Assembly: GCF_000170795.1 (NCBI RefSeq)
Contig: NZ_ABCM01000002.1
Span: forward strand, 62,001 to 126,000
Direction: 5' to 3'
DNA: 64,000 bases
DNA from: Pedobacter sp. BAL39
Lineage (GTDB): Bacteria > Bacteroidota > Bacteroidia > Sphingobacteriales > Sphingobacteriaceae
Shown here: one piece after another, positions 1 through 64,000 of the stretch
Numbering within the stretch: position 1 is the first letter of the stretch
Layout: every line of letters begins with the position of its first letter
Program-made: the position numbers and the translations under genes
Notes under the pieces: generated by a model
Databases searched by the model: none
Seen by the model: the letters and a program-made list of their open reading frames with translations, nothing else
Told to the model about the DNA's origin: nothing

Positions 1-1
1 A

Positions 2-478
2 GCTACACCTCTGGGGAAACAAATGGAGGCACGTTTGATGGCCGTAAAGGGTGCCTTGACCGGACAGGATTACAAAGATTTCAGCTCCACGACTCCTGAT
101 GGAAAAACCTTAACATTGAAAGAGGTCATTGCCAAAAATAAGTTTACCCTTATAGATTTCTGGGCAAGCTGGTGCGGACCGTGTAGGAAGGAAAACCCGA
201 ACGTAGTCAAAGCTTATGATGCTTTCAAAGATCAAGGCTTTACCGTCTTGAGCGTTTCTCTTGACGATGACGGTGATAAATGGAAAGCAGCCATTGAAAA
301 AGATGGCATGCCATGGTACCACGTGTCAAGTCTGAAAGGCTGGAAAGAGCCTGCTGCTGTACTTTATGGCATTAGAGCCATCCCTCAGAACGTTCTGGTA
401 GATGGCAATGGGAAAGTGCTTGCGACCAATCTCAGAGCGGAAACGCTGTACAACAAAGTGCAGGAGCTGGTAAAGTAA
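2..478 (+). CDS. TlpA/ResA-like thiol-disulfide oxidoreductase (5' end outside window)
   Basis: C-terminal part of a thioredoxin-fold protein of the AhpC/TSA-TlpA type. The frame is open to the left edge, so the true start lies upstream and the ATG at 23 is probably internal. The active-site motif WCGPC (CxxC, codons 173-184) follows the typical beta-strand 'IDFWASW', and a cis-proline segment 'IPQNVLVD' lies near the end. In Bacteroidota such domains usually follow an N-terminal DUF4369 region in exported proteins; the visible start (TPLGKQMEARL) fits the linker between the two, but that region is not in the window. Likely role: reduction of periplasmic disulfides, for example in cytochrome maturation or stress. 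The fold is certain, the substrate unknown. Confidence 0.9.
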   Translation, partial: ATPLGKQMEARLMAVKGALTGQDYKDFSSTTPDGKTLTLKEVIAKNKFTLIDFWASWCGPCRKENPNVVKAYDAFKDQGFTVLSVSLDDDGDKWKAAIEKDGMPWYHVSSLKGWKEPAAVLYGIRAIPQNVLVDGNGKVLATNLRAETLYNKVQELVK

Positions 479-529
479 AACCAATAGCGTCATAAATCCT
501 CTGCAATAAATCCCCCCTAATAAATGCCG

Positions 530-560
530 ACCTTGCTCATGAACTGAGCAAGGTTTTTTT
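530..560 (+). terminator. Rho-independent terminator after TlpA-like gene
   Basis: A perfect 10-bp stem (ACCTTGCTCA / TGAGCAAGGT) with a 5-nt loop is followed by a run of seven T. It lies 52 bp after the TlpA-like stop codon. Confidence 0.85.
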
Positions 561-594
561 ATGGTCAACGGACTTATTACCTAACTGATGTGTT

Positions 595-1275
595 CTAATT
601 CTTGAAAAAGTCTGGAGATGGAATGGACTTGTAATCAAATTGAAGATCAATTTTGTTTAATTCCTGGATTTTATCAATAATTGAGCTATGAAATCTTATA
701 AATGAAACACTATCTGTAATGGCTGTATCTGAAGTAGTTACAAGAGCATAGTTGTATACTTGCGATTGTAAATTATCAAACTTTATATAACTATTTAAAT
801 TACTACTAATACTAGTATCCTGTTTATAGACTACAGGTGAAAGGGCATAAAAAGTTGTCAGGGCTGCTAGAACATAAAATGTTATCTGAAAATTTGGATT
901 TGCATTTCTTATGCCATTTTGAGCAGCTATAAAAATAAATACTGCTGAAATAGATGATAGAATAATCAACATTGTTACTGATGCAAAATGGTATCTGTAC
1001 ATTTCCATAAAAATAAGCTTGTGATGTTCTTTTTTCTGACTAAGAATTGAAAAAAGTGTTTTCAACTTTTTAAGTTCAACACCATTAATGCTCGATTGAT
1101 ATTCAATCGACAATCTTTCAATAGAATCAATTTTATGAAGCGGTGAAAGTATTGACATACCAATCTTGCTGGCCTCAGACCTAAAATAATATGCCATAAA
1201 CTGAGATGTGATTATAATGGCAAATACTAGTGAAAACATAGTAATAGAGGGTTTGGAAAATAATTTTAATAACAT
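595..1275 (-). CDS. Hypothetical membrane protein, three predicted TM segments
   Basis: A 226-aa protein that I do not recognise. It has a hydrophobic segment near residues 10-30, then a polar, probably extracytoplasmic stretch rich in Lys/Glu (about 35-95), and two further hydrophobic segments (about 97-118 and 130-147), followed by a polar C-terminal tail of about 80 residues. The layout suggests a small inner-membrane protein with both larger domains on one side. The gene is clearly AT-rich compared with the core genes on the right of the window, and with the next two genes it forms an accessory patch that may have been acquired horizontally. It is convergent with the TlpA-like gene, and the terminator at 530-560 separates them. 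No function can be proposed. Confidence 0.65.
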   Translation of the reverse strand: MLLKLFSKPSITMFSLVFAIIITSQFMAYYFRSEASKIGMSILSPLHKIDSIERLSIEYQSSINGVELKKLKTLFSILSQKKEHHKLIFMEMYRYHFASVTMLIILSSISAVFIFIAAQNGIRNANPNFQITFYVLAALTTFYALSPVVYKQDTSISSNLNSYIKFDNLQSQVYNYALVTTSDTAITDSVSFIRFHSSIIDKIQELNKIDLQFDYKSIPSPDFFKN

Positions 1276-1512
1276 AACTTTCGCTTTTATTATGAATATT
1301 TAGACGCTTTGTTTTTTGAATTTACAGTATTTTAAGGAATGTTTTGATTTTTTTTATGTAAAATACAAATAATGCAAATCGTTCATATACAGACTTATAT
1401 ATGATGATTTGTATAGAGGGATTAAATGAAAATTTAAAATTTTAAGAATGTTATCAGCATAAAGCACTGGCTTGATTGTTGTAAAATTTTATAGTCCATT
1501 AATCACGATAAA

Positions 1513-2169
1513 ATGACAGCAGAAGAATACCAAAACATTTACAAAGAAGATGATGCAGTAGGGTGGTTGGCAATAGATGAAGTTGTTGATCAGCTTTACA
1601 AACAAGAACCAAGACATTACCCACCATTATGCGGATTACATTACATGGCAGGTGGAACAGATCCGATTGATGGTGCAAGTGTTTACGATAGTGAGCAGCA
1701 AACTTTTCATCGTCACATCATATCTTATGGAATGAGTGAGTTGTATTATAACCCGGAAAGCACCGAGAATGAATTCAGCAAGTGGGGCTTCGAATTTACC
1801 ATGAGGATTGCGCCTTTTGAGGATGATAAGACCGACCCGCTCTGGGCAGTTGCGGTTATGAATAATCTCGCAAGATATGTTTTACAAAGTGGGAAATGGT
1901 TTGAACCTTATCATTTTGTTCCTGCAAATGGACCCATCAGACTGGATACAGACACTGACATTACCGGGCTTGTATTCGTCCTGGATCCTGAACTTGGTAA
2001 AATTGCGACTCCACATGGTGAGGTTTCCTTTCTCCAGATGGTTGGAATTACAAGCGCTGAAGTAGAGAGGCTAAAGGCTAATCCTGGAATCGAGGAGACA
2101 AAAAAGCTGATCGAAGAACTTAAAAAAGACAATCCCTTATTGATTACTGACCTTAACAGAAAAGGGTAG
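1513..2169 (+). CDS. Suppressor-of-fused (SUFU) domain protein, possible immunity protein
   Basis: A 218-aa soluble protein with the hallmarks of bacterial SUFU-like domains: an early 'HYPPLCGLHYMAGGTDPIDG' segment, then 'HIISYGMSELYY' and 'SKWGFEFTMRI', a helical stretch 'NNLARYVLQSGKWFEPYHFV', and 'GLVFVLDPELG' near residue 150. SUFU-family proteins are known as immunity proteins in bacterial polymorphic toxin systems, where they neutralise a neighbouring toxin. No toxin gene is adjacent here; the next gene downstream (DUF4288-like) is also of an immunity-associated type. This suggests an orphan immunity array, which is inference. The ATG at 1513 follows an AT-rich region without a recognisable Shine-Dalgarno sequence. 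Confidence 0.75.
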   Translation: MTAEEYQNIYKEDDAVGWLAIDEVVDQLYKQEPRHYPPLCGLHYMAGGTDPIDGASVYDSEQQTFHRHIISYGMSELYYNPESTENEFSKWGFEFTMRIAPFEDDKTDPLWAVAVMNNLARYVLQSGKWFEPYHFVPANGPIRLDTDTDITGLVFVLDPELGKIATPHGEVSFLQMVGITSAEVERLKANPGIEETKKLIEELKKDNPLLITDLNRKG

Positions 2170-2247
2170 TTTTCAATGATAATGATGGAATATTACTGTA
2201 TTTTTAGCGGTCAATAAGGAGTTAAATTTATAGTAATATTCCCTCTC

Positions 2248-2949
2248 ATGCATTTTGATCACACTTCTTTAAAAAAGGTTTCAAACTTAAATAGTTGGGC
2301 CTTTCCCTCCGCTTTCTCATTTGAACAAGCATTGGCAGATGTAGATATTCGTTTTGAATATATTGATCTTGAGTCCATAAGAAAGGTTAGTAGGAAAGAT
2401 AGAAAGCAGAAGGTTACTGAAGATCTGGTTGCTAACCTCCACAGATTGACTCAACTCAATTTGTTCGATCGTTATGAGATTCTTGGTACTCCCGCAAAAC
2501 CTCTTGGTGCAAAGGTTCAGGTTACTCTTTCGACTTTAAAAAAGATCGGTGATTTAGCTTTTGTAGATTATATTTATATTCATATTATTCAAGGTGCTAA
2601 GAAAAAACGACAAATTAAATCTGCATTTTATTGTGTGAAAATGACAGTTGTTATTGAGATTGAAGGGGTCGAAAGCGGACTCCAGGATGTGGAAGACCGA
2701 ATGGTAATTATTAAAGCGAAGTCTGAGCAAGATGCCTTGCAGCAACTGGAGAAAACCAAAGATGAGTATTCGAAGCCTTACCTAAATTGTGATCAAAGAT
2801 TAGTGAGATGGAGAATAGAGAGTTTTGATGATGTTTATGAAACACTGATCACTAATTTCAGTGATTTGAGTAGTCCAAATGGTGCTGAAGTTTTTTCAAA
2901 GCTGCGGTCCAGACGTTTGAAAAAAGAAATGATATGGGATGGTCACTAG
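2248..2949 (+). CDS. DUF4288-like protein
   Basis: A 233-aa soluble protein. The C-terminal part (about residues 125-230) looks like DUF4288: 'FYCVKMTVVIEIEG', then 'EDRMVIIKAKSEQDALQQLEK', a Tyr-rich linker, and the family-like ending 'GAEVFSKLRSRR'. The N-terminal 120 residues are basic and not recognised. DUF4288 proteins are small proteins of unknown biochemical role, often found in accessory or immunity-type neighbourhoods. The gene lies 78 bp after the SUFU-domain gene on the same strand, so the two may share a transcript. It converges with the AraC gene, and the two stop codons nearly touch. Assignment is by pattern only. Confidence 0.5.
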   Translation: MHFDHTSLKKVSNLNSWAFPSAFSFEQALADVDIRFEYIDLESIRKVSRKDRKQKVTEDLVANLHRLTQLNLFDRYEILGTPAKPLGAKVQVTLSTLKKIGDLAFVDYIYIHIIQGAKKKRQIKSAFYCVKMTVVIEIEGVESGLQDVEDRMVIIKAKSEQDALQQLEKTKDEYSKPYLNCDQRLVRWRIESFDDVYETLITNFSDLSSPNGAEVFSKLRSRRLKKEMIWDGH

Positions 2950-3801
2950 CTAAGAATGCTGTCTTCTCTTTGAAGCAGCATAACCCGACGGACTGATACC
3001 CCGTTTATTCTTATAATAATGTGAAAAGTGGCTTTCATCGTTAAAGCCAAACTCATTGGAAATTTCCTTGATGGAAACCCTGCCAGAAGCCAAACGCTGT
3101 TCAATCAGCTGCATCCTGTACTGATTGACGTATTCCCGGAAAGACATATCAAAGCGCCGTTTGAAATAGGAGCTGAAGTAAGAACCAGAAATGTTGAAAT
3201 GAGCTGCGATTGGCTCCACCTTGATTTTTTCTGGGTCATAAATGTGCTGATGAATATAGGCAGTTAATTTTTCCTTAGCAGGGAGATGATCGCTTATGTT
3301 CAGAGAGATTTTGGGCATTACTTCTTTTATCATTCCAAAGATGGAGAGTATCTGATAGAAAACCATGGGAGAGGTGGATGCATCTTTATACTGATTGTAT
3401 AATAGAATGTTATCAACCGTCTGTCTCAGGATAATTTTCTGCTCAGCATCAAAACTCAGTCTGATTTCTTTCAAGATCTTATTGTTCATCATGTTTTCCG
3501 GGCTCGCACCCAGACCTTGAAAGTGCTGGCCGTTGCTGCTGAAGTAACTGTTTGTAAACTTGATGGCAATGATCCTGGTACTTGAATTCGGCTCGAAATG
3601 ATGAACATCTTCCTGCGAGATCACCAGCAGATCTCCGGCTTCAAACATTGTGTTCGTATTGTTCAGCAGGTGTACTCCACCGCCCCGGTAAATATAAACC
3701 AGCTCATAGTAATTCTGGCTGTGGTAGGGCAGCGGGAAATCCTGTTCTTCAAAATCCTGAATATTCAGCGTGTAAAATTGCTTAAGCTTAATCATTCCCA
3801 T
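2950..3801 (-). CDS. AraC family transcriptional regulator
   Basis: A 283-aa regulator with an N-terminal cupin sensor (about residues 10-140, including 'YELVYIYRGGGVHLLNN' and 'GDLLVISQEDVHHF') and a C-terminal pair of helix-turn-helix motifs (about 175-280). The two HTH units are visible as 'EPIAAHFNISGSYFSSYFKRRF' (split here as EPIAAHFNISG and SYFSSYFKRRF) and 'SIKEISNEFGFNDESHFSHY', ending in the classic 'GISPSGYA'. It is transcribed divergently from the AEC-family transporter gene 145 bp away, which is its likeliest target. The intergenic region has a short inverted repeat (AGAGC at 3862, GCTCT at 3879) that could be an operator, but this is weak. Confidence 0.92.
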   Translation of the reverse strand: MGMIKLKQFYTLNIQDFEEQDFPLPYHSQNYYELVYIYRGGGVHLLNNTNTMFEAGDLLVISQEDVHHFEPNSSTRIIAIKFTNSYFSSNGQHFQGLGASPENMMNNKILKEIRLSFDAEQKIILRQTVDNILLYNQYKDASTSPMVFYQILSIFGMIKEVMPKISLNISDHLPAKEKLTAYIHQHIYDPEKIKVEPIAAHFNISGSYFSSYFKRRFDMSFREYVNQYRMQLIEQRLASGRVSIKEISNEFGFNDESHFSHYYKNKRGISPSGYAASKRRQHS

Positions 3802-3946
3802 AAAGTCATTATCAGGCGTTTAAATAATCTACCCGGAAAGATGTCATAAATATACAATTAAAGAGCATAATTATACAAGCTCTAAGTTAGTGCTTGGACC
3901 TAATTTTGCCATCCGGACAACAGCGCATAGCGATTCCTAATTCATC

Positions 3947-4861
3947 ATGGTAAATTTTATAATTATAGCCTTCAGCATTATTGCAGGGATGGTATTCCGC
4001 AGGGCAAAGCTGATTCCTCAGGACGCCCATAAAGGTATAAATGTATGGGTACTCTACCTGGCGTTGCCGGCAGTATCTTTTAAGTACATCCCAAAAATAC
4101 AATGGAGTACGGAAATGCTGCTCCCGGCATTGTCCCCGTTGATTGTCTGGGCCGGAAGCTGGCTCTTCATGGAGCTGTATTGCCGCTATAAGAAATACAG
4201 TCAGCGCTCGAGAAGCACATTGGAGCTGGCCAGTGGATACAGCAACACCTCATTTATTGGATTTCCATTGATTGTAGCCTATTATAGTGAAAGAGAATTG
4301 AGTACAGCAATTGTCTGTGATCAGGCGATGTTTATCCTGTTGTCAACTGTAGGTATTATCAGTGCTATAAAGGGTAATCGTACGGAGACCGGAGGCATCA
4401 AGGCTGCTGTAATTGCCAAAAGGTTATTTACTTTCCCGCCGTTTTTAGGATGTATTGTCGCAATTGTATTGTCTTTTACTACGGACCTTAGTGTCGCTGA
4501 GCCCTTCTTTGATAAACTGGTAGTCACGGTAGGTCCGCTGGCTTTATTTTCTGTTGGTTTACAGCTAAAGTTTAATGGCTGGCGACAGGAAATCTACCAG
4601 ATTTCCATGGCCTTACTTTATAAGCTGATTATTGCCCCGGCATTGGTATTGGTAGTTGTGTTATTTATTGGAATGAAAGGTCATGTAGCCCGCATCAGTG
4701 TTTTTGAAGCGGCGATGCCTACATTGGTCACCGGTAGCCTGATTGCAGAACAGTTCCGGTTAAATTCAAGACTCATCAACCTGATTATCGGCATTGGTAT
4801 CATTTTAGGGTTTGTGACTACGGCATTCTGGAAGGCAATTATGGATCTGTTGGTGCTGTAG
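3947..4861 (+). CDS. AEC (auxin efflux carrier) family transporter
   Basis: A 304-aa integral inner-membrane protein with about ten hydrophobic segments, the usual size and architecture of the AEC family of secondary carriers. Family-like landmarks are the N-terminal 'AGMVFRRAKLIPQDA', the first-helix-bundle 'LYLALPAVSF', and 'ASGYSNTSFIGFPLI' near residue 100, which matches the conserved Asn-Thr/Gly...Gly-Phe-Pro segment. Known relatives export small organic acids, auxin-like compounds or malate; the substrate here cannot be read from sequence. It is divergent from an AraC regulator and 111 bp upstream of an SDR gene, so the cluster may be a small detoxification or efflux module (inference). 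Confidence 0.85.
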   Translation: MVNFIIIAFSIIAGMVFRRAKLIPQDAHKGINVWVLYLALPAVSFKYIPKIQWSTEMLLPALSPLIVWAGSWLFMELYCRYKKYSQRSRSTLELASGYSNTSFIGFPLIVAYYSERELSTAIVCDQAMFILLSTVGIISAIKGNRTETGGIKAAVIAKRLFTFPPFLGCIVAIVLSFTTDLSVAEPFFDKLVVTVGPLALFSVGLQLKFNGWRQEIYQISMALLYKLIIAPALVLVVVLFIGMKGHVARISVFEAAMPTLVTGSLIAEQFRLNSRLINLIIGIGIILGFVTTAFWKAIMDLLVL

Positions 4862-4972
4862 TGGTCGTAAAAAAGAATTCCTCATTTTGACTACAAAGCC
4901 ACTCGTTTAGGTTACAAGCGCAGCACATTTACAAACCATCTTTGGTGTATTGAAAATTTAAACAAAAAAATC

Positions 4973-5812
4973 ATGGTACAACAAAATGGAAATTCAGATA
5001 AAGTTTGGTTCATTACTGGAAGCTCCCGCGGCTTTGGCCGTGTATGGGCAGAGGCGGCGCTTAAGCGCGGTGATAAGGTTGCGGCGACAGCACGTAATCT
5101 GGATAGTATCGCTGAACTGAAAGAAAAATACGGCGAAAATGTGTTGACGCTGGAATTAGATGTCACCAATGCCAGCCAGGTAAAAGAAGCAGTCACAAAA
5201 GCGCATGAGCATTTTGGCAGATTGGATATTGTGCTCAATAATGCTGGTTATTCTCTTGTAGGTACTATTGAGGAGGCCAGTACTGAAGATGTGAAGGCCA
5301 TGTATGAAACAAATGTATTTGGGCCACTCCATGTTATTCATGCAGCCTTGCCGATATTGAGAGAACAGGGCAGGGGGCATATCCTGGGAACATCAAGCAA
5401 TCTTGGCCACGTGGTCTTGCCGGTAATTGGTTATTATTGCTCTTCAAAATGGGCTTTTGAGGCAATCCATGAAAGTCTTGCAGCAGAGGTTAAAGCTTTT
5501 GGTATCAACGTAACCATTATTGAACCGGGCGCATATGCTACTGAGTTCGGTAGCCAGGAGTCGCTGAAATTCGCTCCGGGCCTTGATATATATACTGATT
5601 TTAAAAACCAGTTTATCGAGGGTTTGAAAACAATGGAGAGGGGGAATCCTGAAGCGACACCAGATGCAATTTTCAAAATTGTAGACGCTGAGCATCCGCC
5701 GCTGAGGTTTTTCCTGGGTAACCAAAACCTGCCATGGGTGCGTAAAGCATATGACGAGCGACTGAAAGAGTGGGAAGACTGGGCCGAAGTTTCCAACGCA
5801 GCACAAGGTTAA
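4973..5812 (+). CDS. SDR family NAD(P)-dependent oxidoreductase
   Basis: A 279-aa classical short-chain dehydrogenase/reductase. The Rossmann cofactor motif TGSSRGFG is at residues 15-22, NNAG at 89-92, catalytic Ser at 141/142 and the YxxxK pair at Tyr155-Lys159. An Arg after the first strand ('ATARN', near residue 41) favours NADP(H). Length and the C-terminal extension past 240 resemble the subgroup annotated as oxidoreductases acting on aldehydes or ketones; the substrate is unknown. It is followed by a strong terminator (5859-5898) and then by an AraC regulator on the same strand that may control it. Confidence 0.92.
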   Translation: MVQQNGNSDKVWFITGSSRGFGRVWAEAALKRGDKVAATARNLDSIAELKEKYGENVLTLELDVTNASQVKEAVTKAHEHFGRLDIVLNNAGYSLVGTIEEASTEDVKAMYETNVFGPLHVIHAALPILREQGRGHILGTSSNLGHVVLPVIGYYCSSKWAFEAIHESLAAEVKAFGINVTIIEPGAYATEFGSQESLKFAPGLDIYTDFKNQFIEGLKTMERGNPEATPDAIFKIVDAEHPPLRFFLGNQNLPWVRKAYDERLKEWEDWAEVSNAAQG

Positions 5813-5858
5813 TTGAAATATAGCGGTCAAAATCCAGTTAGATCTTGATTCCAACAAA

Positions 5859-5898
5859 ATGATAACCGATCTTTAATCTGAAATCGGTTATCATTTTT
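5859..5898 (+). terminator. Rho-independent terminator after SDR gene
   Basis: A perfect 12-bp stem (ATGATAACCGAT / ATCGGTTATCAT) with a 12-nt loop is followed by a T run. It lies 47 bp after the SDR stop codon, so the next gene needs its own promoter. Confidence 0.8.
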
Positions 5899-5958
5899 AA
5901 AAAGTTGAAATTTAATAACACTGGAACTAAGGAACATAGGAATTCAGGAAAACTGGAC

Positions 5959-6891
5959 ATGAAAAAAGAAGAGCAAAGCCCCATAAGATTTGAATCATTG
6001 TCTGACGCCCACCGCGCTATGGGTTTCCCACAGCCAAAACATCCGTTGATCAGTCTCATCAATAGTCCGCATAATGACGTCCAGCTAAACATGATGCGTA
6101 AATCTCATGTATTGAGCTTTTATAAAATCTCTTATAAGCCGAAGTTAAGCGGAAAGATTAAATACGGGCAAGGGTATTACGATTTTGACGAAGGTGGTTT
6201 GTTATTTGCCTCTCCAAACCAGGTTATCGGTAGTGAAGAAGAGTCGGGTGGTGTATGTTCGGAATACACCCTGGTCATTCATCCGGATTTTTTCTGGAAT
6301 TTTCCTCTGGCTAAAAAGATCAGGCAGTATGGCTTTTTCTCCTATTCGACCAATGAGGCTTTACACTTATCCGAGGATGAAAAGGCAACCATCATGTCGA
6401 TCTTTGAAATGATCGCAATGGAACTTAACAGCCGGATTGATGATTTCAGCCAGGATGTTGTCGTCGCCCAGATCGAACTCTTGTTGAACTATGCCAATCG
6501 CTTTTACAAGCGACAGTTCCTTACCCGAAAAGTTGTAAATAATGACCTCCTGCAAAAGCTGGAAGACCTGCTGGAAGATTACTTCAATCAGGAAAAAACC
6601 TTAACATCAGGACTGCCTTCTGTCAGCTATCTCGCCGATCAGCTGAACCTCTCATCAAGTTATCTCAGTGATATGCTGCGTTCCTTAACAGGACTTAATG
6701 CACAGCAGCACATTCATGAAAAACTGACATTGAAAGCAAAAGAAATCTTGTCAACTACCAGTTTATCTGCCAGTGAAATTGCCTATAAACTTGGTTTCGA
6801 ACATCCACAGTCGTTCACCAGGTTCTTTAAAAGTAAAACTAGTCTATCCCCGCTTGAATTCAGGCAGACATTTAAGCAAAGTATAGCATAA
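5959..6891 (+). CDS. AraC family transcriptional regulator
   Basis: A 310-aa regulator with an N-terminal cupin-like ligand domain ('KYGQGYYDFDEGGLLFASPNQ') and a C-terminal double HTH ('SYLADQLNLSSSYLSDMLRS' and 'SASEIAYKLGFEHPQSFTRF', ending 'SLSPLEFRQ'). I prefer the ATG at 5959 (protein begins MKKEEQSPIRF) over the in-frame ATG at 5905, because the latter is only 7 bp after the terminator T run and adds an uncharacteristic 18-residue leader. It lies downstream of an SDR gene on the same strand, an arrangement common in Bacteroidota where the AraC protein activates the neighbouring oxidoreductase. Confidence 0.9.
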   Translation: MKKEEQSPIRFESLSDAHRAMGFPQPKHPLISLINSPHNDVQLNMMRKSHVLSFYKISYKPKLSGKIKYGQGYYDFDEGGLLFASPNQVIGSEEESGGVCSEYTLVIHPDFFWNFPLAKKIRQYGFFSYSTNEALHLSEDEKATIMSIFEMIAMELNSRIDDFSQDVVVAQIELLLNYANRFYKRQFLTRKVVNNDLLQKLEDLLEDYFNQEKTLTSGLPSVSYLADQLNLSSSYLSDMLRSLTGLNAQQHIHEKLTLKAKEILSTTSLSASEIAYKLGFEHPQSFTRFFKSKTSLSPLEFRQTFKQSIA

Positions 6892-6926
6892 ATCAATGTA
6901 TTTCGCGCAATAAAAAGCAGGCATGT

Positions 6927-7023
6927 GGTTTTCGGTATTTGTTCGCCACTTGTTCGGGTCTTGTTCGCTTCTCACAAGGGGTTGACAAGGTATTCACAAG
7001 GTGTTCAGATGGCCTGTGTAAGG
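6927..7023. repeat. Inverted array of 11-bp-phased boxes (array 1)
   Basis: The non-coding stretch holds short boxes repeated at an exact 11-nt period. On the left side TTCG recurs at 6931, 6942, 6953 and 6964, with the boxes ATTTGT, ACTTGT and TCTTGT at 6937, 6948 and 6959. On the right side ACAAGG recurs at 6974, 6985 and 6996, followed in phase by the weaker boxes AGATGG (7007) and GTAAGG (7018). The left boxes are approximate reverse complements of the right ones, so the whole is a dyad-symmetric array centred near 6969. The 11-nt spacing places all boxes of one half on the same face of the DNA helix. A second array with the same geometry lies at 8582-8710. Function unknown. Confidence 0.75.
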
Positions 7024-7147
7024 TATAGGGCTATACAAAAACCATAGAAAAGCCGGCTGAATATGTCTTAAAGGGCGAGGGGTACCTTGTCAACCTCCGC
7101 ACTTTATCATGAAAAGGGCATATTGCTTTTTCTTTATTGGATAATGA

Positions 7148-8416
7148 CTATGAAAAATTGGTGGTATCAGAATAATATCGTTCCCTGAAATTTACAGCGG
7201 CATCTAAATATCTCTCTATGGATTCCGAATCCTTATCTGCAGTTTCTTTGGTTGCGAATTCCTTCAGATGGCCCAACTTTAGCAAAGGTCCACAACCAGC
7301 ATCTTTAAACAACTGGTTGAGTTTTTCATTTTTTTCAAAATGATAGGAATTGAAGTCCGGAAGTGTATCTATTTCCATGTATTTTTTATCTTCCTTTACG
7401 ATCCCTAAAAGACGTCCAAGTTTTTCACCTTCAGGCGTATCATTATTGGTTAAAAATAGAAAAGTATGAACTACCAGTTTAGTCCCATGTAATTTTACTA
7501 CCAGATATCCAACTTTTTGATCTGACACCCGGTACTCAACCAGACTATAGTTGCGTTTCCAATGATGAGGTATCTGAGGCTGCATGAAGATTAGGAGTAG
7601 TATCCGATGCATAATGCCAGGGACGATATTTATCCTTTCTTGTAATCTTTTGAGTGTATGTGTGGTAAAGTACAATTCCAATGGAATATCCAGACCTTTG
7701 CGCTCAAAACCCAACAATGACGATTTTACAGCAAAATGTTCCCATTCGAAGTCTGGAGTAAGCCATCCCATGCGTATCACCTTGCGTTTTCCATTGGTGA
7801 CTTCAATATCCTCTACCTCTGGCTTATGGGCATATATGATGATGTCATTATCTGGGTTGAATTTTGCAAAATAGGGTGTCATCGAAACATCAGCATTATA
7901 AATATGATCTTCATAGTCACTCAGAAACCCACATGCATCTGTTGTAAGTTCTCCCAGTATTTGCTGAAGGTACCGATGAAACTCACTGTCATAAGAACAG
8001 AAAGAGAAAGCCTCTTTTATTTCTTCGAACCTGGGACCGTTGGAAATATCAAATTCACCGATACATGCTGATAATGTCATTCCTTCAGAAAGGTACCAGC
8101 TAAGCGGAATTTTATTGCCATTTGGCAACTCGAGCTCCACCTCCTCAATCAGCTTCAACAGCAATTTGTTAAACTGGATGATCTTTGGCTTAGGTATGTT
8201 GGCACCGGGTGCGGATTTGGCTTTTAATACCGGATAACGCACTTCATAAAGTTTTTCCAGAAAAATAGGGGTGAACTTATTCAGCAACACCTCGCCTCCG
8301 ACACGCATGATGATATTTATCGTGCGATCCAGGAATCTTTGTTTTAGTGCCTTACGCTGTTGTTCCACATTGGCTGCAGACTTGGTTGAGGCTTGTTTCT
8401 TTTTCTTTCTGTCCAT
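7148..8416 (-). CDS. Conserved-looking hypothetical protein between two phased repeat arrays
   Basis: A 422-aa, apparently soluble protein that I cannot assign to a family. It begins with a basic, Lys/Gln-rich tail (residues 1-30) that could bind nucleic acid, continues through a mixed alpha/beta region, and has a C-terminal part with 'TTHTLKRLQERI' (about residue 255) and then beta-rich segments 'YSLVEYRV', 'GYLVVKLHG' and 'KLVVHTFLFLTN'. The H-x3-RxxxR pattern followed by beta strands is reminiscent of small RNase-toxin-like folds (BrnT/DUF4258 type), but that is a weak resemblance. The gene stands alone: both flanks are non-coding and contain dyad arrays with 11-bp phasing. The reading frame is long and intact, so it is under coding constraint. 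Confidence 0.7.
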   Translation of the reverse strand: MDRKKKKQASTKSAANVEQQRKALKQRFLDRTINIIMRVGGEVLLNKFTPIFLEKLYEVRYPVLKAKSAPGANIPKPKIIQFNKLLLKLIEEVELELPNGNKIPLSWYLSEGMTLSACIGEFDISNGPRFEEIKEAFSFCSYDSEFHRYLQQILGELTTDACGFLSDYEDHIYNADVSMTPYFAKFNPDNDIIIYAHKPEVEDIEVTNGKRKVIRMGWLTPDFEWEHFAVKSSLLGFERKGLDIPLELYFTTHTLKRLQERINIVPGIMHRILLLIFMQPQIPHHWKRNYSLVEYRVSDQKVGYLVVKLHGTKLVVHTFLFLTNNDTPEGEKLGRLLGIVKEDKKYMEIDTLPDFNSYHFEKNEKLNQLFKDAGCGPLLKLGHLKEFATKETADKDSESIERYLDAAVNFRERYYSDTTNFS

Positions 8417-8581
8417 CTGGATTGAAATTTGGGATCGGCTGGTATAGATAATTCTGTATTCTTAAAACGTTTACAGATGTGGGACCAAAGTAATAAAGTC
8501 AGGGGACTTATCAAAGGAATTTAACCTTCTCTATATGGCTCGCCCGATCGTCGTACACGGGCTACACACGGAAGCAGATTG

Positions 8582-8710
8582 ACCTGGTCTCCACCCGGCC
8601 TAAACCGGGGGTTAACCCGGGGTTGACCTGGTAAAATCGGGGTCTGAGGCCTGCATTTTACCAGGTCGACCCCGGGTAGAGGCCCGGTTTACCCCTTGGA
8701 GAGGCCCGGT
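8582..8710. repeat. Inverted array of 11-bp-phased ACCnGG boxes (array 2)
   Basis: Five boxes on the left half start exactly 11 bp apart: ACCTGG (8582), ACCCGG (8593), ACCGGG (8604), ACCCGG (8615), ACCTGG (8626). The right half mirrors them: CCAGGT (8661), CCGGGT (8672), CCCGGT (8683), a degenerate CCTTGG (8694) and CCCGGT (8705). The three inner pairs are exact reverse complements box by box. The innermost arms (8615-8637 and 8655-8677) pair over 23 bp with one mismatch around a 17-nt centre, so a long hairpin or cruciform could form. Two ACACGG boxes, 11 bp apart, precede the array at 8555 and 8566 but are out of phase with it. The rest of the gap 8417-8920 shows no gene. Confidence 0.85.
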
Positions 8711-8920
8711 TAATCTTAAAGCGTGTCCGAAGGTCGTACTGCATTTGTGCCTTGCGTCAGGTTACTTAGATGTCCGAATTCGTTCAGTAACTGTTCGTAT
8801 TCGCGCACAATATCATTAGAAATTAAATCTATTTGTTGATTTTTGGGCGTTTACGGTGTTTTAGACAAATGGCACATCCTTCGCATCAACCATTATTTAT
8901 ATGTTAAATTGAATGATCTC

Positions 8921-11272
8921 ATGTTTCAACTCAATCTTAAAATCGCGCTCAGAAATCTATGGAAGAGTAAAGGTTATGCTGCCCTTAATATTTTCGGATT
9001 GGCAGTAGGTTTTGCCGGGTTCATCCTGATCCTGCTGTATGCCAACCATGAATATAGCTACGATACCTGGAACCCCGATGCGGATCAGGTTTATAGGATA
9101 GGCGTAAAGGCGGGTGCAGGTCAGGAGGAGTATGCCTCCAATCCTGGTGAGCTTGCCCCTGCATTGAAAAATGCTGCTCCGGAGATTGAGTCTTTTGCGA
9201 GGTATTATACCTGGGACCTCCATCAGCGCCTCCTGACATACGGAGGTAAAGAATTTTATGTCGATCACATCATGGGAGTTGATAGTAGTTGGTTTGCTGC
9301 TTTTCCTTACAAATTTTTATATGGTGACCCGAAGAGGATGCTGATCTCCGCTGATGACATTGTATTGTCGAGTAACATCGCTGAGTTGTATTTTGGTAAA
9401 CAGAACCCTGTGGGCAAGTCGCTGGTGATGAACGGCAAAAAGACCTATATCGTCAGTGGTGTATATGAACAGCCCGAAACTCCTGAACACCTGGATCATG
9501 ATGGTTTTGTCAAGATGTCTTCCCAGGGCGATGGATGGAACAATGGCAATTTTTACAGTTACATCAAAGTTAAAAAAGGGACCGATCTGGCATTGCTCAG
9601 CGAAAAAATCAATCGGGCACTAGTTCATCTGCCAATTACAAAAGACAATCCCTGGATCAAAGACATCAAGATCACGCTTACACCGGTAAAAGACATCTAT
9701 CTTCAGGCTGCGGCGGTGCAGGATCCCGCAAAAAGGGGTAATGCAAAAACAGTAACCATCCTTGTTTTATTTTCGGCATTGCTGTTAGTGATTGCCTGTA
9801 TCAACTTCACCAACTTATCAATTGCGAAGTCGATAAAAAGAGCAAAGGAAACGGGGATCAGAAAGGTGATGGGAGCAGGAAGAGGAAGTCTCGCGACCTA
9901 CTTTCTTACGGAAACAGCCCTTCAATGTATCGTTTCCTTACTGCTCGCACTTGTCATTGCAGAAATTGCTTTACCAGCATTAAATACCGTGATGGACCTT
10001 AACCTGGCCTTGTTCAGTTATTCTTTTCCTGCTATGCTTACAGTTGAAGTACTCGGCGCGTTACTGCTGGTGATATTCTTCTCGGGTGGATATACCGCTT
10101 TTTTCCTGGCTAACTATGATCCGATAAAAGTGCTGAAGGGGAACTTTTCCAGGAGCAACCTGAGCTTATGGTGGCGTAAAACCCTCATTTCTATTCAGTT
10201 TTTGGTGGCTACAGTATTCATCGTATGTCTCCTGATCATCAAGCAGCAGGTCAACTATATGAAAAATAAAGATGTTGGCTTTGACAGGGAACATGTGGCA
10301 ATTTTCAAAATCAGGAAACAGGAAACCAGAGCCAATTTCGCACAGATCAAGGCACGACTTACAAATATACCGGGTGTGAAATCTGTAAGCAGGGTGAACT
10401 ACTTTCCGGGTTCCAATGATATTCAGATAATAGGAAGGGAATTTGATGGTCAGGCTGTTGAAGACCTGAGTGTGGTAACTGTCGATTTTGATTATTTTGA
10501 AGTCATGGGAATTGCTCCCAAATTTGGCAGGATGCCCTCAGTTCAATTTGGTACCGACAGTACCGCCGTGGTGGTGAATGAGGCTGCGGTTAAGAAGTAT
10601 GGTTTGCAAAAACTGATTGGTCACAAATGGATTGACAACCGCACCATTGTGGGTGTAGTGAAAGACCAGGTTCAGAGTGGTATGGAAAAGAATACAGATC
10701 CTACTGCGTTTATGATCGAAAGTAAGGGCACTAATGGAGCCAATCATGTAGTCGTAAAGATCGAAAGCAATAATGTGCAGCAGACCATTGCTCAGATAAA
10801 AGCGACCTGGGAATCCATAGAGCCTTTTCCTTTTCAGTTTAACTGGCTGGACCAGACTTTCGAGCAGATCTACGTACAATATATCCGCCTGGATAAAATA
10901 TTCAACATCTTCACTTATGTCACTATTGCACTGGCGATTATAGGCCTTTTCGCCTTAGCGTCTTTTACAGTTCAGGAACGTACCCGTGAAATTGGGGTAA
11001 GAAAGGTTTTGGGAGCTGATACGAGCGAAATCCTGAAATTGATCAATGGTGGCTTTTTGGTGTTGGTGCTCTCTGCAAATGTGATTGCTATACCTGTAGC
11101 CTATATTTTGTCCAGAAACTGGCTCAATGGTTTCGCATTCCGGACGTCGATTACCGTATGGCCTTTTGTCATCGCGGTTGTGGTTTCCATTATGATTACC
11201 CTGATTACCGTCAGCCTGCAGGCATATCGTGCCGCAAAGGCAAATCCTGTTGATGCATTGAAATACGAGTAG
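8921..11272 (+). CDS. MacB/FtsX-type ABC transporter permease
   Basis: A 783-aa inner-membrane protein with the two-module layout common in Bacteroidota: TM1 (about residues 20-42), a MacB periplasmic core domain, an FtsX domain with three TM segments containing 'GIRKVMGAGRGSLATYFLTE', a second periplasmic domain, and a C-terminal FtsX domain with 'REIGVRKVLGADTSEIL'. MacB-like proteins use ATP hydrolysed by a partner protein for mechanotransmission across the periplasm rather than direct substrate passage. No ATPase gene is adjacent, so the partner must be elsewhere. I choose ATG 8921 (MFQLNLKIALRNLWKSKGY is the family-typical start) rather than the GTG/ATG-rich upstream extension at 8843. 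The gene starts 210 bp after repeat array 2. Confidence 0.92.
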   Translation: MFQLNLKIALRNLWKSKGYAALNIFGLAVGFAGFILILLYANHEYSYDTWNPDADQVYRIGVKAGAGQEEYASNPGELAPALKNAAPEIESFARYYTWDLHQRLLTYGGKEFYVDHIMGVDSSWFAAFPYKFLYGDPKRMLISADDIVLSSNIAELYFGKQNPVGKSLVMNGKKTYIVSGVYEQPETPEHLDHDGFVKMSSQGDGWNNGNFYSYIKVKKGTDLALLSEKINRALVHLPITKDNPWIKDIKITLTPVKDIYLQAAAVQDPAKRGNAKTVTILVLFSALLLVIACINFTNLSIAKSIKRAKETGIRKVMGAGRGSLATYFLTETALQCIVSLLLALVIAEIALPALNTVMDLNLALFSYSFPAMLTVEVLGALLLVIFFSGGYTAFFLANYDPIKVLKGNFSRSNLSLWWRKTLISIQFLVATVFIVCLLIIKQQVNYMKNKDVGFDREHVAIFKIRKQETRANFAQIKARLTNIPGVKSVSRVNYFPGSNDIQIIGREFDGQAVEDLSVVTVDFDYFEVMGIAPKFGRMPSVQFGTDSTAVVVNEAAVKKYGLQKLIGHKWIDNRTIVGVVKDQVQSGMEKNTDPTAFMIESKGTNGANHVVVKIESNNVQQTIAQIKATWESIEPFPFQFNWLDQTFEQIYVQYIRLDKIFNIFTYVTIALAIIGLFALASFTVQERTREIGVRKVLGADTSEILKLINGGFLVLVLSANVIAIPVAYILSRNWLNGFAFRTSITVWPFVIAVVVSIMITLITVSLQAYRAAKANPVDALKYE

Positions 11273-11379
11273 CTAAAAGCGTAATGTTGAGCCATACAGG
11301 CAAGTTAATTGAGCCGGACGGAAAAGCATCGTCTTGTTCAAAACCTGACCTTTGAACGGTTAACTAACAGATATTAGCT

Positions 11380-12351
11380 ATGACAACAATAACAAAAATG
11401 CCTTTGGGTAAAAATGGGCCACTCGTTTCGAAGCTCGGACTGGGCTGTATGCGCATGTCGTCCGTTTGGGGAGGACAGACAAATGATGAGCACGAGAGTA
11501 TTGCCACCATCCAGGCGGCATTGGACAACGGGATAAACTTTTTGAATACCGGCGACTTCTACGGCAGTGGGCACAACGAATTGCTCGTGGGTAAAGCGAT
11601 CAAGGGGAGAAGGGATGATGCTTTCATCAGTGTTAAGTTTGGTGCCATCTTCTACAATGGTCAGTGGATAGGGTTGGATCTCCGTCCTATAGCTATCAAA
11701 AACTTCATCAACTACTCGTTGGTGCGGCTGGGAATTGACACCATCGATCTTTATCAGCCTTGCAGGATGGACAGTAGTGTTCCAGTTGAAGACGTCATTG
11801 GAACGGTTGCCGATCTGATCAAAGAAGGAAAAGTTCGTCACCTTGGTGTATCAGAAATCACTGCCGATCAGCTGCGCCTGGCCAATAGTATCCATCCCGT
11901 GACGGCATTGGAAATTGGTTACTCCCTTGCTGACCGCCAGATTGAAAGTGATCTGCTTCCTGCTGCCAAAGAACTGGGGATCGGTGTGGTTGCCTTTGCC
12001 AATACTGCAGAGGGACTGCTGACAGGTGAGATGAAAGCTCCCTTAGCGGCGGACGATTACCATCTGCATTTCTCCCGTTTCCAAGGCGATAACCTCGTAA
12101 AGAACCTGGAGAAAGTTGAAGTGCTGAAGAGAATAGCAAAAGATAAAGGATTTACACCAACTCAACTGGCAATTGCCTGGGTGAATGGGCAAGGCGACCA
12201 TATCATGCCATTGGTCAGCATGAGCCGCAGGTCCAGATTGCCGGAAAACACGCAGGCGATGGAAATCGTTTTCAGCGCAGAGGAAATGGATGCCTTAAAT
12301 ACTCATTTTGCCCCGGGGTCAATCCTCGGCGGTACCTACCTGCAACGATAG
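11380..12351 (+). CDS. Aldo/keto reductase family protein with atypical catalytic tetrad
   Basis: A 323-aa TIM-barrel oxidoreductase of the aldo/keto reductase superfamily ('LGLGCMRMS', 'GRRDDAFISVKFG', 'GKVRHLGVSE', 'ALEIGYSLADRQIE', 'LGIGVVAF'). Of the canonical Asp-Tyr-Lys-His tetrad only Tyr61 and Lys86 are kept. The usual Asp in the 'DTAxxYG' motif is Asn56 ('LNTGDFYG'), and the usual His in 'YYQHRVD' is replaced within 'YQPCRMD' (Cys128). A subgroup of AKRs is known with 'YRPARLD' at this point, so this is likely a specialised branch rather than a dead enzyme. It is followed 41 bp later by an AraC regulator gene, which probably responds to the same compound. Confidence 0.9.
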   Translation: MTTITKMPLGKNGPLVSKLGLGCMRMSSVWGGQTNDEHESIATIQAALDNGINFLNTGDFYGSGHNELLVGKAIKGRRDDAFISVKFGAIFYNGQWIGLDLRPIAIKNFINYSLVRLGIDTIDLYQPCRMDSSVPVEDVIGTVADLIKEGKVRHLGVSEITADQLRLANSIHPVTALEIGYSLADRQIESDLLPAAKELGIGVVAFANTAEGLLTGEMKAPLAADDYHLHFSRFQGDNLVKNLEKVEVLKRIAKDKGFTPTQLAIAWVNGQGDHIMPLVSMSRRSRLPENTQAMEIVFSAEEMDALNTHFAPGSILGGTYLQR

Positions 12352-12392
12352 CGAATGTCTTACAAGGCCCGTAATTTTTATATCTTTACGTA

Positions 12393-13223
12393 ATGATCAA
12401 TCCAAAAGAAATCATCCCTGGAGTGCTTTTTTACTCTTATCTCTCCACGATGAGAAAAGAAAAAGTTGGTTTTTTTGAACATACGACACTGGTGTTACAG
12501 GTTTCGGGCCTTTTTACAATGGAGACTGCCGACTACAAAATGTCTATGCGGTCGGGAGAAATGATGTTGATCCGAAAGAATCAGCTGGTTGAGCTCACCA
12601 AAATGCCCCTGGAGGAAGACAATTACCAAACCATTGTCATTGTGCTGAAAGAGGATCTGCTGAGGCAGATTGCATTGGAGCAGCAGGTAGAGATGGGACA
12701 ACGATATACCGGGGCACCTAATCTCCTGATACCTGAAAATGAGTTTCTAAGTGGTTTTTTTCAATCAGTAATTCCTTATGTGCATCACCCGGATGAAAAG
12801 ATTACCAATGCGATGGGCTTGCTGAAGGTAAGGGAAGTGGTGCAGCTGTTACTGTACAGTATGCCTGAGCTGCGCGGGTTTTTGTTTGATTTCTCTGAAC
12901 CTCATAAGATTGATCTGGAGAAGTTCATGATCAGCAATTTTCACTTCAATGTACCTGTCGAAAAATTTGCGCAGCTGACCGGCAGAAGTCTGGCGGCATT
13001 TAAGCGTGACTTCCAGAAGGTCTTTGCGCTTTCCCCAAGACAATGGCTGCAGGAAAAGCGGCTTTCTGAAGCGCGTCATCTGCTGGAGAAAAATAAAAAA
13101 TCATCGTCAATCTATCTTGACCTTGGATTTGAAAGCCTATCTCATTTCTCAAATGCCTTCAAAAAGAAATTTGGCAAGACACCAACGGAATGGTCTGTTG
13201 ATGGCGGAGCTGTTAGGGCGTAA
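12393..13223 (+). CDS. AraC family transcriptional regulator
   Basis: A 276-aa regulator. The N-terminal half resembles the cupin-like effector domain of the exsA/DUF-type AraC subgroup ('HTTLVLQVSGLFTMET', 'SGEMMLIRKNQLVEL'). The C-terminal HTH pair includes 'VEKFAQLTGRSLAAFKRDFQ' and 'SSIYLDLGFESLSHFSNAFK', ending 'GKTPTEW'. It lies 41 bp after the aldo/keto reductase gene on the same strand, so the pair is probably one transcript ending at the hairpin 13226-13265. Confidence 0.92.
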   Translation: MINPKEIIPGVLFYSYLSTMRKEKVGFFEHTTLVLQVSGLFTMETADYKMSMRSGEMMLIRKNQLVELTKMPLEEDNYQTIVIVLKEDLLRQIALEQQVEMGQRYTGAPNLLIPENEFLSGFFQSVIPYVHHPDEKITNAMGLLKVREVVQLLLYSMPELRGFLFDFSEPHKIDLEKFMISNFHFNVPVEKFAQLTGRSLAAFKRDFQKVFALSPRQWLQEKRLSEARHLLEKNKKSSSIYLDLGFESLSHFSNAFKKKFGKTPTEWSVDGGAVRA

Positions 13224-13225
13224 TA

Positions 13226-13265
13226 ATTAAGAATGGGTCTGGAAAATACCAGACCCATTCTTAAT
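13226..13265. terminator. Long perfect hairpin after AraC gene
   Basis: A 17-bp perfect stem (13226-13242 with 13249-13265) around a 6-nt loop begins 2 bp after the AraC stop codon. The T run is weak, so it may act as a bidirectional terminator or mRNA-stabilising hairpin between this gene and the convergent hydrolase gene. Confidence 0.7.
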
Positions 13266-13324
13266 CATTAGTCTGTTTGAACTGGACAGGTCAAGCCTTA
13301 TCTATGATCATCTGAATCCTGATT

Positions 13325-14140
13325 TTAGGATTTAATGAACTCCAGGATGTCTTTGTTGATGGTTTCAGCCTCAGTAGTTGGCATTCCATGAGGGAAGCCT
13401 GGATAAGAGATCAGTTTTCCGTCAGGCAATAATGCTGCTGCTTTTGGCGCCTGACCGTATGGCACAATCTGGTCGTCTTCCCCATGCAAAACAAGAACTG
13501 GCACGTTAACCGATTTAAGATCTTCAGTAGTGTCTGTCTCAGAAAAGGCTTTAATTCCTTCGTAATGAGCCAGTACAGAACCGGTCATGCCCTGACGCCA
13601 CCAGTTGTGCCTGATTCCCTCGTTAACGGTTTTTCCCTCGCGGTTCCAACCGTAAAATGCTACAGGAAAGTCGTAGTAATACTGTGCCCTTGTGAAGCCA
13701 GTACCCTGACGTATTTCATCAAAAATGGATAGTGGTACGCCCTCCGGATTGCTGTCGCTTTTGATCATTACCGGAGTAATGGCGCTGATCAACACCGCCT
13801 TGGCCACGCGGTCCTGATTTTTTGAAACATACCTGATCACCTCACCACCGCCGGTAGAATGTCCAATGTGTATGGCATCCTTTAGGTCCAATGCTGCTGT
13901 TAACTCAGCGACATCGGCAGCATAAGTTTCAATATCGTGTCCGCTTGCAGCCGGGCTCGATTTTCCGTGACCACGGCGGTCGTGAGCAATTACGCGGTAC
14001 CCTTGTTTTAAGAAAAACATCATCTGGGCATCCCAATCGTCGCTTGATAATGGCCATCCATGATGAAAAACAATTGGTTGTCCTGTACCCCAGTCTTTGT
14101 AGTAGATTTCTGTGCCGTCTTTTACTTTAATAGTACTCAT
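13325..14140 (-). CDS. Alpha/beta hydrolase, non-heme chloroperoxidase-like
   Basis: A 271-aa alpha/beta-hydrolase. The oxyanion-side motif 'HHGWPLSSDDWD' and 'AHDRRGHGKSS' are followed by the nucleophile elbow GHSTGG with Ser95. The acid is Asp222/223 in 'HGEDDQIVP' and the catalytic His is His251 in 'PHGMPTTE'. This pattern is typical of the cofactor-free chloroperoxidase/esterase subgroup, whose true physiological activity is usually ester or lactone hydrolysis or perhydrolysis. No signal peptide is visible, so it should be cytoplasmic. It stands alone, with a 421-bp non-coding region upstream. Confidence 0.92.
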   Translation of the reverse strand: MSTIKVKDGTEIYYKDWGTGQPIVFHHGWPLSSDDWDAQMMFFLKQGYRVIAHDRRGHGKSSPAASGHDIETYAADVAELTAALDLKDAIHIGHSTGGGEVIRYVSKNQDRVAKAVLISAITPVMIKSDSNPEGVPLSIFDEIRQGTGFTRAQYYYDFPVAFYGWNREGKTVNEGIRHNWWRQGMTGSVLAHYEGIKAFSETDTTEDLKSVNVPVLVLHGEDDQIVPYGQAPKAAALLPDGKLISYPGFPHGMPTTEAETINKDILEFIKS

Positions 14141-14561
14141 AGTTTGATTTTTAGAAGTTATTAAATATGATTTGATTCTTTTTCACAAGCTGGTACATCT
14201 ATAGGTGAATTGCTGCAGATATAGAATGACGGTTCCAATAATTCAATTTACATGCCTTTTGTTTAAGTTGTTGTAATTTAATTGTTTATGATTTTTTATG
14301 CAAGTTTTTACACGCTGTATTTCGTCAATTTACGTTTAATGCGTAAAAGGATTTCTTGTCGGTTCTAAGTACGGTATATGACTGCCCTGTGCTGGTTTTT
14401 ATCAGCTTACTGCAGAGGGCAGTGAATTTAATATCTTTGTGACCATATTTCGCCAATCTGAAACTGCTTTTGATATGAGTTCGTTTTCGTATGATTCTAC
14501 CAAAAAAATATGATCTGATTGAAGAATTAGATCAGTTGAATCAGTCAGAATAATCTGGTGA
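14141..14561. other. Non-coding gap upstream of hydrolase gene
   Basis: No credible gene is seen. The gap is AT-rich and holds the hydrolase promoter region. It also holds an inverted repeat (ACTGCCCT at 14381, AGGGCAGT at 14416) and, just after it, a lone TATCTTTG that resembles a Bacteroidota -7 element (14432-14439). No upstream TTG element at the right spacing and no downstream gene on that strand support it. Confidence 0.4.
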
Positions 14562-15203
14562 TTATCGTTTTATCAATACAATTTTATCTTCATCACCAGT
14601 GCTTAAAATTCCGGAATTGTTGCTGTAAATCTGGTAAAGTAACTGATCAAAATTTTCACCTTCGGGAGGGATGCAGGAGGAGAGGTCACAATTGTAAAAA
14701 GTTACATACCTGCCAAAGGTTGAACCTGAAAAATCCACATTGTTCAGGCAGGCATCTTTTGATGGATTGATATTATACATTCCATTGAATGAAACATCAT
14801 CAAGCTTTCCAGAAATTTCACAATTTTTGAAGGTGCTGCCATTAAAGTTTATTTTGCTGAAGGTCATCTTTGTGAATATGCAATCTATAAATTCAGTGTC
14901 ATCAAATTCCTTTCCTTTGAAAATACATTTTTCGAAACTGCAGTTTGCATATTTAGCGTTGTTGCTTCCCAATGTCGTGTTCGACAAGTTTAAGTCTATG
15001 AATGCACAGTCCTCAAACTGTGCGTTATAAAAAAGCCTGGTGCCGCTCAGTTTTGATCTTTTGAAAATACATTTTTTAAAAGTCAGCTGTTCAAAAATTG
15101 CACTGTTGAAATCGGTGTCTGTGAAATCATAAGATTCAAAAACCTGAAAAGCTACCCTGGTTTTTAGTGGCCATTTTTTGCCTTTTTCTGTCTCGTTCAT
15201 CAT
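14562..15203 (-). CDS. Pentapeptide-repeat protein
   Basis: A 213-aa protein made mostly of degenerate pentapeptide repeats of the A(D/N)LXX type. From about residue 25 onward, Phe or Leu recurs every fifth position ('FTDTDFNSAIFEQLTF', 'FEKCIFKGKEFDDTEF', 'FTKMTFSKINFNGSTF'), which builds a right-handed quadrilateral beta-helix. Many repeats carry Cys at the next position, a common variant. The C-terminal 40 residues are non-repetitive. Known relatives include DNA-mimic gyrase inhibitors (Qnr type) and proteins of unknown function; the acidity here is modest, so no role is proposed. The next gene on the same strand starts 38 bp away. Confidence 0.85.
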   Translation of the reverse strand: MMNETEKGKKWPLKTRVAFQVFESYDFTDTDFNSAIFEQLTFKKCIFKRSKLSGTRLFYNAQFEDCAFIDLNLSNTTLGSNNAKYANCSFEKCIFKGKEFDDTEFIDCIFTKMTFSKINFNGSTFKNCEISGKLDDVSFNGMYNINPSKDACLNNVDFSGSTFGRYVTFYNCDLSSCIPPEGENFDQLLYQIYSNNSGILSTGDEDKIVLIKR

Positions 15204-15241
15204 CCTTATTCAGATTGTAGATTATCATTATTGTGGTTAGA

Positions 15242-15802
15242 CTATTGGGCTTTTAGGATCACCATCTGTACCCGTAATTTATCGCCCAAAAACTCAATTA
15301 TAATGGTGTTATCCGTTTCTGTAATCAGCCTGGCACCAGTTAGCTCATTAACTTCCAGATAATTATTATTGGTGCTGAGTATTTCAGCATTTGTTCTGGC
15401 AATTCTGTGTTCGAGCAAGCCCTTATTTTCAATGATTTCGATATGTGGGCGGCTCATAATGCTATAATTGATGATTTGAACACGATATTGAGGGGTAATC
15501 TGCGTCTTAAACAATAAACCCTTGCCAGTTGCGGAAAGTATCATTGCAAAAAAGGGAATCATCATAGGCAGGATACTCAATATCAAACCTGTGAACAGGA
15601 GGCCCAGGTATATTTTGGTGATCCGATTTTTCCAAAAAACAATTAGATTGAAAATTGTAAGAAAAAGCCACAGCCAAAAGAGCGCCCGATCTCCCCAGTA
15701 GCCTGCCATGCTGGTTTGAAATTTAGCATCAGCAGTTAAATTTGCCAACAATAAAACCGAAGTAATGAGGTATATAATCAGATGTCTTTTTTTACGCGTC
15801 AT
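15242..15802 (-). CDS. Hypothetical membrane protein
   Basis: A 186-aa protein with about three to four hydrophobic segments: one after the basic start 'MTRKKRHL' (about residues 8-26), one near 37-57, and a pair near 64-93. It ends with a soluble C-terminal domain of about 90 residues rich in beta-strand pattern ('YRVQIINYSIM', 'TIIIEFLGDKLRVQMVIL'). I do not recognise a family. It is 38 bp upstream of the pentapeptide-repeat gene on the same strand and may be co-transcribed with it. Confidence 0.6.
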   Translation of the reverse strand: MTRKKRHLIIYLITSVLLLANLTADAKFQTSMAGYWGDRALFWLWLFLTIFNLIVFWKNRITKIYLGLLFTGLILSILPMMIPFFAMILSATGKGLLFKTQITPQYRVQIINYSIMSRPHIEIIENKGLLEHRIARTNAEILSTNNNYLEVNELTGARLITETDNTIIIEFLGDKLRVQMVILKAQ

Positions 15803-16133
15803 CAGTTAAAATGAAAATCAGTGGTCCCTTATAATAATTTAAAACATTCTTATAGATCAAACATAGTTTTCTTTATCCACTAATGATAGCGCTTTTGCTA
15901 TTTGCAATCCCTCAGTTTTTATCTGCCTCATGGAGTTGATTATCCGGATTTTCATGTCTTATATGGCCTGTCAATTTATATATTGGCCATTATATTTAAT
16001 CAGATAAGATATTTCAGTCAGCAAATTATCCCTGATGAGCGGCAGATACTAATTAACATCAAACCTAATGAAGTATTTGCCTATTTTGGTCGAAGTTTAC
16101 ACATGATTAAAATAGTCCAAACCTATGACGCTT
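15803..16133. other. Non-coding gap between divergent genes
   Basis: This stretch separates the divergent membrane-protein and MORN-repeat genes and probably holds both promoters. An in-frame stretch from 15902 encodes 102 residues but overlaps the start of the MORN gene, has no family features and is not annotated. Confidence 0.4.
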
Positions 16134-16895
16134 ATGAAATCCCTACCTCAACTTGCAGCAGTGATATTGATGCAGCTTTTTTCCTCAGTAGCCTATGCTC
16201 AGCTACCTGAAGAGATCCAATGGAAACATCTGGTTAAAACCTATACTGCCGACAGCACGCAGCTCGTGCTCAGCCTGAATGGAAAGCCGCTACAGGGTAA
16301 ATATAAAATCCCCCTGGATGAAAAAAGCTTTGCACTGTATGACATTAATAAGGGCATGATTACCGGAGAGGCGTTTTGGTATACCAATGGAGGAAACCTG
16401 GAGTGTAAGTTACACTATCGCAGAGGTGTCAGAGATGGTTTAAAGGAGAACTATGAAGGCAGCGGTCAGATATGGTTACGTCAGGAATACAAAGGCGGCC
16501 GACAAAATGGAATCAGCGAAATGTATAATGGCGGTAAATTGGTCAACAAGTCTGAATATAAGGACGGTAAAAAGCATGGTTTGTTTTTAACCTATGCGGG
16601 CGACAGGCTTTCGACAGAAAGCAGTTACGAAAACAATCAAAGGAATGGCGTATCAAAAACTTATGGTCCTGATGGTCAGGTGATCACTGAGACGAATTAC
16701 GTGGACGATTTAAAAAGTGGTTTGAGTATCTCTTATATGATGGGTAAAAAGAATATGGAATCTACCTTCAAAAATGATAAGAAACATGGAATTTCCAGAA
16801 TGTATAAACCGGATGGCACGCTGCTTTTCGAAAGTTACTTCGTAATGGGGCAGAAGGTCACAAAAGCGGAGTTTGAAAAATATGAAGACAATTAA
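16134..16895 (+). CDS. Exported MORN-repeat protein (YwqK-like)
   Basis: A 253-aa protein that starts with a clear signal peptide ('MKSLPQLAAVILMQLFSS', cleaved near 'AYAQ'). The rest consists of MORN-like repeats of the 'GxxxGxxxxYxxxG' type ('GVRDGLKENYEGSGQI', 'GRQNGISEMYNGGKL', 'GKKHGLFLTYAGDRL', 'NQRNGVSKTYGPDGQ', 'DKKHGISRMYKPDGT'). Automatic annotation often calls such proteins 'YwqK family antitoxin', after a Bacillus gene, but an antitoxin role is not implied for a secreted protein. I choose the ATG at 16134 because it begins directly with the signal peptide; an in-frame ATG at 16125 adds three residues. Confidence 0.85.
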   Translation: MKSLPQLAAVILMQLFSSVAYAQLPEEIQWKHLVKTYTADSTQLVLSLNGKPLQGKYKIPLDEKSFALYDINKGMITGEAFWYTNGGNLECKLHYRRGVRDGLKENYEGSGQIWLRQEYKGGRQNGISEMYNGGKLVNKSEYKDGKKHGLFLTYAGDRLSTESSYENNQRNGVSKTYGPDGQVITETNYVDDLKSGLSISYMMGKKNMESTFKNDKKHGISRMYKPDGTLLFESYFVMGQKVTKAEFEKYEDN

Positions 16896-16942
16896 AAAAA
16901 TATGAAGAGAATTAAATGAGTACTTGCTGATCTTAGGAAGAT

Positions 16943-16980
16943 AAGTGCCTCAAAAGCGTGTCTGATCTTTTGAGGCACTT
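16943..16980. terminator. Bidirectional terminator hairpin
   Basis: A perfect 14-bp stem (AAGTGCCTCAAAAG / CTTTTGAGGCACTT) with a 10-nt loop lies between the convergent MORN-repeat and AHSA1 genes. Confidence 0.75.
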
Positions 16981-16992
16981 CAGCCAAAACTG

Positions 16993-17445
16993 CTACCCCT
17001 GGTCTGGTATTTCAGGTTCAACCAGTTTGATGAGCTTTTCCAATGACTCCTGCCAACCCAGGTAACACATCTCGATCGGTATGATAGCAGGTATGTTTTC
17101 CTGCAGGATTTCCAATTCCGTTCCCACAAACGTCTTTTTTAAGCGGATGGTATTGACCATCGTTCCTGGGAGATTCGGATCATCAAATTTATCCGTGAAT
17201 TTAAGCAGTTCATTTGGCTTCACCTCCAGATATTCGCCGCCGAAGGAATTGCTGCTCCCGGTTGTGAAGTTCTGAAATGACATTTTAAACGTTCCGCCTA
17301 CTTGTACATCCATATGATGTACCGTACCTAGAAACCCGTAGGGAGGCATCCACCAGGCGAGGGCTACAGGCTCGGTAAATGCACGGTATAACTTTTCCGG
17401 AGAGGTTTTGATTACTCGGTGTAAGGTTACTTTGTTTTCTGACAT
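16993..17445 (-). CDS. SRPBCC (AHSA1-type) domain protein
   Basis: A 150-aa START-like (SRPBCC) fold protein of the Activator-of-Hsp90-ATPase-1 subgroup. The typical start 'VTLHRVIKTSPEKLYRAFTEPVALAWWMPP', given here in parts as VTLHRVIKTSPEKLY and RAFTEPVALAWWMPP, is followed by 'GGTFKMSF', 'GEYLEVKPNELLKFTDKF' and the C-terminal 'GWQESLEKLIKLVE' helix. These proteins bind hydrophobic ligands in a deep cavity; in bacteria most have no known partner. The gene is monocistronic, with a 595-bp non-coding region upstream. Confidence 0.92.
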   Translation of the reverse strand: MSENKVTLHRVIKTSPEKLYRAFTEPVALAWWMPPYGFLGTVHHMDVQVGGTFKMSFQNFTTGSSNSFGGEYLEVKPNELLKFTDKFDDPNLPGTMVNTIRLKKTFVGTELEILQENIPAIIPIEMCYLGWQESLEKLIKLVEPEIPDQG

Positions 17446-18040
17446 CGTATAGCGTTTTTATGTTCCTGATTCTGGCCTTCGGTATTGCCCGTTTTTTTTG
17501 GTGGTTACTGCTCCACGCGATCTTTATCAAAGATGATGGTAATAAATGAAATCCAACAGGGGCTAAAACGACATTATCAGGGGTCACTTGCGGTAATGGA
17601 AAATACAGAACTGCTCATGTCCAGAAAAATGGATGACGCATTAATTTCGGTTTGCTAAAACAGCACAGCTGTTGATACTGTTGTCCAACATTGTATGTTT
17701 TTGTGGATCATCGCTACATAAAAGACAATCGGCATTAACATCCATATTCATCTCGTTTACAAGCGAATATTAAATTGCAATGAAAAATGTATTTATGAAT
17801 ATGCTTGATTATCAGTCAGTTTTGTGCTTGTAGTTTTTGCTGTTCAATACGGATTAAAGTTTGGTCGGTTCGGTTTCGTTCCCGGAGATTTTAATTGCTT
17901 TTATGGCCTGGTTATTGTTTTTGTACGGTATTGGTAAACCTGATCAAGCCTTGAAAATTAAATTTGATTTCTATTATGGAAATTAGTTCGGATGATGGGA
18001 TCGTGATCTAAAATAAAGCAAATAAAACTAACGCCAGACC
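17446..18040. other. Non-coding gap upstream of the VgrG operon
   Basis: No gene is visible on either strand. The region is AT-rich and separates the divergent AHSA1 and vgrG genes, so it should hold the VgrG operon promoter. I could not identify a convincing TTG-N20-TAnnTTTG element or repeat. Confidence 0.45.
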
Positions 18041-19849
18041 ATGGAATTGAAAACTGTTATAGAGCTGGAGGTCGATGGAACCCCAATTATTCATTTTAAC
18101 AACTTTAAACTGATTCAAAAATTCAACAGCCACCATGAATTCGAACTTTCGATCAATTACGATGTAATTGAAGCCAGTGGGAACATCAAACTCGGTGAAG
18201 CCCAGCGTTGGATTGGTGCTGTATTCACAGCAAGCTTCAATTCCGGTCAGAATAACTTCCGTGGGATTGTATGCGAAGTGAGCCTGTCACAACAGCATGG
18301 TTTGCGTTCCAATATCATTGTTAAAGGTTTTTCTACTTCCATTGTGCTTGAGTCAGGACCCAAACTGCAGTCATTCAATGAGAAGAAACTCGATGAAATC
18401 GTTAAAAAGGTAGCTGAGAAATGTATGCAGGGGCAGTGTGAGCTGAGTGCCAAAGCAAGTTACCAGGATCAGATTGGGTATCAGACACAGTTTAAGGAAA
18501 GCGACTTTGGTTTCATCAACCGGCTCTCATTTGAGTATGGAGAATGGTTTTACTATGACGGTGTTAACCTTTGCTTCGGTAAGCCGGACAAACTTCCTGA
18601 AGTGGAACTCACACTTGGAAGGAACCTTTCTGTCCTCAATTCCGCGGTGAGGGTATTGCCGATGCAGTTCTCCAATTACAGCTATCAGTCTTCAACGGAT
18701 GATTTACTCGATGGCAAAGCGGAAGGCAGCAATAGCATGAGCAACAGCTACATTGATACGGCCATCTCGCGCTCTAAAGAGGTATTCAGCTCTAGCTCCA
18801 ACTTGCCTGTTAAGCCCAGGACCATCAATAAACAGCAACTGGATACCTTGGGTAATAGCCGCCAGGCAGGTATCGCCGCCGGACTAACGGATGTTCATGG
18901 TGAAAGTACTGTTGCAGCACTTGCCATTGGCAGCATTGCAGACATTCAGGTGTCCATAAGAGAGGGGCTGGCGAGCTTCAATCAGCAGTCGCTTGACAAA
19001 TACCTCATCACCGAAATAACCCATGAGATCGACGGCCTGTCCCGTTATAAAAATACTTTTAAAGGAGTTCCTGCAGATACATCCGTCATACCCAGCACTC
19101 CCTATCTGACGCCAATTGCGGAAGCTCAGGTAGCTACAGTTAAAGAAAACCTCGATCCTGAGAATAAAGGTCGCGTGCGTGTACAGATGTTATGGCAACA
19201 ACACAATGACATGACCGATTGGATCCGCGTGCTGACGCCGGATGGTGGCAGCAGCGACCTGATCAGTCAGAATAGGGGCTACGTATTTGTGCCCGAAATT
19301 GGCGACCAGGTGATCCTTGGCTTCCGGTACAATGACCCCAATCGTCCATTTGTGATGGGTAGCGTGTTTCATGGGCGTACAGCGGCGGGTGGATATGAGC
19401 AAAACCACCTGAAGAGCATCACCACGCGCAGTGGTCACCTCATTGAGTTTGACGATGACCAAGAAACACAGGGGATTACCATCCGCGACCACAACAGCAA
19501 CAAAATACACATCGATACCAAAGGGAATAACATTACGGTGACTGCTCTGGAGACCATGACCTTCAATGCGAAAAATCTGAACATCAATGTCCAGGAAGAT
19601 ATGACCGTAAACGTCAACCGCAACATGATCACTCAGGTGACGCAAGGCAATAAAATCAATGTAGGGAAGCAATATGAGCTGTTTGCGGACAACATTAAGT
19701 CGGAGGCAACCAACAATTATGTCGTCAATGCAAAGAAAGTTGACAAAACTGCCGATCATGTCAACATCAATAGTAAAGCTGAAAATCTGACCCTGTTTTC
19801 TGGAAAATCGGTGGTGTCAAAAAGTGTTGAAAAGAACAAACTCTTCTAA
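18041..19849 (+). CDS. vgrG: VgrG-type secretion spike protein
   Basis: A 602-aa VgrG homologue, the trimeric spike at the tip of type VI secretion (or related contractile) systems. Residues 1-350 form the gp27-like base. Residues about 366-450 form the gp5-like OB-fold ('NKGRVRVQMLWQQ', 'GGSSDLISQNRGYVFVPEIG' and 'NRPFVMGSVFHG'). A beta-helix needle follows ('SGHLIEFDDDQETQGITIRD', then 'NNITVTALETMTFNAKNLNI' and similar strands). There is no C-terminal effector extension. It opens a six-gene run and its stop overlaps the next start by one base (TAATG), so translation is probably coupled. No TssB, TssC, Hcp or ClpV genes are in the window. Confidence 0.93.
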   Translation: MELKTVIELEVDGTPIIHFNNFKLIQKFNSHHEFELSINYDVIEASGNIKLGEAQRWIGAVFTASFNSGQNNFRGIVCEVSLSQQHGLRSNIIVKGFSTSIVLESGPKLQSFNEKKLDEIVKKVAEKCMQGQCELSAKASYQDQIGYQTQFKESDFGFINRLSFEYGEWFYYDGVNLCFGKPDKLPEVELTLGRNLSVLNSAVRVLPMQFSNYSYQSSTDDLLDGKAEGSNSMSNSYIDTAISRSKEVFSSSSNLPVKPRTINKQQLDTLGNSRQAGIAAGLTDVHGESTVAALAIGSIADIQVSIREGLASFNQQSLDKYLITEITHEIDGLSRYKNTFKGVPADTSVIPSTPYLTPIAEAQVATVKENLDPENKGRVRVQMLWQQHNDMTDWIRVLTPDGGSSDLISQNRGYVFVPEIGDQVILGFRYNDPNRPFVMGSVFHGRTAAGGYEQNHLKSITTRSGHLIEFDDDQETQGITIRDHNSNKIHIDTKGNNITVTALETMTFNAKNLNINVQEDMTVNVNRNMITQVTQGNKINVGKQYELFADNIKSEATNNYVVNAKKVDKTADHVNINSKAENLTLFSGKSVVSKSVEKNKLF

Positions 19850-20919
19850 TGGTCATGCAGATGCAGTCAGATCCAACGCCGACAAATGGGCTAGCTCCCG
19901 CGCTGAATCCTCTGGGGTTGCATCGCGTTTATGGTGTCTTATTTGAGATCATAAAAGGGGGAAAAGAAACCAGCATTCATTTTGAGGCAGCGCTAAGCTG
20001 CGATCAGAAACTCGCTGACTATTATTATATATATCAATTGAATAGGGGGCCACTGTATATCAATAACAGTATGCCCGAAATGCTTATCGATCAGCTGAAT
20101 GCCAGCTGTGGCCAGGTGATCTATCCCCTGCAGGTAATCACCGGCCCGATGGGCGACTTTAAAGGGGTGAACAATAAAAAAGAAATCCTTCAACGCTGGA
20201 TCGATGTAAAGCCTGAACTGGAAAGATACTATAAAGGTGCGCTTCCCATGAGTGTTATTGCCGAGATGGACAAAGCGCTGAATGACAATAGCAGGCTGCT
20301 AAACAGTATTTTAAGTGATCAGTTTATTGCTGTCTATTTCTCTGACGCTTATGAGCTGTCCAGGCGCTGGGGGGCTGGTGAAACCAGGCGTGGAATTCCG
20401 GTGCTCCCGTTTACCAGAGCGCAGGATTATCGTCTGGATTATCAAACCGACTTCAGCCCAACTGATAACGGTACTTTTCGTGTGCAGTTCAGCGGGACAT
20501 ATGTGGATGACAGAAGCGCCGAAGATCTGCACAAAAAACGACCTGTAGCGGTAGCCGATGCATTATCGGGCACAGCCACTCCCGTGACGGGGGCGGCAAA
20601 TCTGAACTATGATTTTTACAGTGCAGATGGTACCATCGCTTCAGTAACGGGATCGTACCATCTTCGTTTGATGGACGAGCTGCATGAAGTAAGGCTGCAG
20701 ATTTATCATCTTAAAGAAAAAGACAAGGCATCAAATGATAATTCGCAGAACGTTGAAAAGGACGGTCAGAATACGGAGGGGGGTAGACTCCATGATGTTG
20801 GCAGGCAGCTGAAGGATACTGGTGTGACGAACCTGCGGCAAGGTGCTGAGTCAAGGTTGATGGAGACAGAAACGGTGCAGAACAGCAAAAAAGGATTCTT
20901 TTCATTTTTAAATTTTTGA
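19849..20919 (+). CDS. Unknown VgrG-associated protein, possible adaptor
   Basis: A 356-aa soluble protein without a recognisable domain. The N-terminal part contains 'LHRVYGVLFEIIKGGKETSI', the middle is helical with 'YYYIYQLNRGPLYINNSMPE', and residues 190-290 are beta-rich ('DYRLDYQTDFSPTDNGTFRV', 'YHLRLMDELHEVRLQIYHL'). The last 60 residues are polar and Gln/Asn-rich and end in a hydrophobic 'KKGFFSFLNF'. Its position between vgrG and the PAAR-like gene, coupled to vgrG by a one-base overlap, suggests an adaptor or chaperone that loads the effector onto the spike; this is inference from gene order only. No signal peptide is seen. Confidence 0.7.
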   Translation: MVMQMQSDPTPTNGLAPALNPLGLHRVYGVLFEIIKGGKETSIHFEAALSCDQKLADYYYIYQLNRGPLYINNSMPEMLIDQLNASCGQVIYPLQVITGPMGDFKGVNNKKEILQRWIDVKPELERYYKGALPMSVIAEMDKALNDNSRLLNSILSDQFIAVYFSDAYELSRRWGAGETRRGIPVLPFTRAQDYRLDYQTDFSPTDNGTFRVQFSGTYVDDRSAEDLHKKRPVAVADALSGTATPVTGAANLNYDFYSADGTIASVTGSYHLRLMDELHEVRLQIYHLKEKDKASNDNSQNVEKDGQNTEGGRLHDVGRQLKDTGVTNLRQGAESRLMETETVQNSKKGFFSFLNF

Positions 20920-20923
20920 GGAT

Positions 20924-21397
20924 ATGAGTGAACAGCATTTGGTTTGCCAGGGGGCAATTTGCTTGTGTAAGTTCGGGACGACTCCGGATGAGCTCAAGGT
21001 AGATTCGCAAAAGAAACATTTTATCAATGATGAGCAGGGGGCAGAAAAGCCGCTTGGCAATACAAAAGACCTGGGACAGCCCTTTAAAGCCAAAACTTTC
21101 GGGAGCTGTAAGAAGTCGAACAACAATCCCTGTAAGCCTGCCATTACCAAATGGGAGGGTTTCTACGAAAATGTAGTACTCGATAACGGGGGACAAATTT
21201 TACTCGAGAAAAGCAAGGCCACCTGTGCGGTGGCAGGTTCGGCCTGTGTGGAATTCACTTTTCACGGGCAGACGGCAGCCATGGGGAATGCCCAGGCAAA
21301 AAAGGCAGAAGAGGAATCATCGGCCTTTCTCAACCCGATGTTGAATATTAAAAAAATTGACGATTATACTGGAAGCTTCAGTCTGCCGGTCGCCTAG
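20924..21397 (+). CDS. DUF4280 PAAR-like spike-tip protein
   Basis: A 157-aa Cys-rich protein matching the DUF4280/PAAR-like group. It starts with 'LVCQGAICLCKFG', continues with 'FGSCKKSNNNPCKP' and 'KATCAVAGSACVEF', and has the PAAR-style 'FHGQTAAMGNAQ' near residue 118. PAAR proteins form the metal-bound cone that sharpens the VgrG spike; the clustered cysteines are plausible Zn ligands. It lies 4 bp after the previous gene and 11 bp before the large candidate effector, which supports a role in capping VgrG and holding that cargo. Confidence 0.85.
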   Translation: MSEQHLVCQGAICLCKFGTTPDELKVDSQKKHFINDEQGAEKPLGNTKDLGQPFKAKTFGSCKKSNNNPCKPAITKWEGFYENVVLDNGGQILLEKSKATCAVAGSACVEFTFHGQTAAMGNAQAKKAEEESSAFLNPMLNIKKIDDYTGSFSLPVA

Positions 21398-21408
21398 CAA
21401 TTATATTT

Positions 21409-24321
21409 ATGCGTAAAATTAAGGAAGTTAAAGTAACCGTTCCTGCCTCCGTGGGCAGCTTGAATACTTCTAATCATCTGATCATGCTCAACCGTGGTGG
21501 TTCTTTCACCATCGAAGCCATAGGGGAAGAGGATGGTGTTGCAGACCCCAATGAGATTGTGCTTACAGTAAGGGGTAAAAGACCTGCAGGGCGTACTGCT
21601 CCAGCCAAACCAGCGACGCCGGCGCCACCTCCTCCGGATCCGCTGAAAGACTTCTTTTGGATCTGGAATACGATGAGCGAACGTACCTTCAGTAGCGCCG
21701 ACAGGAATACTGGCTTAAATGGACACATCCTTAACCTTACCTACCCGCCTGCATTGGAAGGCGGCGGTCTGGCGTGGATTGAACCTTTTTATCCGGAACA
21801 GGGACCCATCAATAAATTGCCAAATGGCTATTTTATCGCCGCCCGGGGGGTACCGAAGATCCTCTCGGCTGTATGGCGTGAGTATAGTGAAAATAACGAC
21901 GGCAGGATCATCAACGGCAACCTGAAGAAATTTAACCAGAGTGTGCAGCTGCACGTGTATACACAGGGCCTTTATGGGCATGATGTACTGGTCAACCTCA
22001 TGGACAGGGATGTTGCCACGGCGAACGACCTCCTGATGATCGATAACAATCGTCAGTATGGTGCTCCTGTAGCTTATTTCACATCCGAGGTCCGCGTTTA
22101 CGAGATGCTGCCGGACGAGAAGGATATGCAGCTTAGGGTGGCTTCTCCGCTTAGCCCAAGTGGCGACGGACAGCAGGCCAGCAAACACTATGTTCAGAAA
22201 ACGATCTTAAACGTCCTCATTGAAAAGGGATGGATCGAACAGGGTGGGGAACGGCTGAAGATATTTCCTGAAGTGCAGATTCCCTCCAAACCGGATAAAG
22301 AATCTTTCAGTGATGTGTTTATCAATGTGCAGAGCGAACAGAAAGAAGATAGTCCTTTGACAAAAACAGGTAATAATCCTGTGGTTGTGGACCAGATCCC
22401 GACAGATATTGCAGCTTTCAAGCCATGCAAATATACCGCGATTGAGCTTAGTATCCCCGAAAAAAATGAGCAGACGCTGAAAGATGAGATGAAGGTGATC
22501 ACACTCTTCCAGCAGGGCGGCACACATCGTACCCTGCGTCCTTTTGAGGTCGTAACCGGTGAAACTTCGGGTCTGCAAAAGATCAAGCTGACTCTCCATC
22601 AGCTGCAAACCCTGGAGTCCGATTGTTCTGAGCAACCCGGAAACAAACATAAGGGCAGAGTACTGAAACTGATTGATTATCCGGAGAGTACTGTTGACAT
22701 CAACAACCCTAAGTCTACCGGTGGTAAAAGCGACTGGAGCGGACAGGGGGGAGGTAATTTCGGTCTTTTTGGTGTTCAGGCATCAACTACGCAAAATATA
22801 GGACATGCTGCCCTGCCACTGGAAATCAGCCAGCAAACGGATAGTGTGATTGAATTTAATGCACGCCACATCTATAAGAAGGATCCTGTGGTCATCTCGC
22901 TTTTCGGCAAGAGTTTGAGGCTGCCCTGGATTCTCCGGTATTTTTGGATCGGTAAAAATGTACAGGGCAGTCCATACATCGTCCAGGCCAGTACTTGCAG
23001 GCACCGGCTTAATGTGATGATTTATCCTTACCCTGATGTGGCATGGGAGATGGTCTTTCAATTTAAGGTTTCCGGCGCTAAGGAGAAACCGAATTACACT
23101 GGCTATGCACCTGCGCCGCGCCGCCCGGTAAGGGACAAGTTCAAGGGGCTGGACTGGTCTTTTGATTTCTCCCTCAAATCCAGCTGGAACGGCGGAGAGA
23201 AGTTTGATGTGACCGCCGATCTGAAGGATAGCATTTTCGAGAAATTGAAGACGGTGAAGAAGATGGGCGAGATGGTCACCGGGCTGATGTTTGGAGAACA
23301 CAACTCAGAAGATACTGAAAACCGACGTCCGGATGCTGAGGCACAGATGCGTCTTGAAGAGGCGCGCCAGCGTTTTGGCAATGAGCAAAATACAGCGCTG
23401 CTGCGTCGGCAGGAGGAAGAGCGTGTGCAGGCTGAGCTGCAGATGGAGCGCGACAACATGAGAAATCATAACAGCAATTCCACGGACTATCGCGAAGCGG
23501 TGACGCGATTGAGAAGTCTTACAGAAAGGGCTACTTCCCTTAAGCGCGATCTTGTAGGATTTGACATTGTATGGCCGGAACTCAATGCTACCTTTAAGTG
23601 GCAGCGCGTAAATACGCGTTCCAATCAGCGCGACGACCTGCAGAACCTTACGGGGGTGATGTTGTCCGGGCACCTTGAAGCAAGTCCGCTGATCGGGCTG
23701 GAGGCCTACTTTGACTTCCTGGCACTTGTGCAACGTCTGCACCCGATTGCCCTGGCCGTAATTGCCGCGGTGGATCTGGCCATGCACCTGATTGGCGATG
23801 GCAGCAAGATTGTTGTAGAATTCCGAGTGAAAGGAACTGTTGGCGGAAAGTTACAGGGCTTCCTGAATACACTTACGCTTGAAAATTCGTTTAACGGAGA
23901 AGACCGGGCGGTAAATGGGAAACCTGCCATCACCTTTACGGGAGCGCTGGAGTTCAGTGCAAAGATTGAGATCAAGATAGAGGTACGGAAAGATTATGTC
24001 TTTGTATCTGTACAGGGAGGCGCACAGGCAAGCATCACCGCTGTTGCAAAGTTCTCCGCACGGGCCCAGATGGGAAGTGACGAACAGGGTTTCTTCACGG
24101 AGTATTTCGGTACGTTTGAAGGACTGGAAGTGATTGGCAAGGTGAAGGTGGAAGGAGACGTTTCGATGAGAAAAGCCGAGACACCAAGCACTCCTGCGAA
24201 TGCCCCCCGGGAAAATCAGTCCATACTGAAAGGTGGTACTGAAGGTGAGATCAAATATCAGGCGATTGATAAGATGGATGAGACTCAACTCACAAAGTTG
24301 TATTTTGGCCTTTCTGAATAA
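21409..24321 (+). CDS. Large unrecognised protein, candidate VgrG-delivered effector
   Basis: A 970-aa protein without a recognised catalytic domain. Visible parts are: a beta-rich N-terminus (1-60, 'NHLIMLNRGGSFTIEAIG'), a Pro/Ala hinge (about 63-79, 'PATPAPPPPDP'), a large mixed region (80-620), a charged coiled coil (about 637-690, 'MRLEEARQRF ... RRQEEERVQAELQMERD'), a hydrophobic helix pair (about 777-797, 'LHPIALAVIAAVDLAMHLIG'), and a C-terminal beta-rich domain (about 800-930). The hinge followed by a coiled coil and one hydrophobic hairpin suggests a membrane-active or pore-forming cargo, but this is inference. No signal peptide is present, as expected for a cargo injected by a spike. 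The codon use matches the rest of the operon. Confidence 0.8.
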   Translation: MRKIKEVKVTVPASVGSLNTSNHLIMLNRGGSFTIEAIGEEDGVADPNEIVLTVRGKRPAGRTAPAKPATPAPPPPDPLKDFFWIWNTMSERTFSSADRNTGLNGHILNLTYPPALEGGGLAWIEPFYPEQGPINKLPNGYFIAARGVPKILSAVWREYSENNDGRIINGNLKKFNQSVQLHVYTQGLYGHDVLVNLMDRDVATANDLLMIDNNRQYGAPVAYFTSEVRVYEMLPDEKDMQLRVASPLSPSGDGQQASKHYVQKTILNVLIEKGWIEQGGERLKIFPEVQIPSKPDKESFSDVFINVQSEQKEDSPLTKTGNNPVVVDQIPTDIAAFKPCKYTAIELSIPEKNEQTLKDEMKVITLFQQGGTHRTLRPFEVVTGETSGLQKIKLTLHQLQTLESDCSEQPGNKHKGRVLKLIDYPESTVDINNPKSTGGKSDWSGQGGGNFGLFGVQASTTQNIGHAALPLEISQQTDSVIEFNARHIYKKDPVVISLFGKSLRLPWILRYFWIGKNVQGSPYIVQASTCRHRLNVMIYPYPDVAWEMVFQFKVSGAKEKPNYTGYAPAPRRPVRDKFKGLDWSFDFSLKSSWNGGEKFDVTADLKDSIFEKLKTVKKMGEMVTGLMFGEHNSEDTENRRPDAEAQMRLEEARQRFGNEQNTALLRRQEEERVQAELQMERDNMRNHNSNSTDYREAVTRLRSLTERATSLKRDLVGFDIVWPELNATFKWQRVNTRSNQRDDLQNLTGVMLSGHLEASPLIGLEAYFDFLALVQRLHPIALAVIAAVDLAMHLIGDGSKIVVEFRVKGTVGGKLQGFLNTLTLENSFNGEDRAVNGKPAITFTGALEFSAKIEIKIEVRKDYVFVSVQGGAQASITAVAKFSARAQMGSDEQGFFTEYFGTFEGLEVIGKVKVEGDVSMRKAETPSTPANAPRENQSILKGGTEGEIKYQAIDKMDETQLTKLYFGLSE

Positions 24322-24337
24322 CCTGTTGAAAAATACA

Positions 24338-25288
24338 ATGAAAAGAATAATTATTTATCTGTTAATGGGCGCTTCACTAACATCATGCGCACAAAAAGAA
24401 AAGAAAATGAACACTGCTTCAATAGCTGATTTATACAAAGAAGTAAAATTTAAAGAACAGAAGATTAGTTACCGGGCGGGAATACAGGTTGGTGCCTGTA
24501 ATTTTCAGCTCCTCATCAATGATGTGCCCGTTGCGCAGAACTTTGGCGATGTACAGGGAACTTTCAGCACGAGCTCTCCCATCAACAGCGTATTGCTGAA
24601 AGGAGGGAGGCAAACTTTTAAACTGCTCCTCTATCCTGGGTTTCACAACAACCAGCCATTAACCACCTTGTCGGAAAATGTACGGGTACGGGTGGCCATA
24701 GAAGGGCTGAAGTATGAAGGTGAAGGTGTGAAAACTGTGGTGTCACCCTACGAAATCATCCAGGTGCCATCCGCAGAAGAGCCTTTTGTCTTCGGCGGTA
24801 AGCCTACTGCCGTTTATGAGGGTACCTTCTCCGTAAACCTTCCTTATGAAGTAACAGGCTGGTCGAAAAGTAAAGACCTTCGAAAAGAAGATCCTGATGT
24901 ATTGCTGAAGCAGGTGCTTGCCGCTAACCAGTATTTCTCCAACCTGATTACCAAAAAGGACGAACAGGGATTACAGGAAATGGTGTATCAGAAAGAAAAG
25001 AACTACGCACAGATGATGTTTCTGGATCAGGCTGCTACCGCCAATCAATGGGCAAGCTATACCCAGAATTTTAAGGATCCCACATTGGAGATGCGCCCTC
25101 TCGAGCATTATAGGCTGAAGTTTTATGGTGATGGACGCCTGGTGACACTAGAGCGTACAGACATTGCCAATTTAGGTGAGCCTGCGCTGCGCGCCAGGTA
25201 TCAGGAGAATGGCCGTAATATGATCAATGCGTTTTACCTTTATCTGCATAAACCTGAAGGCAGCGACAAACTTGAAGTGATTCACTAA
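24338..25288 (+). CDS. Lipoprotein, candidate immunity protein for the VgrG-operon effector
   Basis: A 316-aa protein that begins with a lipoprotein signal peptide and lipobox ('MKRIIIYLLMGASLTSC', Cys17). The rest is soluble: a beta-rich domain (about 35-165) that includes 'SYRAGIQVGACNFQLLINDV' and 'GRQTFKLLLYPGFHNNQPL', then a helical section ('DPDVLLKQVLAANQYFSNLI'). I choose the ATG at 24338; an upstream in-frame start at 24233 would overlap the effector gene by 89 bp and displace the signal peptide. Immunity to periplasm- or membrane-targeted type VI effectors is often a lipoprotein encoded next to the effector, which fits the 16-bp spacing, but the pairing is not shown by sequence. Confidence 0.8.
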   Translation: MKRIIIYLLMGASLTSCAQKEKKMNTASIADLYKEVKFKEQKISYRAGIQVGACNFQLLINDVPVAQNFGDVQGTFSTSSPINSVLLKGGRQTFKLLLYPGFHNNQPLTTLSENVRVRVAIEGLKYEGEGVKTVVSPYEIIQVPSAEEPFVFGGKPTAVYEGTFSVNLPYEVTGWSKSKDLRKEDPDVLLKQVLAANQYFSNLITKKDEQGLQEMVYQKEKNYAQMMFLDQAATANQWASYTQNFKDPTLEMRPLEHYRLKFYGDGRLVTLERTDIANLGEPALRARYQENGRNMINAFYLYLHKPEGSDKLEVIH

Positions 25289-25306
25289 CCGTTTAATCTG
25301 CCTACA

Positions 25307-26776
25307 TTGCTGAACAACCTTTATAGAAAATCGCCCTTAGCCATTTTCTTTTTGATCTTTTTGTATTGCTGCTCATCAGCCGCACAACAGCCTGCTGTTG
25401 CAGATATTGTTAATCCAAAGGACCATGGCGATGGATATGTCAGCAATAGCAATGGCATCATCTCCGGGGCCGCTGTAGCCAGGCTTGATGGCATGCTGAA
25501 AAAGCTGGATCAGGACCGCAAGGCGCAGGTTGCCGTGGTGTTGGTCAATTCCATTGGCAATGCGGTACCAAAAGAGTTCGCCACCGCTTTGTTCCGGAAA
25601 TGGGGCATAGGCGACAAGCGTACTAACAATGGATTGCTGGTCCTCTTGATCAAAGACCAACGGCGGATTGAGTTTGAGGTTGGTTATGGCCTGGAGGGTG
25701 TGCTGCCGGATATGGTATGCTACCGCATACAGCAGAAAGCGATGGTGCCAAAGTTAAAGCAGGGCCGTTATGACGACGCTGTGGTAGACGGTCTGCAGCT
25801 GGTCTCAGATCGGCTATACGCATCTAAGGAAGCGTTGTCAGCACAGGACGATGAACTGGCAACAGCAAGGTCTGCCTATCCGCTGTGGGAGCTCTTCTAT
25901 GATTTTATCGTATCGTTACTTTATTTAGGCATTTTCACGTGGTTTACGTTGTCGGCTTTCGGCCAGCGTCTGGTCAGTACTTCCTGCTGGTGGGGAATAT
26001 TGCTTTTTCTTGCACCTATTCTCATTATCACACTCATGGCTATCTTTACGAACGTATATATGACCTGGCCGGTATTCCTGCTTGTTTTCTACGGATGCTG
26101 GTGTGTGACCACGAGTCTTTATTTTACGATTGAACTCAGCAGGCAGAAATCAGCGTTCTTCAAAAGCAGGTATGAGCAATACCGTAAAATGCGGGTCGAA
26201 TTGCGCGATCTCAAAGTATATACATTGCTATTTCCTTTTCCGCTTTTGATTTTTCAATTGATCCGCTGGAAGATGTGGTTGAAGGATCTCCGTTACCGTC
26301 CTTATTATTCTGAAAAGTGTAAAGCAGATATGGTGCTGCTGAAAGGGGATAGGTCGGCCTACCTTAGTAAAGGACAGCAGATGGAGGAAAGCCTGAAATC
26401 GCGTGAGTATGACATCTGGATTGTTCCAGGATGTGATGATGAGCTGAGGTTTGTGTATGACAATGCCACATCTAAGATCGTCAAATGCAACCAATGTAAA
26501 AATAAGACAGGTAAGCTCGTCAGCACTAAAAAGATCATCAGTGCTACGTCAAAAAGAGAGGGGTTACGGTCAATGGATTATGTGTGTCAGTGCTGCGGAT
26601 CCAAGTTCTCTCAGAAACGTTCCATTCCCAAAAAGGAGATTTTTTTCAAAATCGGAAATGCCGGCGCTGGCGGAGGAAGGAGGTCGGGTAGCAGCTCCGG
26701 CGGGAGCTCCGGATCATCTTCGGGCAGCTGGGGCGGAGGATCTTCAGGAGGCGGCGGCGCTGGCAGCAACTGGTAA
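25307..26776 (+). CDS. TPM-domain membrane protein with C-terminal zinc-ribbon and Gly/Ser tail
   Basis: A 489-aa protein. After a signal peptide (about residues 1-27) comes a TPM (YgcG) domain, about 33-165 ('GAAVARLDGMLKKLDQDRKA', 'AQVAVVLVNSIG', 'NNGLLVLLIKDQRRIEFEVG'). Several TM segments follow between about 200 and 285. A zinc-ribbon-like pair lies near residues 393-396 (CNQC) and 427-430 (CQCC), and the end is a Ser/Gly-rich tail as in other YgcG-type proteins. The start is TTG at 25307: the frame has a stop at 25286 and no ATG before the TPM domain. TPM proteins are linked to membrane-protein repair in plants; the bacterial role is unclear. It is the last gene of the VgrG run, 18 bp after the lipoprotein gene. 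Confidence 0.85.
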   Translation: MLNNLYRKSPLAIFFLIFLYCCSSAAQQPAVADIVNPKDHGDGYVSNSNGIISGAAVARLDGMLKKLDQDRKAQVAVVLVNSIGNAVPKEFATALFRKWGIGDKRTNNGLLVLLIKDQRRIEFEVGYGLEGVLPDMVCYRIQQKAMVPKLKQGRYDDAVVDGLQLVSDRLYASKEALSAQDDELATARSAYPLWELFYDFIVSLLYLGIFTWFTLSAFGQRLVSTSCWWGILLFLAPILIITLMAIFTNVYMTWPVFLLVFYGCWCVTTSLYFTIELSRQKSAFFKSRYEQYRKMRVELRDLKVYTLLFPFPLLIFQLIRWKMWLKDLRYRPYYSEKCKADMVLLKGDRSAYLSKGQQMEESLKSREYDIWIVPGCDDELRFVYDNATSKIVKCNQCKNKTGKLVSTKKIISATSKREGLRSMDYVCQCCGSKFSQKRSIPKKEIFFKIGNAGAGGGRRSGSSSGGSSGSSSGSWGGGSSGGGGAGSNW

Positions 26777-26807
26777 TTGCGCGCTCTATTGTACCTCCTT
26801 GTCATCC

Positions 26808-28289
26808 TTATAAGAGTGTCAGTACAACTTCGTATGCCGTCTTTTTCTCAAAATGTGCGATTAACCATGCGATAAAACTCAAGGTAAAGATGTCGTTGTT
26901 TTGTGCGAGCTCCAGCTGCTGTAAAACTGTCGTTTTGTATTCTTTTTCGTAGACGATATCAGGTTTTGACAGGTACTTTTCAACCAGTCCCAGGTATACC
27001 AGTACACGTCCCTCAGAAGTTTTCAGCAGGTACTTTTTATATCTCCGCCGGAAGCTGCTGATGCGGGAGATGGCCAGTTCGATGTTCGAGAACTGTGCCT
27101 GGACCAGAATTTCCATGAGATTCTTGCGGATGGTCCACAACATGCCCATCTTTTTCTCATACCAGGCATCACTTCGTGTCAGTAAAGCCAGCTGCTTTAA
27201 ACTTGCCTTGTCATTACACAAGGCTAAAAACATGGTCAGGCATATTCGTAAATCCTCGATGTCTTCAGGTTTGGAGGCCTGCTTTGTATTGGAGAGTGAT
27301 GCTTTTAATAATGCGACCGCATTGTCAGCAAAACCTTTAAAAAACAGGTTGAGTGCTGAGAGTAACTGGTGACGTAAATAAAATAACTGATGATAACGAC
27401 TATCCGTTTCCATTAAATCCATCATTTCCTTAAGATAGGATGTGCTCTTTGCAAAATCTTTTTGTCGCAGGTGAAAGTTTGCCAAAAAATAGAGGATGGA
27501 TATATGGTAGAACAGGTAAGACTGCTTTTTGTGCGTCTGGTCTTGTATAAATTGATCTGTTCGTTTGATGTAACGTTCTATCAATCCGTAATTCTGTTGT
27601 ATCGCCGCATACTCATTTGCGATAAAAAGAATTTGGTAGATTGACTTGTAGGTCATCAGGTCCTGTAGAGAAATTTTGTATTTCCGGATTGTAGTTAGGA
27701 TCAAGGTCGTTAAGTTAACGATCTTCCCTCTCAGGTGTATTTGATGCAGCTCCTGTCTTAAAAAGGCATAAGCCATATTCAGCTTCGCCTCGCGCTGCAT
27801 GGCCGATTGGTTTTGTGAAAAGCGGGCGGTTAAGGTTTCGAGTTGTTCGGCTTCAGGAAGGTGGGCATATTGTATCTTCAATAACAAGAGCTCGTTTAGT
27901 AAGTTGAACTGCTCCAAATGTTCAGCGAGCCGCTCCGCTTTGTTCAAACATTTGAATGCGATCTTTACCACATCATTTTCTAATAAAAAACGCCCTACTA
28001 CGACGAGACGCAAAGCATCGTAAGTATCAGAATGACTGCTCTCAAAGGTTTTTTGTGATAAGAATAACAGCAAATTATCCTGTAGCCTTTTACGTAAAGC
28101 ATGATAGGCGTCTTTATTTTTCTCTAAGTTGTAGAGCTTATTTATGCTGACTATATCGTCAGTTTCCAGTAAATCCAGTAAGTGCAGGTTTTTTACATCA
28201 CTCCTTTTGTTTTTTCGATGTAAAAACTGCCTAAATTGCGTTTTGTCAACGTTGCTGAGTAGCTTAATCAACTCCTGAATTGGATCCAT
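26808..28289 (-). CDS. Helical-repeat protein of unknown function
   Basis: A 493-aa, almost wholly alpha-helical soluble protein with TPR-like spacing of hydrophobic residues across most of its length ('AFKCLNKAERLAEHLEQF', 'YLFYHISILYFLANFHLRQK', 'LRHQLLSALNLFFKGFADNA'). No enzymatic motif is visible. It is basic at the start ('QFRQFLHRKNKRSD'), which leaves room for a nucleic-acid or protein scaffold role. It lies on the strand opposite to the VgrG operon and converges with it, the two stop codons being about 32 bp apart, so a functional link is not implied. The reading frame is intact and its composition is a little more AT-rich than the VgrG genes. Confidence 0.65.
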   Translation of the reverse strand: MDPIQELIKLLSNVDKTQFRQFLHRKNKRSDVKNLHLLDLLETDDIVSINKLYNLEKNKDAYHALRKRLQDNLLLFLSQKTFESSHSDTYDALRLVVVGRFLLENDVVKIAFKCLNKAERLAEHLEQFNLLNELLLLKIQYAHLPEAEQLETLTARFSQNQSAMQREAKLNMAYAFLRQELHQIHLRGKIVNLTTLILTTIRKYKISLQDLMTYKSIYQILFIANEYAAIQQNYGLIERYIKRTDQFIQDQTHKKQSYLFYHISILYFLANFHLRQKDFAKSTSYLKEMMDLMETDSRYHQLFYLRHQLLSALNLFFKGFADNAVALLKASLSNTKQASKPEDIEDLRICLTMFLALCNDKASLKQLALLTRSDAWYEKKMGMLWTIRKNLMEILVQAQFSNIELAISRISSFRRRYKKYLLKTSEGRVLVYLGLVEKYLSKPDIVYEKEYKTTVLQQLELAQNNDIFTLSFIAWLIAHFEKKTAYEVVLTLL

Positions 28290-28408
28290 TTGAATGTGTT
28301 AGTGTATGTAAATGTAAGATTTATATCGTCAGTAACTTTCATATTTTGATTTTTACAGGTCTGTTTTACATCCGACATTTACTTCCATATTAATCAAAAC
28401 AAAATAAT

Positions 28409-28876
28409 ATGGAACCGCTACAACACAGAACTGAAGAAAATTCACCGCTCATAAAACATGGCGAGAAAGTTAGAAACCCCTTTAAACCGACCGCCGCATT
28501 TATTGGTGCCTCATGGTTTGCTTTATTAACAGGAGCAGTTGGCTATTGCATCGGCCTATGGAATGCAACAATGGAATTGAACGAAAAAGGCTATTACTTC
28601 ACCATTTTACTATTTGGGTTATTTGCAGTAATCTCCGTACAAAAAAGTGTGAGGGACAGGGCTGAGGGGCTGGCTGTAACGGATCTTTATTATAGCCTGA
28701 GCTGGTTTGCCACTATTGCATCCATGATCCTGTTAACGATTGGTCTTTGGAATGCAGACATCTCGTTAAGTGAAAAAGGCTTTTATGCCATGGCATTCTG
28801 TCTGAGTATGTTTTCAGCCATTGCCGTACAAAAGAATACCCGCGACGCAAAATTGTTAGAGGATAAAGAGTTGTAA
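28409..28876 (+). CDS. yiaA: YiaA/YiaB-family inner-membrane protein
   Basis: A 155-aa protein with two copies of the YiaAB two-helix module. Each copy is a pair of TM helices joined by a Gly-Leu-Trp-Asn turn ('IGLWNATMELNEKGYYFTIL' in the first, 'IGLWNADISLSEKGFYAMAF' in the second) and ends in '(A/S)VQK(S/N)xRD'. This internal duplication is the family signature. Function is unknown; in Escherichia coli these are small inner-membrane proteins. A strong terminator follows at 28892-28930. Confidence 0.9.
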   Translation: MEPLQHRTEENSPLIKHGEKVRNPFKPTAAFIGASWFALLTGAVGYCIGLWNATMELNEKGYYFTILLFGLFAVISVQKSVRDRAEGLAVTDLYYSLSWFATIASMILLTIGLWNADISLSEKGFYAMAFCLSMFSAIAVQKNTRDAKLLEDKEL

Positions 28877-28891
28877 CGTAGCGGTTGCCAC

Positions 28892-28930
28892 CCCCGCAGA
28901 TTCTTGCTTTGGCAAGGCTGCGGGGTTTTT
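28892..28930 (+). terminator. Rho-independent terminator after yiaA
   Basis: An 8-bp GC-rich outer stem (CCCCGCAG / CTGCGGGG) contains an inner hairpin (CTTGC ... GCAAG) and is followed by five T. It lies 16 bp after the yiaA stop codon. Confidence 0.85.
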
Positions 28931-29130
28931 ACGTACTGCGTAGTTTAATACCTATACCTATGCCCGATAGGTGTCCCAGTATTACTTAAGTCAACGGACG
29001 TTCTGATCCTTTCACATCCAGTAAATGGATTGATGACTACTGAAATTGATGTGAAATCAAGGCATCAGCAGAAACAAATAGTAAGGCTTAACGGTCAAAT
29101 CGGCCTTCTGCTTATTACGAATAATAAAGT

Positions 29131-29565
29131 GTGCCAATTCTCATTTCCCAATTCCTTATTTTGAGCTCAATTATTTTTATAACAAGCATAATCTGCAGCA
29201 TGATACAACCACACCATAAGCTCAATGAAGAAGACAAACAAGGTGTAATCCATGAAAACGGGATGTTTGGTTTTGTCGTCCTGCTCTTAATATTGGTCAA
29301 TGCCGTTGCGTTGCATGGTTTGTTAAAATCGTTTGGTCAGGACAGTAATCGTATTGATAGACTATGGGAACCTAATGAAGGAGCATTGTTCTATATTGCG
29401 CCTTCGTTCGTTTTGATTTCTTTAATGGTAGTATGGGGAATAAGTCCTGCTCGTTCTGAAATGAATAAGGTATTCAAAGTAGCAACCATTGTGGGCTTTA
29501 TAGTTTTCGTGATTTATTCAATATTTGTCAGTTACATATTAGCCTTTGGAAGCGCAAGAACCTAG
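29131..29565 (+). CDS. Hypothetical membrane protein (three to four TM segments)
   Basis: A 144-aa hydrophobic protein with segments at about residues 4-24, 45-64, 86-104 and 116-138. The start is a GTG at 29131; the next ATG (codon 24) would cut into the first TM segment, so GTG is preferred. No family is recognised. It is 6 bp upstream of the DUF2931-like gene, so the two are probably co-transcribed. The composition is AT-rich like its neighbour. Confidence 0.6.
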   Translation: MPILISQFLILSSIIFITSIICSMIQPHHKLNEEDKQGVIHENGMFGFVVLLLILVNAVALHGLLKSFGQDSNRIDRLWEPNEGALFYIAPSFVLISLMVVWGISPARSEMNKVFKVATIVGFIVFVIYSIFVSYILAFGSART

Positions 29566-29571
29566 CATAAT

Positions 29572-30627
29572 ATGAAAAAGATAAAATACATCAGAGAGAT
29601 AGGAGTGAGTATCGTCTTTGTATCCATATTTATTGGTACTGTAATAGCGCGAAGTTATGTGGCAGATTATTATAATGAAGGTAAGGGGTATGAATGGCAG
29701 GCCACAGCAAGCACAACTACAGGTTTGCCATTGATGTTCGCGAGATGCGACTTTCATTACACTGGTTATTATGGAAACAACTGTGACCGAAGTGTGATGT
29801 TATATGGTGATAGTAGTGATCGTCAGATAGATTGCGGAGGCTCCGGCATTGGAGGAAGAAAGGATTTATATCCGGATAATTTGGAAATACTATATTACTC
29901 ATTCAATGAGAATAAATTTTATGGTGGGAAATTCAAACTGGACTATGACAAAATATTTTCAGTTGGAGCGCAAATGCGAAAAGCTGTTCAAATCGGTCAT
30001 AATGGAAAAACCGAAAGTATAAAATTCAATGTGAAAGTTTATCCCAAAGGTAAAGTTGTTTTTTCCATGAAAAGCTACTTAAATACATCAATAGGAGAAA
30101 TGGTGATTGCTGAATTTCAGGCAAGCGAGGAAAATCACGACTGGTCAGTTTTTGAGGATAAAGACCAGTCCAGCGGTGTGGGTAATGGCGAAAGTAACTC
30201 GGTAAAGGTTCAACATGCGTTATTGTTAAATAAGTACGATTGGCAACTAAAAGTCTTGTTGCCGACTGATTGCGCCATTCAAGACATAGCTGTCAATATG
30301 TACGGCAATAGAGGTTTGCGGATGGATACCCTGAAAAATGCAAAAGTCCCCACTTACGGCAATTTTGTTGGTTTACCGGAAGGGCTGATCCTAAGCTGGC
30401 ACAGACAAGATACCATTCAGTTTAGTACCCGTTTCAAGTTTAATGAAGAGAAAATTATCAGCGCATTTGACATTGCAAGCAATGCAGGCAAGACTCCGGT
30501 TATCATGGAGCTGATCGTTAAAAATGATACTGCTGCATTACGAGCGGTGCTGCATGGCAATGGTAAACGTATTGAATTGAAAGATGATGAATTGTCGGCA
30601 ATTAACAGTGAGAAAACATACCATTAG
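29572..30627 (+). CDS. DUF2931-like protein with two repeats
   Basis: A 351-aa protein anchored by an N-terminal hydrophobic segment (about residues 10-27). Two stretches resemble the DUF2931 core of the pattern 'LPdgleIsWyS..enkFY.g.F.L..dKI': 'YPDNLEILYYSFNENKFYGG' followed by 'KFKLDYDKIF' near residue 105, and 'LPEGLILSWHRQDTIQFSTR' followed by 'FKFNEEKI' near 270. The protein may thus be a fused tandem of two such domains. DUF2931 members are mostly lipoproteins of unknown role, often in accessory gene clusters with several paralogues. A conserved lipobox Cys is not visible here, so it is probably membrane-anchored instead. Confidence 0.6.
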   Translation: MKKIKYIREIGVSIVFVSIFIGTVIARSYVADYYNEGKGYEWQATASTTTGLPLMFARCDFHYTGYYGNNCDRSVMLYGDSSDRQIDCGGSGIGGRKDLYPDNLEILYYSFNENKFYGGKFKLDYDKIFSVGAQMRKAVQIGHNGKTESIKFNVKVYPKGKVVFSMKSYLNTSIGEMVIAEFQASEENHDWSVFEDKDQSSGVGNGESNSVKVQHALLLNKYDWQLKVLLPTDCAIQDIAVNMYGNRGLRMDTLKNAKVPTYGNFVGLPEGLILSWHRQDTIQFSTRFKFNEEKIISAFDIASNAGKTPVIMELIVKNDTAALRAVLHGNGKRIELKDDELSAINSEKTYH

Positions 30628-30664
30628 ACGACTTCTAATGATTTAATAAAGAAACGCACAGACC

Positions 30665-31375
30665 ATGAAAATAAACTTGTACCCAAACTTTGATGAAGTT
30701 TTTACAGACGAAACTCTTAAGGGAATATTTTACCCTTTATGTAGTTTGACACTTGAGAAGTATCCCAATAAAGTATTTCACTTCATCTCTTCAAATGGAC
30801 TTTGGATGGACGAAGATTTTGAAATAAAAAATAATACTGTAAATTATACGCTTTTCGACATTGTAGACAATAAATACAAATTCAATGGGAACATCCAACT
30901 TTACAAAGGTTATAGATACGCAAAGGATGTCGTTGACAAATTACAGAATGACTTCGACCTGAACGGAAAATATTATATAGAAACAAGAACACAAACCGAA
31001 GATTATATTGAAAAACAAAAGCGTAATCTTGCCTTAGAAACAGACGATGATTTCGATGTTGACTACTACATTCAGACGTTTTATGAATTTTCGATTAACA
31101 AATTAAACTTTGAACTGACCAATGAATTTGGTGCATTTAGGGAAATAATTGATGATTGGCCAGGTCGCGATCAAATCAGCCCAGTTGTTTATGACGAAAC
31201 CACCGATGAGCTGAAAGGAGCCCTCAATGATTATGACAAACCGGATATCGACAACATTGACACTTTTGAAGTAATTGGCAAAATAGTCGGCTTTGAATTT
31301 TTTACTGATGGCAATGATATTCTTTTGTTCTATAGTAGGTCGTGCAAAATACTGTGTATAAACTCATACTCGTAA
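30665..31375 (+). CDS. Hypothetical protein, AT-rich
   Basis: A 236-aa acidic soluble protein with no recognised domain. It has mixed alpha/beta content ('YPLCSLTLEKYPNKVFHFIS', 'YYIQTFYEFSINKLNFEL') and a beta-rich end ('TFEVIGKIVGFEFFTDGNDI' and then 'LLFYSRSCKILCINSYS'). Size, acidity and AT-richness are common for immunity proteins of toxin systems, but there is no toxin next to it and the comparison is only suggestive. It lies 37 bp after the DUF2931-like gene and ends in a terminator-like hairpin at 31379. Confidence 0.55.
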   Translation: MKINLYPNFDEVFTDETLKGIFYPLCSLTLEKYPNKVFHFISSNGLWMDEDFEIKNNTVNYTLFDIVDNKYKFNGNIQLYKGYRYAKDVVDKLQNDFDLNGKYYIETRTQTEDYIEKQKRNLALETDDDFDVDYYIQTFYEFSINKLNFELTNEFGAFREIIDDWPGRDQISPVVYDETTDELKGALNDYDKPDIDNIDTFEVIGKIVGFEFFTDGNDILLFYSRSCKILCINSYS

Positions 31376-31378
31376 ATA

Positions 31379-31413
31379 ACCGCCAATGGTTTTGTACATT
31401 TTGGCGGTAGTTT
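31379..31413 (+). terminator. Terminator-like hairpin
   Basis: An 8-bp perfect stem (ACCGCCAA / TTGGCGGT) with a 14-nt loop and a short T run follows 3 bp after the stop codon of the AT-rich hypothetical gene. Confidence 0.6.
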
Positions 31414-31483
31414 ACCTATCTATTCACCGAATCACTCACCAATCTTATTAGAACTGATGTAAAATTCAGGTATGCTCAGAAAC

Positions 31484-31519
31484 AAAAAAGCCTGCAAATC
31501 GTATGATTTGCAGGCTTTT
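31484..31519 (-). terminator. Terminator of tRNA-Ser transcript
   Basis: A perfect 15-bp stem (AAAAGCCTGCAAATC / GATTTGCAGGCTTTT) with a 4-nt loop has, read on the minus strand, a T run after it. It lies 24 bp after the tRNA-Ser 3' end on that strand. Confidence 0.85.
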
Positions 31520-31542
31520 GAAAGTTTTAACAACCTTTTCAG

Positions 31543-31627
31543 CGGAGAGTGAGGGATTCGAACCCCCGGAGCTATTACACTCAACAGTTTTCAAGACTGC
31601 CGCAATCGACCACTCTGCCAACTCTCC
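31543..31627 (-). tRNA. tRNA-Ser (anticodon UGA)
   Basis: On the minus strand an 85-nt class II tRNA can be folded. The acceptor stem is GGAGAGT / ACTCTCC with discriminator G at 31543. The D arm is in 'GGCAGAGTGGTCGATTGC', and the anticodon loop is CTTGAAA with anticodon TGA (31591-31593), stem GCAGT / ACTGT. A long variable arm follows, and the T arm contains GGTTCGAATCC. The long variable arm and anticodon identify serine. The 3' CCA is not encoded (CTG follows the discriminator base) and must be added by tRNA nucleotidyltransferase. Confidence 0.95.
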
Positions 31628-31724
31628 GCCGCAAAAGTACAAACTCAACTTGATTCTGCAAATTAACATCACAAAAAAATAACGAAAACTTGATAGCAGC
31701 TTAAAAATGAGGAGAATAAATTTT

Positions 31725-32714
31725 TTACCTTAGATTTTCAGGACCTCTAACCGGTGGTTTCTTGAACAAATTAAAGTTTGGCCTGATGATTTTTACGCTT
31801 CTTTTCGACAGATCCACACTCGCATTCAGCTCAAAACCTACCAAAAGTATCAGAGAGTTCAGGTAAAGCCAGATCATCAGGACGATTAATGCACTGATGG
31901 ATCCATATACTTTATTATAGGAACTGAAGTTATTGATGTAAAATGAAAATCCCCATACGGTAAGGAAGGCGAGGATGGTTGCCAGCCATGATCCGGCACT
32001 GAAGAAACGCCATTTCTTAGCATGAGCAGGGCCATAGCGGTATAAGATGGAAATTGTCACGAAATACAAAATACCGAGCAGTGACCAGCGTGTGAGTTGA
32101 ATGAGGTAGGGTATGAAGTTCCCTTTCATATGCAGTCCGGTGCGGATGTAAGTCAGCGCGATCTCACCAAGGGTCATGGCTACCGTGCAGAGGATCACAG
32201 AAAAAGCAATAGTTATGGTTAAAACGATGGCAATCAATCGCTGTTTCACCCAGCTTCTCGTTTCAATGATCAACGACGACTTATTGAAAGCCATCATCAG
32301 GTTATGAACACCATTCGTCGCAAAAAATAGTGATAAAAAGAAACCGAAGGATAGTAGCCGGCCATTTTGTTTGTTCACAATCTCATTTAAGGTGGTCTCA
32401 AAGGCTTTATAGGCGTCATAAGGTAGAATGAGTACAATAAACTCCATTAAGCGTTCCTGGAAGCCGATTTGCTTTGGTATAAAAGGGATCAGTGTGAATA
32501 GGAAGATGATGGCAGGGAAAAGTGCCAGCATAAAATTGTAGGCGAGGGACGAAGCTTTGTTGACTAATGAATCTTTACCAATCTCCTTGAAAAAGAACGT
32601 TCCAACGGTATATAGCGGGAGCGGACTAAAGCCAGGAAGGATACATCCCTTTGTCCATTCGATAAAGAGCGCATAGAATTTTAATTTTAACAGTTGCCGG
32701 TGAACCCACTCCAT
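31725..32714 (-). CDS. YihY/virulence factor BrkB family membrane protein
   Basis: A 329-aa inner-membrane protein with six predicted TM segments, matching the YihY/UPF0761 family in length and motifs ('KASSLAYNFMLALFPAIIFL', 'FATNGVHNLMMAFNKSS', 'FLTVWGFSFYINNFSSYNKV', 'YGSISALIVLMIWLYLNSLI', 'LLVGFELNASVDL'). Earlier names include 'ribonuclease BN', a misassignment; the real function is unknown. It is the last gene of a minus-strand run from the PASTA gene to here (PASTA, mltG, thioesterase, yihY), with a 46-bp gap before it. Confidence 0.92.
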   Translation of the reverse strand: MEWVHRQLLKLKFYALFIEWTKGCILPGFSPLPLYTVGTFFFKEIGKDSLVNKASSLAYNFMLALFPAIIFLFTLIPFIPKQIGFQERLMEFIVLILPYDAYKAFETTLNEIVNKQNGRLLSFGFFLSLFFATNGVHNLMMAFNKSSLIIETRSWVKQRLIAIVLTITIAFSVILCTVAMTLGEIALTYIRTGLHMKGNFIPYLIQLTRWSLLGILYFVTISILYRYGPAHAKKWRFFSAGSWLATILAFLTVWGFSFYINNFSSYNKVYGSISALIVLMIWLYLNSLILLVGFELNASVDLSKRSVKIIRPNFNLFKKPPVRGPENLR

Positions 32715-32760
32715 TGATCAAATATACGTTATTCGGGATATACACTACCGTAAATTTACA

Positions 32761-33168
32761 CTACGAAAAATACACCTTTAGGCGATCCAAAAAGTCTGCC
32801 GGGGGCTGACAAGGTCTGTTCTTTGCCATATCCACGAAGACCAATGTGGTGGTGCCAATATTGATCAGTTCCTCCGCGGCGTTAAACAGCTCATATTTGA
32901 AATGGATCCTGACACCCGGCAAGTCCTGTATGGTTGTCTTGATGGTGATTTCCTGATCGTATCTTGCGGGTTTGATGTACTTGCAGTTCAGCTCCAGCAC
33001 GGGCATCATCACTCCACTGCTTTCCATCGAAGCATAGTCCATCCCCAGGCTCCTCAGCATCTCCACACGGGCAACCTCATAATATTCCGCATAATTGCCG
33101 TAGTACACGTAGCCCATCTGATCTGTCTCCCCGTACCTTACCCTAACTTTGGTGCTGTGTGTATACAT
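32761..33168 (-). CDS. Acyl-CoA thioesterase, YbgC/4HBT type
   Basis: A 135-aa hot-dog-fold thioesterase. The segment 'VRYGETDQMGYVYYGNYAEY' includes the family Asp (in ETDQMG) and the Tyr-rich helix 'YYEVARVEML'. The protein is of usual length for YbgC-like enzymes, which hydrolyse short acyl-CoA or acyl-ACP. It starts directly after the mltG stop codon with no gap (TAG 33169-33171 on the minus strand, ATG 33166-33168), so translation is coupled. Its place behind mltG is unlike the Tol-Pal location of ybgC in Proteobacteria. Confidence 0.92.
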   Translation of the reverse strand: MYTHSTKVRVRYGETDQMGYVYYGNYAEYYEVARVEMLRSLGMDYASMESSGVMMPVLELNCKYIKPARYDQEITIKTTIQDLPGVRIHFKYELFNAAEELINIGTTTLVFVDMAKNRPCQPPADFLDRLKVYFS

Positions 33169-34224
33169 CTATCTGAAAATGTTTCTTTTATTAAGCGCGT
33201 CCCTATATTTCTTTGCATTTTTTTCATGCTCCTGAACGGTTACCGCAAAGTTGTGATAGCCAGAGAAATCTTCTTTAGCACACATATAAATATAGTTATT
33301 GTTGTCCCTGTTTAATACAGCATCAATGGCGTTGATGCTCGGCATCATGATTGGACCAGGAGGCAGGCCAGCATACTTGTAAGTATTGTACCTGGATTGC
33401 ACCTGTAATAGGGAATTTGTTACCCGCTTCACAGTAAAATCGTTGTTTGCGAAGATTACCGTGGGATCCGCCTGAAGTAAGATGCCCTTATTAAGACGAT
33501 TCAGGTATAAACCAGCTATGACTGGCATTTCCTTGTCATACAAGGCTTCAGCATCAACAATAGAGGCAAGAATAGATACCTGTACAGGTGTTAGATTTAA
33601 TGCAGCTGCTTTCGATTTACGGTCTGATGTCCAGAATTTATCATATTCTTTCTGCATCTTCTCGAAGAAATCAATAGGAGATGTATTCCAGTACAGTTCG
33701 TAAGTGTTTGGAATAAACATTACATAGCTATTCTCTTTGTTAAATCCATATTTTTCAATCAATGCTGCAGAATCCAGCATATTGATAAAAGTAAGTGAAT
33801 CAGACTCCATGTTTTTCGCCAGATAAGCAGCGAAGTTTTCTTTTTTTCTGATGTTCTGAAACTTTAGTTTCACAGGTTCCTGATTTCCGCTTTTCAGCAT
33901 ATTGACGATGCTGCGGTTGTTCATTCCTTTTTTGATCGTATAACGGCCGGGCTTCAATGAAGTGGCGAGGTTCATCTTTGCTGCCGCCTGACTAAAGCTG
34001 CCGATGTCCGTAAGGATGTCTTTATACCTGATTTCCTGAACCAGGTCGTCCAGATTATGGCCGGTTCTGACATATAAATATTTTTCTTTACCAGTGGTAT
34101 TGGGAGCGAAGTAGACTTTATAGAATTTTAATCCGAAGTATCCTCCAACAATTACTGCCACAAACAGGGCGGCTAATATTACTTTCGTACTCGTTTTCAA
34201 GCTTTTTTTATTTTCGTTAGTCAT
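33169..34224 (-). CDS. mltG: Endolytic transglycosylase MltG
   Basis: A 351-aa inner-membrane protein with one TM helix near residues 12-32 and a periplasmic YceG domain. MltG cleaves nascent peptidoglycan strands and is thought to terminate glycan synthesis. The segment 'VSILASIVDAEALYDKEMPV' carries the catalytic Glu (in SIVDAE), followed by 'AGLYLNRLNKGILLQADPTV' and 'YNTYKYAGLPPGPIMMPSIN', all family landmarks. Upstream on the same strand is the PASTA protein gene and downstream a thioesterase gene. Confidence 0.95.
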   Translation of the reverse strand: MTNENKKSLKTSTKVILAALFVAVIVGGYFGLKFYKVYFAPNTTGKEKYLYVRTGHNLDDLVQEIRYKDILTDIGSFSQAAAKMNLATSLKPGRYTIKKGMNNRSIVNMLKSGNQEPVKLKFQNIRKKENFAAYLAKNMESDSLTFINMLDSAALIEKYGFNKENSYVMFIPNTYELYWNTSPIDFFEKMQKEYDKFWTSDRKSKAAALNLTPVQVSILASIVDAEALYDKEMPVIAGLYLNRLNKGILLQADPTVIFANNDFTVKRVTNSLLQVQSRYNTYKYAGLPPGPIMMPSINAIDAVLNRDNNNYIYMCAKEDFSGYHNFAVTVQEHEKNAKKYRDALNKRNIFR

Positions 34225-34284
34225 ATGGAAAATGAACGTATTAACTAAAGTTTAATAGGCAGCAAATAGCCGCCTGATCAGTAT

Positions 34285-35055
34285 TTACTTTTGATTCGAC
34301 AGTGTGATATTTACTGGTGTACCGATTTTGACCTTGGTAACGGAGTCTGTTGCCATAGGGTCCTGTCTGATGACTACTGCTGTTGCAGAATCCGTCACAT
34401 CGCCTTCATAGCTGACCATTCCCAGGTTAAGCATCGCGCCATTGCGTAAGGCAAATAAAGCCTCGTCCCTGGTCAATCCTAGTAATGAAGGAATGTCTAC
34501 TTCCTCGCTGCCTTTGCCATCGCCCAGTACAAGGTCAATCCTTGAGCCTTTAGGCATAGATGTTCCCGCCGCAACGGGCTGCCCGCCAAATAATGCCTGA
34601 AGTACCACATCCCGGCTCACATCAGGTTTATAGGTCGTGTCGCCCAGCTTCAATCCGAAGCTCTCTATCAAAGCCTGTGCCTCTCTTAGTGATTTGAATT
34701 CTACATCAGGGAATTTGACATTCGGCGCAAGTGCAACATTGACGGTCAGGTAAATGGTGCGGTTGTCTTTTACAAAGGTTTCAGCTTCCGGATCCTGATC
34801 GATGACGATACCCGGAGGCGAATCCTGCACATATACGGAGTCTACTTCATACCTGAGTCCCAGCTCTTCCAGTTTGCTGACAGCCTGTGTAAAAGCAAGG
34901 CCTTTCAGTGTAGGAACGTTCAGACCCTGACCATGTTTGGTATAATATCTTAAACTAAAGAATGCAGCAAGCAATATAACCACGACGGTTATAATGGCTG
35001 CAAGTAAATTGTTTCTAAAGGAAGAGGTCTTTAGGTAAGATACGAATTTGCTCAT
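34285..35055 (-). CDS. PASTA domain protein, membrane anchored
   Basis: A 256-aa protein with one TM helix (about residues 17-38) and three PASTA domains (about 40-110, 111-180 and 184-256), each with the short beta-alpha-beta pattern ('LNVPTLKGLAFTQAVSKLEE', 'VKFPDVEFKSLREAQALIES', 'VDIPSLLGLTRDEALFALRN') and a 'DPxAET/DS' turn. PASTA domains bind muropeptides or beta-lactam-like ligands in Ser/Thr kinases and PBPs. This one has no kinase or transpeptidase domain. It precedes mltG on the same strand and is divergent from ddl, so a cell-wall role is likely. In Bacteroidota such genes are regularly found beside ddl. Confidence 0.93.
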   Translation of the reverse strand: MSKFVSYLKTSSFRNNLLAAIITVVVILLAAFFSLRYYTKHGQGLNVPTLKGLAFTQAVSKLEELGLRYEVDSVYVQDSPPGIVIDQDPEAETFVKDNRTIYLTVNVALAPNVKFPDVEFKSLREAQALIESFGLKLGDTTYKPDVSRDVVLQALFGGQPVAAGTSMPKGSRIDLVLGDGKGSEEVDIPSLLGLTRDEALFALRNGAMLNLGMVSYEGDVTDSATAVVIRQDPMATDSVTKVKIGTPVNITLSNQK

Positions 35056-35210
35056 GTTACTTTTTTGTTTTTCTAGCGTAAAGGTCCAAATTTAGGCTAA
35101 AAATATATTTTATTGGAATTAAAATAACATCCGCGCGAATAATTTGAAAACGTAAAAACAGAACGACAATTATTATGCCCGATAAAACCCGTTGCAGTTG
35201 CTAAAATAGA

Positions 35211-35230
35211 TTCCGACGAATTCGTCAGAA
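35211..35230. promoter_or_regulatory. Palindromic site between PASTA gene and ddl
   Basis: A 20-bp near-perfect palindrome (TTCCGACGAATTCGTCAGAA, one mismatched pair) lies 110 bp upstream of the ddl ATG. A TATATTTG element resembling the Bacteroidota -7 box is at 35269-35276. It may be an operator for the divergent pair, but this is inferred. Confidence 0.45.
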
Positions 35231-35340
35231 TTATTGCGAAATTAACTGAGAAATATCTGCGACTGATTTATATTTGAGCCTGAAAAATCAGGTATGGCAA
35301 TTATTCCATTTGTCATAAATTGAATAAAAAAGATAACCGC

Positions 35341-36327
35341 ATGAAAAAGACAATTGCACTACTTACTGGTGGCACCACAGGCGAATGGGTGATATCTGTG
35401 AAAAGCGCAGCGACCATCGCTCATAACCTGGATGCCGATAAGTTCGAGGTATATAAAATAATGCTGACGCAGCAGGGGTGGTTTTACGAACCTGCGGATG
35501 CTGTAAAGATCGAAGTAGACCGCAACGACTTCTCTCTAACCATCAATGGAAAGAAAATTATCTTTGATGGCGTTTTCATCGCAATCCACGGTTCACCAGG
35601 AGAAGATGGCAAGCTGCAGGGATATTTCGATATGTTGAACCTCCCATACACCACCTGCAATGCACTGACCTCTTCCGTAACCATGAATAAAGGATACACC
35701 AAAGCGATTGTAAATGGGATCCCGAACCTGCATGTAGCAAAATCAGCACAGATTTTCAAAAACATCCCTTACGATATTGACCAGCTGAAAAATGACCTTA
35801 AGATCCCTTATTTCGTCAAACCAAATAACGGAGGTAGCAGTATCGGGATGAGTAAGGTGACCCATGCTGCCGATCTTCAGGAGGCGATCGAAAAAGCCTT
35901 TAAAGAGGATGATCAGATTCTGATTGAGGAGTTTATTTCCGGCAGGGAGTTCACAGTGGGGGTCGTAAAAATAGATGGAGAAATCACTGTACTTCCTGCC
36001 ACGGAAGTAGAAACAGCTAAAGAATTCTTCGACTTTGAAGCAAAATATACTCCTGGAGTAGCTACAGAGACCACACCAGCGCCTATAAGAGCAGAGACGA
36101 AAGCCCGTGTCGGACAAATTGCCAAAGATGTATACCTGAAACTTAACTGTAGTGGCGTAGTGAGAATCGACTTTATCCTGACCGAAGATGAAGGCGACTT
36201 TTATTTCATCGAAATCAACACCATACCCGGACAAACTGCCACCAGCTTCATTCCCCAGCAAGTCGCTGCTATGGGTATGAAATTGAACGATTTTTACACA
36301 AAACTCATCAGGGAAACTATCGGATAA
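35341..36327 (+). CDS. ddl: D-alanine--D-alanine ligase
   Basis: A 328-aa ATP-grasp enzyme that joins two D-alanines for peptidoglycan synthesis. The motifs 'GGTTGEWVISVKSA', 'PYFVKPNNGGSSIGMSKV', 'LIEEFISGREFTVGVV' and 'FYFIEINTIPGQTATSFIPQ' (the Mg-binding Glu/Asn end of the active site) are present. I choose the ATG at 35341 (MKKTIALLTGG); a TTG at 35320 would add seven residues that relatives lack. It is divergent from the PASTA protein gene and followed by an unusual tandem repeat region. Confidence 0.95.
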   Translation: MKKTIALLTGGTTGEWVISVKSAATIAHNLDADKFEVYKIMLTQQGWFYEPADAVKIEVDRNDFSLTINGKKIIFDGVFIAIHGSPGEDGKLQGYFDMLNLPYTTCNALTSSVTMNKGYTKAIVNGIPNLHVAKSAQIFKNIPYDIDQLKNDLKIPYFVKPNNGGSSIGMSKVTHAADLQEAIEKAFKEDDQILIEEFISGREFTVGVVKIDGEITVLPATEVETAKEFFDFEAKYTPGVATETTPAPIRAETKARVGQIAKDVYLKLNCSGVVRIDFILTEDEGDFYFIEINTIPGQTATSFIPQQVAAMGMKLNDFYTKLIRETIG

Positions 36328-36352
36328 TTGACCGGTAGAAAATAAGTCACCA

Positions 36353-36710
36353 GTTGCAATTGGCCGCAAAATCCGGTCTTTGCAACTGGTTAAAATCAAC
36401 CACCTCTTATACTTGGCTTCAAATAAATAACCTGTTGCAATTGGTTTCGAAAGCTTGCTTCTGCAACTGGTTCAAAACAAACCACCTTTTACACTTGGCT
36501 TCAAATAAATAACCTGTTGCAATAGCTTCAAAAGCTGGCTTCTACAACTGGTTCAAAATCAACCACCTCTTACACTTGGCTTCAAATAGATAACCTTTGC
36601 AATTGGCTTCGAAAGCTTGCTTCTACAACTGGTTCAAAACAAACCACCTTTCTCAACCGACTTCAAAAATGTCTGTTGCATCTGGATTCAAAAAATGCCT
36701 TTGGCGACCG
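36353..36710. repeat. Tandem repeat, about 81-bp unit, four units plus partial
   Basis: Units start at 36353, 36434, 36516, 36597 and (partial, diverged) 36675, giving lengths of 81, 82, 81 and 78 bp. Each unit contains GTTGCAATTGG, GCTTCAACTGG-like 'TGCAACTGGTT', 'AACCACCT' and 'ACTTGGCTTCAAATA'. The first unit with its upstream base pairs (ACCAGTTGCAA at 36349, TTGCAACTGGT at 36380) could form an 11-bp hairpin. There are no unique spacers, so it is not a CRISPR array, and no ORF spans it. It fills the gap between ddl and the convergent DUF3575 gene; the remaining bases (36328-36352 and 36711-36783) show nothing else. Confidence 0.85.
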
Positions 36711-36783
36711 GAAAAAAGACCGTCGCATAGTCTTCAAACTGTACCATTATACCCGGAGTGGAGAGCGCTTGTGAAATCGCACA

Positions 36784-36865
36784 AAAAAACACAAGTTTCT
36801 TTGAAGACATGCAAATGTTTGCCCTTCAGCAAAGATTTGAGGATGAAAAGAAACTTGTGTTTTTT
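36784..36865. terminator. 19-bp perfect inverted repeat with A/T-run ends
   Basis: The arms at 36784-36802 and 36847-36865 are perfectly complementary over 19 bp, with an A run on the left end and a T run on the right, around a 44-nt centre. The shape suits a bidirectional terminator between the ddl region and the DUF3575 gene, whose stop codon is 25 bp away. The large loop is unusual. Confidence 0.55.
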
Positions 36866-36889
36866 GTAAATGAACTTGGAAACGGAATC

Positions 36890-37651
36890 TTAAAATTTGT
36901 AGCCTATGCTCAGGCCAGATCTAAGCCCACCCCAGGGCCCATCAACCTTAATCTTCGCCCCACTACCATCAACAGAAGGTTTCAGTTTAACGATAGGAAC
37001 GTCGTCTGCAAAGTTGTTCAGTTCAGTTCTCAATATTTCCTGTTCTATCGGGTTTAGTGTTTTGTAGGCAGAAAGCGTACCATTAGAAGTTCCCCAGTTT
37101 GGTCCGAGTATCCACCAGTCGAGGTAAAACCCTTTGTTAAGTTTGAATTGCGCACCGACGAGGACACCTCCGGTGAAGGTATTGACGTTGCCGTCGAAAT
37201 TGGCCCTTTCTTCAACACCGTCGATGTTAGTATAAGCAAAAGGAATCGTAAAATCATATTTAGCATACCTTGCGAAAGGGGCGATGTAGAAGCCTTTGAA
37301 GACACTTTCGCCCAGGTAAAAGCGGACCTCGGGAGTGATGGCAAAGTTGCCCATTTTAAGATCCTTGATGCTGTTCCAGGTATCATCATCATCGATGGCA
37401 TCTTCCAGAAGCGATTTAAAAGGAACGCCCGACTTAGGCATACTTTTCAGTCCGAGGGCAACAGACATCTTGTTTCCGACGGCCCTTTCATATTGAAAAG
37501 AGATGGATTTAAAAGCAAGTGCGCCAAAGTTCCATTTGACAAGGTTTGGCGTACTCCTCCAGTCAGTTGCAGTGGTATCCTGGCCATGGACGATGCCCAT
37601 GATGAGGACAAGTGATGCCGTGAGTAATGTTCTGCTAAAGTTTCTATTCAT
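36890..37651 (-). CDS. DUF3575 outer-membrane beta-barrel protein
   Basis: A 253-aa exported protein with a signal peptide (residues 1-23, cleaved after 'IVHG'). The rest matches DUF3575-type barrels: 'NLVKWNFGALAFKSISFQYE', 'AITPEVRFYLGESVFKGFYI', 'GGVLVGAQFKLNKGFYLDWW' and the C-terminal 'GLSIGYKF' strand with terminal Phe, typical of outer-membrane barrel insertion. These small barrels are common in Bacteroidota and their cargo is unknown. It lies downstream of the MATE gene on the same strand but 98 bp away, so it probably has its own promoter. Confidence 0.88.
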   Translation of the reverse strand: MNRNFSRTLLTASLVLIMGIVHGQDTTATDWRSTPNLVKWNFGALAFKSISFQYERAVGNKMSVALGLKSMPKSGVPFKSLLEDAIDDDDTWNSIKDLKMGNFAITPEVRFYLGESVFKGFYIAPFARYAKYDFTIPFAYTNIDGVEERANFDGNVNTFTGGVLVGAQFKLNKGFYLDWWILGPNWGTSNGTLSAYKTLNPIEQEILRTELNNFADDVPIVKLKPSVDGSGAKIKVDGPWGGLRSGLSIGYKF

Positions 37652-37749
37652 TTTGATGGCTGTTTGTAGTACTTGTTGATGGCTATTTGTAGTAGTTGTA
37701 AACTTATGTATAAAAAGCGTACCAGAACACTATTTACGGCTATTGAAGA

Positions 37750-39174
37750 TTATACTTTTATGGCTTTCCATTTTCCCCTTCTGAAGAGGAGGAAGGCACC
37801 AATTGCGAGCGCTGTTTCTGCTACCGGAATGGCGATAAACACCCCGGTAGGTCCAATTCCAGCATACTTTGCAAGGATATATGCAAGTGGGATCTGGAAC
37901 ATCCAGAAGCCGAAAAAGTTAAGCCATGTAGGCGTCCATGTATCACCGGCACCGTTGAACGTACTCATCATGACCATGCTGATGCCATAACATATATAAC
38001 CACAGCTCATGATCTGCAGTGCGCGGAGCGCAAATTCCTGTACTGCCAGGTCATTGGTAAAGAAAGCAATGAAATAACGGCCACCGGCAAAGGTGAAAAT
38101 CATGACTGTTGCCATATAGACGACGATGTATTTAGCAGTTTTCATCACCGATTTCTCCGCACGTTCCAGTTGGTTGGCGCCCAGATTTTGCCCGACCAGT
38201 GTTGCCGCTGCGTTGCTCATTCCCCATGCCGGAAGCATAAAAAACATCATGAGTCTCAAAGCCGTCTGGTATCCGGCAGAACCCTGATCGCCACCTGTAG
38301 TAGCCACCAACTGTGCCAGGAAGATCCAGCTGCAGGAGGCGATGATGAACTGGAAGATACCGGGGACTGCAATTTTCAACAGCGCAGGGATCTGTGTCAA
38401 GTCGGGAACGAAGTAAGTGAGCCTGATCCGGATGACGCTATTGCCAATGAATAAATGATACAGCTGATAGAGTACACCGATGCCTCGTCCAATGGTCGTA
38501 GCAATGGCTGCGCCTGTCAGCCCGAATGCAGGGACAGGACCAAAGCCGTTGATCAGAATAGGGCAGAGGATGATGTTGGCAATATTGGCGATCCACAGAC
38601 TTTTCATGGCGATCGCTGCATTGCCGGCACCACGGAAGATTCCGTTGATGAGAAATAGCAGGACGATGATGAGACTTCCACCCATCATGATGCGGGCGAA
38701 CGTAGTCCCATGGTCGGCAGTTTCTGTAGATGCACCCATTAAAAGCAGAATTTGTCTTGCATAGATGAACCCAACAGCACTGATGACGATATTGACGGCA
38801 ATGGCAATGACGATAGCTTGCACACCTGCCTTGGCGGCGGCTTCAGGGTTTTTCTCCCCGATGCGCCTTGCCACTACTGCTGTTGCGGCCATGCTCATGC
38901 CGATGGCCAGGGAGTAGATGATGGTGAGTACTGATTCCGTTAACCCTACAGTTTGTATCGCGTGACTGCTGTTGTGCAGGTGGCCGACGAAATAAAGGTC
39001 GACTAATGCGAATACGGATTCCATGGCCATTTCCAGCATCATTGGAATTGCCAGCAGGAGCACAGCCCTGCGGATGCTGCCCTGCGTAAAATCGAGGTCT
39101 TCGCCTTTAATGGCCTGTTTAAGTAATGCGACTATTTGAGATAACCTGCCCTGTCGGGCTTGTTGTTGTGTCAT
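37750..39174 (-). CDS. MATE family multidrug efflux transporter
   Basis: A 474-aa inner-membrane protein with twelve predicted TM helices in two similar halves, the normal size for the multidrug and toxic-compound extrusion family. Landmarks are 'LLAIPMMLEMAMESVFALVD', 'YFVGHLHNSSHAI', 'ATAVVARRIGEKNPEAAAKA' and, in the second half, 'GMSNAAATLVGQNLGANQLE'. It exports cationic drugs or other metabolites using Na+ or H+; the substrate is unknown. The upstream 273-bp gap (39175-39447) is non-coding and holds only the 7-bp repeat at its far end. Confidence 0.93.
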   Translation of the reverse strand: MTQQQARQGRLSQIVALLKQAIKGEDLDFTQGSIRRAVLLLAIPMMLEMAMESVFALVDLYFVGHLHNSSHAIQTVGLTESVLTIIYSLAIGMSMAATAVVARRIGEKNPEAAAKAGVQAIVIAIAVNIVISAVGFIYARQILLLMGASTETADHGTTFARIMMGGSLIIVLLFLINGIFRGAGNAAIAMKSLWIANIANIILCPILINGFGPVPAFGLTGAAIATTIGRGIGVLYQLYHLFIGNSVIRIRLTYFVPDLTQIPALLKIAVPGIFQFIIASCSWIFLAQLVATTGGDQGSAGYQTALRLMMFFMLPAWGMSNAAATLVGQNLGANQLERAEKSVMKTAKYIVVYMATVMIFTFAGGRYFIAFFTNDLAVQEFALRALQIMSCGYICYGISMVMMSTFNGAGDTWTPTWLNFFGFWMFQIPLAYILAKYAGIGPTGVFIAIPVAETALAIGAFLLFRRGKWKAIKV

Positions 39175-39410
39175 AAGTAAGATTGAAAATTGAATAATAA
39201 ACCTGCTTCAGCAGGGTGTGCTGGAGCTAAATGGCTGGAAGGGGAGGCTCCTGGGCTTGTCTTAAAACCTTAAAACGGAAGCAAATACTATCATGGTACT
39301 GCAGTTTTGTTCAGTGCGAAAATAAAATTTTACTGGATAAGCAGCAAGTGAAATTTTATTTTTTATACGTGTTTAAACATCTTAAACATCCCGTCAGCAG
39401 CCTTGTTGTT

Positions 39411-39455
39411 TGCTAAATGCTAAATGCTAAATGCTAAATGCTAAATGCTAAATGC
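39411..39455. repeat. 7-bp tandem repeat TGCTAAA, six copies
   Basis: Six exact copies of TGCTAAA plus a partial TGC run from 39411 to 39455. The stop codon of the minus-strand thioesterase gene (39448-39450) is inside the array, so its length does not affect the protein frame beyond the last residues. Confidence 0.9.
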
Positions 39456-39867
39456 TGTAAGCGCTGATCATTTCCGGCGTCACTTTACAGCCCTTACCGC
39501 TGCTGATGTCGATCATCACATAATCAAACCAGCCATCAGCAGCTACCTTATTTGTTCTCTTAATGATAATTTCAAACTGGACCCTGCAGCCCTTATCATT
39601 AATCGTCAGGATGCCCGTTCTGACCAGGGCAGTATCCCCCAGGATCATCGGTCTTTTGAAATCGACCATTGCCGTACGCACCACCCATCCGAAGCCGCTT
39701 TTCAGGAAAGATTCCATTGGCATTTTATAGAACTCTGCCATCTGGTCATACCTTGCAGAAAGCACGTAATCAAAGTATTTGCTGTTGTGCACATGGTTGA
39801 ACATGTCAATGTCGTCGGGTCTGACTTTAAGCTCGCTTTCGAATATACTGTATTGGGTCTTTTCCAT
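39448..39867 (-). CDS. Acyl-CoA thioesterase (4HBT, hot-dog fold)
   Basis: A 139-aa hot-dog-fold protein with 'VRPDDIDMFNHVHNSKYFDY', the NHVxN-type active-site segment seen in acyl-CoA or acyl-ACP thioesterases, and 'ARYDQMAEFYKM'. I choose the ATG at 39867 (MEKTQYSIFESEL). A longer in-frame start at 39930 would add 21 residues unlike the family and would overlap the rpsO promoter. The substrate is unknown. The stop codon lies inside a 7-bp tandem repeat. Confidence 0.9.
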   Translation of the reverse strand: MEKTQYSIFESELKVRPDDIDMFNHVHNSKYFDYVLSARYDQMAEFYKMPMESFLKSGFGWVVRTAMVDFKRPMILGDTALVRTGILTINDKGCRVQFEIIIKRTNKVAADGWFDYVMIDISSGKGCKVTPEMISAYSI

Positions 39868-39916
39868 GATCGTCAGGTTGGTGCGACAAAAATAAGGTTT
39901 ACTATTTACATACCAC

Positions 39917-39947
39917 TTGCGAATCATCAAAACTTACTCTATCTTTG
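39917..39947 (+). promoter_or_regulatory. Bacteroidota-type promoter of rpsO
   Basis: A TTG (39917-39919) is followed after exactly 20 nt by TATCTTTG (39940-39947), matching the Bacteroidota sigma-70 pattern TTTG-N(19-21)-TAnnTTTG. The expected start is about 39952, which leaves a leader of roughly 40 nt before the rpsO ATG. It is the cleanest promoter seen in the window. Confidence 0.8.
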
Positions 39948-39991
39948 CACACAATTAATTAATCCATACACACTTTAGTATCATTCAAGAA

Positions 39992-40270
39992 ATGTATTTA
40001 AGTAAAGAAAAGAAAGCCGAAATCTTCAAACAACACGGCGAAGTAGAAACCAACACTGGTTCTGCAGAAGGTCAGGTAGCGTTATTTACATATCGTATTG
40101 CGCACTTAACAGAACACTTAAAGAAAAATCGTAAAGATTTCTCTACTCAGTTGTCACTTCAAAAATTAGTAGGTAAACGTCGTGGTATTCTAGCTTATTT
40201 ATTTAAGAAAGATATCAACCGCTATCGTGCTGTCATCAAAGCTTTAGGCTTAAGGGACATCATTAAATAG
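39992..40270 (+). CDS. rpsO: 30S ribosomal protein S15
   Basis: A 92-aa protein with the full S15 pattern: 'HGEVETNTGSAEGQVALFTY', 'RIAHLTEHLKKNRKDFSTQL', 'LQKLVGKRRGILAYLFKKDI' and 'YRAVIKALGLRDIIK'. It binds 16S rRNA helices 20-22 early in 30S assembly. The order rpsO-pnp is conserved in many bacteria and kept here, although a terminator-like hairpin at 40288-40315 lies between the two, so pnp transcription depends on read-through or its own promoter. Confidence 0.98.
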   Translation: MYLSKEKKAEIFKQHGEVETNTGSAEGQVALFTYRIAHLTEHLKKNRKDFSTQLSLQKLVGKRRGILAYLFKKDINRYRAVIKALGLRDIIK

Positions 40271-40287
40271 AACTACTTATATCAAGG

Positions 40288-40315
40288 AAAGCCATTCTTA
40301 AGGGATGGCTTTTTT
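40288..40315 (+). terminator. Terminator/attenuator between rpsO and pnp
   Basis: The stem AAAGCCATTC / GGATGGCT with a 5-nt loop is followed by six T. It lies 17 bp after the rpsO stop codon. Confidence 0.75.
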
Positions 40316-40388
40316 ACTTTGAAAAATAAAATAAACATATATAAATCAGGTGTGTAGAAAGAGGAAAACACACCACAACAAACTCTAA

Positions 40389-42536
40389 ATGAATGTAATA
40401 AAAAAATCGTTCGACTTGGGCGATGGAAGAACAATCGAAATTGAAACAGGAAAATTAGCAAAACAGGCTGATGGTTCTGTAGTGGTAAGAATGGGAGATA
40501 CCATGTTATTGGCTACTGTAGTATCTACTGTAGGCGCTAAATCTGGTGTTGACTTTTTACCTTTATCAGTAGATTATCAGGAGAAATATGCTGCCGCAGG
40601 CCGTATCCCTGGTGGTTTCCTGCGTCGTGAGGCAAGATTATCAGACTATGAGGTATTAATCTCCCGTTTGGTTGACCGTGCTTTGCGTCCAATGTTCCCT
40701 GAAGATTATCACTCAGATACTCAGGTAATGATCACTTTGATCTCTTCTGACAAAAATATCATGCCGGACTGCTTAGCTGGTCTTGCTGCATCAGCTGCAA
40801 TCGCTGTTTCAGACATCCCTTTCAACGGGCCGATCTCTGAAGTACGTGTAGCTAAAATTGATGGTCAGTTTGTCATCAACCCTTATGTAAGTGATCTGGA
40901 GCGTGCGACAATGGAATTCCTTGTTGCAGGTACTGAAAACGACATCGTGATGGTGGAAGGTGAAGCTGATGAGATCTCTGAATCTGACATGGTTGAAGCG
41001 ATTGAGTTCGCTCACAAAGCCATCGTTGTTCAGGTACAGGCTCAGAAAGAACTTGCTCAACTGGTAGGTAAAACTGAGAAACGTGCTTACTCACACGAAG
41101 ACAGCAACCCTGAGTTGAAAGAGAAAGTTTATGCTGCTACTTATGATAAAGTATATGCCATCGCAAAAAGCAACACCAGCAAAGGTGAGCGCGGTGATGC
41201 TTTCGGTGCTGTATTGATGGACTTCATCGCTACTTTAGGTGAAGATATCGATGACGTTACCGGATTCTTGTCAAAAAAATATTTCCATGATGTACAATAT
41301 GATGCCATCCGTAACCTGGTATTAGACGAAGGAATTCGTTTAGATGGTCGTGATGTACGCACCGTACGTCCAATCTGGAGCGAAGTTGGTTATCTTCCTT
41401 CTGCTCACGGTTCGGCAGTATTTACACGTGGTGAAACTCAGTCTTTGACCACTGTTACTTTAGGTTCTAAAGATGATGAGCAAATGATTGATGGTGCTTT
41501 CATCAATGGCTATAACAAATTCCTTTTACACTATAACTTCCCTGGATTCTCTACTGGTGAGGTTCGCCCGAACAGGGGTGCCGGCCGTCGCGAGATTGGT
41601 CATGGTAACCTTGCCATGCGCTCACTGAAGAAAGTATTGCCAGGAATTGAAGAAAACCCTTATACCATCCGTATCGTTTCTGATATCCTTGAGTCTAACG
41701 GTTCTTCATCTATGGCTACTGTTTGTGCGGGTACACTTGCACTGATGGATGCTGGTATCAAAATCAAAGCGCCGGTATCAGGTATTGCTATGGGATTGAT
41801 CACCGATGAGAAAACTGGTAAATACGCCATCCTTTCTGATATCCTTGGTGATGAAGATCACCTGGGTGACATGGACTTCAAGGTAACTGGTACTGAAAAA
41901 GGTATCGTTGCTTGTCAGATGGACTTGAAAATCAATGGTCTGAAATGGGAAGTGTTGACAAACGCTTTAAACCAGGCTAAAGAAGCCCGTCTTCACATCT
42001 TAAATGAAATGAAGAAAACGATTGCTGCGCCTCGTGAGGATTACAAAGATCACGCGCCACGTATCGTTTCCCTGAGCATTGATAAAGAATTCATCGGTGC
42101 TGTAATCGGGCCCGGTGGTAAAATCATCCAGGAAATGCAACGTGAAACTGGTGCTTCTATCTCTATCGAAGAGGTGGGTAACAAAGGTATCGTTGAAGTA
42201 TTTGCAGATAACAAAGCTTCAATTGACGCTGCTGTTGCACGCATCAATGCCATCGCTGCTAAACCAGAGATCGGTGCAATCTATGATGGTAAAGTGAAAT
42301 CTATCATGCCTTTCGGTGCATTCGTAGAGATCATGCCAGGTAAAGATGGATTACTGCACATCTCGGAAATCGACTGGACCCGTCTGGAAACGATGGATGG
42401 TGTGTTCAAAGAAGGTGATAAACTTCAGGTGAAACTGTTGGATATTGATAAACAAGGTAAAATGAAACTTTCCAGAAAAGTGTTGTTGCCTCGTCCTCCA
42501 AAACCAGAAGGAGCTCCTGCCAACAAACCAGCATAG
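40389..42536 (+). CDS. pnp: Polyribonucleotide nucleotidyltransferase (PNPase)
   Basis: A 715-aa phosphorolytic 3'-5' exoribonuclease. Two RNase PH-like cores are visible (first about residues 10-220, with '[20 protein letters not shown]'; second about 315-540, with '[20 protein letters not shown]', '[20 protein letters not shown]' and '[20 protein letters not shown]'). They are followed by a KH domain with GxxG loop '[12 protein letters not shown]' (about 568-580) and an S1 domain ('[20 protein letters not shown]', about 630-650). It degrades mRNA and is part of the degradosome in many bacteria. A strong terminator follows. Confidence 0.98.
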
Positions 42537-42558
42537 TTTCAATAGAAATTGACAAAGG

Positions 42559-42591
42559 AAACCCGCATCATTCAGTTGATGCGGGTTTTTT
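42559..42591 (+). terminator. Rho-independent terminator after pnp
   Basis: A 12-bp perfect stem (AAACCCGCATCA / TGATGCGGGTTT) with a short loop is followed by six T, 22 bp after the pnp stop codon. Confidence 0.9.
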
Positions 42592-42678
42592 ATTTGCGAC
42601 TGTTTTATTAACGTTCATAGCTATTTTATTTGTCAAGGTATCTATAGCTTTGTGGTCTTAACAACGTCACCGCTCAGC

Positions 42679-44424
42679 ATGGCAAAAGTCAAAGAAATTG
42701 AACAGCGTAAAAGAAAAGGAAATGGGATATTAGGCCTCCTAAAGCCTTATTCGGGAATGATCGCTTTCCTGATCCTCTTCCCATTGATCAGCAATGGATT
42801 GAACCTGTTACTGCCCAAACTGATTGGTCGTGGTATCGATACTTATACCAATGGCACATTTTCTTACAAGGTTGTCATCACAGAGTTCCTCATCGTCTCG
42901 CTGGTCATCTTTGTGTTCAGCTATTTACAAAGTATTGTACAGACCTATGCTTCAGAGCGTGTGGCGCGCGACCTCAGGACCAGGGTGGCCGATAAGATTT
43001 CCCGGCAGAGTTTTGTTTTTATTGAAGAGGTCCATCCGGCAAAGTTGCTGACCAACCTGACCGCAGACATTGATTCCATTAAACTGTTCATATCGCAGGC
43101 GATCGTATCTATCGTTTCTTCTCTTTTTATCATCATCGGTGCAAGTGTGCTGCTGCTGATCATCAACTGGAAACTCGGATTGGCGGTTATGGCGATCATC
43201 CCTATCATAGGAGGTGCCTTTTACTTTGTTTTTGGTAAGGTAAAAGTACTTTTCAAACAGAGCAGGGAGATGACAGATCAACTAAATAAAGTCATCAACG
43301 AGAGCATCCTCGGCGCAGCGCTGATCCGTGTGATCAATTCGCAAATGATGGAGTATGATAAATTTTTGACAGCAAGCACGCAGGCTAAAAATATTGGAAT
43401 GAGTATCCTCCGTCTTTTTGCCTGGCTGAGCCCCATCATTACCTTTACTGCAAGCATGGCGGGGCTGACCATCCTCGTTTTAGGCGGCCATTTTGTGATC
43501 AGCGGCAGCATGACCCTGGGCGATTTTGCAGCGTTCAACAGCTACCTGGCTTTACTCATCTTTCCGATTCTTGTGATTGGTTTCATGAGTAGTGTGATTG
43601 CGCAGGCTTCCGCTTCTTATGGCAGGATCGAACAGGTGCTGGAAAAAGAGGACCTGCCTGAAACGGGTACAGAGAAGAAGGAACTTAGCGGGGCTATAGA
43701 AATGAAAGATGTTTCTGTTAGTTACGGGGAGACTGCCGTTTTAAAGGAGATCTCTATTGACATTCATCCTGGGGCCAGGATTGCCGTGATCGGCCCAACA
43801 GCGGCAGGGAAAACTCAGCTGCTGTACCTGCTCACCGGACTGATCTCTCCCTCAAAAGGGGAAGTGCTGTTTGATGGGAACCCCATAAGTGCCTATAACA
43901 GCGAACACTTCCATAGCCAGGTCGGCTTTGTCTTTCAGGACAGTATTCTTTTTAACATGAGCATCCGTGAAAATATTGCCTTCAGCGAACTGGTGACCGA
44001 TGTTTCACTTGAAAGGGCAATTGCTACGGCAGAGCTGGAGAACTTCATCAATGAGCTGCCTGAGGGACTTGATACCATAGTTTCTGAGCGAGGCCTGAGC
44101 TTGTCCGGCGGACAAAAACAACGCATGATGCTCGCCCGTGCATTGGCCATTGAGCCTAAGATCTTGCTGCTGGATGACTTTACCGCCCGTGTGGATGTTC
44201 AGACTGAAGCTAAGATACTGGAGAACATCCGCACCAATTATCCTGGGATCACCCTGATCTCCGTTACGCAGAAGATTGCCCCCATCACACAATATGAACA
44301 AATCATACTCCTGATGCAGGGCGAGAAGCTGGCGTCGGGCACTCACCAGCAGCTCATGCAGCGCAGCCCGGAATATGTACAGATCTTTAACTCCCAGCAA
44401 AGTACCAATCAGTATGAACTATAA
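42679..44424 (+). CDS. ABC exporter half-transporter A (degenerate-site subunit)
   Basis: A 581-aa fused TM-NBD half-transporter: six TM helices (about residues 15-310) and an ATPase domain (about 335-575). Walker A is GPTAAGKT (about 372), the signature is canonical LSGGQ ('LSLSGGQKQRMML', about 473). Walker B reads ILLLDDFTA, so the catalytic Glu is Asp, and the H-loop reads 'SVTQKI', so His is replaced by Gln. These changes mark the non-hydrolytic site of a heterodimer; the partner is the next gene. I choose the ATG at 42679 (MAKVKEIEQRKRKG); the GTG at 42652 would add nine residues. The substrate may be a lipid or drug; it is not readable. Confidence 0.93.
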   Translation: MAKVKEIEQRKRKGNGILGLLKPYSGMIAFLILFPLISNGLNLLLPKLIGRGIDTYTNGTFSYKVVITEFLIVSLVIFVFSYLQSIVQTYASERVARDLRTRVADKISRQSFVFIEEVHPAKLLTNLTADIDSIKLFISQAIVSIVSSLFIIIGASVLLLIINWKLGLAVMAIIPIIGGAFYFVFGKVKVLFKQSREMTDQLNKVINESILGAALIRVINSQMMEYDKFLTASTQAKNIGMSILRLFAWLSPIITFTASMAGLTILVLGGHFVISGSMTLGDFAAFNSYLALLIFPILVIGFMSSVIAQASASYGRIEQVLEKEDLPETGTEKKELSGAIEMKDVSVSYGETAVLKEISIDIHPGARIAVIGPTAAGKTQLLYLLTGLISPSKGEVLFDGNPISAYNSEHFHSQVGFVFQDSILFNMSIRENIAFSELVTDVSLERAIATAELENFINELPEGLDTIVSERGLSLSGGQKQRMMLARALAIEPKILLLDDFTARVDVQTEAKILENIRTNYPGITLISVTQKIAPITQYEQIILLMQGEKLASGTHQQLMQRSPEYVQIFNSQQSTNQYEL

Positions 44425-46177
44425 TTTAAACAGCCAGCCTGTCGCGGAGAAAAAAGCGTCTACAATTTCCGGACTGAGGAGTTTATTGAACCTGGTGTCA
44501 GAAGAGAAACGAAAACTGATTACCGCACTGTTCTCCATACTGGTCAATTCCGGCCTTAACCTGCTCGGGCCATTCCTGATTGGTTATACGATCGACAAGT
44601 ATATCCAGACGAAGCAATTTCATGGTGTGCTGGTCTTTGCTGCCATTTTGCTGGGCATCTACCTGGTTACTTTTGTCACAAATTATTTCCAGACCCAGTT
44701 GATGGGAGGGGTGGGGCAACGGATCATCCTCAAGCTGAGTAATTCGATCTTTAATAAGATACAAGAACTGCCGGTGGCCTTTTTTAACGACAATAAAGCT
44801 GGCGATCTGATTTCAAGGGTCAATAATGACACCGATAAGCTGAATCAGTTTTTCTCGCAAGCGCTGATGCAGTTTGTCGCAAGCATCGTGCTTATGGCCG
44901 GCTCGGGGATATTCCTGTTGGTGATCAACTTTAAATTGGGACTGGCCACATTAATTCCAGCAGTATTCATCATCCTGTTTACGAAGGTGATCTCACCATG
45001 GGTGAAACGCAGAAATGCACAAAACCTGACCAGTGCAGGGGCCATGAGTGCGGAGATCCAGGAGAGCCTGAACAACTTTAAGGTGATCATTGCCTTCAAC
45101 AGGCGTGATTATTTCAGGAAACGCTTTGATGTAGCAAACCTGCAGAACTATAAAACGGCCATCCGCGCAGCAATGGCTAACGGTGTTTTTCTTCCTGTCT
45201 TCGGCTTGTTCTCCAGTCTGGCACAGCTGATGGTGCTTTCTTATGGCATCTACCTCATCATGGAACGGGATTTTACCGTTGGGCTGCTTGTCAGCTACCT
45301 TTCTTATGCCACCAACTTTTATAACCCTTTAAGGCAGCTGGCATCACTATGGACCAGCTTCCAGGTGGCCTTAGCAAGCTGGGACCGTATTGCACAAATC
45401 CTGACGCTGGAGAATAACCTTCCGGTCATTGCAGATGGCGCGCAGCGGGAAATGAATACTGCCGTCATGTCTTTTGAAAATGTTCATTTCGGATATTTGG
45501 AAGGTAAAGAAATCCTGCACAACATCAGCTTCAGGCTTGATGCTGGAAAGACCTATGCGCTGGTGGGGCCAACTGGTGGTGGCAAGACAACCACCGCATC
45601 TATCATGGCGCGTTTATACGATCCGCAAAAGGGAAAGGTGCTGCTGAAGGGAAGGGACATCCGTTCTTATACCCCTGCAGAAAGGGCGCAACGGATCGGC
45701 TTCATCCTGCAGGAACCTTTTCTGTTTGCGGGGACAATGAAAGAAAATATTTTATACAGCAACGATCGCTATAAAGGTTACGGCAATGAACAGTTCCTTA
45801 AGGTATTGCAGGAGGCTAAACTGGAAGCTTTACTGGTTTCTTTTGAAAAAGGTCTGGATACGGTGGTTTCCTCTGGGGGCGACAGCTTAAGTTTGGGCCA
45901 GAAGCAGCTGGTGGCCTTTATGCGTGCCGTACTGCGCAAGCCTGACCTCCTGATCCTTGATGAGGCAACGGCAAATATTGATACGCTGACGGAGCAGCTG
46001 CTGGAGCTGATCCTGAAACAGTTGCCGCAAGAGACTACATTGGTGATCATTGCACACAGACTGAATACCATTGAGAATGCCGATGAGATTTTCTTTATCA
46101 ACTCAGGGGAGCTGACACCCGCAGGATCATTCAACGATGCCCTGGATAAGCTGATGCGGGGCAAGCGGATCAGCTAG
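44414..46177 (+). CDS. ABC exporter half-transporter B (catalytic-site subunit)
   Basis: A 587-aa TM-NBD half-transporter. Walker A is GPTGGGKT (about 384), Walker B is intact LLILDEATA with the catalytic Glu (about 511) and the H-loop His is present ('IIAHRLNTI', about 545). The signature is changed to LSLGQ ('SLSLGQKQLVAFM'). That signature completes the degenerate site formed with subunit A, whereas its own Walker A/B pairs with the intact LSGGQ of A. The start overlaps the end of gene A by 11 bp, indicating translational coupling and a heterodimeric exporter of the BmrCD/TM287-288 kind. I choose the ATG at 44414 (MNYNLNSQPVAEKK). Confidence 0.94.
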   Translation: MNYNLNSQPVAEKKASTISGLRSLLNLVSEEKRKLITALFSILVNSGLNLLGPFLIGYTIDKYIQTKQFHGVLVFAAILLGIYLVTFVTNYFQTQLMGGVGQRIILKLSNSIFNKIQELPVAFFNDNKAGDLISRVNNDTDKLNQFFSQALMQFVASIVLMAGSGIFLLVINFKLGLATLIPAVFIILFTKVISPWVKRRNAQNLTSAGAMSAEIQESLNNFKVIIAFNRRDYFRKRFDVANLQNYKTAIRAAMANGVFLPVFGLFSSLAQLMVLSYGIYLIMERDFTVGLLVSYLSYATNFYNPLRQLASLWTSFQVALASWDRIAQILTLENNLPVIADGAQREMNTAVMSFENVHFGYLEGKEILHNISFRLDAGKTYALVGPTGGGKTTTASIMARLYDPQKGKVLLKGRDIRSYTPAERAQRIGFILQEPFLFAGTMKENILYSNDRYKGYGNEQFLKVLQEAKLEALLVSFEKGLDTVVSSGGDSLSLGQKQLVAFMRAVLRKPDLLILDEATANIDTLTEQLLELILKQLPQETTLVIIAHRLNTIENADEIFFINSGELTPAGSFNDALDKLMRGKRIS

Positions 46178-46276
46178 TCTGAAAAATGCCACATAATTCT
46201 CATGATGTTCGCTTTGTTAGGTGACAATGGCTTATTTTTTTATATTTACTCCATAAACTTCCTTTAACTACCGGAT

Positions 46277-46948
46277 ATGAAGCACCTCATTGCACCCTCT
46301 GTACTTTCTGCTGATTTTGCCAACCTTCAACGTGATATTGAAATGATCAATTCCAGTGCTGCAGATTGGTTTCATGTAGATGTGATGGATGGTGTGTTTG
46401 TACCCAATATCTCATTCGGCTTCCCGGTGATGGAAGCCATAAAAAAATATGCCACGAAACCACTGGATGTGCATTTGATGATCGTTAACCCCGATCAGTA
46501 TATTGAGCGTTTTGCCGCCGCTGGTGCTCATCTGATTACGGTACATTATGAGGCCTGCATACACCTTCACAGGACGGTACAGTCGATCCATGCGGCAGGT
46601 TGCAAAGCCGGTGTGGCCATCAACCCCCATACGCCGGTAAGCTTGCTCAGGGACATCCTGCCGGACCTTGATCTGGTTCTGGTGATGTCGGTAAACCCGG
46701 GCTTCGGCGGACAGAAATTTATTCCCAATACGTACAACAAACTTCGGGAACTGAAGGCGATGGCAAATGACTTAAACCCGGAGCTCATCATTGAAGTAGA
46801 CGGAGGGGTGGGCATCCATAACCTCGGCGAGCTGATTGCCGCGGGGGCTGCAGCCTTTGTGGCGGGCAATGCCATCTTCGCCGCAGAGTCGCCCATACAG
46901 ATGATTGCTGAAATGAAAAATCTGGATCCGGGAATCAAGACCATCTAA
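46277..46948 (+). CDS. rpe: Ribulose-phosphate 3-epimerase
   Basis: A 223-aa TIM-barrel enzyme that interconverts ribulose-5-phosphate and xylulose-5-phosphate in the pentose phosphate pathway. Family motifs are 'APSVLSADFANLQRDIEMIN', 'WFHVDVMDGVFVPNISFG' (metal ligands His/Asp), 'LDVHLMIVNPDQYI', 'LVLVMSVNPGFGGQKFIPNT' and 'IEVDGGVGIHNLGELIAAGA'. It is followed only 7 bp later by a TonB-dependent receptor, so the two may share a transcript although their functions are unrelated. Confidence 0.97.
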   Translation: MKHLIAPSVLSADFANLQRDIEMINSSAADWFHVDVMDGVFVPNISFGFPVMEAIKKYATKPLDVHLMIVNPDQYIERFAAAGAHLITVHYEACIHLHRTVQSIHAAGCKAGVAINPHTPVSLLRDILPDLDLVLVMSVNPGFGGQKFIPNTYNKLRELKAMANDLNPELIIEVDGGVGIHNLGELIAAGAAAFVAGNAIFAAESPIQMIAEMKNLDPGIKTI

Positions 46949-46955
46949 GAGGCTG

Positions 46956-49361
46956 ATGTCCAAAATATACCTGCTGTTTTTAAGTATGCTGCTTATCCCC
47001 GCCTTGCTGAGGGCGCAGCCACTTGTCAAAATTACAGGCAAACTAACGGACGAAAATAAACATCCACTGCCCAAAGTCACCGTCATGGTGGTTGGTCAGA
47101 GCCAGTCGACACTTACCGACGAAAATGGCAACTACACCATTTATTCAATTACTACTGCCTTCACCCTGAAATACAATCTGCTGGGTTACAAAACCGTCAT
47201 GCTCCAGGTGGAGCATGAGCAGGCAGGGCGAGTGGTTCAGGACGTAGTGCTGGAGGCCAGCGTCAGCGAGCTGGAACAGGTCACCATCACCACCAGGCAA
47301 AACCAGCTGAGCAATAGCATCACCCTGAACATCGCTGATGTATCATCCATGCCTTCCGCCTCCGGAAACTTTGAAACGCTGATCAAAACCCTGCCGGGTG
47401 TATCGGTCAACAATGAGCTGAGCGCGCAGTACAGCGTCCGTGGCGGCAACTTCGATGAGAACCTGGTCTACATCAATGATATTGAAATCAACAGGCCTGT
47501 GCTCATCAGGAATGGACAGCAGGAGGGACTGAGCTCCATCAACAGCGAACTGCTCAGCTCGGCAAAGTTCTCTGCCGGTGGTTTCGAGGCACGCTATGGT
47601 GATAAGCTGTCGTCGGTGCTCGACTTAAAATACGGGCGTCCAGACAGCACGCAGGCTACACTGATTGCCGGGTTGACAGGCGCTTCCTTCAGCACTAAAA
47701 TTTTATATGAAAATAGTTATCTGCTTGCAGGAATGCGTTATAAGAATAATAACAGTGTCTTGAGCGGGCAGGATACCAGGGGGAGTTATACCCCCAGCTT
47801 TGGCGATGCACAGCTGATCTACCACCACAACATTTCCTCTAAATTCAGCCTCAACTTTCTCGGTAATTTCAACAGCGGGCTTTTTAAACTCGTCCCTGAA
47901 AACAGACAGACGGAATTTGGTACTTTAAATAAAACATTAAGACTGAACCTGAGCTATGACGGGGAGGAACAGGACGACTACCAGACGGCAGGGGCAGCAG
48001 TGACGGCCGTATATACACCTGTTTCCAATCTGGTGCTGCGTTGGATCAACAGCTACTTTAATACGCTGGAGCGGGAGCGCATAGACATTGCTGCAAGTTA
48101 TGACCTGGACGAGCTCAGCAACAACATTGGGGTAACGGATGGCATTCCTCAAAACAGCGGAAGCGGCGGGACAGGACGTTACATCAGCTATGCGCATAAC
48201 AACCTGACTTCAAATGTTTTTGCTTCTGAAATCAAGGCAGATCAGACTTTTAACAGTCATACGTTTTCCTGGGGTCTTCGGTTTGAGCATAAGAAATACA
48301 ATGATAACCTCTACGAATACAGCCAGGTAGATTCTGCGGGTTACTTTGTGAATAAAGGTCTGGGTGGCTTTTATGAAGGATATCAAATCAATGCACAGAA
48401 TAAACTGGCCATCCAGTATTTCACTGCATATACGCAGGATAGCTATAGCCTGTCGCCTCGTACTGATCTGCAACTTGGTGTGCGGGGGAACTTCAATACC
48501 TTCAGCAGGCAGCTGCTGATCAGTCCGCGCCTGCTGCTGGCCTATCGACCTGCCAGCAACAACCGCATCTTCCGCTTCAGCGCAGGGATCTACCAGCAGG
48601 CGCCAGACTACCGCAGTCTGCGGGACTTCCAGGGACTGCTAAACCTTGGTCAGAAGGCACAAAGGTCTTATAATACTTCCGGGGGACTGGACTATGCATT
48701 TGATGGCCTGGGCACACGATTGAAGTTCAGCACAGAACTATATTTCAAGTATCAGGACCGGCTGATCCCGTACATGATGGACAATGTAAGGATCAAATAC
48801 CTGGCGAACCAGCTGGCTACAGGATATACGATGGGGGCCGACTTTGGGGTCGGAGGGGAGTTTGTCAAAGACCTGATATCTTACTTCAGGGTGTCGCTGA
48901 TGAACGCCAGACAGGACATCCGAGGTGACAATGAAGGATACATGAAACGCCCGACGGATCAGCGCATCAACTTCTCTGCCTTTTTTCAGGACAGGCTGCA
49001 GAATAGCCCGGGTTATAAAGTGCATCTCAACCTGCTCTATGGTTCAAAACTCCCTGTGGGCGCCCCTTTGCTAAACCGTTATTCTGACAGTTTTAATATT
49101 CCTGCCTACAAAAGGATTGATATCGGCTTTTCAAAAGACTTTCTCGACGATTCTTCTCTTCGAAAGCCGGCTTTCCTGGATAAAAATTTCAGCTCCTTTG
49201 CTTTATTTGTAGAAATCTTCAATCTTTTGAACATAAATAACACAGTTTCTTATTTATGGCTCAGGGATATTGACAATGTACAATACGCCGTGCCCAATTA
49301 CCTTACCGGCAGGCAGCTGAACTTCAAATTAATCATTAAGTTTAAAAATTCCCACCACTAA
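46956..49361 (+). CDS. TonB-dependent receptor with CarboxypepD_reg-like domain
   Basis: An 801-aa outer-membrane protein: signal peptide (residues 1-21), a CarboxypepD_reg-like N-terminal domain (about 23-105, 'KITGKLTDENKHPLPKVTVM'), a plug (about 115-215, with 'TLPGVSVNNELSAQYSVRGG' and 'NFDENLVYINDIEINRPVLI') and a 22-strand barrel ending 'QLNFKLIIKFKNSHH'. It is shorter than SusC-type receptors, lacks the SusC-specific TonB-box extension and has no SusD partner, so it is not a polysaccharide-utilisation receptor of that type. The substrate is unknown (siderophore, metal or vitamin are possible). Confidence 0.93.
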   Translation: MSKIYLLFLSMLLIPALLRAQPLVKITGKLTDENKHPLPKVTVMVVGQSQSTLTDENGNYTIYSITTAFTLKYNLLGYKTVMLQVEHEQAGRVVQDVVLEASVSELEQVTITTRQNQLSNSITLNIADVSSMPSASGNFETLIKTLPGVSVNNELSAQYSVRGGNFDENLVYINDIEINRPVLIRNGQQEGLSSINSELLSSAKFSAGGFEARYGDKLSSVLDLKYGRPDSTQATLIAGLTGASFSTKILYENSYLLAGMRYKNNNSVLSGQDTRGSYTPSFGDAQLIYHHNISSKFSLNFLGNFNSGLFKLVPENRQTEFGTLNKTLRLNLSYDGEEQDDYQTAGAAVTAVYTPVSNLVLRWINSYFNTLERERIDIAASYDLDELSNNIGVTDGIPQNSGSGGTGRYISYAHNNLTSNVFASEIKADQTFNSHTFSWGLRFEHKKYNDNLYEYSQVDSAGYFVNKGLGGFYEGYQINAQNKLAIQYFTAYTQDSYSLSPRTDLQLGVRGNFNTFSRQLLISPRLLLAYRPASNNRIFRFSAGIYQQAPDYRSLRDFQGLLNLGQKAQRSYNTSGGLDYAFDGLGTRLKFSTELYFKYQDRLIPYMMDNVRIKYLANQLATGYTMGADFGVGGEFVKDLISYFRVSLMNARQDIRGDNEGYMKRPTDQRINFSAFFQDRLQNSPGYKVHLNLLYGSKLPVGAPLLNRYSDSFNIPAYKRIDIGFSKDFLDDSSLRKPAFLDKNFSSFALFVEIFNLLNINNTVSYLWLRDIDNVQYAVPNYLTGRQLNFKLIIKFKNSHH

Positions 49362-49407
49362 ATGGTATAAAATATTACATTTACAAACAATATAAATTAG
49401 CAATAAA

Positions 49408-50472
49408 ATGAGACATAATTTCGGCGCTGGACCCTGTATTTTACCACAGGAAGTTTTCAAGCAAGCATCACAAGCAGTATTAGATTTCAAAGACGGCTTG
49501 TCTATTCTGGAGATCTCGCACCGCACATCCGAGTTTGAGGGTGTCGTAGAAGAAGCTGGTAAGCTGGTTAAAGAATTGTTAAATGTTCCTGCCGGTTATT
49601 CCGTTCTCTTTTTACAAGGTGGCGCGAGCCTGCAATTTGCCATGGTTCCTATGAACCTCTTACCGGAAGGTAAAACTGCCAGTTATTTGGAAACTGGTGT
49701 ATGGGCAAACAAAGCGATCAAAGAAGTCGCTACTTTCGGAACTGCAAATATTGTGGCTTCCTCAAAATCATCAAACTTTACCTTCGTTCCTAAGGACTAC
49801 AGCATCCCTGAGGATAGTGCCTACTTCCATTGCACTTCCAACAATACCATTTATGGTACAGAGTTGTTCGACTTCCCTGAGACCAGCGTTCCTGTAGTTT
49901 GTGACATGTCTTCAGACATCATGAGCCGCGTGATTGACGTGAGCAAGTTCGACCTGATCTATGCTGGTGCACAGAAAAATATCGGCCCTGCAGGTTTAAC
50001 GGTAGTGATCGTAAAAGATGAGATCCTTGGTAAATCAGGAAGGAAAATCCCTTCCATGCTGGACTACAAAGTCCACATCGACGGCGGTTCTATGTACAAC
50101 ACGCCACCGGTATTCTCTATCTATGTAGCAATGCTGAACCTGAGGTGGTTAAAATCTAAAGGTGGTGTTGCGGAAATTGAAAGGGAAAACATCGCCAAAG
50201 CGAAAGCCTTATATACAGAGATCGACAGAAATCCTTTGTTTAAGGGTACCTGCGCTGTAGAAGACCGTTCCAGAATGAACGTTTGTTTCGTGATGGAAAA
50301 TCCGGAGCTGGAAAAGCCTTTCCTGAAATTCGTAGAGGAAAATGGCATCGAAGGTTTGAAAGGACACAGAAGTGTAGGCGGTTTCAGAGCTTCGATTTAT
50401 AATGCGCTGCCAATCACCAGCGTCCATACTTTAGTTGAATTAATGCAGATTTTTGCTGAAAAACACCCATAA
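49408..50472 (+). CDS. serC: Phosphoserine aminotransferase
   Basis: A 354-aa PLP-dependent aminotransferase, the second step of serine synthesis (3-phosphohydroxypyruvate to phosphoserine), also used in pyridoxine synthesis. The motifs '[18 protein letters not shown]', '[15 protein letters not shown]', '[18 protein letters not shown]' and '[20 protein letters not shown]' (the PLP Lys is in GAQKN) are present. It is directly followed by serA (11-bp gap) and then DUF1015, a cluster conserved in Bacteroidota. Confidence 0.97.
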
Positions 50473-50483
50473 AAGATAGATTA

Positions 50484-51434
50484 ATGATTAAGATACTTGC
50501 AAACGACGGGATAGATCCTATCGGTAAAGCGTTACTGGAAAAAGCTGGTTTTGTAGTAGATACAGAAACAGTTCCTCAGGATCAACTGGCAGAAGCCTTG
50601 AAAAACTATGATGGCATCACTGTCCGCAGCGCCACTAAAGTTCGTCAGGAACTGCTGGATCAGGTGCCTAACATTAAACTGATCGGCAGAGGTGGTGTGG
50701 GCATGGACAACATTGATGTTGAATATGCACGCAGTAAAGGTATTGCTGTAGTCAATACACCTGCAGCTTCTTCACTTTCGGTAGCGGAGCTGGTGTTCGC
50801 ACACTTGTTTACTGGTGTTCGTTTCCTGCAGGATGCTAACAGAAAGATGCCTGCTGAAGGGGCAACGAAATTCAATGCGCTTAAAAAAGCATATGCCAAA
50901 GGGATTGAGCTGAGAGGCAAAACCATCGGTATCATTGGTTTCGGAAGAATCGGTCGTGAAACGGCTACGGTGGCACTGGGTCTGGGCATGAATGTCCTTG
51001 CCTATGACCTTTTTCCTTTTGATGGCAACCTGACCCTAAATCTTCAGGGAGGCATCCAGGTACCGATTCCTGTGAAAACAGTATCGCTGGATGAGGTGAT
51101 TGCCAATAGTGATTTCATCAGCTTACATACACCTTTTGCAGACAGGCCAATCCTGGGTGCTGAGGAATTTGCAAAGATGAAAGATGGTGTAGCGGTAGTA
51201 AACTGCTCCAGAGGTGGTACAATAGATGAAGCGGCCCTGATTGCTGCTTTGGATAGTGGTAAAGTATCCTTCGCAGGATTAGATGTTTTCGACAATGAGC
51301 CTACGCCTAATGAGGCGATCCTGGCGCATCCGAAGATCTCCCTGACCCCACATATCGGCGCCGCTACTAATGAAGCTCAGGAACGCATAGGCGCCGAACT
51401 GGCCTCGTTAATTATCGAGCACTTTAATAAATAG
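50484..51434 (+). CDS. serA: D-3-phosphoglycerate dehydrogenase (short form)
   Basis: A 316-aa D-2-hydroxyacid dehydrogenase. The Rossmann motif is 'GKTIGIIGFGRIGRETATVA' and the catalytic triad residues are in 'VVNCSRGGTIDEAAL' (Arg), 'DVFDNEPTPNEA' (Glu) and 'SLTPHIGAATNEAQERIG' (His). It lacks the C-terminal ACT regulatory domain, so serine feedback inhibition by the standard route is not expected. The neighbouring serC identifies the substrate as 3-phosphoglycerate. With serC it makes the first two steps of serine synthesis; serB is not in the window. Confidence 0.94.
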   Translation: MIKILANDGIDPIGKALLEKAGFVVDTETVPQDQLAEALKNYDGITVRSATKVRQELLDQVPNIKLIGRGGVGMDNIDVEYARSKGIAVVNTPAASSLSVAELVFAHLFTGVRFLQDANRKMPAEGATKFNALKKAYAKGIELRGKTIGIIGFGRIGRETATVALGLGMNVLAYDLFPFDGNLTLNLQGGIQVPIPVKTVSLDEVIANSDFISLHTPFADRPILGAEEFAKMKDGVAVVNCSRGGTIDEAALIAALDSGKVSFAGLDVFDNEPTPNEAILAHPKISLTPHIGAATNEAQERIGAELASLIIEHFNK

Positions 51435-51455
51435 CCCTCCATACCAATGGAACTG

Positions 51456-51496
51456 TGATGGCAAAAGGCAAAGCCTGAAGTGGTCACAGTTCCATT
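51456..51496. promoter_or_regulatory. Hairpin between serA and DUF1015 gene
   Basis: Perfect 13-bp arms (AATGGAACTGTGA / TCACAGTTCCATT) enclose a 15-nt loop. There is no T run. It may be a stabilising or attenuating hairpin that adjusts the expression of the following DUF1015 gene, whose start is 12 bp further. Confidence 0.5.
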
Positions 51497-51508
51497 ACCA
51501 ACTAACTT

Positions 51509-52753
51509 ATGCCAAATATTAAACCTTTCTGCGGACTAAGACCTGCGGAGCAACTGCAATCCAGGGTGGTGACGCGTCCTCTCGAGAATTACGGGACGGG
51601 CGAAGCCAGGCTGATCGCTTCTGAAAATTCATGCAGTTTCCTGCACCTGATCAATCCGGAGCTTGACAATCCCTACCTCAGGGGAAGCAGGCAGGAGCTG
51701 ATCTTCAAGAAAATCACCGAAAACTTCGAAGGTTTTATAGATCACCATTACCTGGTTCAGGAACAACAACCTTGCATCTATGTGTACCGGGCAGAGCACG
51801 ATGGCTTGATACAGAAAGGGATATGGACCTTAACACACATCGGGGATTACCTGAACGGGCATATAAAAAAACATGAAGCTACGGTGGAGCGCCGTGAAAA
51901 ATTGCTGGCAGATTACCTTCAGCAAACGGGACTGGATGCCAATCCGGTACTCATCACTTATCATCCTGATCCTGTGGTTGACCTGGTAATTGATCAATAT
52001 GTGCAACAGACTCCTGCACTTGATTTTACCTTTGACGACCATAGTAAACATACGGTTTGGGCCATCTCAGATCCTTCGGATGTACAGCGACTGGTAGATG
52101 CTTTTGCTAAGATGCCTGCGGTGTACATCGCTGACGGCCATCACCGCATTGCTTCCATGGTGAAGATGGGACTGCAGAAACAAGCCTTGAATGAGGGAAA
52201 ACATACTGGCCAGGAGAGTTATAATTATTTTACCACGGTGTACATGAATACAGGGGAGGTGAAAGTGCTGGAGTTTAACCGGCTGGTAAGAGATCTGGCT
52301 GGATTGAGCCTGGAGGAGTTCATCACTGCCCTGAAGGTGTCCTTTGAGGTGGAGCTTCTGGATGGACCGTTGAAGCCTGACCAGCTGCACCACATCGGTA
52401 TGTATGTCGCCGGACAATGGCATAGGCTGATACCCAAGCTCAATCTTTATGATGCAAATGATCCTGTCGCGGTATTGGACGTCAGCATCTTACAGCGGTT
52501 CATCCTGGAGCCCATCCTCAGGATTAAGGATCCTCGCACAGATGCCCGCATTACGTTTGAAGGCGGAAAAACACCAGTCACAGCATTACAGTCGCACGTA
52601 GACCACGGACTGTACAGCGTTGCATTTACCTTGTTCCCGACTTCTGTAGAACAGGTCATCGCCGTGGCAGATGCGGCAGGGGTGATGCCTCCAAAATCTA
52701 CCTGGGTGGAACCAAAATTCCTCGTAGGGTTGCTGACCAGTTACTTTAATTAA
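51509..52753 (+). CDS. DUF1015 family protein
   Basis: A 414-aa soluble protein of the DUF1015 family. Landmarks are the N-terminal 'IKPFCGLRPAE', 'HLINPELDNPYLRGSRQELI', 'CIYVYRAEHDGLIQKGIWTL', 'YIADGHHRIASMVKMG' and the C-terminal 'VMPPKSTWVEPKFLVGLLTS'. The 'ADGHHR' motif is seen in ParB/Sulfiredoxin-like folds that use ATP or bind serine; in archaea and some bacteria a ParB-like free serine kinase has this fold. Linkage to serC-serA supports a link to serine metabolism, for example as a serine kinase-like enzyme, but this is inference. Confidence 0.92.
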   Translation: MPNIKPFCGLRPAEQLQSRVVTRPLENYGTGEARLIASENSCSFLHLINPELDNPYLRGSRQELIFKKITENFEGFIDHHYLVQEQQPCIYVYRAEHDGLIQKGIWTLTHIGDYLNGHIKKHEATVERREKLLADYLQQTGLDANPVLITYHPDPVVDLVIDQYVQQTPALDFTFDDHSKHTVWAISDPSDVQRLVDAFAKMPAVYIADGHHRIASMVKMGLQKQALNEGKHTGQESYNYFTTVYMNTGEVKVLEFNRLVRDLAGLSLEEFITALKVSFEVELLDGPLKPDQLHHIGMYVAGQWHRLIPKLNLYDANDPVAVLDVSILQRFILEPILRIKDPRTDARITFEGGKTPVTALQSHVDHGLYSVAFTLFPTSVEQVIAVADAAGVMPPKSTWVEPKFLVGLLTSYFN

Positions 52754-52896
52754 CTCAGTGAATTGGTTAATGCCCAGTAGCGGTAAGCAATAATTGCCTT
52801 CTGTACATTGGTCAGTTTCATTGGATCTTTTTTTGATAACACTGGAAGCACCAGTTTATTCAATCTGACCAGTGCTTTGAAAAGTTGTTTTTTCAT
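52750..52896 (-). CDS. Small conserved-looking basic protein (48 aa)
   Basis: A short gene below the usual length cut-off, read on the minus strand from ATG at 52896 to TAA at 52750. The protein is MKKQLFKALVRLNKLVLPVL followed by SKKDPMKLTNVQKAIIAYRY and WALTNSLS: amphipathic, basic, and ending in a Trp/Tyr-rich helix. It resembles short Bacteroidota proteins of about 50 residues that I recall being labelled 'SsrA-binding protein' in error. It overlaps the last bases of the DUF1015 gene by 4 bp (convergent) and lies 46 bp after the next minus-strand gene, so it could be its distal partner. Confidence 0.55.
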   Translation of the reverse strand: MKKQLFKALVRLNKLVLPVLSKKDPMKLTNVQKAIIAYRYWALTNSLS

Positions 52897-52942
52897 GAGC
52901 TTCTTTTTTAATGATAAACAGATACATTCTTTGTACCGGAGG

Positions 52943-53491
52943 TTACTTCATCAGTGGCTGGTGCCTGATTTTTTTCATAAAAACATAGCTGCCAGCAGCC
53001 ATAATCATGATCAGAAAAAGAATGATATAATGGGCCAGGTCTTTTGCCCTCTCCGTGGCGGTCACCTCTTCTCTTAATTTTTGTCGCTGGTCCTGCAGCT
53101 TCTTGATGGCGACCATATAACTTTCAATCCTGCTGTTGCTGCTGCTGGCATTGGTCATTACCTGTTTCACCTCCTGATCTTTGTAGTCCATCAGAATCTT
53201 GAGCTCCTTAAAAATGTTGTTGTCATTCAGCACAATCTGGCGGAGGATCTCATTGGAGTTTTTGATGTCCCTTTTGGTTTGAAAGCCGAAGATCCCTGTA
53301 CGTGCATTCAGACTCTGGTCGTACTGGCCGAACCGCGCGCTGCGTTCTGCAAGTAAACCATTGATCTTTAACCGCTGAAACTGGTAGGCACTGGTATCGG
53401 CCTGCAGAACGGCACCATGAACAGACAGGGTTGCAGCAGATAAAAATCCGGTAAGCAGCAGGAGTAACAGGTTTCTGGGCATAGTCTTCAT
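52943..53491 (-). CDS. Hypothetical exported protein with coiled coil and C-terminal TM
   Basis: A 182-aa protein with a signal peptide (MKTMPRNLLLLLLTGFLSAA, cleaved near 'VHGAV'), a polar helical middle with coiled-coil pattern (about residues 60-150; 'YMVAIKKLQDQRQKLREEVT'), and a C-terminal TM helix ('YIILFLIMIMAAGSYVFM') followed by a basic tail. The protein is therefore probably anchored in the inner membrane with the coiled coil in the periplasm. I prefer the start at 53491 (MKTMPR) over 53509. No family is recognised. The SAM hydrolase gene upstream is on the same strand, separated by 38 bp. Confidence 0.7.
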   Translation of the reverse strand: MKTMPRNLLLLLLTGFLSAATLSVHGAVLQADTSAYQFQRLKINGLLAERSARFGQYDQSLNARTGIFGFQTKRDIKNSNEILRQIVLNDNNIFKELKILMDYKDQEVKQVMTNASSSNSRIESYMVAIKKLQDQRQKLREEVTATERAKDLAHYIILFLIMIMAAGSYVFMKKIRHQPLMK

Positions 53492-53529
53492 TTTATGGGA
53501 GACAAGCAAACACTATGCCTGTATGCAGA

Positions 53530-54309
53530 CTAGGGATGGAATTCTACCCTGACGATGTCGCTGAGGTGTAACCCCAGCAGTCCACTGGCTTTTCCTTTAT
53601 TGATGGCGATCTCCAGGTGGTTACTGATGCCAAAAAGACAGAGTTTCTCGCCCTCGGGCACTTCATTGTAATGCCAGCTCAACTGCGTGATGGTTTCACT
53701 TTTGCGGAAGTACAGGGTGAAGTCGCGGTTGCGCTGGATCTTCGTAAACAGCTCCTTAGTGATGTTGGTGATCACATTGCAGAAGTTGTCAATGTAAATG
53801 ACACTTCCTCTGATGATGTCTCTTTCTATTACCGGATTGAGCAGCATACGTTCTTCCACACCATCCGCAGGCATCCCGATTTCCTTCAGCTTGCCTCCCC
53901 GCGCAAGATGGGTAGCCGCCTTCACGAAGATGTCCACAAGGGGGAAATGCAGGTACTTCAGGTCCTGCATGATGTTGATCTCCACGATCTCCTCTGCTTT
54001 CTCCTCAAAAAGGAGCGAGAAGATGCCGTTGTCTGCGCCCACAAAATAATGGTCCCTATGTTTCAGGGCGATGTATTTCGTGTTTTCACTGAACACGGAA
54101 TCAATCCCGATCAGGTGTACGGTGCCCTTCGGGAAGTAAGGATAAACATTCTTCAGTACAAAGGCCGCATAGGAGATGTTAAAGGAGGGTACCTCGTGTG
54201 TGACATCAACAATATTGGCTGTAGGGAGTGCCGTCAGGATGCTACCTTTGAGGGCAGCCTGATAGAAATCTTTCGAGCCTAAATCTGTTGTTAATGTAAT
54301 AATGGCCAT
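53530..54309 (-). CDS. SAM hydrolase / hydroxide adenosyltransferase (DUF62-type)
   Basis: A 259-aa protein of the S-adenosyl-L-methionine hydrolase (adenosine-forming) family. The start 'MAIITLTTDLGSKDFYQAAL' contains the family Asp; 'VHLIGIDSVF', 'HYFVGADNGIFSLLF' and the C-terminal 'YIDNFCNVITNI' are typical. The usual 'NFGN' is 'NFCN' here, a substitution at the Gly. These enzymes cleave SAM to adenosine and methionine; a few relatives are halogenases. I choose the ATG at 54309; the longer start at 54369 adds 20 residues lacking in the family and runs into the divergent phoH promoter region. The physiological role is unclear. Confidence 0.9.
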   Translation of the reverse strand: MAIITLTTDLGSKDFYQAALKGSILTALPTANIVDVTHEVPSFNISYAAFVLKNVYPYFPKGTVHLIGIDSVFSENTKYIALKHRDHYFVGADNGIFSLLFEEKAEEIVEINIMQDLKYLHFPLVDIFVKAATHLARGGKLKEIGMPADGVEERMLLNPVIERDIIRGSVIYIDNFCNVITNITKELFTKIQRNRDFTLYFRKSETITQLSWHYNEVPEGEKLCLFGISNHLEIAINKGKASGLLGLHLSDIVRVEFHP

Positions 54310-54411
54310 TAAAAATTGAATATTTATTCTTAATCTTGCGTAAGCGGCAAATCGCGTACAAATATTCAATTTTTATATCAAAATATACACCTCATTCTAA
54401 AAAACAATATT

Positions 54412-55383
54412 TTGAACGAACTAAAATTAACACTAGAATCGGTTGATCCGGTACAGTTTTGGGGTACTAATAACGAGCACTACGAGCTGATTAAGAATGC
54501 CTTCCCTAAGCTTAAAGTTGTGGCCAGAGGAACGGAAGTAAAGGTCCTGGGAGATGAAAAGGAGCTCAAAGTTTTTGAACAAAAATACAATCTGCTGTTA
54601 AACCAGCTGGAGAAATATAGTTCGTTAACGGGAAATGACGTAGAATCTATTCTTTCATCGAAACGCGCACCTGCGGAAACTGAGGTAGCCCCCGATAAAC
54701 CGGCGGCCAGCAGCAGTGGAGGTGGTGAGGTGATCGTATACGGCACGAATGGACTGATGGTGAAGGCCCGCACGGTAAATCAACGCCGGATGGTGGACAG
54801 CATTGCAAAGAATGATGTCCTATTTGCCATTGGCCCTGCAGGAACGGGAAAAACCTATACTGCGGTAGCCCTGGCGGTGCGTGCACTGAAAAATAAAGAA
54901 ATTAAAAGAATCATACTCACCAGACCTGCGGTAGAAGCAGGGGAGAGTCTCGGCTTCCTGCCCGGCGACCTGAAGGAAAAGGTGGATCCTTACCTTCGCC
55001 CGTTATACGATGCGCTGGATGACATGATCCCTCCTGATAAACTGAAGTTATACATCGAAAACAGAACAATAGAGATCGCCCCGCTTGCGTTTATGCGCGG
55101 TAGGACGCTCGACAACTGTTTCGTGATCCTTGATGAGGCGCAGAACTCCACAGACCTGCAGCTGAAGATGTTCCTTACCCGTATGGGGCCTTCTGCAAAG
55201 TTTATCGTAACGGGTGATGTTACCCAGATTGACCTTCCCAAAAAACAGATGTCAGGTCTTCACAATGCCCTGCGTATCCTTGACGATATCCCTGGTATTG
55301 AAACGATCTACCTGACGGGAGAGGACGTGGTGCGTCATAAGCTGGTGAAGAGAATCCTGAAAGCATACGGCGATATCCAATAA
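54412..55383 (+). CDS. phoH: PhoH family ATPase
   Basis: A 323-aa cytoplasmic ATPase. An N-terminal KH-like segment (about residues 1-70) is followed by the PhoH domain with Walker A 'AIGPAGTGKTYTAVAL' (about residue 140), 'ILTRPAVEAGESLGFLPGDL', and the Walker B/DEAQN box 'CFVILDEAQNSTDLQLKMFL', then 'KFIVTGDVTQIDLPK'. The start is a TTG at 54412 because the frame has no ATG before the conserved core. The role may be in RNA handling; PhoH2 is an RNA helicase/RNase in other bacteria. It is divergent from the SAM hydrolase gene. Confidence 0.94.
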   Translation: MNELKLTLESVDPVQFWGTNNEHYELIKNAFPKLKVVARGTEVKVLGDEKELKVFEQKYNLLLNQLEKYSSLTGNDVESILSSKRAPAETEVAPDKPAASSSGGGEVIVYGTNGLMVKARTVNQRRMVDSIAKNDVLFAIGPAGTGKTYTAVALAVRALKNKEIKRIILTRPAVEAGESLGFLPGDLKEKVDPYLRPLYDALDDMIPPDKLKLYIENRTIEIAPLAFMRGRTLDNCFVILDEAQNSTDLQLKMFLTRMGPSAKFIVTGDVTQIDLPKKQMSGLHNALRILDDIPGIETIYLTGEDVVRHKLVKRILKAYGDIQ

Positions 55384-55456
55384 TATCGGCTTGATTTCTG
55401 GTATTTATCATTCAATATTCGGTAATTTGCGCTGGAAATATCAAGCGTTTGATTTT

Positions 55457-55500
55457 TGATATTACGTCAGACAATAATGTGATATTACATCAGACAATAA
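55457..55500. repeat. Direct repeat of 21 bp upstream of purC
   Basis: Two copies of a 21-bp unit, TGATATTACRTCAGACAATA plus A, lie at 55457-55477 and 55480-55500 with one mismatch and a 23-bp period. They end 37 bp before the purC ATG, so they may be an operator or part of the promoter region. Confidence 0.7.
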
Positions 55501-55536
55501 ACATCATAACATAACAACAGTTCTTTGGCAAACACC

Positions 55537-56481
55537 ATGACAGCAATTAAAGAAACCAATTTCAGCTTTCCGAAGCAAACCAATTTTTACAAGGGAAAAG
55601 TGCGCGACGTATACACCATAAACGATGAATTTATGGCGATGGTAGTGACGGACAGGATCTCGGCGTTTGACGTAGTACTACCTGAAGCCATCCCTTTCAA
55701 GGGACAGGTGCTGAACCAGATCGCCGCTAAGTTTCTGACCGCTACACAGGACATCGTGCCCAACTGGGTGCTGTCTGTTCCTGACGAAATGGTTACCATC
55801 GGACGCATCTGCGAGCCCTTCAAGGTAGAAATGGTAGTACGTGGTTATCTTGCAGGTCATGCCTGGAGAGAATACAGTGCCGGCAGACGCAGCGTATGTG
55901 GCGTGGCACTGCCAGAGGGACTGAAAGAAAATGATCAGTTGCCGGCACCCATCATCACGCCTACAACGAAGGCTTCAGTCGGTCATGATGAAGACATTTC
56001 AAGAGAAGACATCCTCGCCAAAGGCATTGTATCGCTGGCGGATTATGAGCAATTGGAAGCCTATACGCTGGCACTATATGCCCGCGGTACAGAAATGGCT
56101 GCCAGTCGCGGATTGATCCTTGTGGACACAAAATATGAATTTGGTAAAGTTGGGGAAGAAATCTTCCTCATCGATGAAATCCATACACCGGATTCTTCAC
56201 GTTACTTTTACGCGGAAGGATACCAGGAAAGGCAGGATGCCAATGAGCCGCAGAAGCAGCTTTCGAAGGAATTTGTTCGCAAATGGTTAATAGAAAATGG
56301 GTTTCAGGGGAAAGACGGCCAGGTGGTTCCGGTCATGACACCTGAAATTGTCAACTCCATATCGGAACGCTACATCGAGCTTTATGAGCAGATCACGGGT
56401 GATACCTTTCAAAAAAATGAAACTGCTGATGTCACTCAGCGGATTGAAGTCAATGTAACGGCAGCACTTGCTAAATTGTAA
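55537..56481 (+). CDS. purC: Phosphoribosylaminoimidazolesuccinocarboxamide synthase
   Basis: A 314-aa SAICAR synthase of the purine pathway: CAIR, L-aspartate and ATP give SAICAR. Landmarks are '[20 protein letters not shown]', '[20 protein letters not shown]', '[20 protein letters not shown]' and '[20 protein letters not shown]'. The start at ATG 55537 ([11 protein letters not shown]) fits relatives better than the TTG at 55525. It stands alone; upstream is the direct repeat and downstream a terminator-like hairpin at 56550-56580. Confidence 0.97.
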
Positions 56482-56549
56482 TGCCTGCTAAATCGTAACA
56501 TTAGCTCATTTTAAACGATCATTGCTGAAATTTTAGCAGATCAGCAACT

Positions 56550-56580
56550 TAAGGGGGTGTCTTTCCGGCACTCCCTTTTT
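56550..56580 (+). terminator. Terminator after purC
   Basis: The arms AAGGGGGTG and CACTCCCTT pair with one mismatch around a 10-nt loop and are followed by a T run, about 70 bp after the purC stop codon. Confidence 0.65.
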
Positions 56581-56655
56581 AGTAATTCTCGAGATCACTG
56601 TTAAAAAGCTGATAAAATTTCCTATTTTAGCATTACAAACAAATCGACCAATATC

Positions 56656-57042
56656 ATGAAATTTTCAGTAGACAAGCATGAAAAGTATGTAGTGCTCAAG
56701 CTTAGGGAGAGCCGCTTTACCAACGACAATACGCCTAAGTTGAAATCTGAGTTCATTTTATTGAACTCATTGGGCTACCATAACATTGTACTGGACATGT
56801 CCAGCATCAAAGAATGTAATGACTCACAGGACCTCAGCAGCCTGCTGGTGGGCGACCGCCTTTGTAAAAGTGCAAACGGCCTGTTCATCATCACCGGCGT
56901 CAATGGCGTAGTCGGTACCATCCTGGAGATGTGTAACCTGGATGAATCACTGACCATCGTGTCCAGACTGGACGAGGCAGAAGACCTGATCTTCATGGAA
57001 GAGATAGAGAAGGAATTATTGGGGAGCGTAGCGAAAGATTAA
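56656..57042 (+). CDS. STAS-domain protein (anti-sigma factor antagonist-like)
   Basis: A 128-aa single-domain STAS protein. It begins 'KFSVDKHEKYVVLKLRESRF' and has the beta-strand 'YHNIVLDMSSIKECNDSQDL', where the acceptor Ser region (usually DSSGL) reads 'NDSQDLSSLL', and a C-terminal 'VGTILEMCNLDESLTIVSRL' pattern. Such proteins regulate anti-sigma factors by phosphorylation of the conserved Ser; with the altered motif the phosphorylation site is uncertain. The stop overlaps the rnz start by one base (TAATG), so the two genes are translationally coupled. Confidence 0.85.
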   Translation: MKFSVDKHEKYVVLKLRESRFTNDNTPKLKSEFILLNSLGYHNIVLDMSSIKECNDSQDLSSLLVGDRLCKSANGLFIITGVNGVVGTILEMCNLDESLTIVSRLDEAEDLIFMEEIEKELLGSVAKD

Positions 57043-57953
57043 TGAAGTTTGAGGTAACTATTTTGGGCAGTAGCTCTGCCACTCCCGTATACAATAGAAA
57101 TCCCACTGCACAACTGTTAAACTGTAATGAGAAATTTTACCTGATCGACTGTGGTGAGGGGACCCAGCAGCAACTCATCAGGTATGGCATCAAAGCCAGT
57201 AAAATCGACTATATATTCATCAGTCACCTGCATGGGGACCATTATTTTGGTCTGATCGGCCTGTTGTCTACCATGCACCTTAATGGACGTATCAAACCCA
57301 TTTATATCTTTGCTCCTGGTCCCTTAATGGAAATTCTGGAACTTCAGTTCCGCCATTCTGAAACGGTGATCCGGTACGACATTGAATTTGTACCCCTGGT
57401 TGCCGATGTATCCCGGACCATCTTTGAGAACCAGGATGTGAGCGTGGAATCGATCGTCCTCAACCACAGGATTCCCTGCACTGGTTTTAAATTTACCGAG
57501 AAAAAGCGGTTGCGCAAACTCATGATTGAAAAGCTGGAGGCCGAAAATGTCCCGATCAACTATTACTCCCTGCTGAAAAGAGGTGCAGACTTAAATTTTC
57601 CGGATGGGCGTTTATTGAGGAACGAAGAGTATACCGTAGATTCTGATCAACCGAGAAGTTATTGTTATTGCTCGGATACCTTGTTCAACGACAGCTATCT
57701 TCCGGTGATTGCCAACTGCGACCTTTTGTATCATGAAGCTACTTTTCTTCATGAAATGCTGGACCGGGCAAATCAAACGCATCATACAACTGCATTACAG
57801 GCTGCTGAAGCCGCTAAAATGGTAGGCGCCAGAAAACTACTTATCGGACACTTTTCATCGAGATACAAGATCTTACAGCCTTTGCTTGAAGAAGCGATAA
57901 ACGTATTCGAGCATACACAGCTGGCCATCGAAGGGACGACCTATCAGATTTAA
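57042..57953 (+). CDS. rnz: Ribonuclease Z
   Basis: A 303-aa metallo-beta-lactamase-fold endonuclease that removes tRNA 3' trailers. The core motif HxHxDH is 'FISHLHGDHYFGLIGLLSTM', near residue 61, followed by 'AQLLNCNEKFYLIDCGEGTQ' (upstream Asp) and C-terminal 'HHTTALQAAEAAKMVGARKL' and 'LIGHFSSRYK' with further His ligands. It is the partner of the STAS gene through a one-base overlap. It matters here because the tRNA-Ser in this window lacks an encoded CCA and needs RNase Z-type processing. Confidence 0.97.
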   Translation: MKFEVTILGSSSATPVYNRNPTAQLLNCNEKFYLIDCGEGTQQQLIRYGIKASKIDYIFISHLHGDHYFGLIGLLSTMHLNGRIKPIYIFAPGPLMEILELQFRHSETVIRYDIEFVPLVADVSRTIFENQDVSVESIVLNHRIPCTGFKFTEKKRLRKLMIEKLEAENVPINYYSLLKRGADLNFPDGRLLRNEEYTVDSDQPRSYCYCSDTLFNDSYLPVIANCDLLYHEATFLHEMLDRANQTHHTTALQAAEAAKMVGARKLLIGHFSSRYKILQPLLEEAINVFEHTQLAIEGTTYQI

Positions 57954-57982
57954 AACTCAGCTTTTCTTATTGTACCACATAA

Positions 57983-58016
57983 AAAACGGGAGCAGTTTCA
58001 TCAACTGCTCCCGTTT
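57983..58016. terminator. Bidirectional terminator between rnz and MCE gene
   Basis: A perfect 14-bp stem (AAACGGGAGCAGTT / AACTGCTCCCGTTT) with a 5-nt loop has an A run on the left side and a T-rich tail on the right, so it can serve both convergent genes. Confidence 0.8.
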
Positions 58017-58040
58017 CCTTTTGATACCGCTATCAGGTAC

Positions 58041-58994
58041 CTATTTATCTTTTTTATTTCCGCCGCCGAACACCGAGAAGTGTACATAACGTTTAGGGTT
58101 TTCTTTCAGGTCTATGATCAGTTTGTCCAGGTTCATGGAAGCATTGTTCAGGTTGTCATACATTTTGGTATCGTTAACCAGCAATCCTAAAGTGCCCTGG
58201 CCATTGTTCACTTTGCTTACGATGCCCTGCAGGTCGGCCACAGCTTTGTTGGCGTTGTCGATGGTCTGCTTGAAGTTCGCTGCTGCGACCTGGTCCGTAA
58301 CCGTATTGATGTTGGTCAGGATACCATTGATCTTGTCGTTATTGTTCTTAAGGTTTGCAGAGATCGCTTCTACGTTGGCAAGGATCGCAGAGATTCTGGA
58401 CCCTTCAGACCCTACCAGATTATCCACCTTTTTAGATGTAGCTTCCAGTGAAGAAAGGGTAGAGGCTATGCTGTTGAAGCTTTTGTCTACATTTTTCTGG
58501 AAGTTGGGGTTCAGTATGGAGTTTACGCTGGTCAGGATGGAATCCATTTTCGCAATGATCACTTCTGCTTTTTTCTGCACCGGTTGTACGGTTTCCAGCA
58601 GACCTTTAGCTACATTGGCATTCAGCGTATCGCCGTCCTGTGCATAGATGTTCCCTGTGCCCAGCTGCATCACAATCGCTTTACCTCCCAGCAAATCTAT
58701 GCTTTCCAGCTTTGCGATACTGTTTTTAGGGATTTCATATTTTCCTTTGATCTTCAGCGTAGCAATGATCGACCCATCAGGCTGAAGCGTCAGCAAATCG
58801 ACACGGCCGATCTGATACCCATTGATCAGTACGGGTTTGGAAACCCCGAGGCCATCAACATGAGAATATTTGGCATACAATACCGTTTCACTGGAAAAGA
58901 TGGCATTCCCTTTTAAGAAATTGTAGCCAATGATTAACAAGGCTATGGAAAAGGCAGCCATTATGCCTACTTTGGTTTCGTTTGCTATTTTCAC
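58041..58994 (-). CDS. mlaD: MlaD family (MCE-domain) protein
   Basis: A 317-aa protein with an N-terminal TM helix (about residues 8-27), an MCE domain (about 35-115, 'LYAKYSHVDGLGVSKPVLIN' and 'GYQIGRVDLLTLQPDGSIIA'), and a long helical part (about 140-300, with 'NSIASTLSSLEATSKKVDNL' and 'NLKNNNDKINGILTNINTV') that likely forms a periplasm-spanning tunnel. MCE proteins carry phospholipids across the envelope. The partner MlaE/F genes are not in the window, although Bacteroidota usually have them elsewhere. It lies 14 bp after the amidase gene on the same strand. Confidence 0.92.
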   Translation of the reverse strand: MKIANETKVGIMAAFSIALLIIGYNFLKGNAIFSSETVLYAKYSHVDGLGVSKPVLINGYQIGRVDLLTLQPDGSIIATLKIKGKYEIPKNSIAKLESIDLLGGKAIVMQLGTGNIYAQDGDTLNANVAKGLLETVQPVQKKAEVIIAKMDSILTSVNSILNPNFQKNVDKSFNSIASTLSSLEATSKKVDNLVGSEGSRISAILANVEAISANLKNNNDKINGILTNINTVTDQVAAANFKQTIDNANKAVADLQGIVSKVNNGQGTLGLLVNDTKMYDNLNNASMNLDKLIIDLKENPKRYVHFSVFGGGNKKDK

Positions 58995-59008
58995 GTATCT
59001 GCGTTTAC

Positions 59009-59851
59009 TTAATTTACTTCTGTTTGTCTCTTATAGGTTTTCACGGCATTGAAGATTGCAGTTACAATCTCTTCCTGCCCACTGGCTGAATTCAAATAGT
59101 CTTCCTCTGTAGGATTGGATATAAATCCAATTTCAGTTAATACAGCTGGCATACCCACCCGCTGAAGGATCAAAATCCCCTGTTCCTTGACGCCCCGGTT
59201 GACTCTTTTATTGACATTGGTATAATTGTCCTGGATCAGACTGGCTAATTTCAGGCTTTTGTCTCTAAATGTATTCTTAAACAAAGATAGTATAATAAAT
59301 GTTTCGGGATCATTCGGATCATAACCATCATAATTTTGTTTGTAGTTTTTTTCCAGCTTGATGTCGGCATTCTCACGAATGGCTACATCCTGCTCATTCA
59401 AACGGTGTGTGCCGGCCACAAAAGTCTCCGTGCCACTGGTGATGCTATTCTTCACGTAACCGTATTTAGGTACCTTTTTACCACTCTTCGTTTTGGTATA
59501 ACCGGTGACTACACGCCTGTCCGGCATGGAGTTACAGTGTATGGAGATGAAAATGTCTGCTTTGGCGTCATTGGCAATGTCAGCCCTTTTATAAAAGTCG
59601 ACGTCTACGTCCGTCTTACGTGTGTAAAGGATCTTGAGTTCAGGCATTTCATCCTCGAACTTCTTGCCCAGCTTGAGTGCAACCTGCAAGGCCACATTTT
59701 TTTCTTTGGAATAGGTTCCCGCAGCTCCGGGTTTACCACCGCCGTGCCCGGCATCAATGACAATGGTTTTTACTTTATATCCCTGTGAGAAGGCAAATTG
59801 GGCGCTAATTGATAAGATGAGAAGTAGGAGTGTGCTTTTTTTTAAGGTCAT
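59009..59851 (-). CDS. N-acetylmuramoyl-L-alanine amidase (first of tandem pair)
   Basis: A 280-aa exported amidase (AmiC/Amidase_3 type) with signal peptide residues 1-22 ('LLLLILSISAQFAFSQG'). Zn ligands are in 'IVIDAGHGGGKPGAAG' (His), 'YSKEKNVALQVALKLG' (Glu) and 'ADIFISIHCNSMPD' (His); the catalytic Glu is in 'AVLTEIGFISNPTEEDYLNS'. It cuts the peptide from peptidoglycan strands and is needed for cell separation. It closely resembles the next gene upstream, block by block, so the two derive from a tandem duplication. Confidence 0.94.
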   Translation of the reverse strand: MTLKKSTLLLLILSISAQFAFSQGYKVKTIVIDAGHGGGKPGAAGTYSKEKNVALQVALKLGKKFEDEMPELKILYTRKTDVDVDFYKRADIANDAKADIFISIHCNSMPDRRVVTGYTKTKSGKKVPKYGYVKNSITSGTETFVAGTHRLNEQDVAIRENADIKLEKNYKQNYDGYDPNDPETFIILSLFKNTFRDKSLKLASLIQDNYTNVNKRVNRGVKEQGILILQRVGMPAVLTEIGFISNPTEEDYLNSASGQEEIVTAIFNAVKTYKRQTEVN

Positions 59852-59906
59852 CAGGTTGCTCTTTGTTTCTTTTTTCTTTTATCGTTTATGATGCGTTTCT
59901 CTTTCT

Positions 59907-60782
59907 TTATCCTTCTATGCTCCGCTGATAGTTTTGAATGGCCTTTAACAGGCAGTTGGTGATCTCTTCCTGTCCGGCTTCGGAGTTCATATAGTCCTCT
60001 TCTGCAGGGTTACTGATGAAACCGATCTCCGTCAGGATCGCCGGCATCCCAGCCCGGGCAAGTACCGCCAGGCTCTTCTCCTGTACACCGCGGTTCACGC
60101 GGCCAACATTCACATATTCATCCTGCACGAGCTTCGCCAGCTTCAGGCTCTGCGTGCGGAAAGTGTTCTTCATCAGCGAAAGAATGATATAGTTTTCCGC
60201 ATTATTGGGGTCAAAACCCTCATAGTTTTCTTTATAGTTGTCTTCAAGGAAGATCGCCGCATTCTCACGCTTGATCACCTCGTCCTGTTCGTTGATCCTC
60301 CCCATACCGGAAACAAAAGTCTCCACCCCACGGGTAGAAGTGCTCTTCCGGTACACACTGCTCCTGATCGGTACCCGCTTGCCTTTTACCTTTTTGTAAC
60401 CGGTAACGACCGATGAACGGATCAGCGGCATATCATTGCAGTGAATGGAGATAAACAAATCTGCCTTCGCATTGTTTGCAATGGCGATGCGCTCGTATAA
60501 AGGGATGAAAACATCTGTCGATCGGGTGTAAATGACCTTAACATCTTTCATATTGGCCTCTATGGCCGCTCCAAGGCGTAAAGCCGTCTTTAATGCCACA
60601 TCTTTCTCCGTAGAATACTCACCTCTCGTCGACCCGTCTTTACCACCGTGACCAGCGTCAATGACGATGGTTTTTATTTTATATTCTTGTGTAAACGCTT
60701 GATAATTAGTGCTTATAACTATGGCAACCGAAATAATTGCGATCAAAATTGCATTTGGTCTAAGCAATGGTATATTTTTCAT
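59907..60782 (-). CDS. N-acetylmuramoyl-L-alanine amidase (second of tandem pair)
   Basis: A 291-aa exported amidase with a hydrophobic N-terminal signal segment ('AILIAIISVAIVISTNYQAF') and the Amidase_3 domain: 'VIDAGHGGKDGSTRGEYSTE' (His, Glu), 'LFISIHCNDMPL' (His) and 'AILTEIGFISNPAEEDYMNS' (catalytic Glu). The start at 60782 is preferred over 60830 because the protein then begins with a signal peptide. It is divergent from lptD with only 56 bp between starts. Confidence 0.94.
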   Translation of the reverse strand: MKNIPLLRPNAILIAIISVAIVISTNYQAFTQEYKIKTIVIDAGHGGKDGSTRGEYSTEKDVALKTALRLGAAIEANMKDVKVIYTRSTDVFIPLYERIAIANNAKADLFISIHCNDMPLIRSSVVTGYKKVKGKRVPIRSSVYRKSTSTRGVETFVSGMGRINEQDEVIKRENAAIFLEDNYKENYEGFDPNNAENYIILSLMKNTFRTQSLKLAKLVQDEYVNVGRVNRGVQEKSLAVLARAGMPAILTEIGFISNPAEEDYMNSEAGQEEITNCLLKAIQNYQRSIEG

Positions 60783-60838
60783 TAATTTTGAACGTTTTGG
60801 ATTAAACATTAATGCAAAAATAACATTCACACACGAAT

Positions 60839-63520
60839 TTGAAACTTTTACGCCACATCATTTTTTTTAAACTGCTTGTTTTACTGGCCCTGACCAGTAT
60901 CCCGTCCCTTGCATTTTCTGTTTTTTCGCCCTTTCAGTCTACTCCTGGAAAGCCCTTCTCCGGCACGCAACAGGTCAATCCCCAGCAGACTGATACGACT
61001 AAAAAGCGACCTGTTGTAGGTGACCCTCAGGATACTACGAAAAAAGCAGCCAGCGAGATCATTGAATATTCAGCGCAGGACTCTAACAAGGTCGACAAAA
61101 AGAATGGTACATTTTACCTGTATGGAAAAGCAAGAGTCGTCTTTCAGGGACTTGAGCTGGATGCCGACTATATTTATTACAACTCTAAAACGAAACAGAT
61201 CTTTGCCAGTGGTAAAACAGACGCGAAAGGCAAATATGTAGGCCGTCCCATTTTTAAGCTGGAAGGACAAAGCCCCTCGATGGCCGACTCCATCCGCTAC
61301 AATACAGAAAGTGGCGCCGGAAAAATATATCAGGTGTTTACAGAGCAGGAGGGTGGGTTTTTTACCGGCGGGATTGCCAAAAAGCAACCTGATGACGAGA
61401 TCCACAGTAAAGGGCAGACCTACAGTACCTGTAACCTGCCACATCCCCATTTCGGGATCCACATCACCAAAGGTATTGTAACCGAAAACCAGATCATCAC
61501 CGGCCCGGTATACCTCAAGATCGAAGACATCCCCTTGCCACTCGGACTTCCCTTTGCCTTTTTTCCCAAGCCCAACAAAAAATCGTCCGGGGTGATCCTG
61601 CCTTCTCCGGGAGAGGATTATACCAGGGGCTTCTTTCTGCGTGATGGTGGTTACTACCTGGGACTGAGCGATTATTGGGATGCCAAGATCCTGGCGACCA
61701 TCTATACCAGAGGTTCTTATGAGGCCAATCTGACTTCGAATTACATCAAAAGATATAAATATAACGGAAGTGTCAACCTGAGGTATGGCAGCAACAGGTA
61801 TGGTCTGGAAGGTACACCGGAATACAAACCTGTTAAGGATTTCAACATCGCCTGGAGCCATTCCCAGAACGCCAATGCCAATCCCGGATCTACCTTCTCC
61901 GCTTCAGTGGATGCTGGTACGAGTACCTATAATGAGAATACGGCTGCCGGTGGTACTTATGATCCGCAAAGGATTGCAAGAAATACCATGAGCTCCAGTA
62001 TTTCCTATGGAAAGACTTTTGGCGATGGGCTGTTCAACCTTACCTCCGCACTGAGGGCAAATCAGGATACGCGTGCTAAAACAGTGAGTCTTACATTGCC
62101 AGATGTCAGTCTGAGCATGAACACCATCAACCCTTTTGACTCTAAAGACAGACTCGGGGAACAAAAATGGTTTCAAAAAATTACCCTGGGATACAGCATG
62201 CAGATGAGCAATAGCATCATAGCTGGTGATAGTGTGATTTTTAAAAAGGAAAGCCTGAATAAATACAGAAACGGATTTCAGCATAACATCCCGATCAACA
62301 TGGCCTTTAATGTATTCAAATATTTCAACTTCAATACCGGCGTAAACTATACCGAACGCTGGCACTTCCAGAGCATCAGAAAAACATATATGCGTACTTT
62401 AACAGGTACGGATGCCACCCAGACAGATACCATTCCAGGATTCAATCGTTCCGGCGAATATTCATTGAACATGGGGATGTCTACCAAGATCTACTCTACA
62501 GCGCAATTTACAAACCTGGGTAACTTTAAGGCCCTCCGACATGTGATGACACCGAGTGTCAACTTCAGCTACCGCCCCGATTTTACCAAAGGCAACTACC
62601 TGACTGCGTACTATGATAACAATCCTAACGATCCCGTGATGAGTGGAGGGGTACCATTGATGTACTCTATTCATGAAGGCTCCTTATATGGTGGTCCAGG
62701 TCTCGGCCAGAATGCGTCGATCAGCTTCTCGTTAGAGAATACAGTAGAGGCTAAAGTAGCGGTACCAAATGATACTACCGGTAAGGGAGAAAAGAAAATC
62801 CCCGTAATCCAGGGGCTGAGCATTGGCGGTAGCTACAACTTCCTGGCCAAGTCCTACAAGTTGTCTACATTGAGTTTCAGTGGCCGTTCACAGTTCAGTG
62901 ATAAGCTGGGGATCAACTACAGCGGTGAACTGGATCCTTATGTGTATGAGGATAGTCTGGGTACAAGGATCCTCAGGGACCGCTATACCTGGCAGAATGG
63001 AAGGCTGCCGCGTTTGACGCGTATCGGCTTCTCATTTGATTATAGCCTCAACCCGGAAGCACTCAAGCGCCGAAATGAAAATATGGACAATGTCAATGAG
63101 GAAGCCAAACGCCAGGGAATGACCCCGGAGCAGGCAGAGGCTTTGCGACTGGTCAGCCGTGATCCCAATGCATTTGTCGATTTTAACATTCCATGGAACT
63201 TTGCCTTCAGTTATAGCTTCCAGTATTCCACCGACCGTGTAGGGCTGAACAGCAACATCACCAACACCTTAAACTTTAACGGCGATGCCAACATCACCCC
63301 CAACTGGAAAGTGCAGTTCACCTCCGGATGGGATTTCAATGCCAAGACTTTTGCGCAAACGAACTTCTCCATTTACCGGGATCTCCACTGCTGGGACATG
63401 AGCTTCAGCTGGGTGCCTTTCGGAAGGTACCAGTCTTACTCTGTTGACATCAAGGTGAAGGCCTCTGTATTGCAGGATCTCAAGCTGAGCAAGAGAAAAA
63501 ATTACTATACCCGATTCTAA
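60839..63520 (+). CDS. lptD: LPS-assembly protein LptD-like
   Basis: An 893-aa outer-membrane protein. After a signal peptide (residues 1-26) and a Pro/Thr-rich linker comes an OstA/LptA-like beta-jellyroll (about residues 75-215, 'YGKARVVFQGLELDADYIYY', 'SGKTDAKGKYVGRPIFKLEG') and a large barrel of the LptD_2 type ('PFAFFPKPNKKSSGVILPSP', 'GYYLGLSDYWDAKILATIYT') ending 'LSKRKNYYTRF' with terminal Phe. It inserts lipopolysaccharide into the outer leaflet. The start is a TTG at 60839: an in-frame ATG at 60812 runs into a stop after three codons, and no other ATG precedes the signal peptide. Confidence 0.92.
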   Translation: MKLLRHIIFFKLLVLLALTSIPSLAFSVFSPFQSTPGKPFSGTQQVNPQQTDTTKKRPVVGDPQDTTKKAASEIIEYSAQDSNKVDKKNGTFYLYGKARVVFQGLELDADYIYYNSKTKQIFASGKTDAKGKYVGRPIFKLEGQSPSMADSIRYNTESGAGKIYQVFTEQEGGFFTGGIAKKQPDDEIHSKGQTYSTCNLPHPHFGIHITKGIVTENQIITGPVYLKIEDIPLPLGLPFAFFPKPNKKSSGVILPSPGEDYTRGFFLRDGGYYLGLSDYWDAKILATIYTRGSYEANLTSNYIKRYKYNGSVNLRYGSNRYGLEGTPEYKPVKDFNIAWSHSQNANANPGSTFSASVDAGTSTYNENTAAGGTYDPQRIARNTMSSSISYGKTFGDGLFNLTSALRANQDTRAKTVSLTLPDVSLSMNTINPFDSKDRLGEQKWFQKITLGYSMQMSNSIIAGDSVIFKKESLNKYRNGFQHNIPINMAFNVFKYFNFNTGVNYTERWHFQSIRKTYMRTLTGTDATQTDTIPGFNRSGEYSLNMGMSTKIYSTAQFTNLGNFKALRHVMTPSVNFSYRPDFTKGNYLTAYYDNNPNDPVMSGGVPLMYSIHEGSLYGGPGLGQNASISFSLENTVEAKVAVPNDTTGKGEKKIPVIQGLSIGGSYNFLAKSYKLSTLSFSGRSQFSDKLGINYSGELDPYVYEDSLGTRILRDRYTWQNGRLPRLTRIGFSFDYSLNPEALKRRNENMDNVNEEAKRQGMTPEQAEALRLVSRDPNAFVDFNIPWNFAFSYSFQYSTDRVGLNSNITNTLNFNGDANITPNWKVQFTSGWDFNAKTFAQTNFSIYRDLHCWDMSFSWVPFGRYQSYSVDIKVKASVLQDLKLSKRKNYYTRF

Positions 63521-63529
63521 TCTATCATT

Positions 63530-64000
63530 ATGTTAGCTGAAATCATTACCATAGGAGATGAAATCCTCATTGGTCAGATTGTGGATACCAATTCCGCATG
63601 GATGGCGAAACAACTCAACCTCATCGGAATGAAGGTGAAGCAGATCAGCTCTGTTTCTGACGACGCAGCACACATCATTGAAGCACTTCAGCAAGCGGAA
63701 AAACGCGCCGATGTGATCCTGATTACCGGCGGCCTCGGTCCCACAAAGGACGACATCACCAAGCTGACCCTTGCCCGCTATTTTGATATGGGCTTCCGCA
63801 GGGATGAGGAGACGCTACAGCATGTAACCGATATCTTCGCCCGCCTCAACCGGCCAATGATCGACCTCAACAGAAAACAGGCGGATGTGCCTGACCGATG
63901 TACCGTCATCAAAAACCAGAATGGCACAGCACCATGTATGTGGTTTAAGGAACATGGGAAGATTTATGTGTCCATGCCGGGTGTGCCTTTTGAGATGATG
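63530..64000 (+). CDS. cinA: CinA family protein (3' end outside window)
   Basis: The first 157 codons of a competence/damage-inducible protein A homologue, running past the right edge. It begins MLAEIITIGDEILIGQIVDT and contains 'ILITGGLGPTKDDITKLTLA' and 'MPGVPFEMM', the MoaB/MogA-like molybdopterin-binding fold of the CinA N-terminus. CinA relatives have ADP-ribose pyrophosphatase and NMN deamidase activities. The gene starts 9 bp after the lptD stop codon, so the two are probably co-transcribed. Confidence 0.94.
   Translation, partial: MLAEIITIGDEILIGQIVDTNSAWMAKQLNLIGMKVKQISSVSDDAAHIIEALQQAEKRADVILITGGLGPTKDDITKLTLARYFDMGFRRDEETLQHVTDIFARLNRPMIDLNRKQADVPDRCTVIKNQNGTAPCMWFKEHGKIYVSMPGVPFEMM

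Follow-up and report, generated by a model that had tools for sequence, protein, structure and literature searches.

A species-specific, dispersed intergenic repeat with an 11-bp-phased, one-turn dyad architecture in Pedobacter sp. BAL39

Introduction

In Pedobacter sp. BAL39 a gap of roughly 500 bp between two divergent genes holds an element composed of two inverted arrays of 11-bp units arranged around a dyad. This raises the question of what kind of element it is, whether it is confined to this locus, and what role it might have. A first-pass annotation of the same DNA had proposed a multi-protomer protein-binding platform, a long cruciform or a transposition end. Here we address these possibilities by analyzing the element in the window (the whole 64,000-nucleotide stretch of DNA under study), in the remainder of the BAL39 genome and in other Pedobacter species.

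Results

The element and the genes that flank it are as follows.

7148-8416, minus strand: gene for a 422-aa protein with no Pfam family, flanking the element
8557-8732, no strand assigned: whole dyad repeat, a copy of family 1, about 176 bp with ends uncertain by a few bases and a centre near 8646 (from gapless alignment with the C45 and C38 copies, the common dyad centre and the termini)
8582-8631, plus strand: left array, in which five ACCnGG boxes follow one another in steps of exactly 11 bp (pattern search, unit comparison)
8632-8660, no strand assigned: 29-bp centre between the arrays, with a 17-nt unpaired stretch (8638-8654) inside
8661-8710, minus strand: right array, inverted CCnGGT boxes at 11-bp steps, the fourth degenerate (pattern search, unit comparison)
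8843-11272, plus strand: FtsX/MacB-type permease ORF, flanking the element

The 11-bp array of ACCnGG boxes with mirrored CCnGGT boxes that the first-pass annotation had described was correct in both positions and sequences. The left boxes read ACCTGG (8582), ACCCGG (8593), ACCGGG (8604), ACCCGG (8615) and ACCTGG (8626), and the right boxes read CCAGGT (8661), CCGGGT (8672), CCCGGT (8683), CCTTGG (8694, degenerate) and CCCGGT (8705). When up to three mismatches are allowed the five-box pattern is found at one place in the 64-kb window, and a check of its chance frequency gave no five-box match in any of 100 shuffled sequences. The mean pairwise identity of the 11-bp units is 0.51, and the highest value reached by any of 2000 dinucleotide shuffles is 0.41; the other periods covered by this unit-identity test (8, 9, 10, 12 and 13) gave background values only. 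The arms of the dyad, which are 62 nt each, 77% complementary and 17 nt apart, are longer than originally described; the inner pairing, for which 23 bp with one mismatch had been reported, holds in essence, with 22 of 24 positions matching.

In regards to the surroundings of the element, no terminator-like site (GC-rich stem plus T run) and no convincing promoter or terminator were found around it. An intrinsic terminator is rejected on this ground and by the divergence of the flanking genes. These observations, together with the presence of three copies in the genome, uphold the earlier view that neither a terminator nor a single operator accounts for the array. Elsewhere in the window there is a VgrG-like gene (18041-19849) with Phage_GPD and Phage_base_V domains, which is probably part of a cluster for type VI secretion or a related injection system, as well as an 81-bp-unit tandem repeat of 3.8 copies (36340-36649) and a perfect TGCTAAA heptamer array of 6.6 copies (39411-39456).

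The first-pass annotation could not have seen that this element is dispersed, nor that arrays phased at 11 bp occur repeatedly in the genus Pedobacter. Family 1 has three intergenic copies in the BAL39 genome, located in the window, at C45:256182-256336 and at C38:180484-180619. Copy counts in this genome derive from samples and targeted searches. A search of 145 other Pedobacter genomes found no copy, and a phage or plasmid origin is rejected on the basis that records of such elements gave no match. The three copies are 63-75% identical among themselves, with the window copy showing 75% identity to the C45 copy over 142 bp and 64% to the C38 copy. Both of these alignments are gapless over 150 bp, and the best alignment of C45 with C38 has two balanced gaps. 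Between corresponding termini all three copies measure 176 bp, and around their common dyad centre 84%, 71% and 74% of arm positions are pairable, relative to at most 65% around any other centre. They lie upstream of genes, and these neighbors are unrelated from copy to copy. The window element is a genuine repeat that is dispersed, non-coding and specific to this species, and its one-turn architecture is unusual. Relatives of the flanking 422-aa protein were found exclusively in Pedobacter (60-68% protein identity), and gene order around them is not kept, with no syntenic copy of the region. Presence of the element or an empty site thus cannot be read at orthologous loci, and the paralogous copies within the same genome are the nearest stand-in for that comparison.

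A copy of a second, unrelated phased family lies 1.6 kb from the family 1 element.

6931-7098, plus strand: copy of family 2, which is likewise phased at 11 bp and is dispersed over the genome in 13 copies

The family 2 units, TTGTTCGG and CACAAGGTGTT, differ from those of family 1 and are also phased at 11 bp. Its genome copies are 74-100% identical to the window copy, and a 146-bp core is constant in 12 of the 13, the thirteenth being longer by exactly one 11-bp unit. Searches of other Pedobacter genomes found no family 2 copy, and the copies in BAL39 show no consistent target duplication. Half of the classifiable copies (6 of 12) occupy convergent gaps, as compared to 16 of 134 among gaps of 200 bp or more. 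This preference is absent in families 1 and 3, so no single positional rule applies to the phased families.

We also scanned 864 kb of the BAL39 genome for sequence periods. At period 11, six intergenic arrays are conspicuous (score of at least 0.485), nothing comparable was found at periods 12-17, and periods 8-9 gave similar scores, more often and over shorter stretches. No array scored above 0.5 in the smaller samples taken from other families and from another genus. Within Pedobacter, single phased hairpins are present in other species, and three related species share a non-coding MITE of about 900 bp with 22-bp terminal inverted repeats, GGATCAAGTCATAAACTTGTGG. This element (L014, L022, L027, L008, L028) has about 12-15 copies per genome, with clear 8-bp target duplications at three copies. 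It holds an 11-bp ACCCGGACAGT array that is internal rather than terminal; in one copy this array is longer by a single 11-bp unit, and the element also has a separate 10-bp array that varies as well. A third phased family, with AAGGTCATTCC units, is common to two of these species (G019 and G013), where one orthologous locus differs between the species by exactly one 11-bp unit. At three G019 loci (L201, L204, L207) family 3 copies lie about 830 bp upstream of the 16S start motif, the hairpin being near 1549 and the motif near 2377-2413. Overall, length changes inside the 11-bp arrays of these other families are whole units, and the unit length is identical across phased families whose unit sequences are unrelated. 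An 11-bp-periodic intergenic stretch that is 77% conserved between two Pedobacter species (L047 near 8690, L048 near 10676) was also observed, and may be regulatory. In a limited literature search, we found no earlier account of palindromic repeats phased at 11 bp in Pedobacter. PMC4679880 describes heptamer direct repeats, which are different from the arrays seen here.

We also compared the layout of family 1 with that of a gyrase site. The E. coli gyrase motif is symmetric and 130 bp long, with a 36-bp centre (-16 to +19) and two 47-bp flanks that have a 10.75-bp GC periodicity, and gyrase cleavage sites are over-represented in BIME-2 elements (PMC6379681). A GC template of this geometry, with free phase, was scored at about 860,000 positions. 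With a period of 10.75 the C45 copy takes the first rank and the window copy the fourth, and the score of the C38 copy is high as well. With periods of 9 or 13.5 the window and C45 copies are not picked out. The symmetric GC phasing of about 10.75 bp around a centre is thus present in the element, which falls within the top 1.3e-5 of positions, the C45 copy being within the top 1.2e-6. This result is partly circular because the boxes are GC-rich by definition. A continuous, unmirrored phase scores as well as the mirrored template. Strong GC phasing is seen in all family 1 copies and in the G012 and G029 arrays, and it is weak in family 3, L049, L044, L156 and the G023 element.

Discussion

A multi-protomer protein-binding platform, one of the roles suggested at the outset, is the leading functional reading of this element, as a candidate role. 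Specifically, we give a probability of about 0.35 to a BIME- or MITE-like dispersed repeat that would act as DNA, serving as a platform on one helical face for a protein that oligomerizes or wraps DNA, with DNA gyrase as the first candidate. The arrays, the dyad, the copies, their common spacing and the recurrence within the genus are observed, and from there we infer protein binding, gyrase as its putative agent and selection on spacing. The element would work as double-stranded DNA, with each 11-bp unit corresponding to one turn such that similar GC-rich boxes would fall on one face of the helix, and an oligomeric or wrapping protein would hold both arms around a fixed centre of about 30 bp. 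Gyrase is the first candidate binder of family 1 because the 50-29-50 bp layout resembles the published 47-36-47 bp motif. If gyrase does bind, the element would be functionally analogous to BIME-2, an intergenic palindrome to which gyrase binds. A long cruciform is also possible, given that the same dyad axis is kept in all three copies.

Rather unlikely, in our estimate, is a non-autonomous transposon (MITE) in which the phased units would be repeated transposase-binding sites and the transposase would be encoded elsewhere. Bacterial MITEs and imperfect-palindrome repeats such as ERIC, RUP and Correia are short, non-coding and dispersed with imperfect inverted termini, and family 1 resembles them in these respects, as regards the termini at some of its ends only. 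Three features at its ends are relevant.

8550-8556, no strand assigned: left-hand GTCGTAC of a candidate target-site duplication (weak, with a chance probability of about 3%)
8710-8732, minus strand: terminus CTTCGGACACGCTTTAAGATTAA in the minus-strand reading, partly common to the C45 and C38 copies (terminus comparison)
8733-8739, no strand assigned: right-hand GTCGTAC of the candidate target-site duplication (equally weak, with a chance probability of about 3%)

Some family 1 ends resemble imperfect inverted CTTCGGACACG-TTTAAGATTAAC and others do not. The 7-bp flanking match, expected in about 3% of random placements, is confined to the window copy, with no target duplication at the C45 or C38 copies. 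A transposition end in the sense first proposed is therefore not supported; the element is a whole small repeat. Dispersal of families 1 and 2 is as a MITE would predict, as is the presence of a phased array in the relatives' 900-bp element with its inverted ends and 8-bp duplications. However, that array is not at the ends of the element, target duplications are not consistent in family 2, and a search with a 28-base terminus pattern (up to three mismatches) found only two matches, both of them known copies, with shorter end matches escaping such a pattern. Furthermore, to our knowledge an 11-bp-phased inverted array as the body of the element is not known in the ERIC, RUP, Correia or MITE families.

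Absence of a Y1 transposase from the genome also argues against mobilization of this kind. REPs of enterobacteria are 20-40 bp long and are spread by RAYT Y1 transposases. The family 1 element is likewise intergenic, palindromic, dispersed and non-coding, as seen in its three intergenic copies with a common dyad, and shares with BIME-2/REP a possible gyrase link. In contrast to REPs it is 176 bp long with 11-bp units and has far fewer copies (3), and a search of the BAL39 genome for RAYT (Y1_Tnp, PF01797) gave no match while positive controls matched, so a RAYT/REP system is rejected. The element thus belongs with intergenic palindromic repeats, and no single known family has all of its tested defining features present here.

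That the repeat is a selfish or neutral palindrome, functionless and growing by slippage of 11-bp units, we regard as improbable. Length changes of whole units, the species-specificity of the families and the pairing of family 1, which fits the decay of an originally perfect palindrome, would all follow from it. However, slippage alone fails to predict one unit length across unrelated families, and there are no small indels between the window copy and either of the other family 1 copies at 25-36% divergence.

A lower likelihood still is assigned to a transcribed RNA hairpin, in which a long stem would present repeated contacts to a dsRNA-binding protein and serve as an sRNA, a leader or an mRNA stabilizer. 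An A-form duplex has 11 bp per turn, and the predicted folds of the window element are strong on both strands (-94 kcal/mol, z -7.1, plus; -79 kcal/mol, z -5.2, minus). Covariation is seen at four pairs in the family 3 stem and at one pair in 5 of the 13 family 2 copies. Evidence against an RNA role is that parts of the family 2 array lie outside any strong stem, that no convincing promoter or terminator is nearby, and that in family 1 the comparison of window with C45 shows 0 double changes and 15 broken pairs. In C38, however, 5-6 double changes are seen. A known structured RNA is also rejected, as the window has nothing at the Rfam gathering score except one tRNA; sub-threshold matches of the element are to microRNA-precursor models only, as for a generic hairpin.

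Finally, an operator of an OmpR/PhoB-type response regulator is very improbable. These regulators bind direct repeats at 11-bp steps, the 6+5 spacing fits pho-box-like direct repeats and the window copy lies between divergent genes. However, ten boxes in a dyad far exceed the usual operator, the only three copies are beside unrelated genes, and other families keep 11 bp with changed box sequences.

Returning to the one-face platform, the common unit length, the lack of small indels in the window-copy alignments and the unrestored pairs in C45 point to duplex register more than to an exact hairpin. This case is not strong, because three copies are few, slippage explains whole-unit indels, and the four-pair covariation favors pairing in family 3. 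The frequent C-G exchanges between the window and C45 copies (14 of 39, with a base composition that differs from the comparison set) are only a hint of agreement with a conserved GC pattern. Gyrase is our hypothesis for family 1, and it does not explain the whole class because GC phasing is weak in several phased families. Gyrase sites are usually downstream of genes; the upstream location of family 1 speaks against gyrase. The gyrase motif is also degenerate, whereas the boxes of the element are sequence-repeated with a period of 11.0 and a 29-bp rather than a 36-bp centre; the likeness is in the symmetric phased GC variation over about 130 bp (PMC6379681). Bacterial genomes have a general 10-11 bp sequence periodicity that is strong in intergenic DNA and linked to supercoiled DNA (PMC516772, PMC4132750). 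That periodicity is a weak statistical bias, whereas the element is a near-exact array of similar period in a discrete unit.

More broadly, and only tentatively, Pedobacter may have a class of fast-evolving intergenic elements in which unit sequence is free and unit length equals one turn, such that they would be selected for helical register, as a platform for protein wrapping or supercoiling, and not for sequence. If register rather than sequence is what is kept, then these elements would lend themselves to testing how gyrase or another DNA-wrapping protein is positioned at particular intergenic sites in bacteria outside of the enterobacteria, and the one-turn dyad array would be a simple signature by which to find sites of this kind in further genomes. 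Should they be no more than selfish palindromes, their evolution in whole helical turns would still be unusual.
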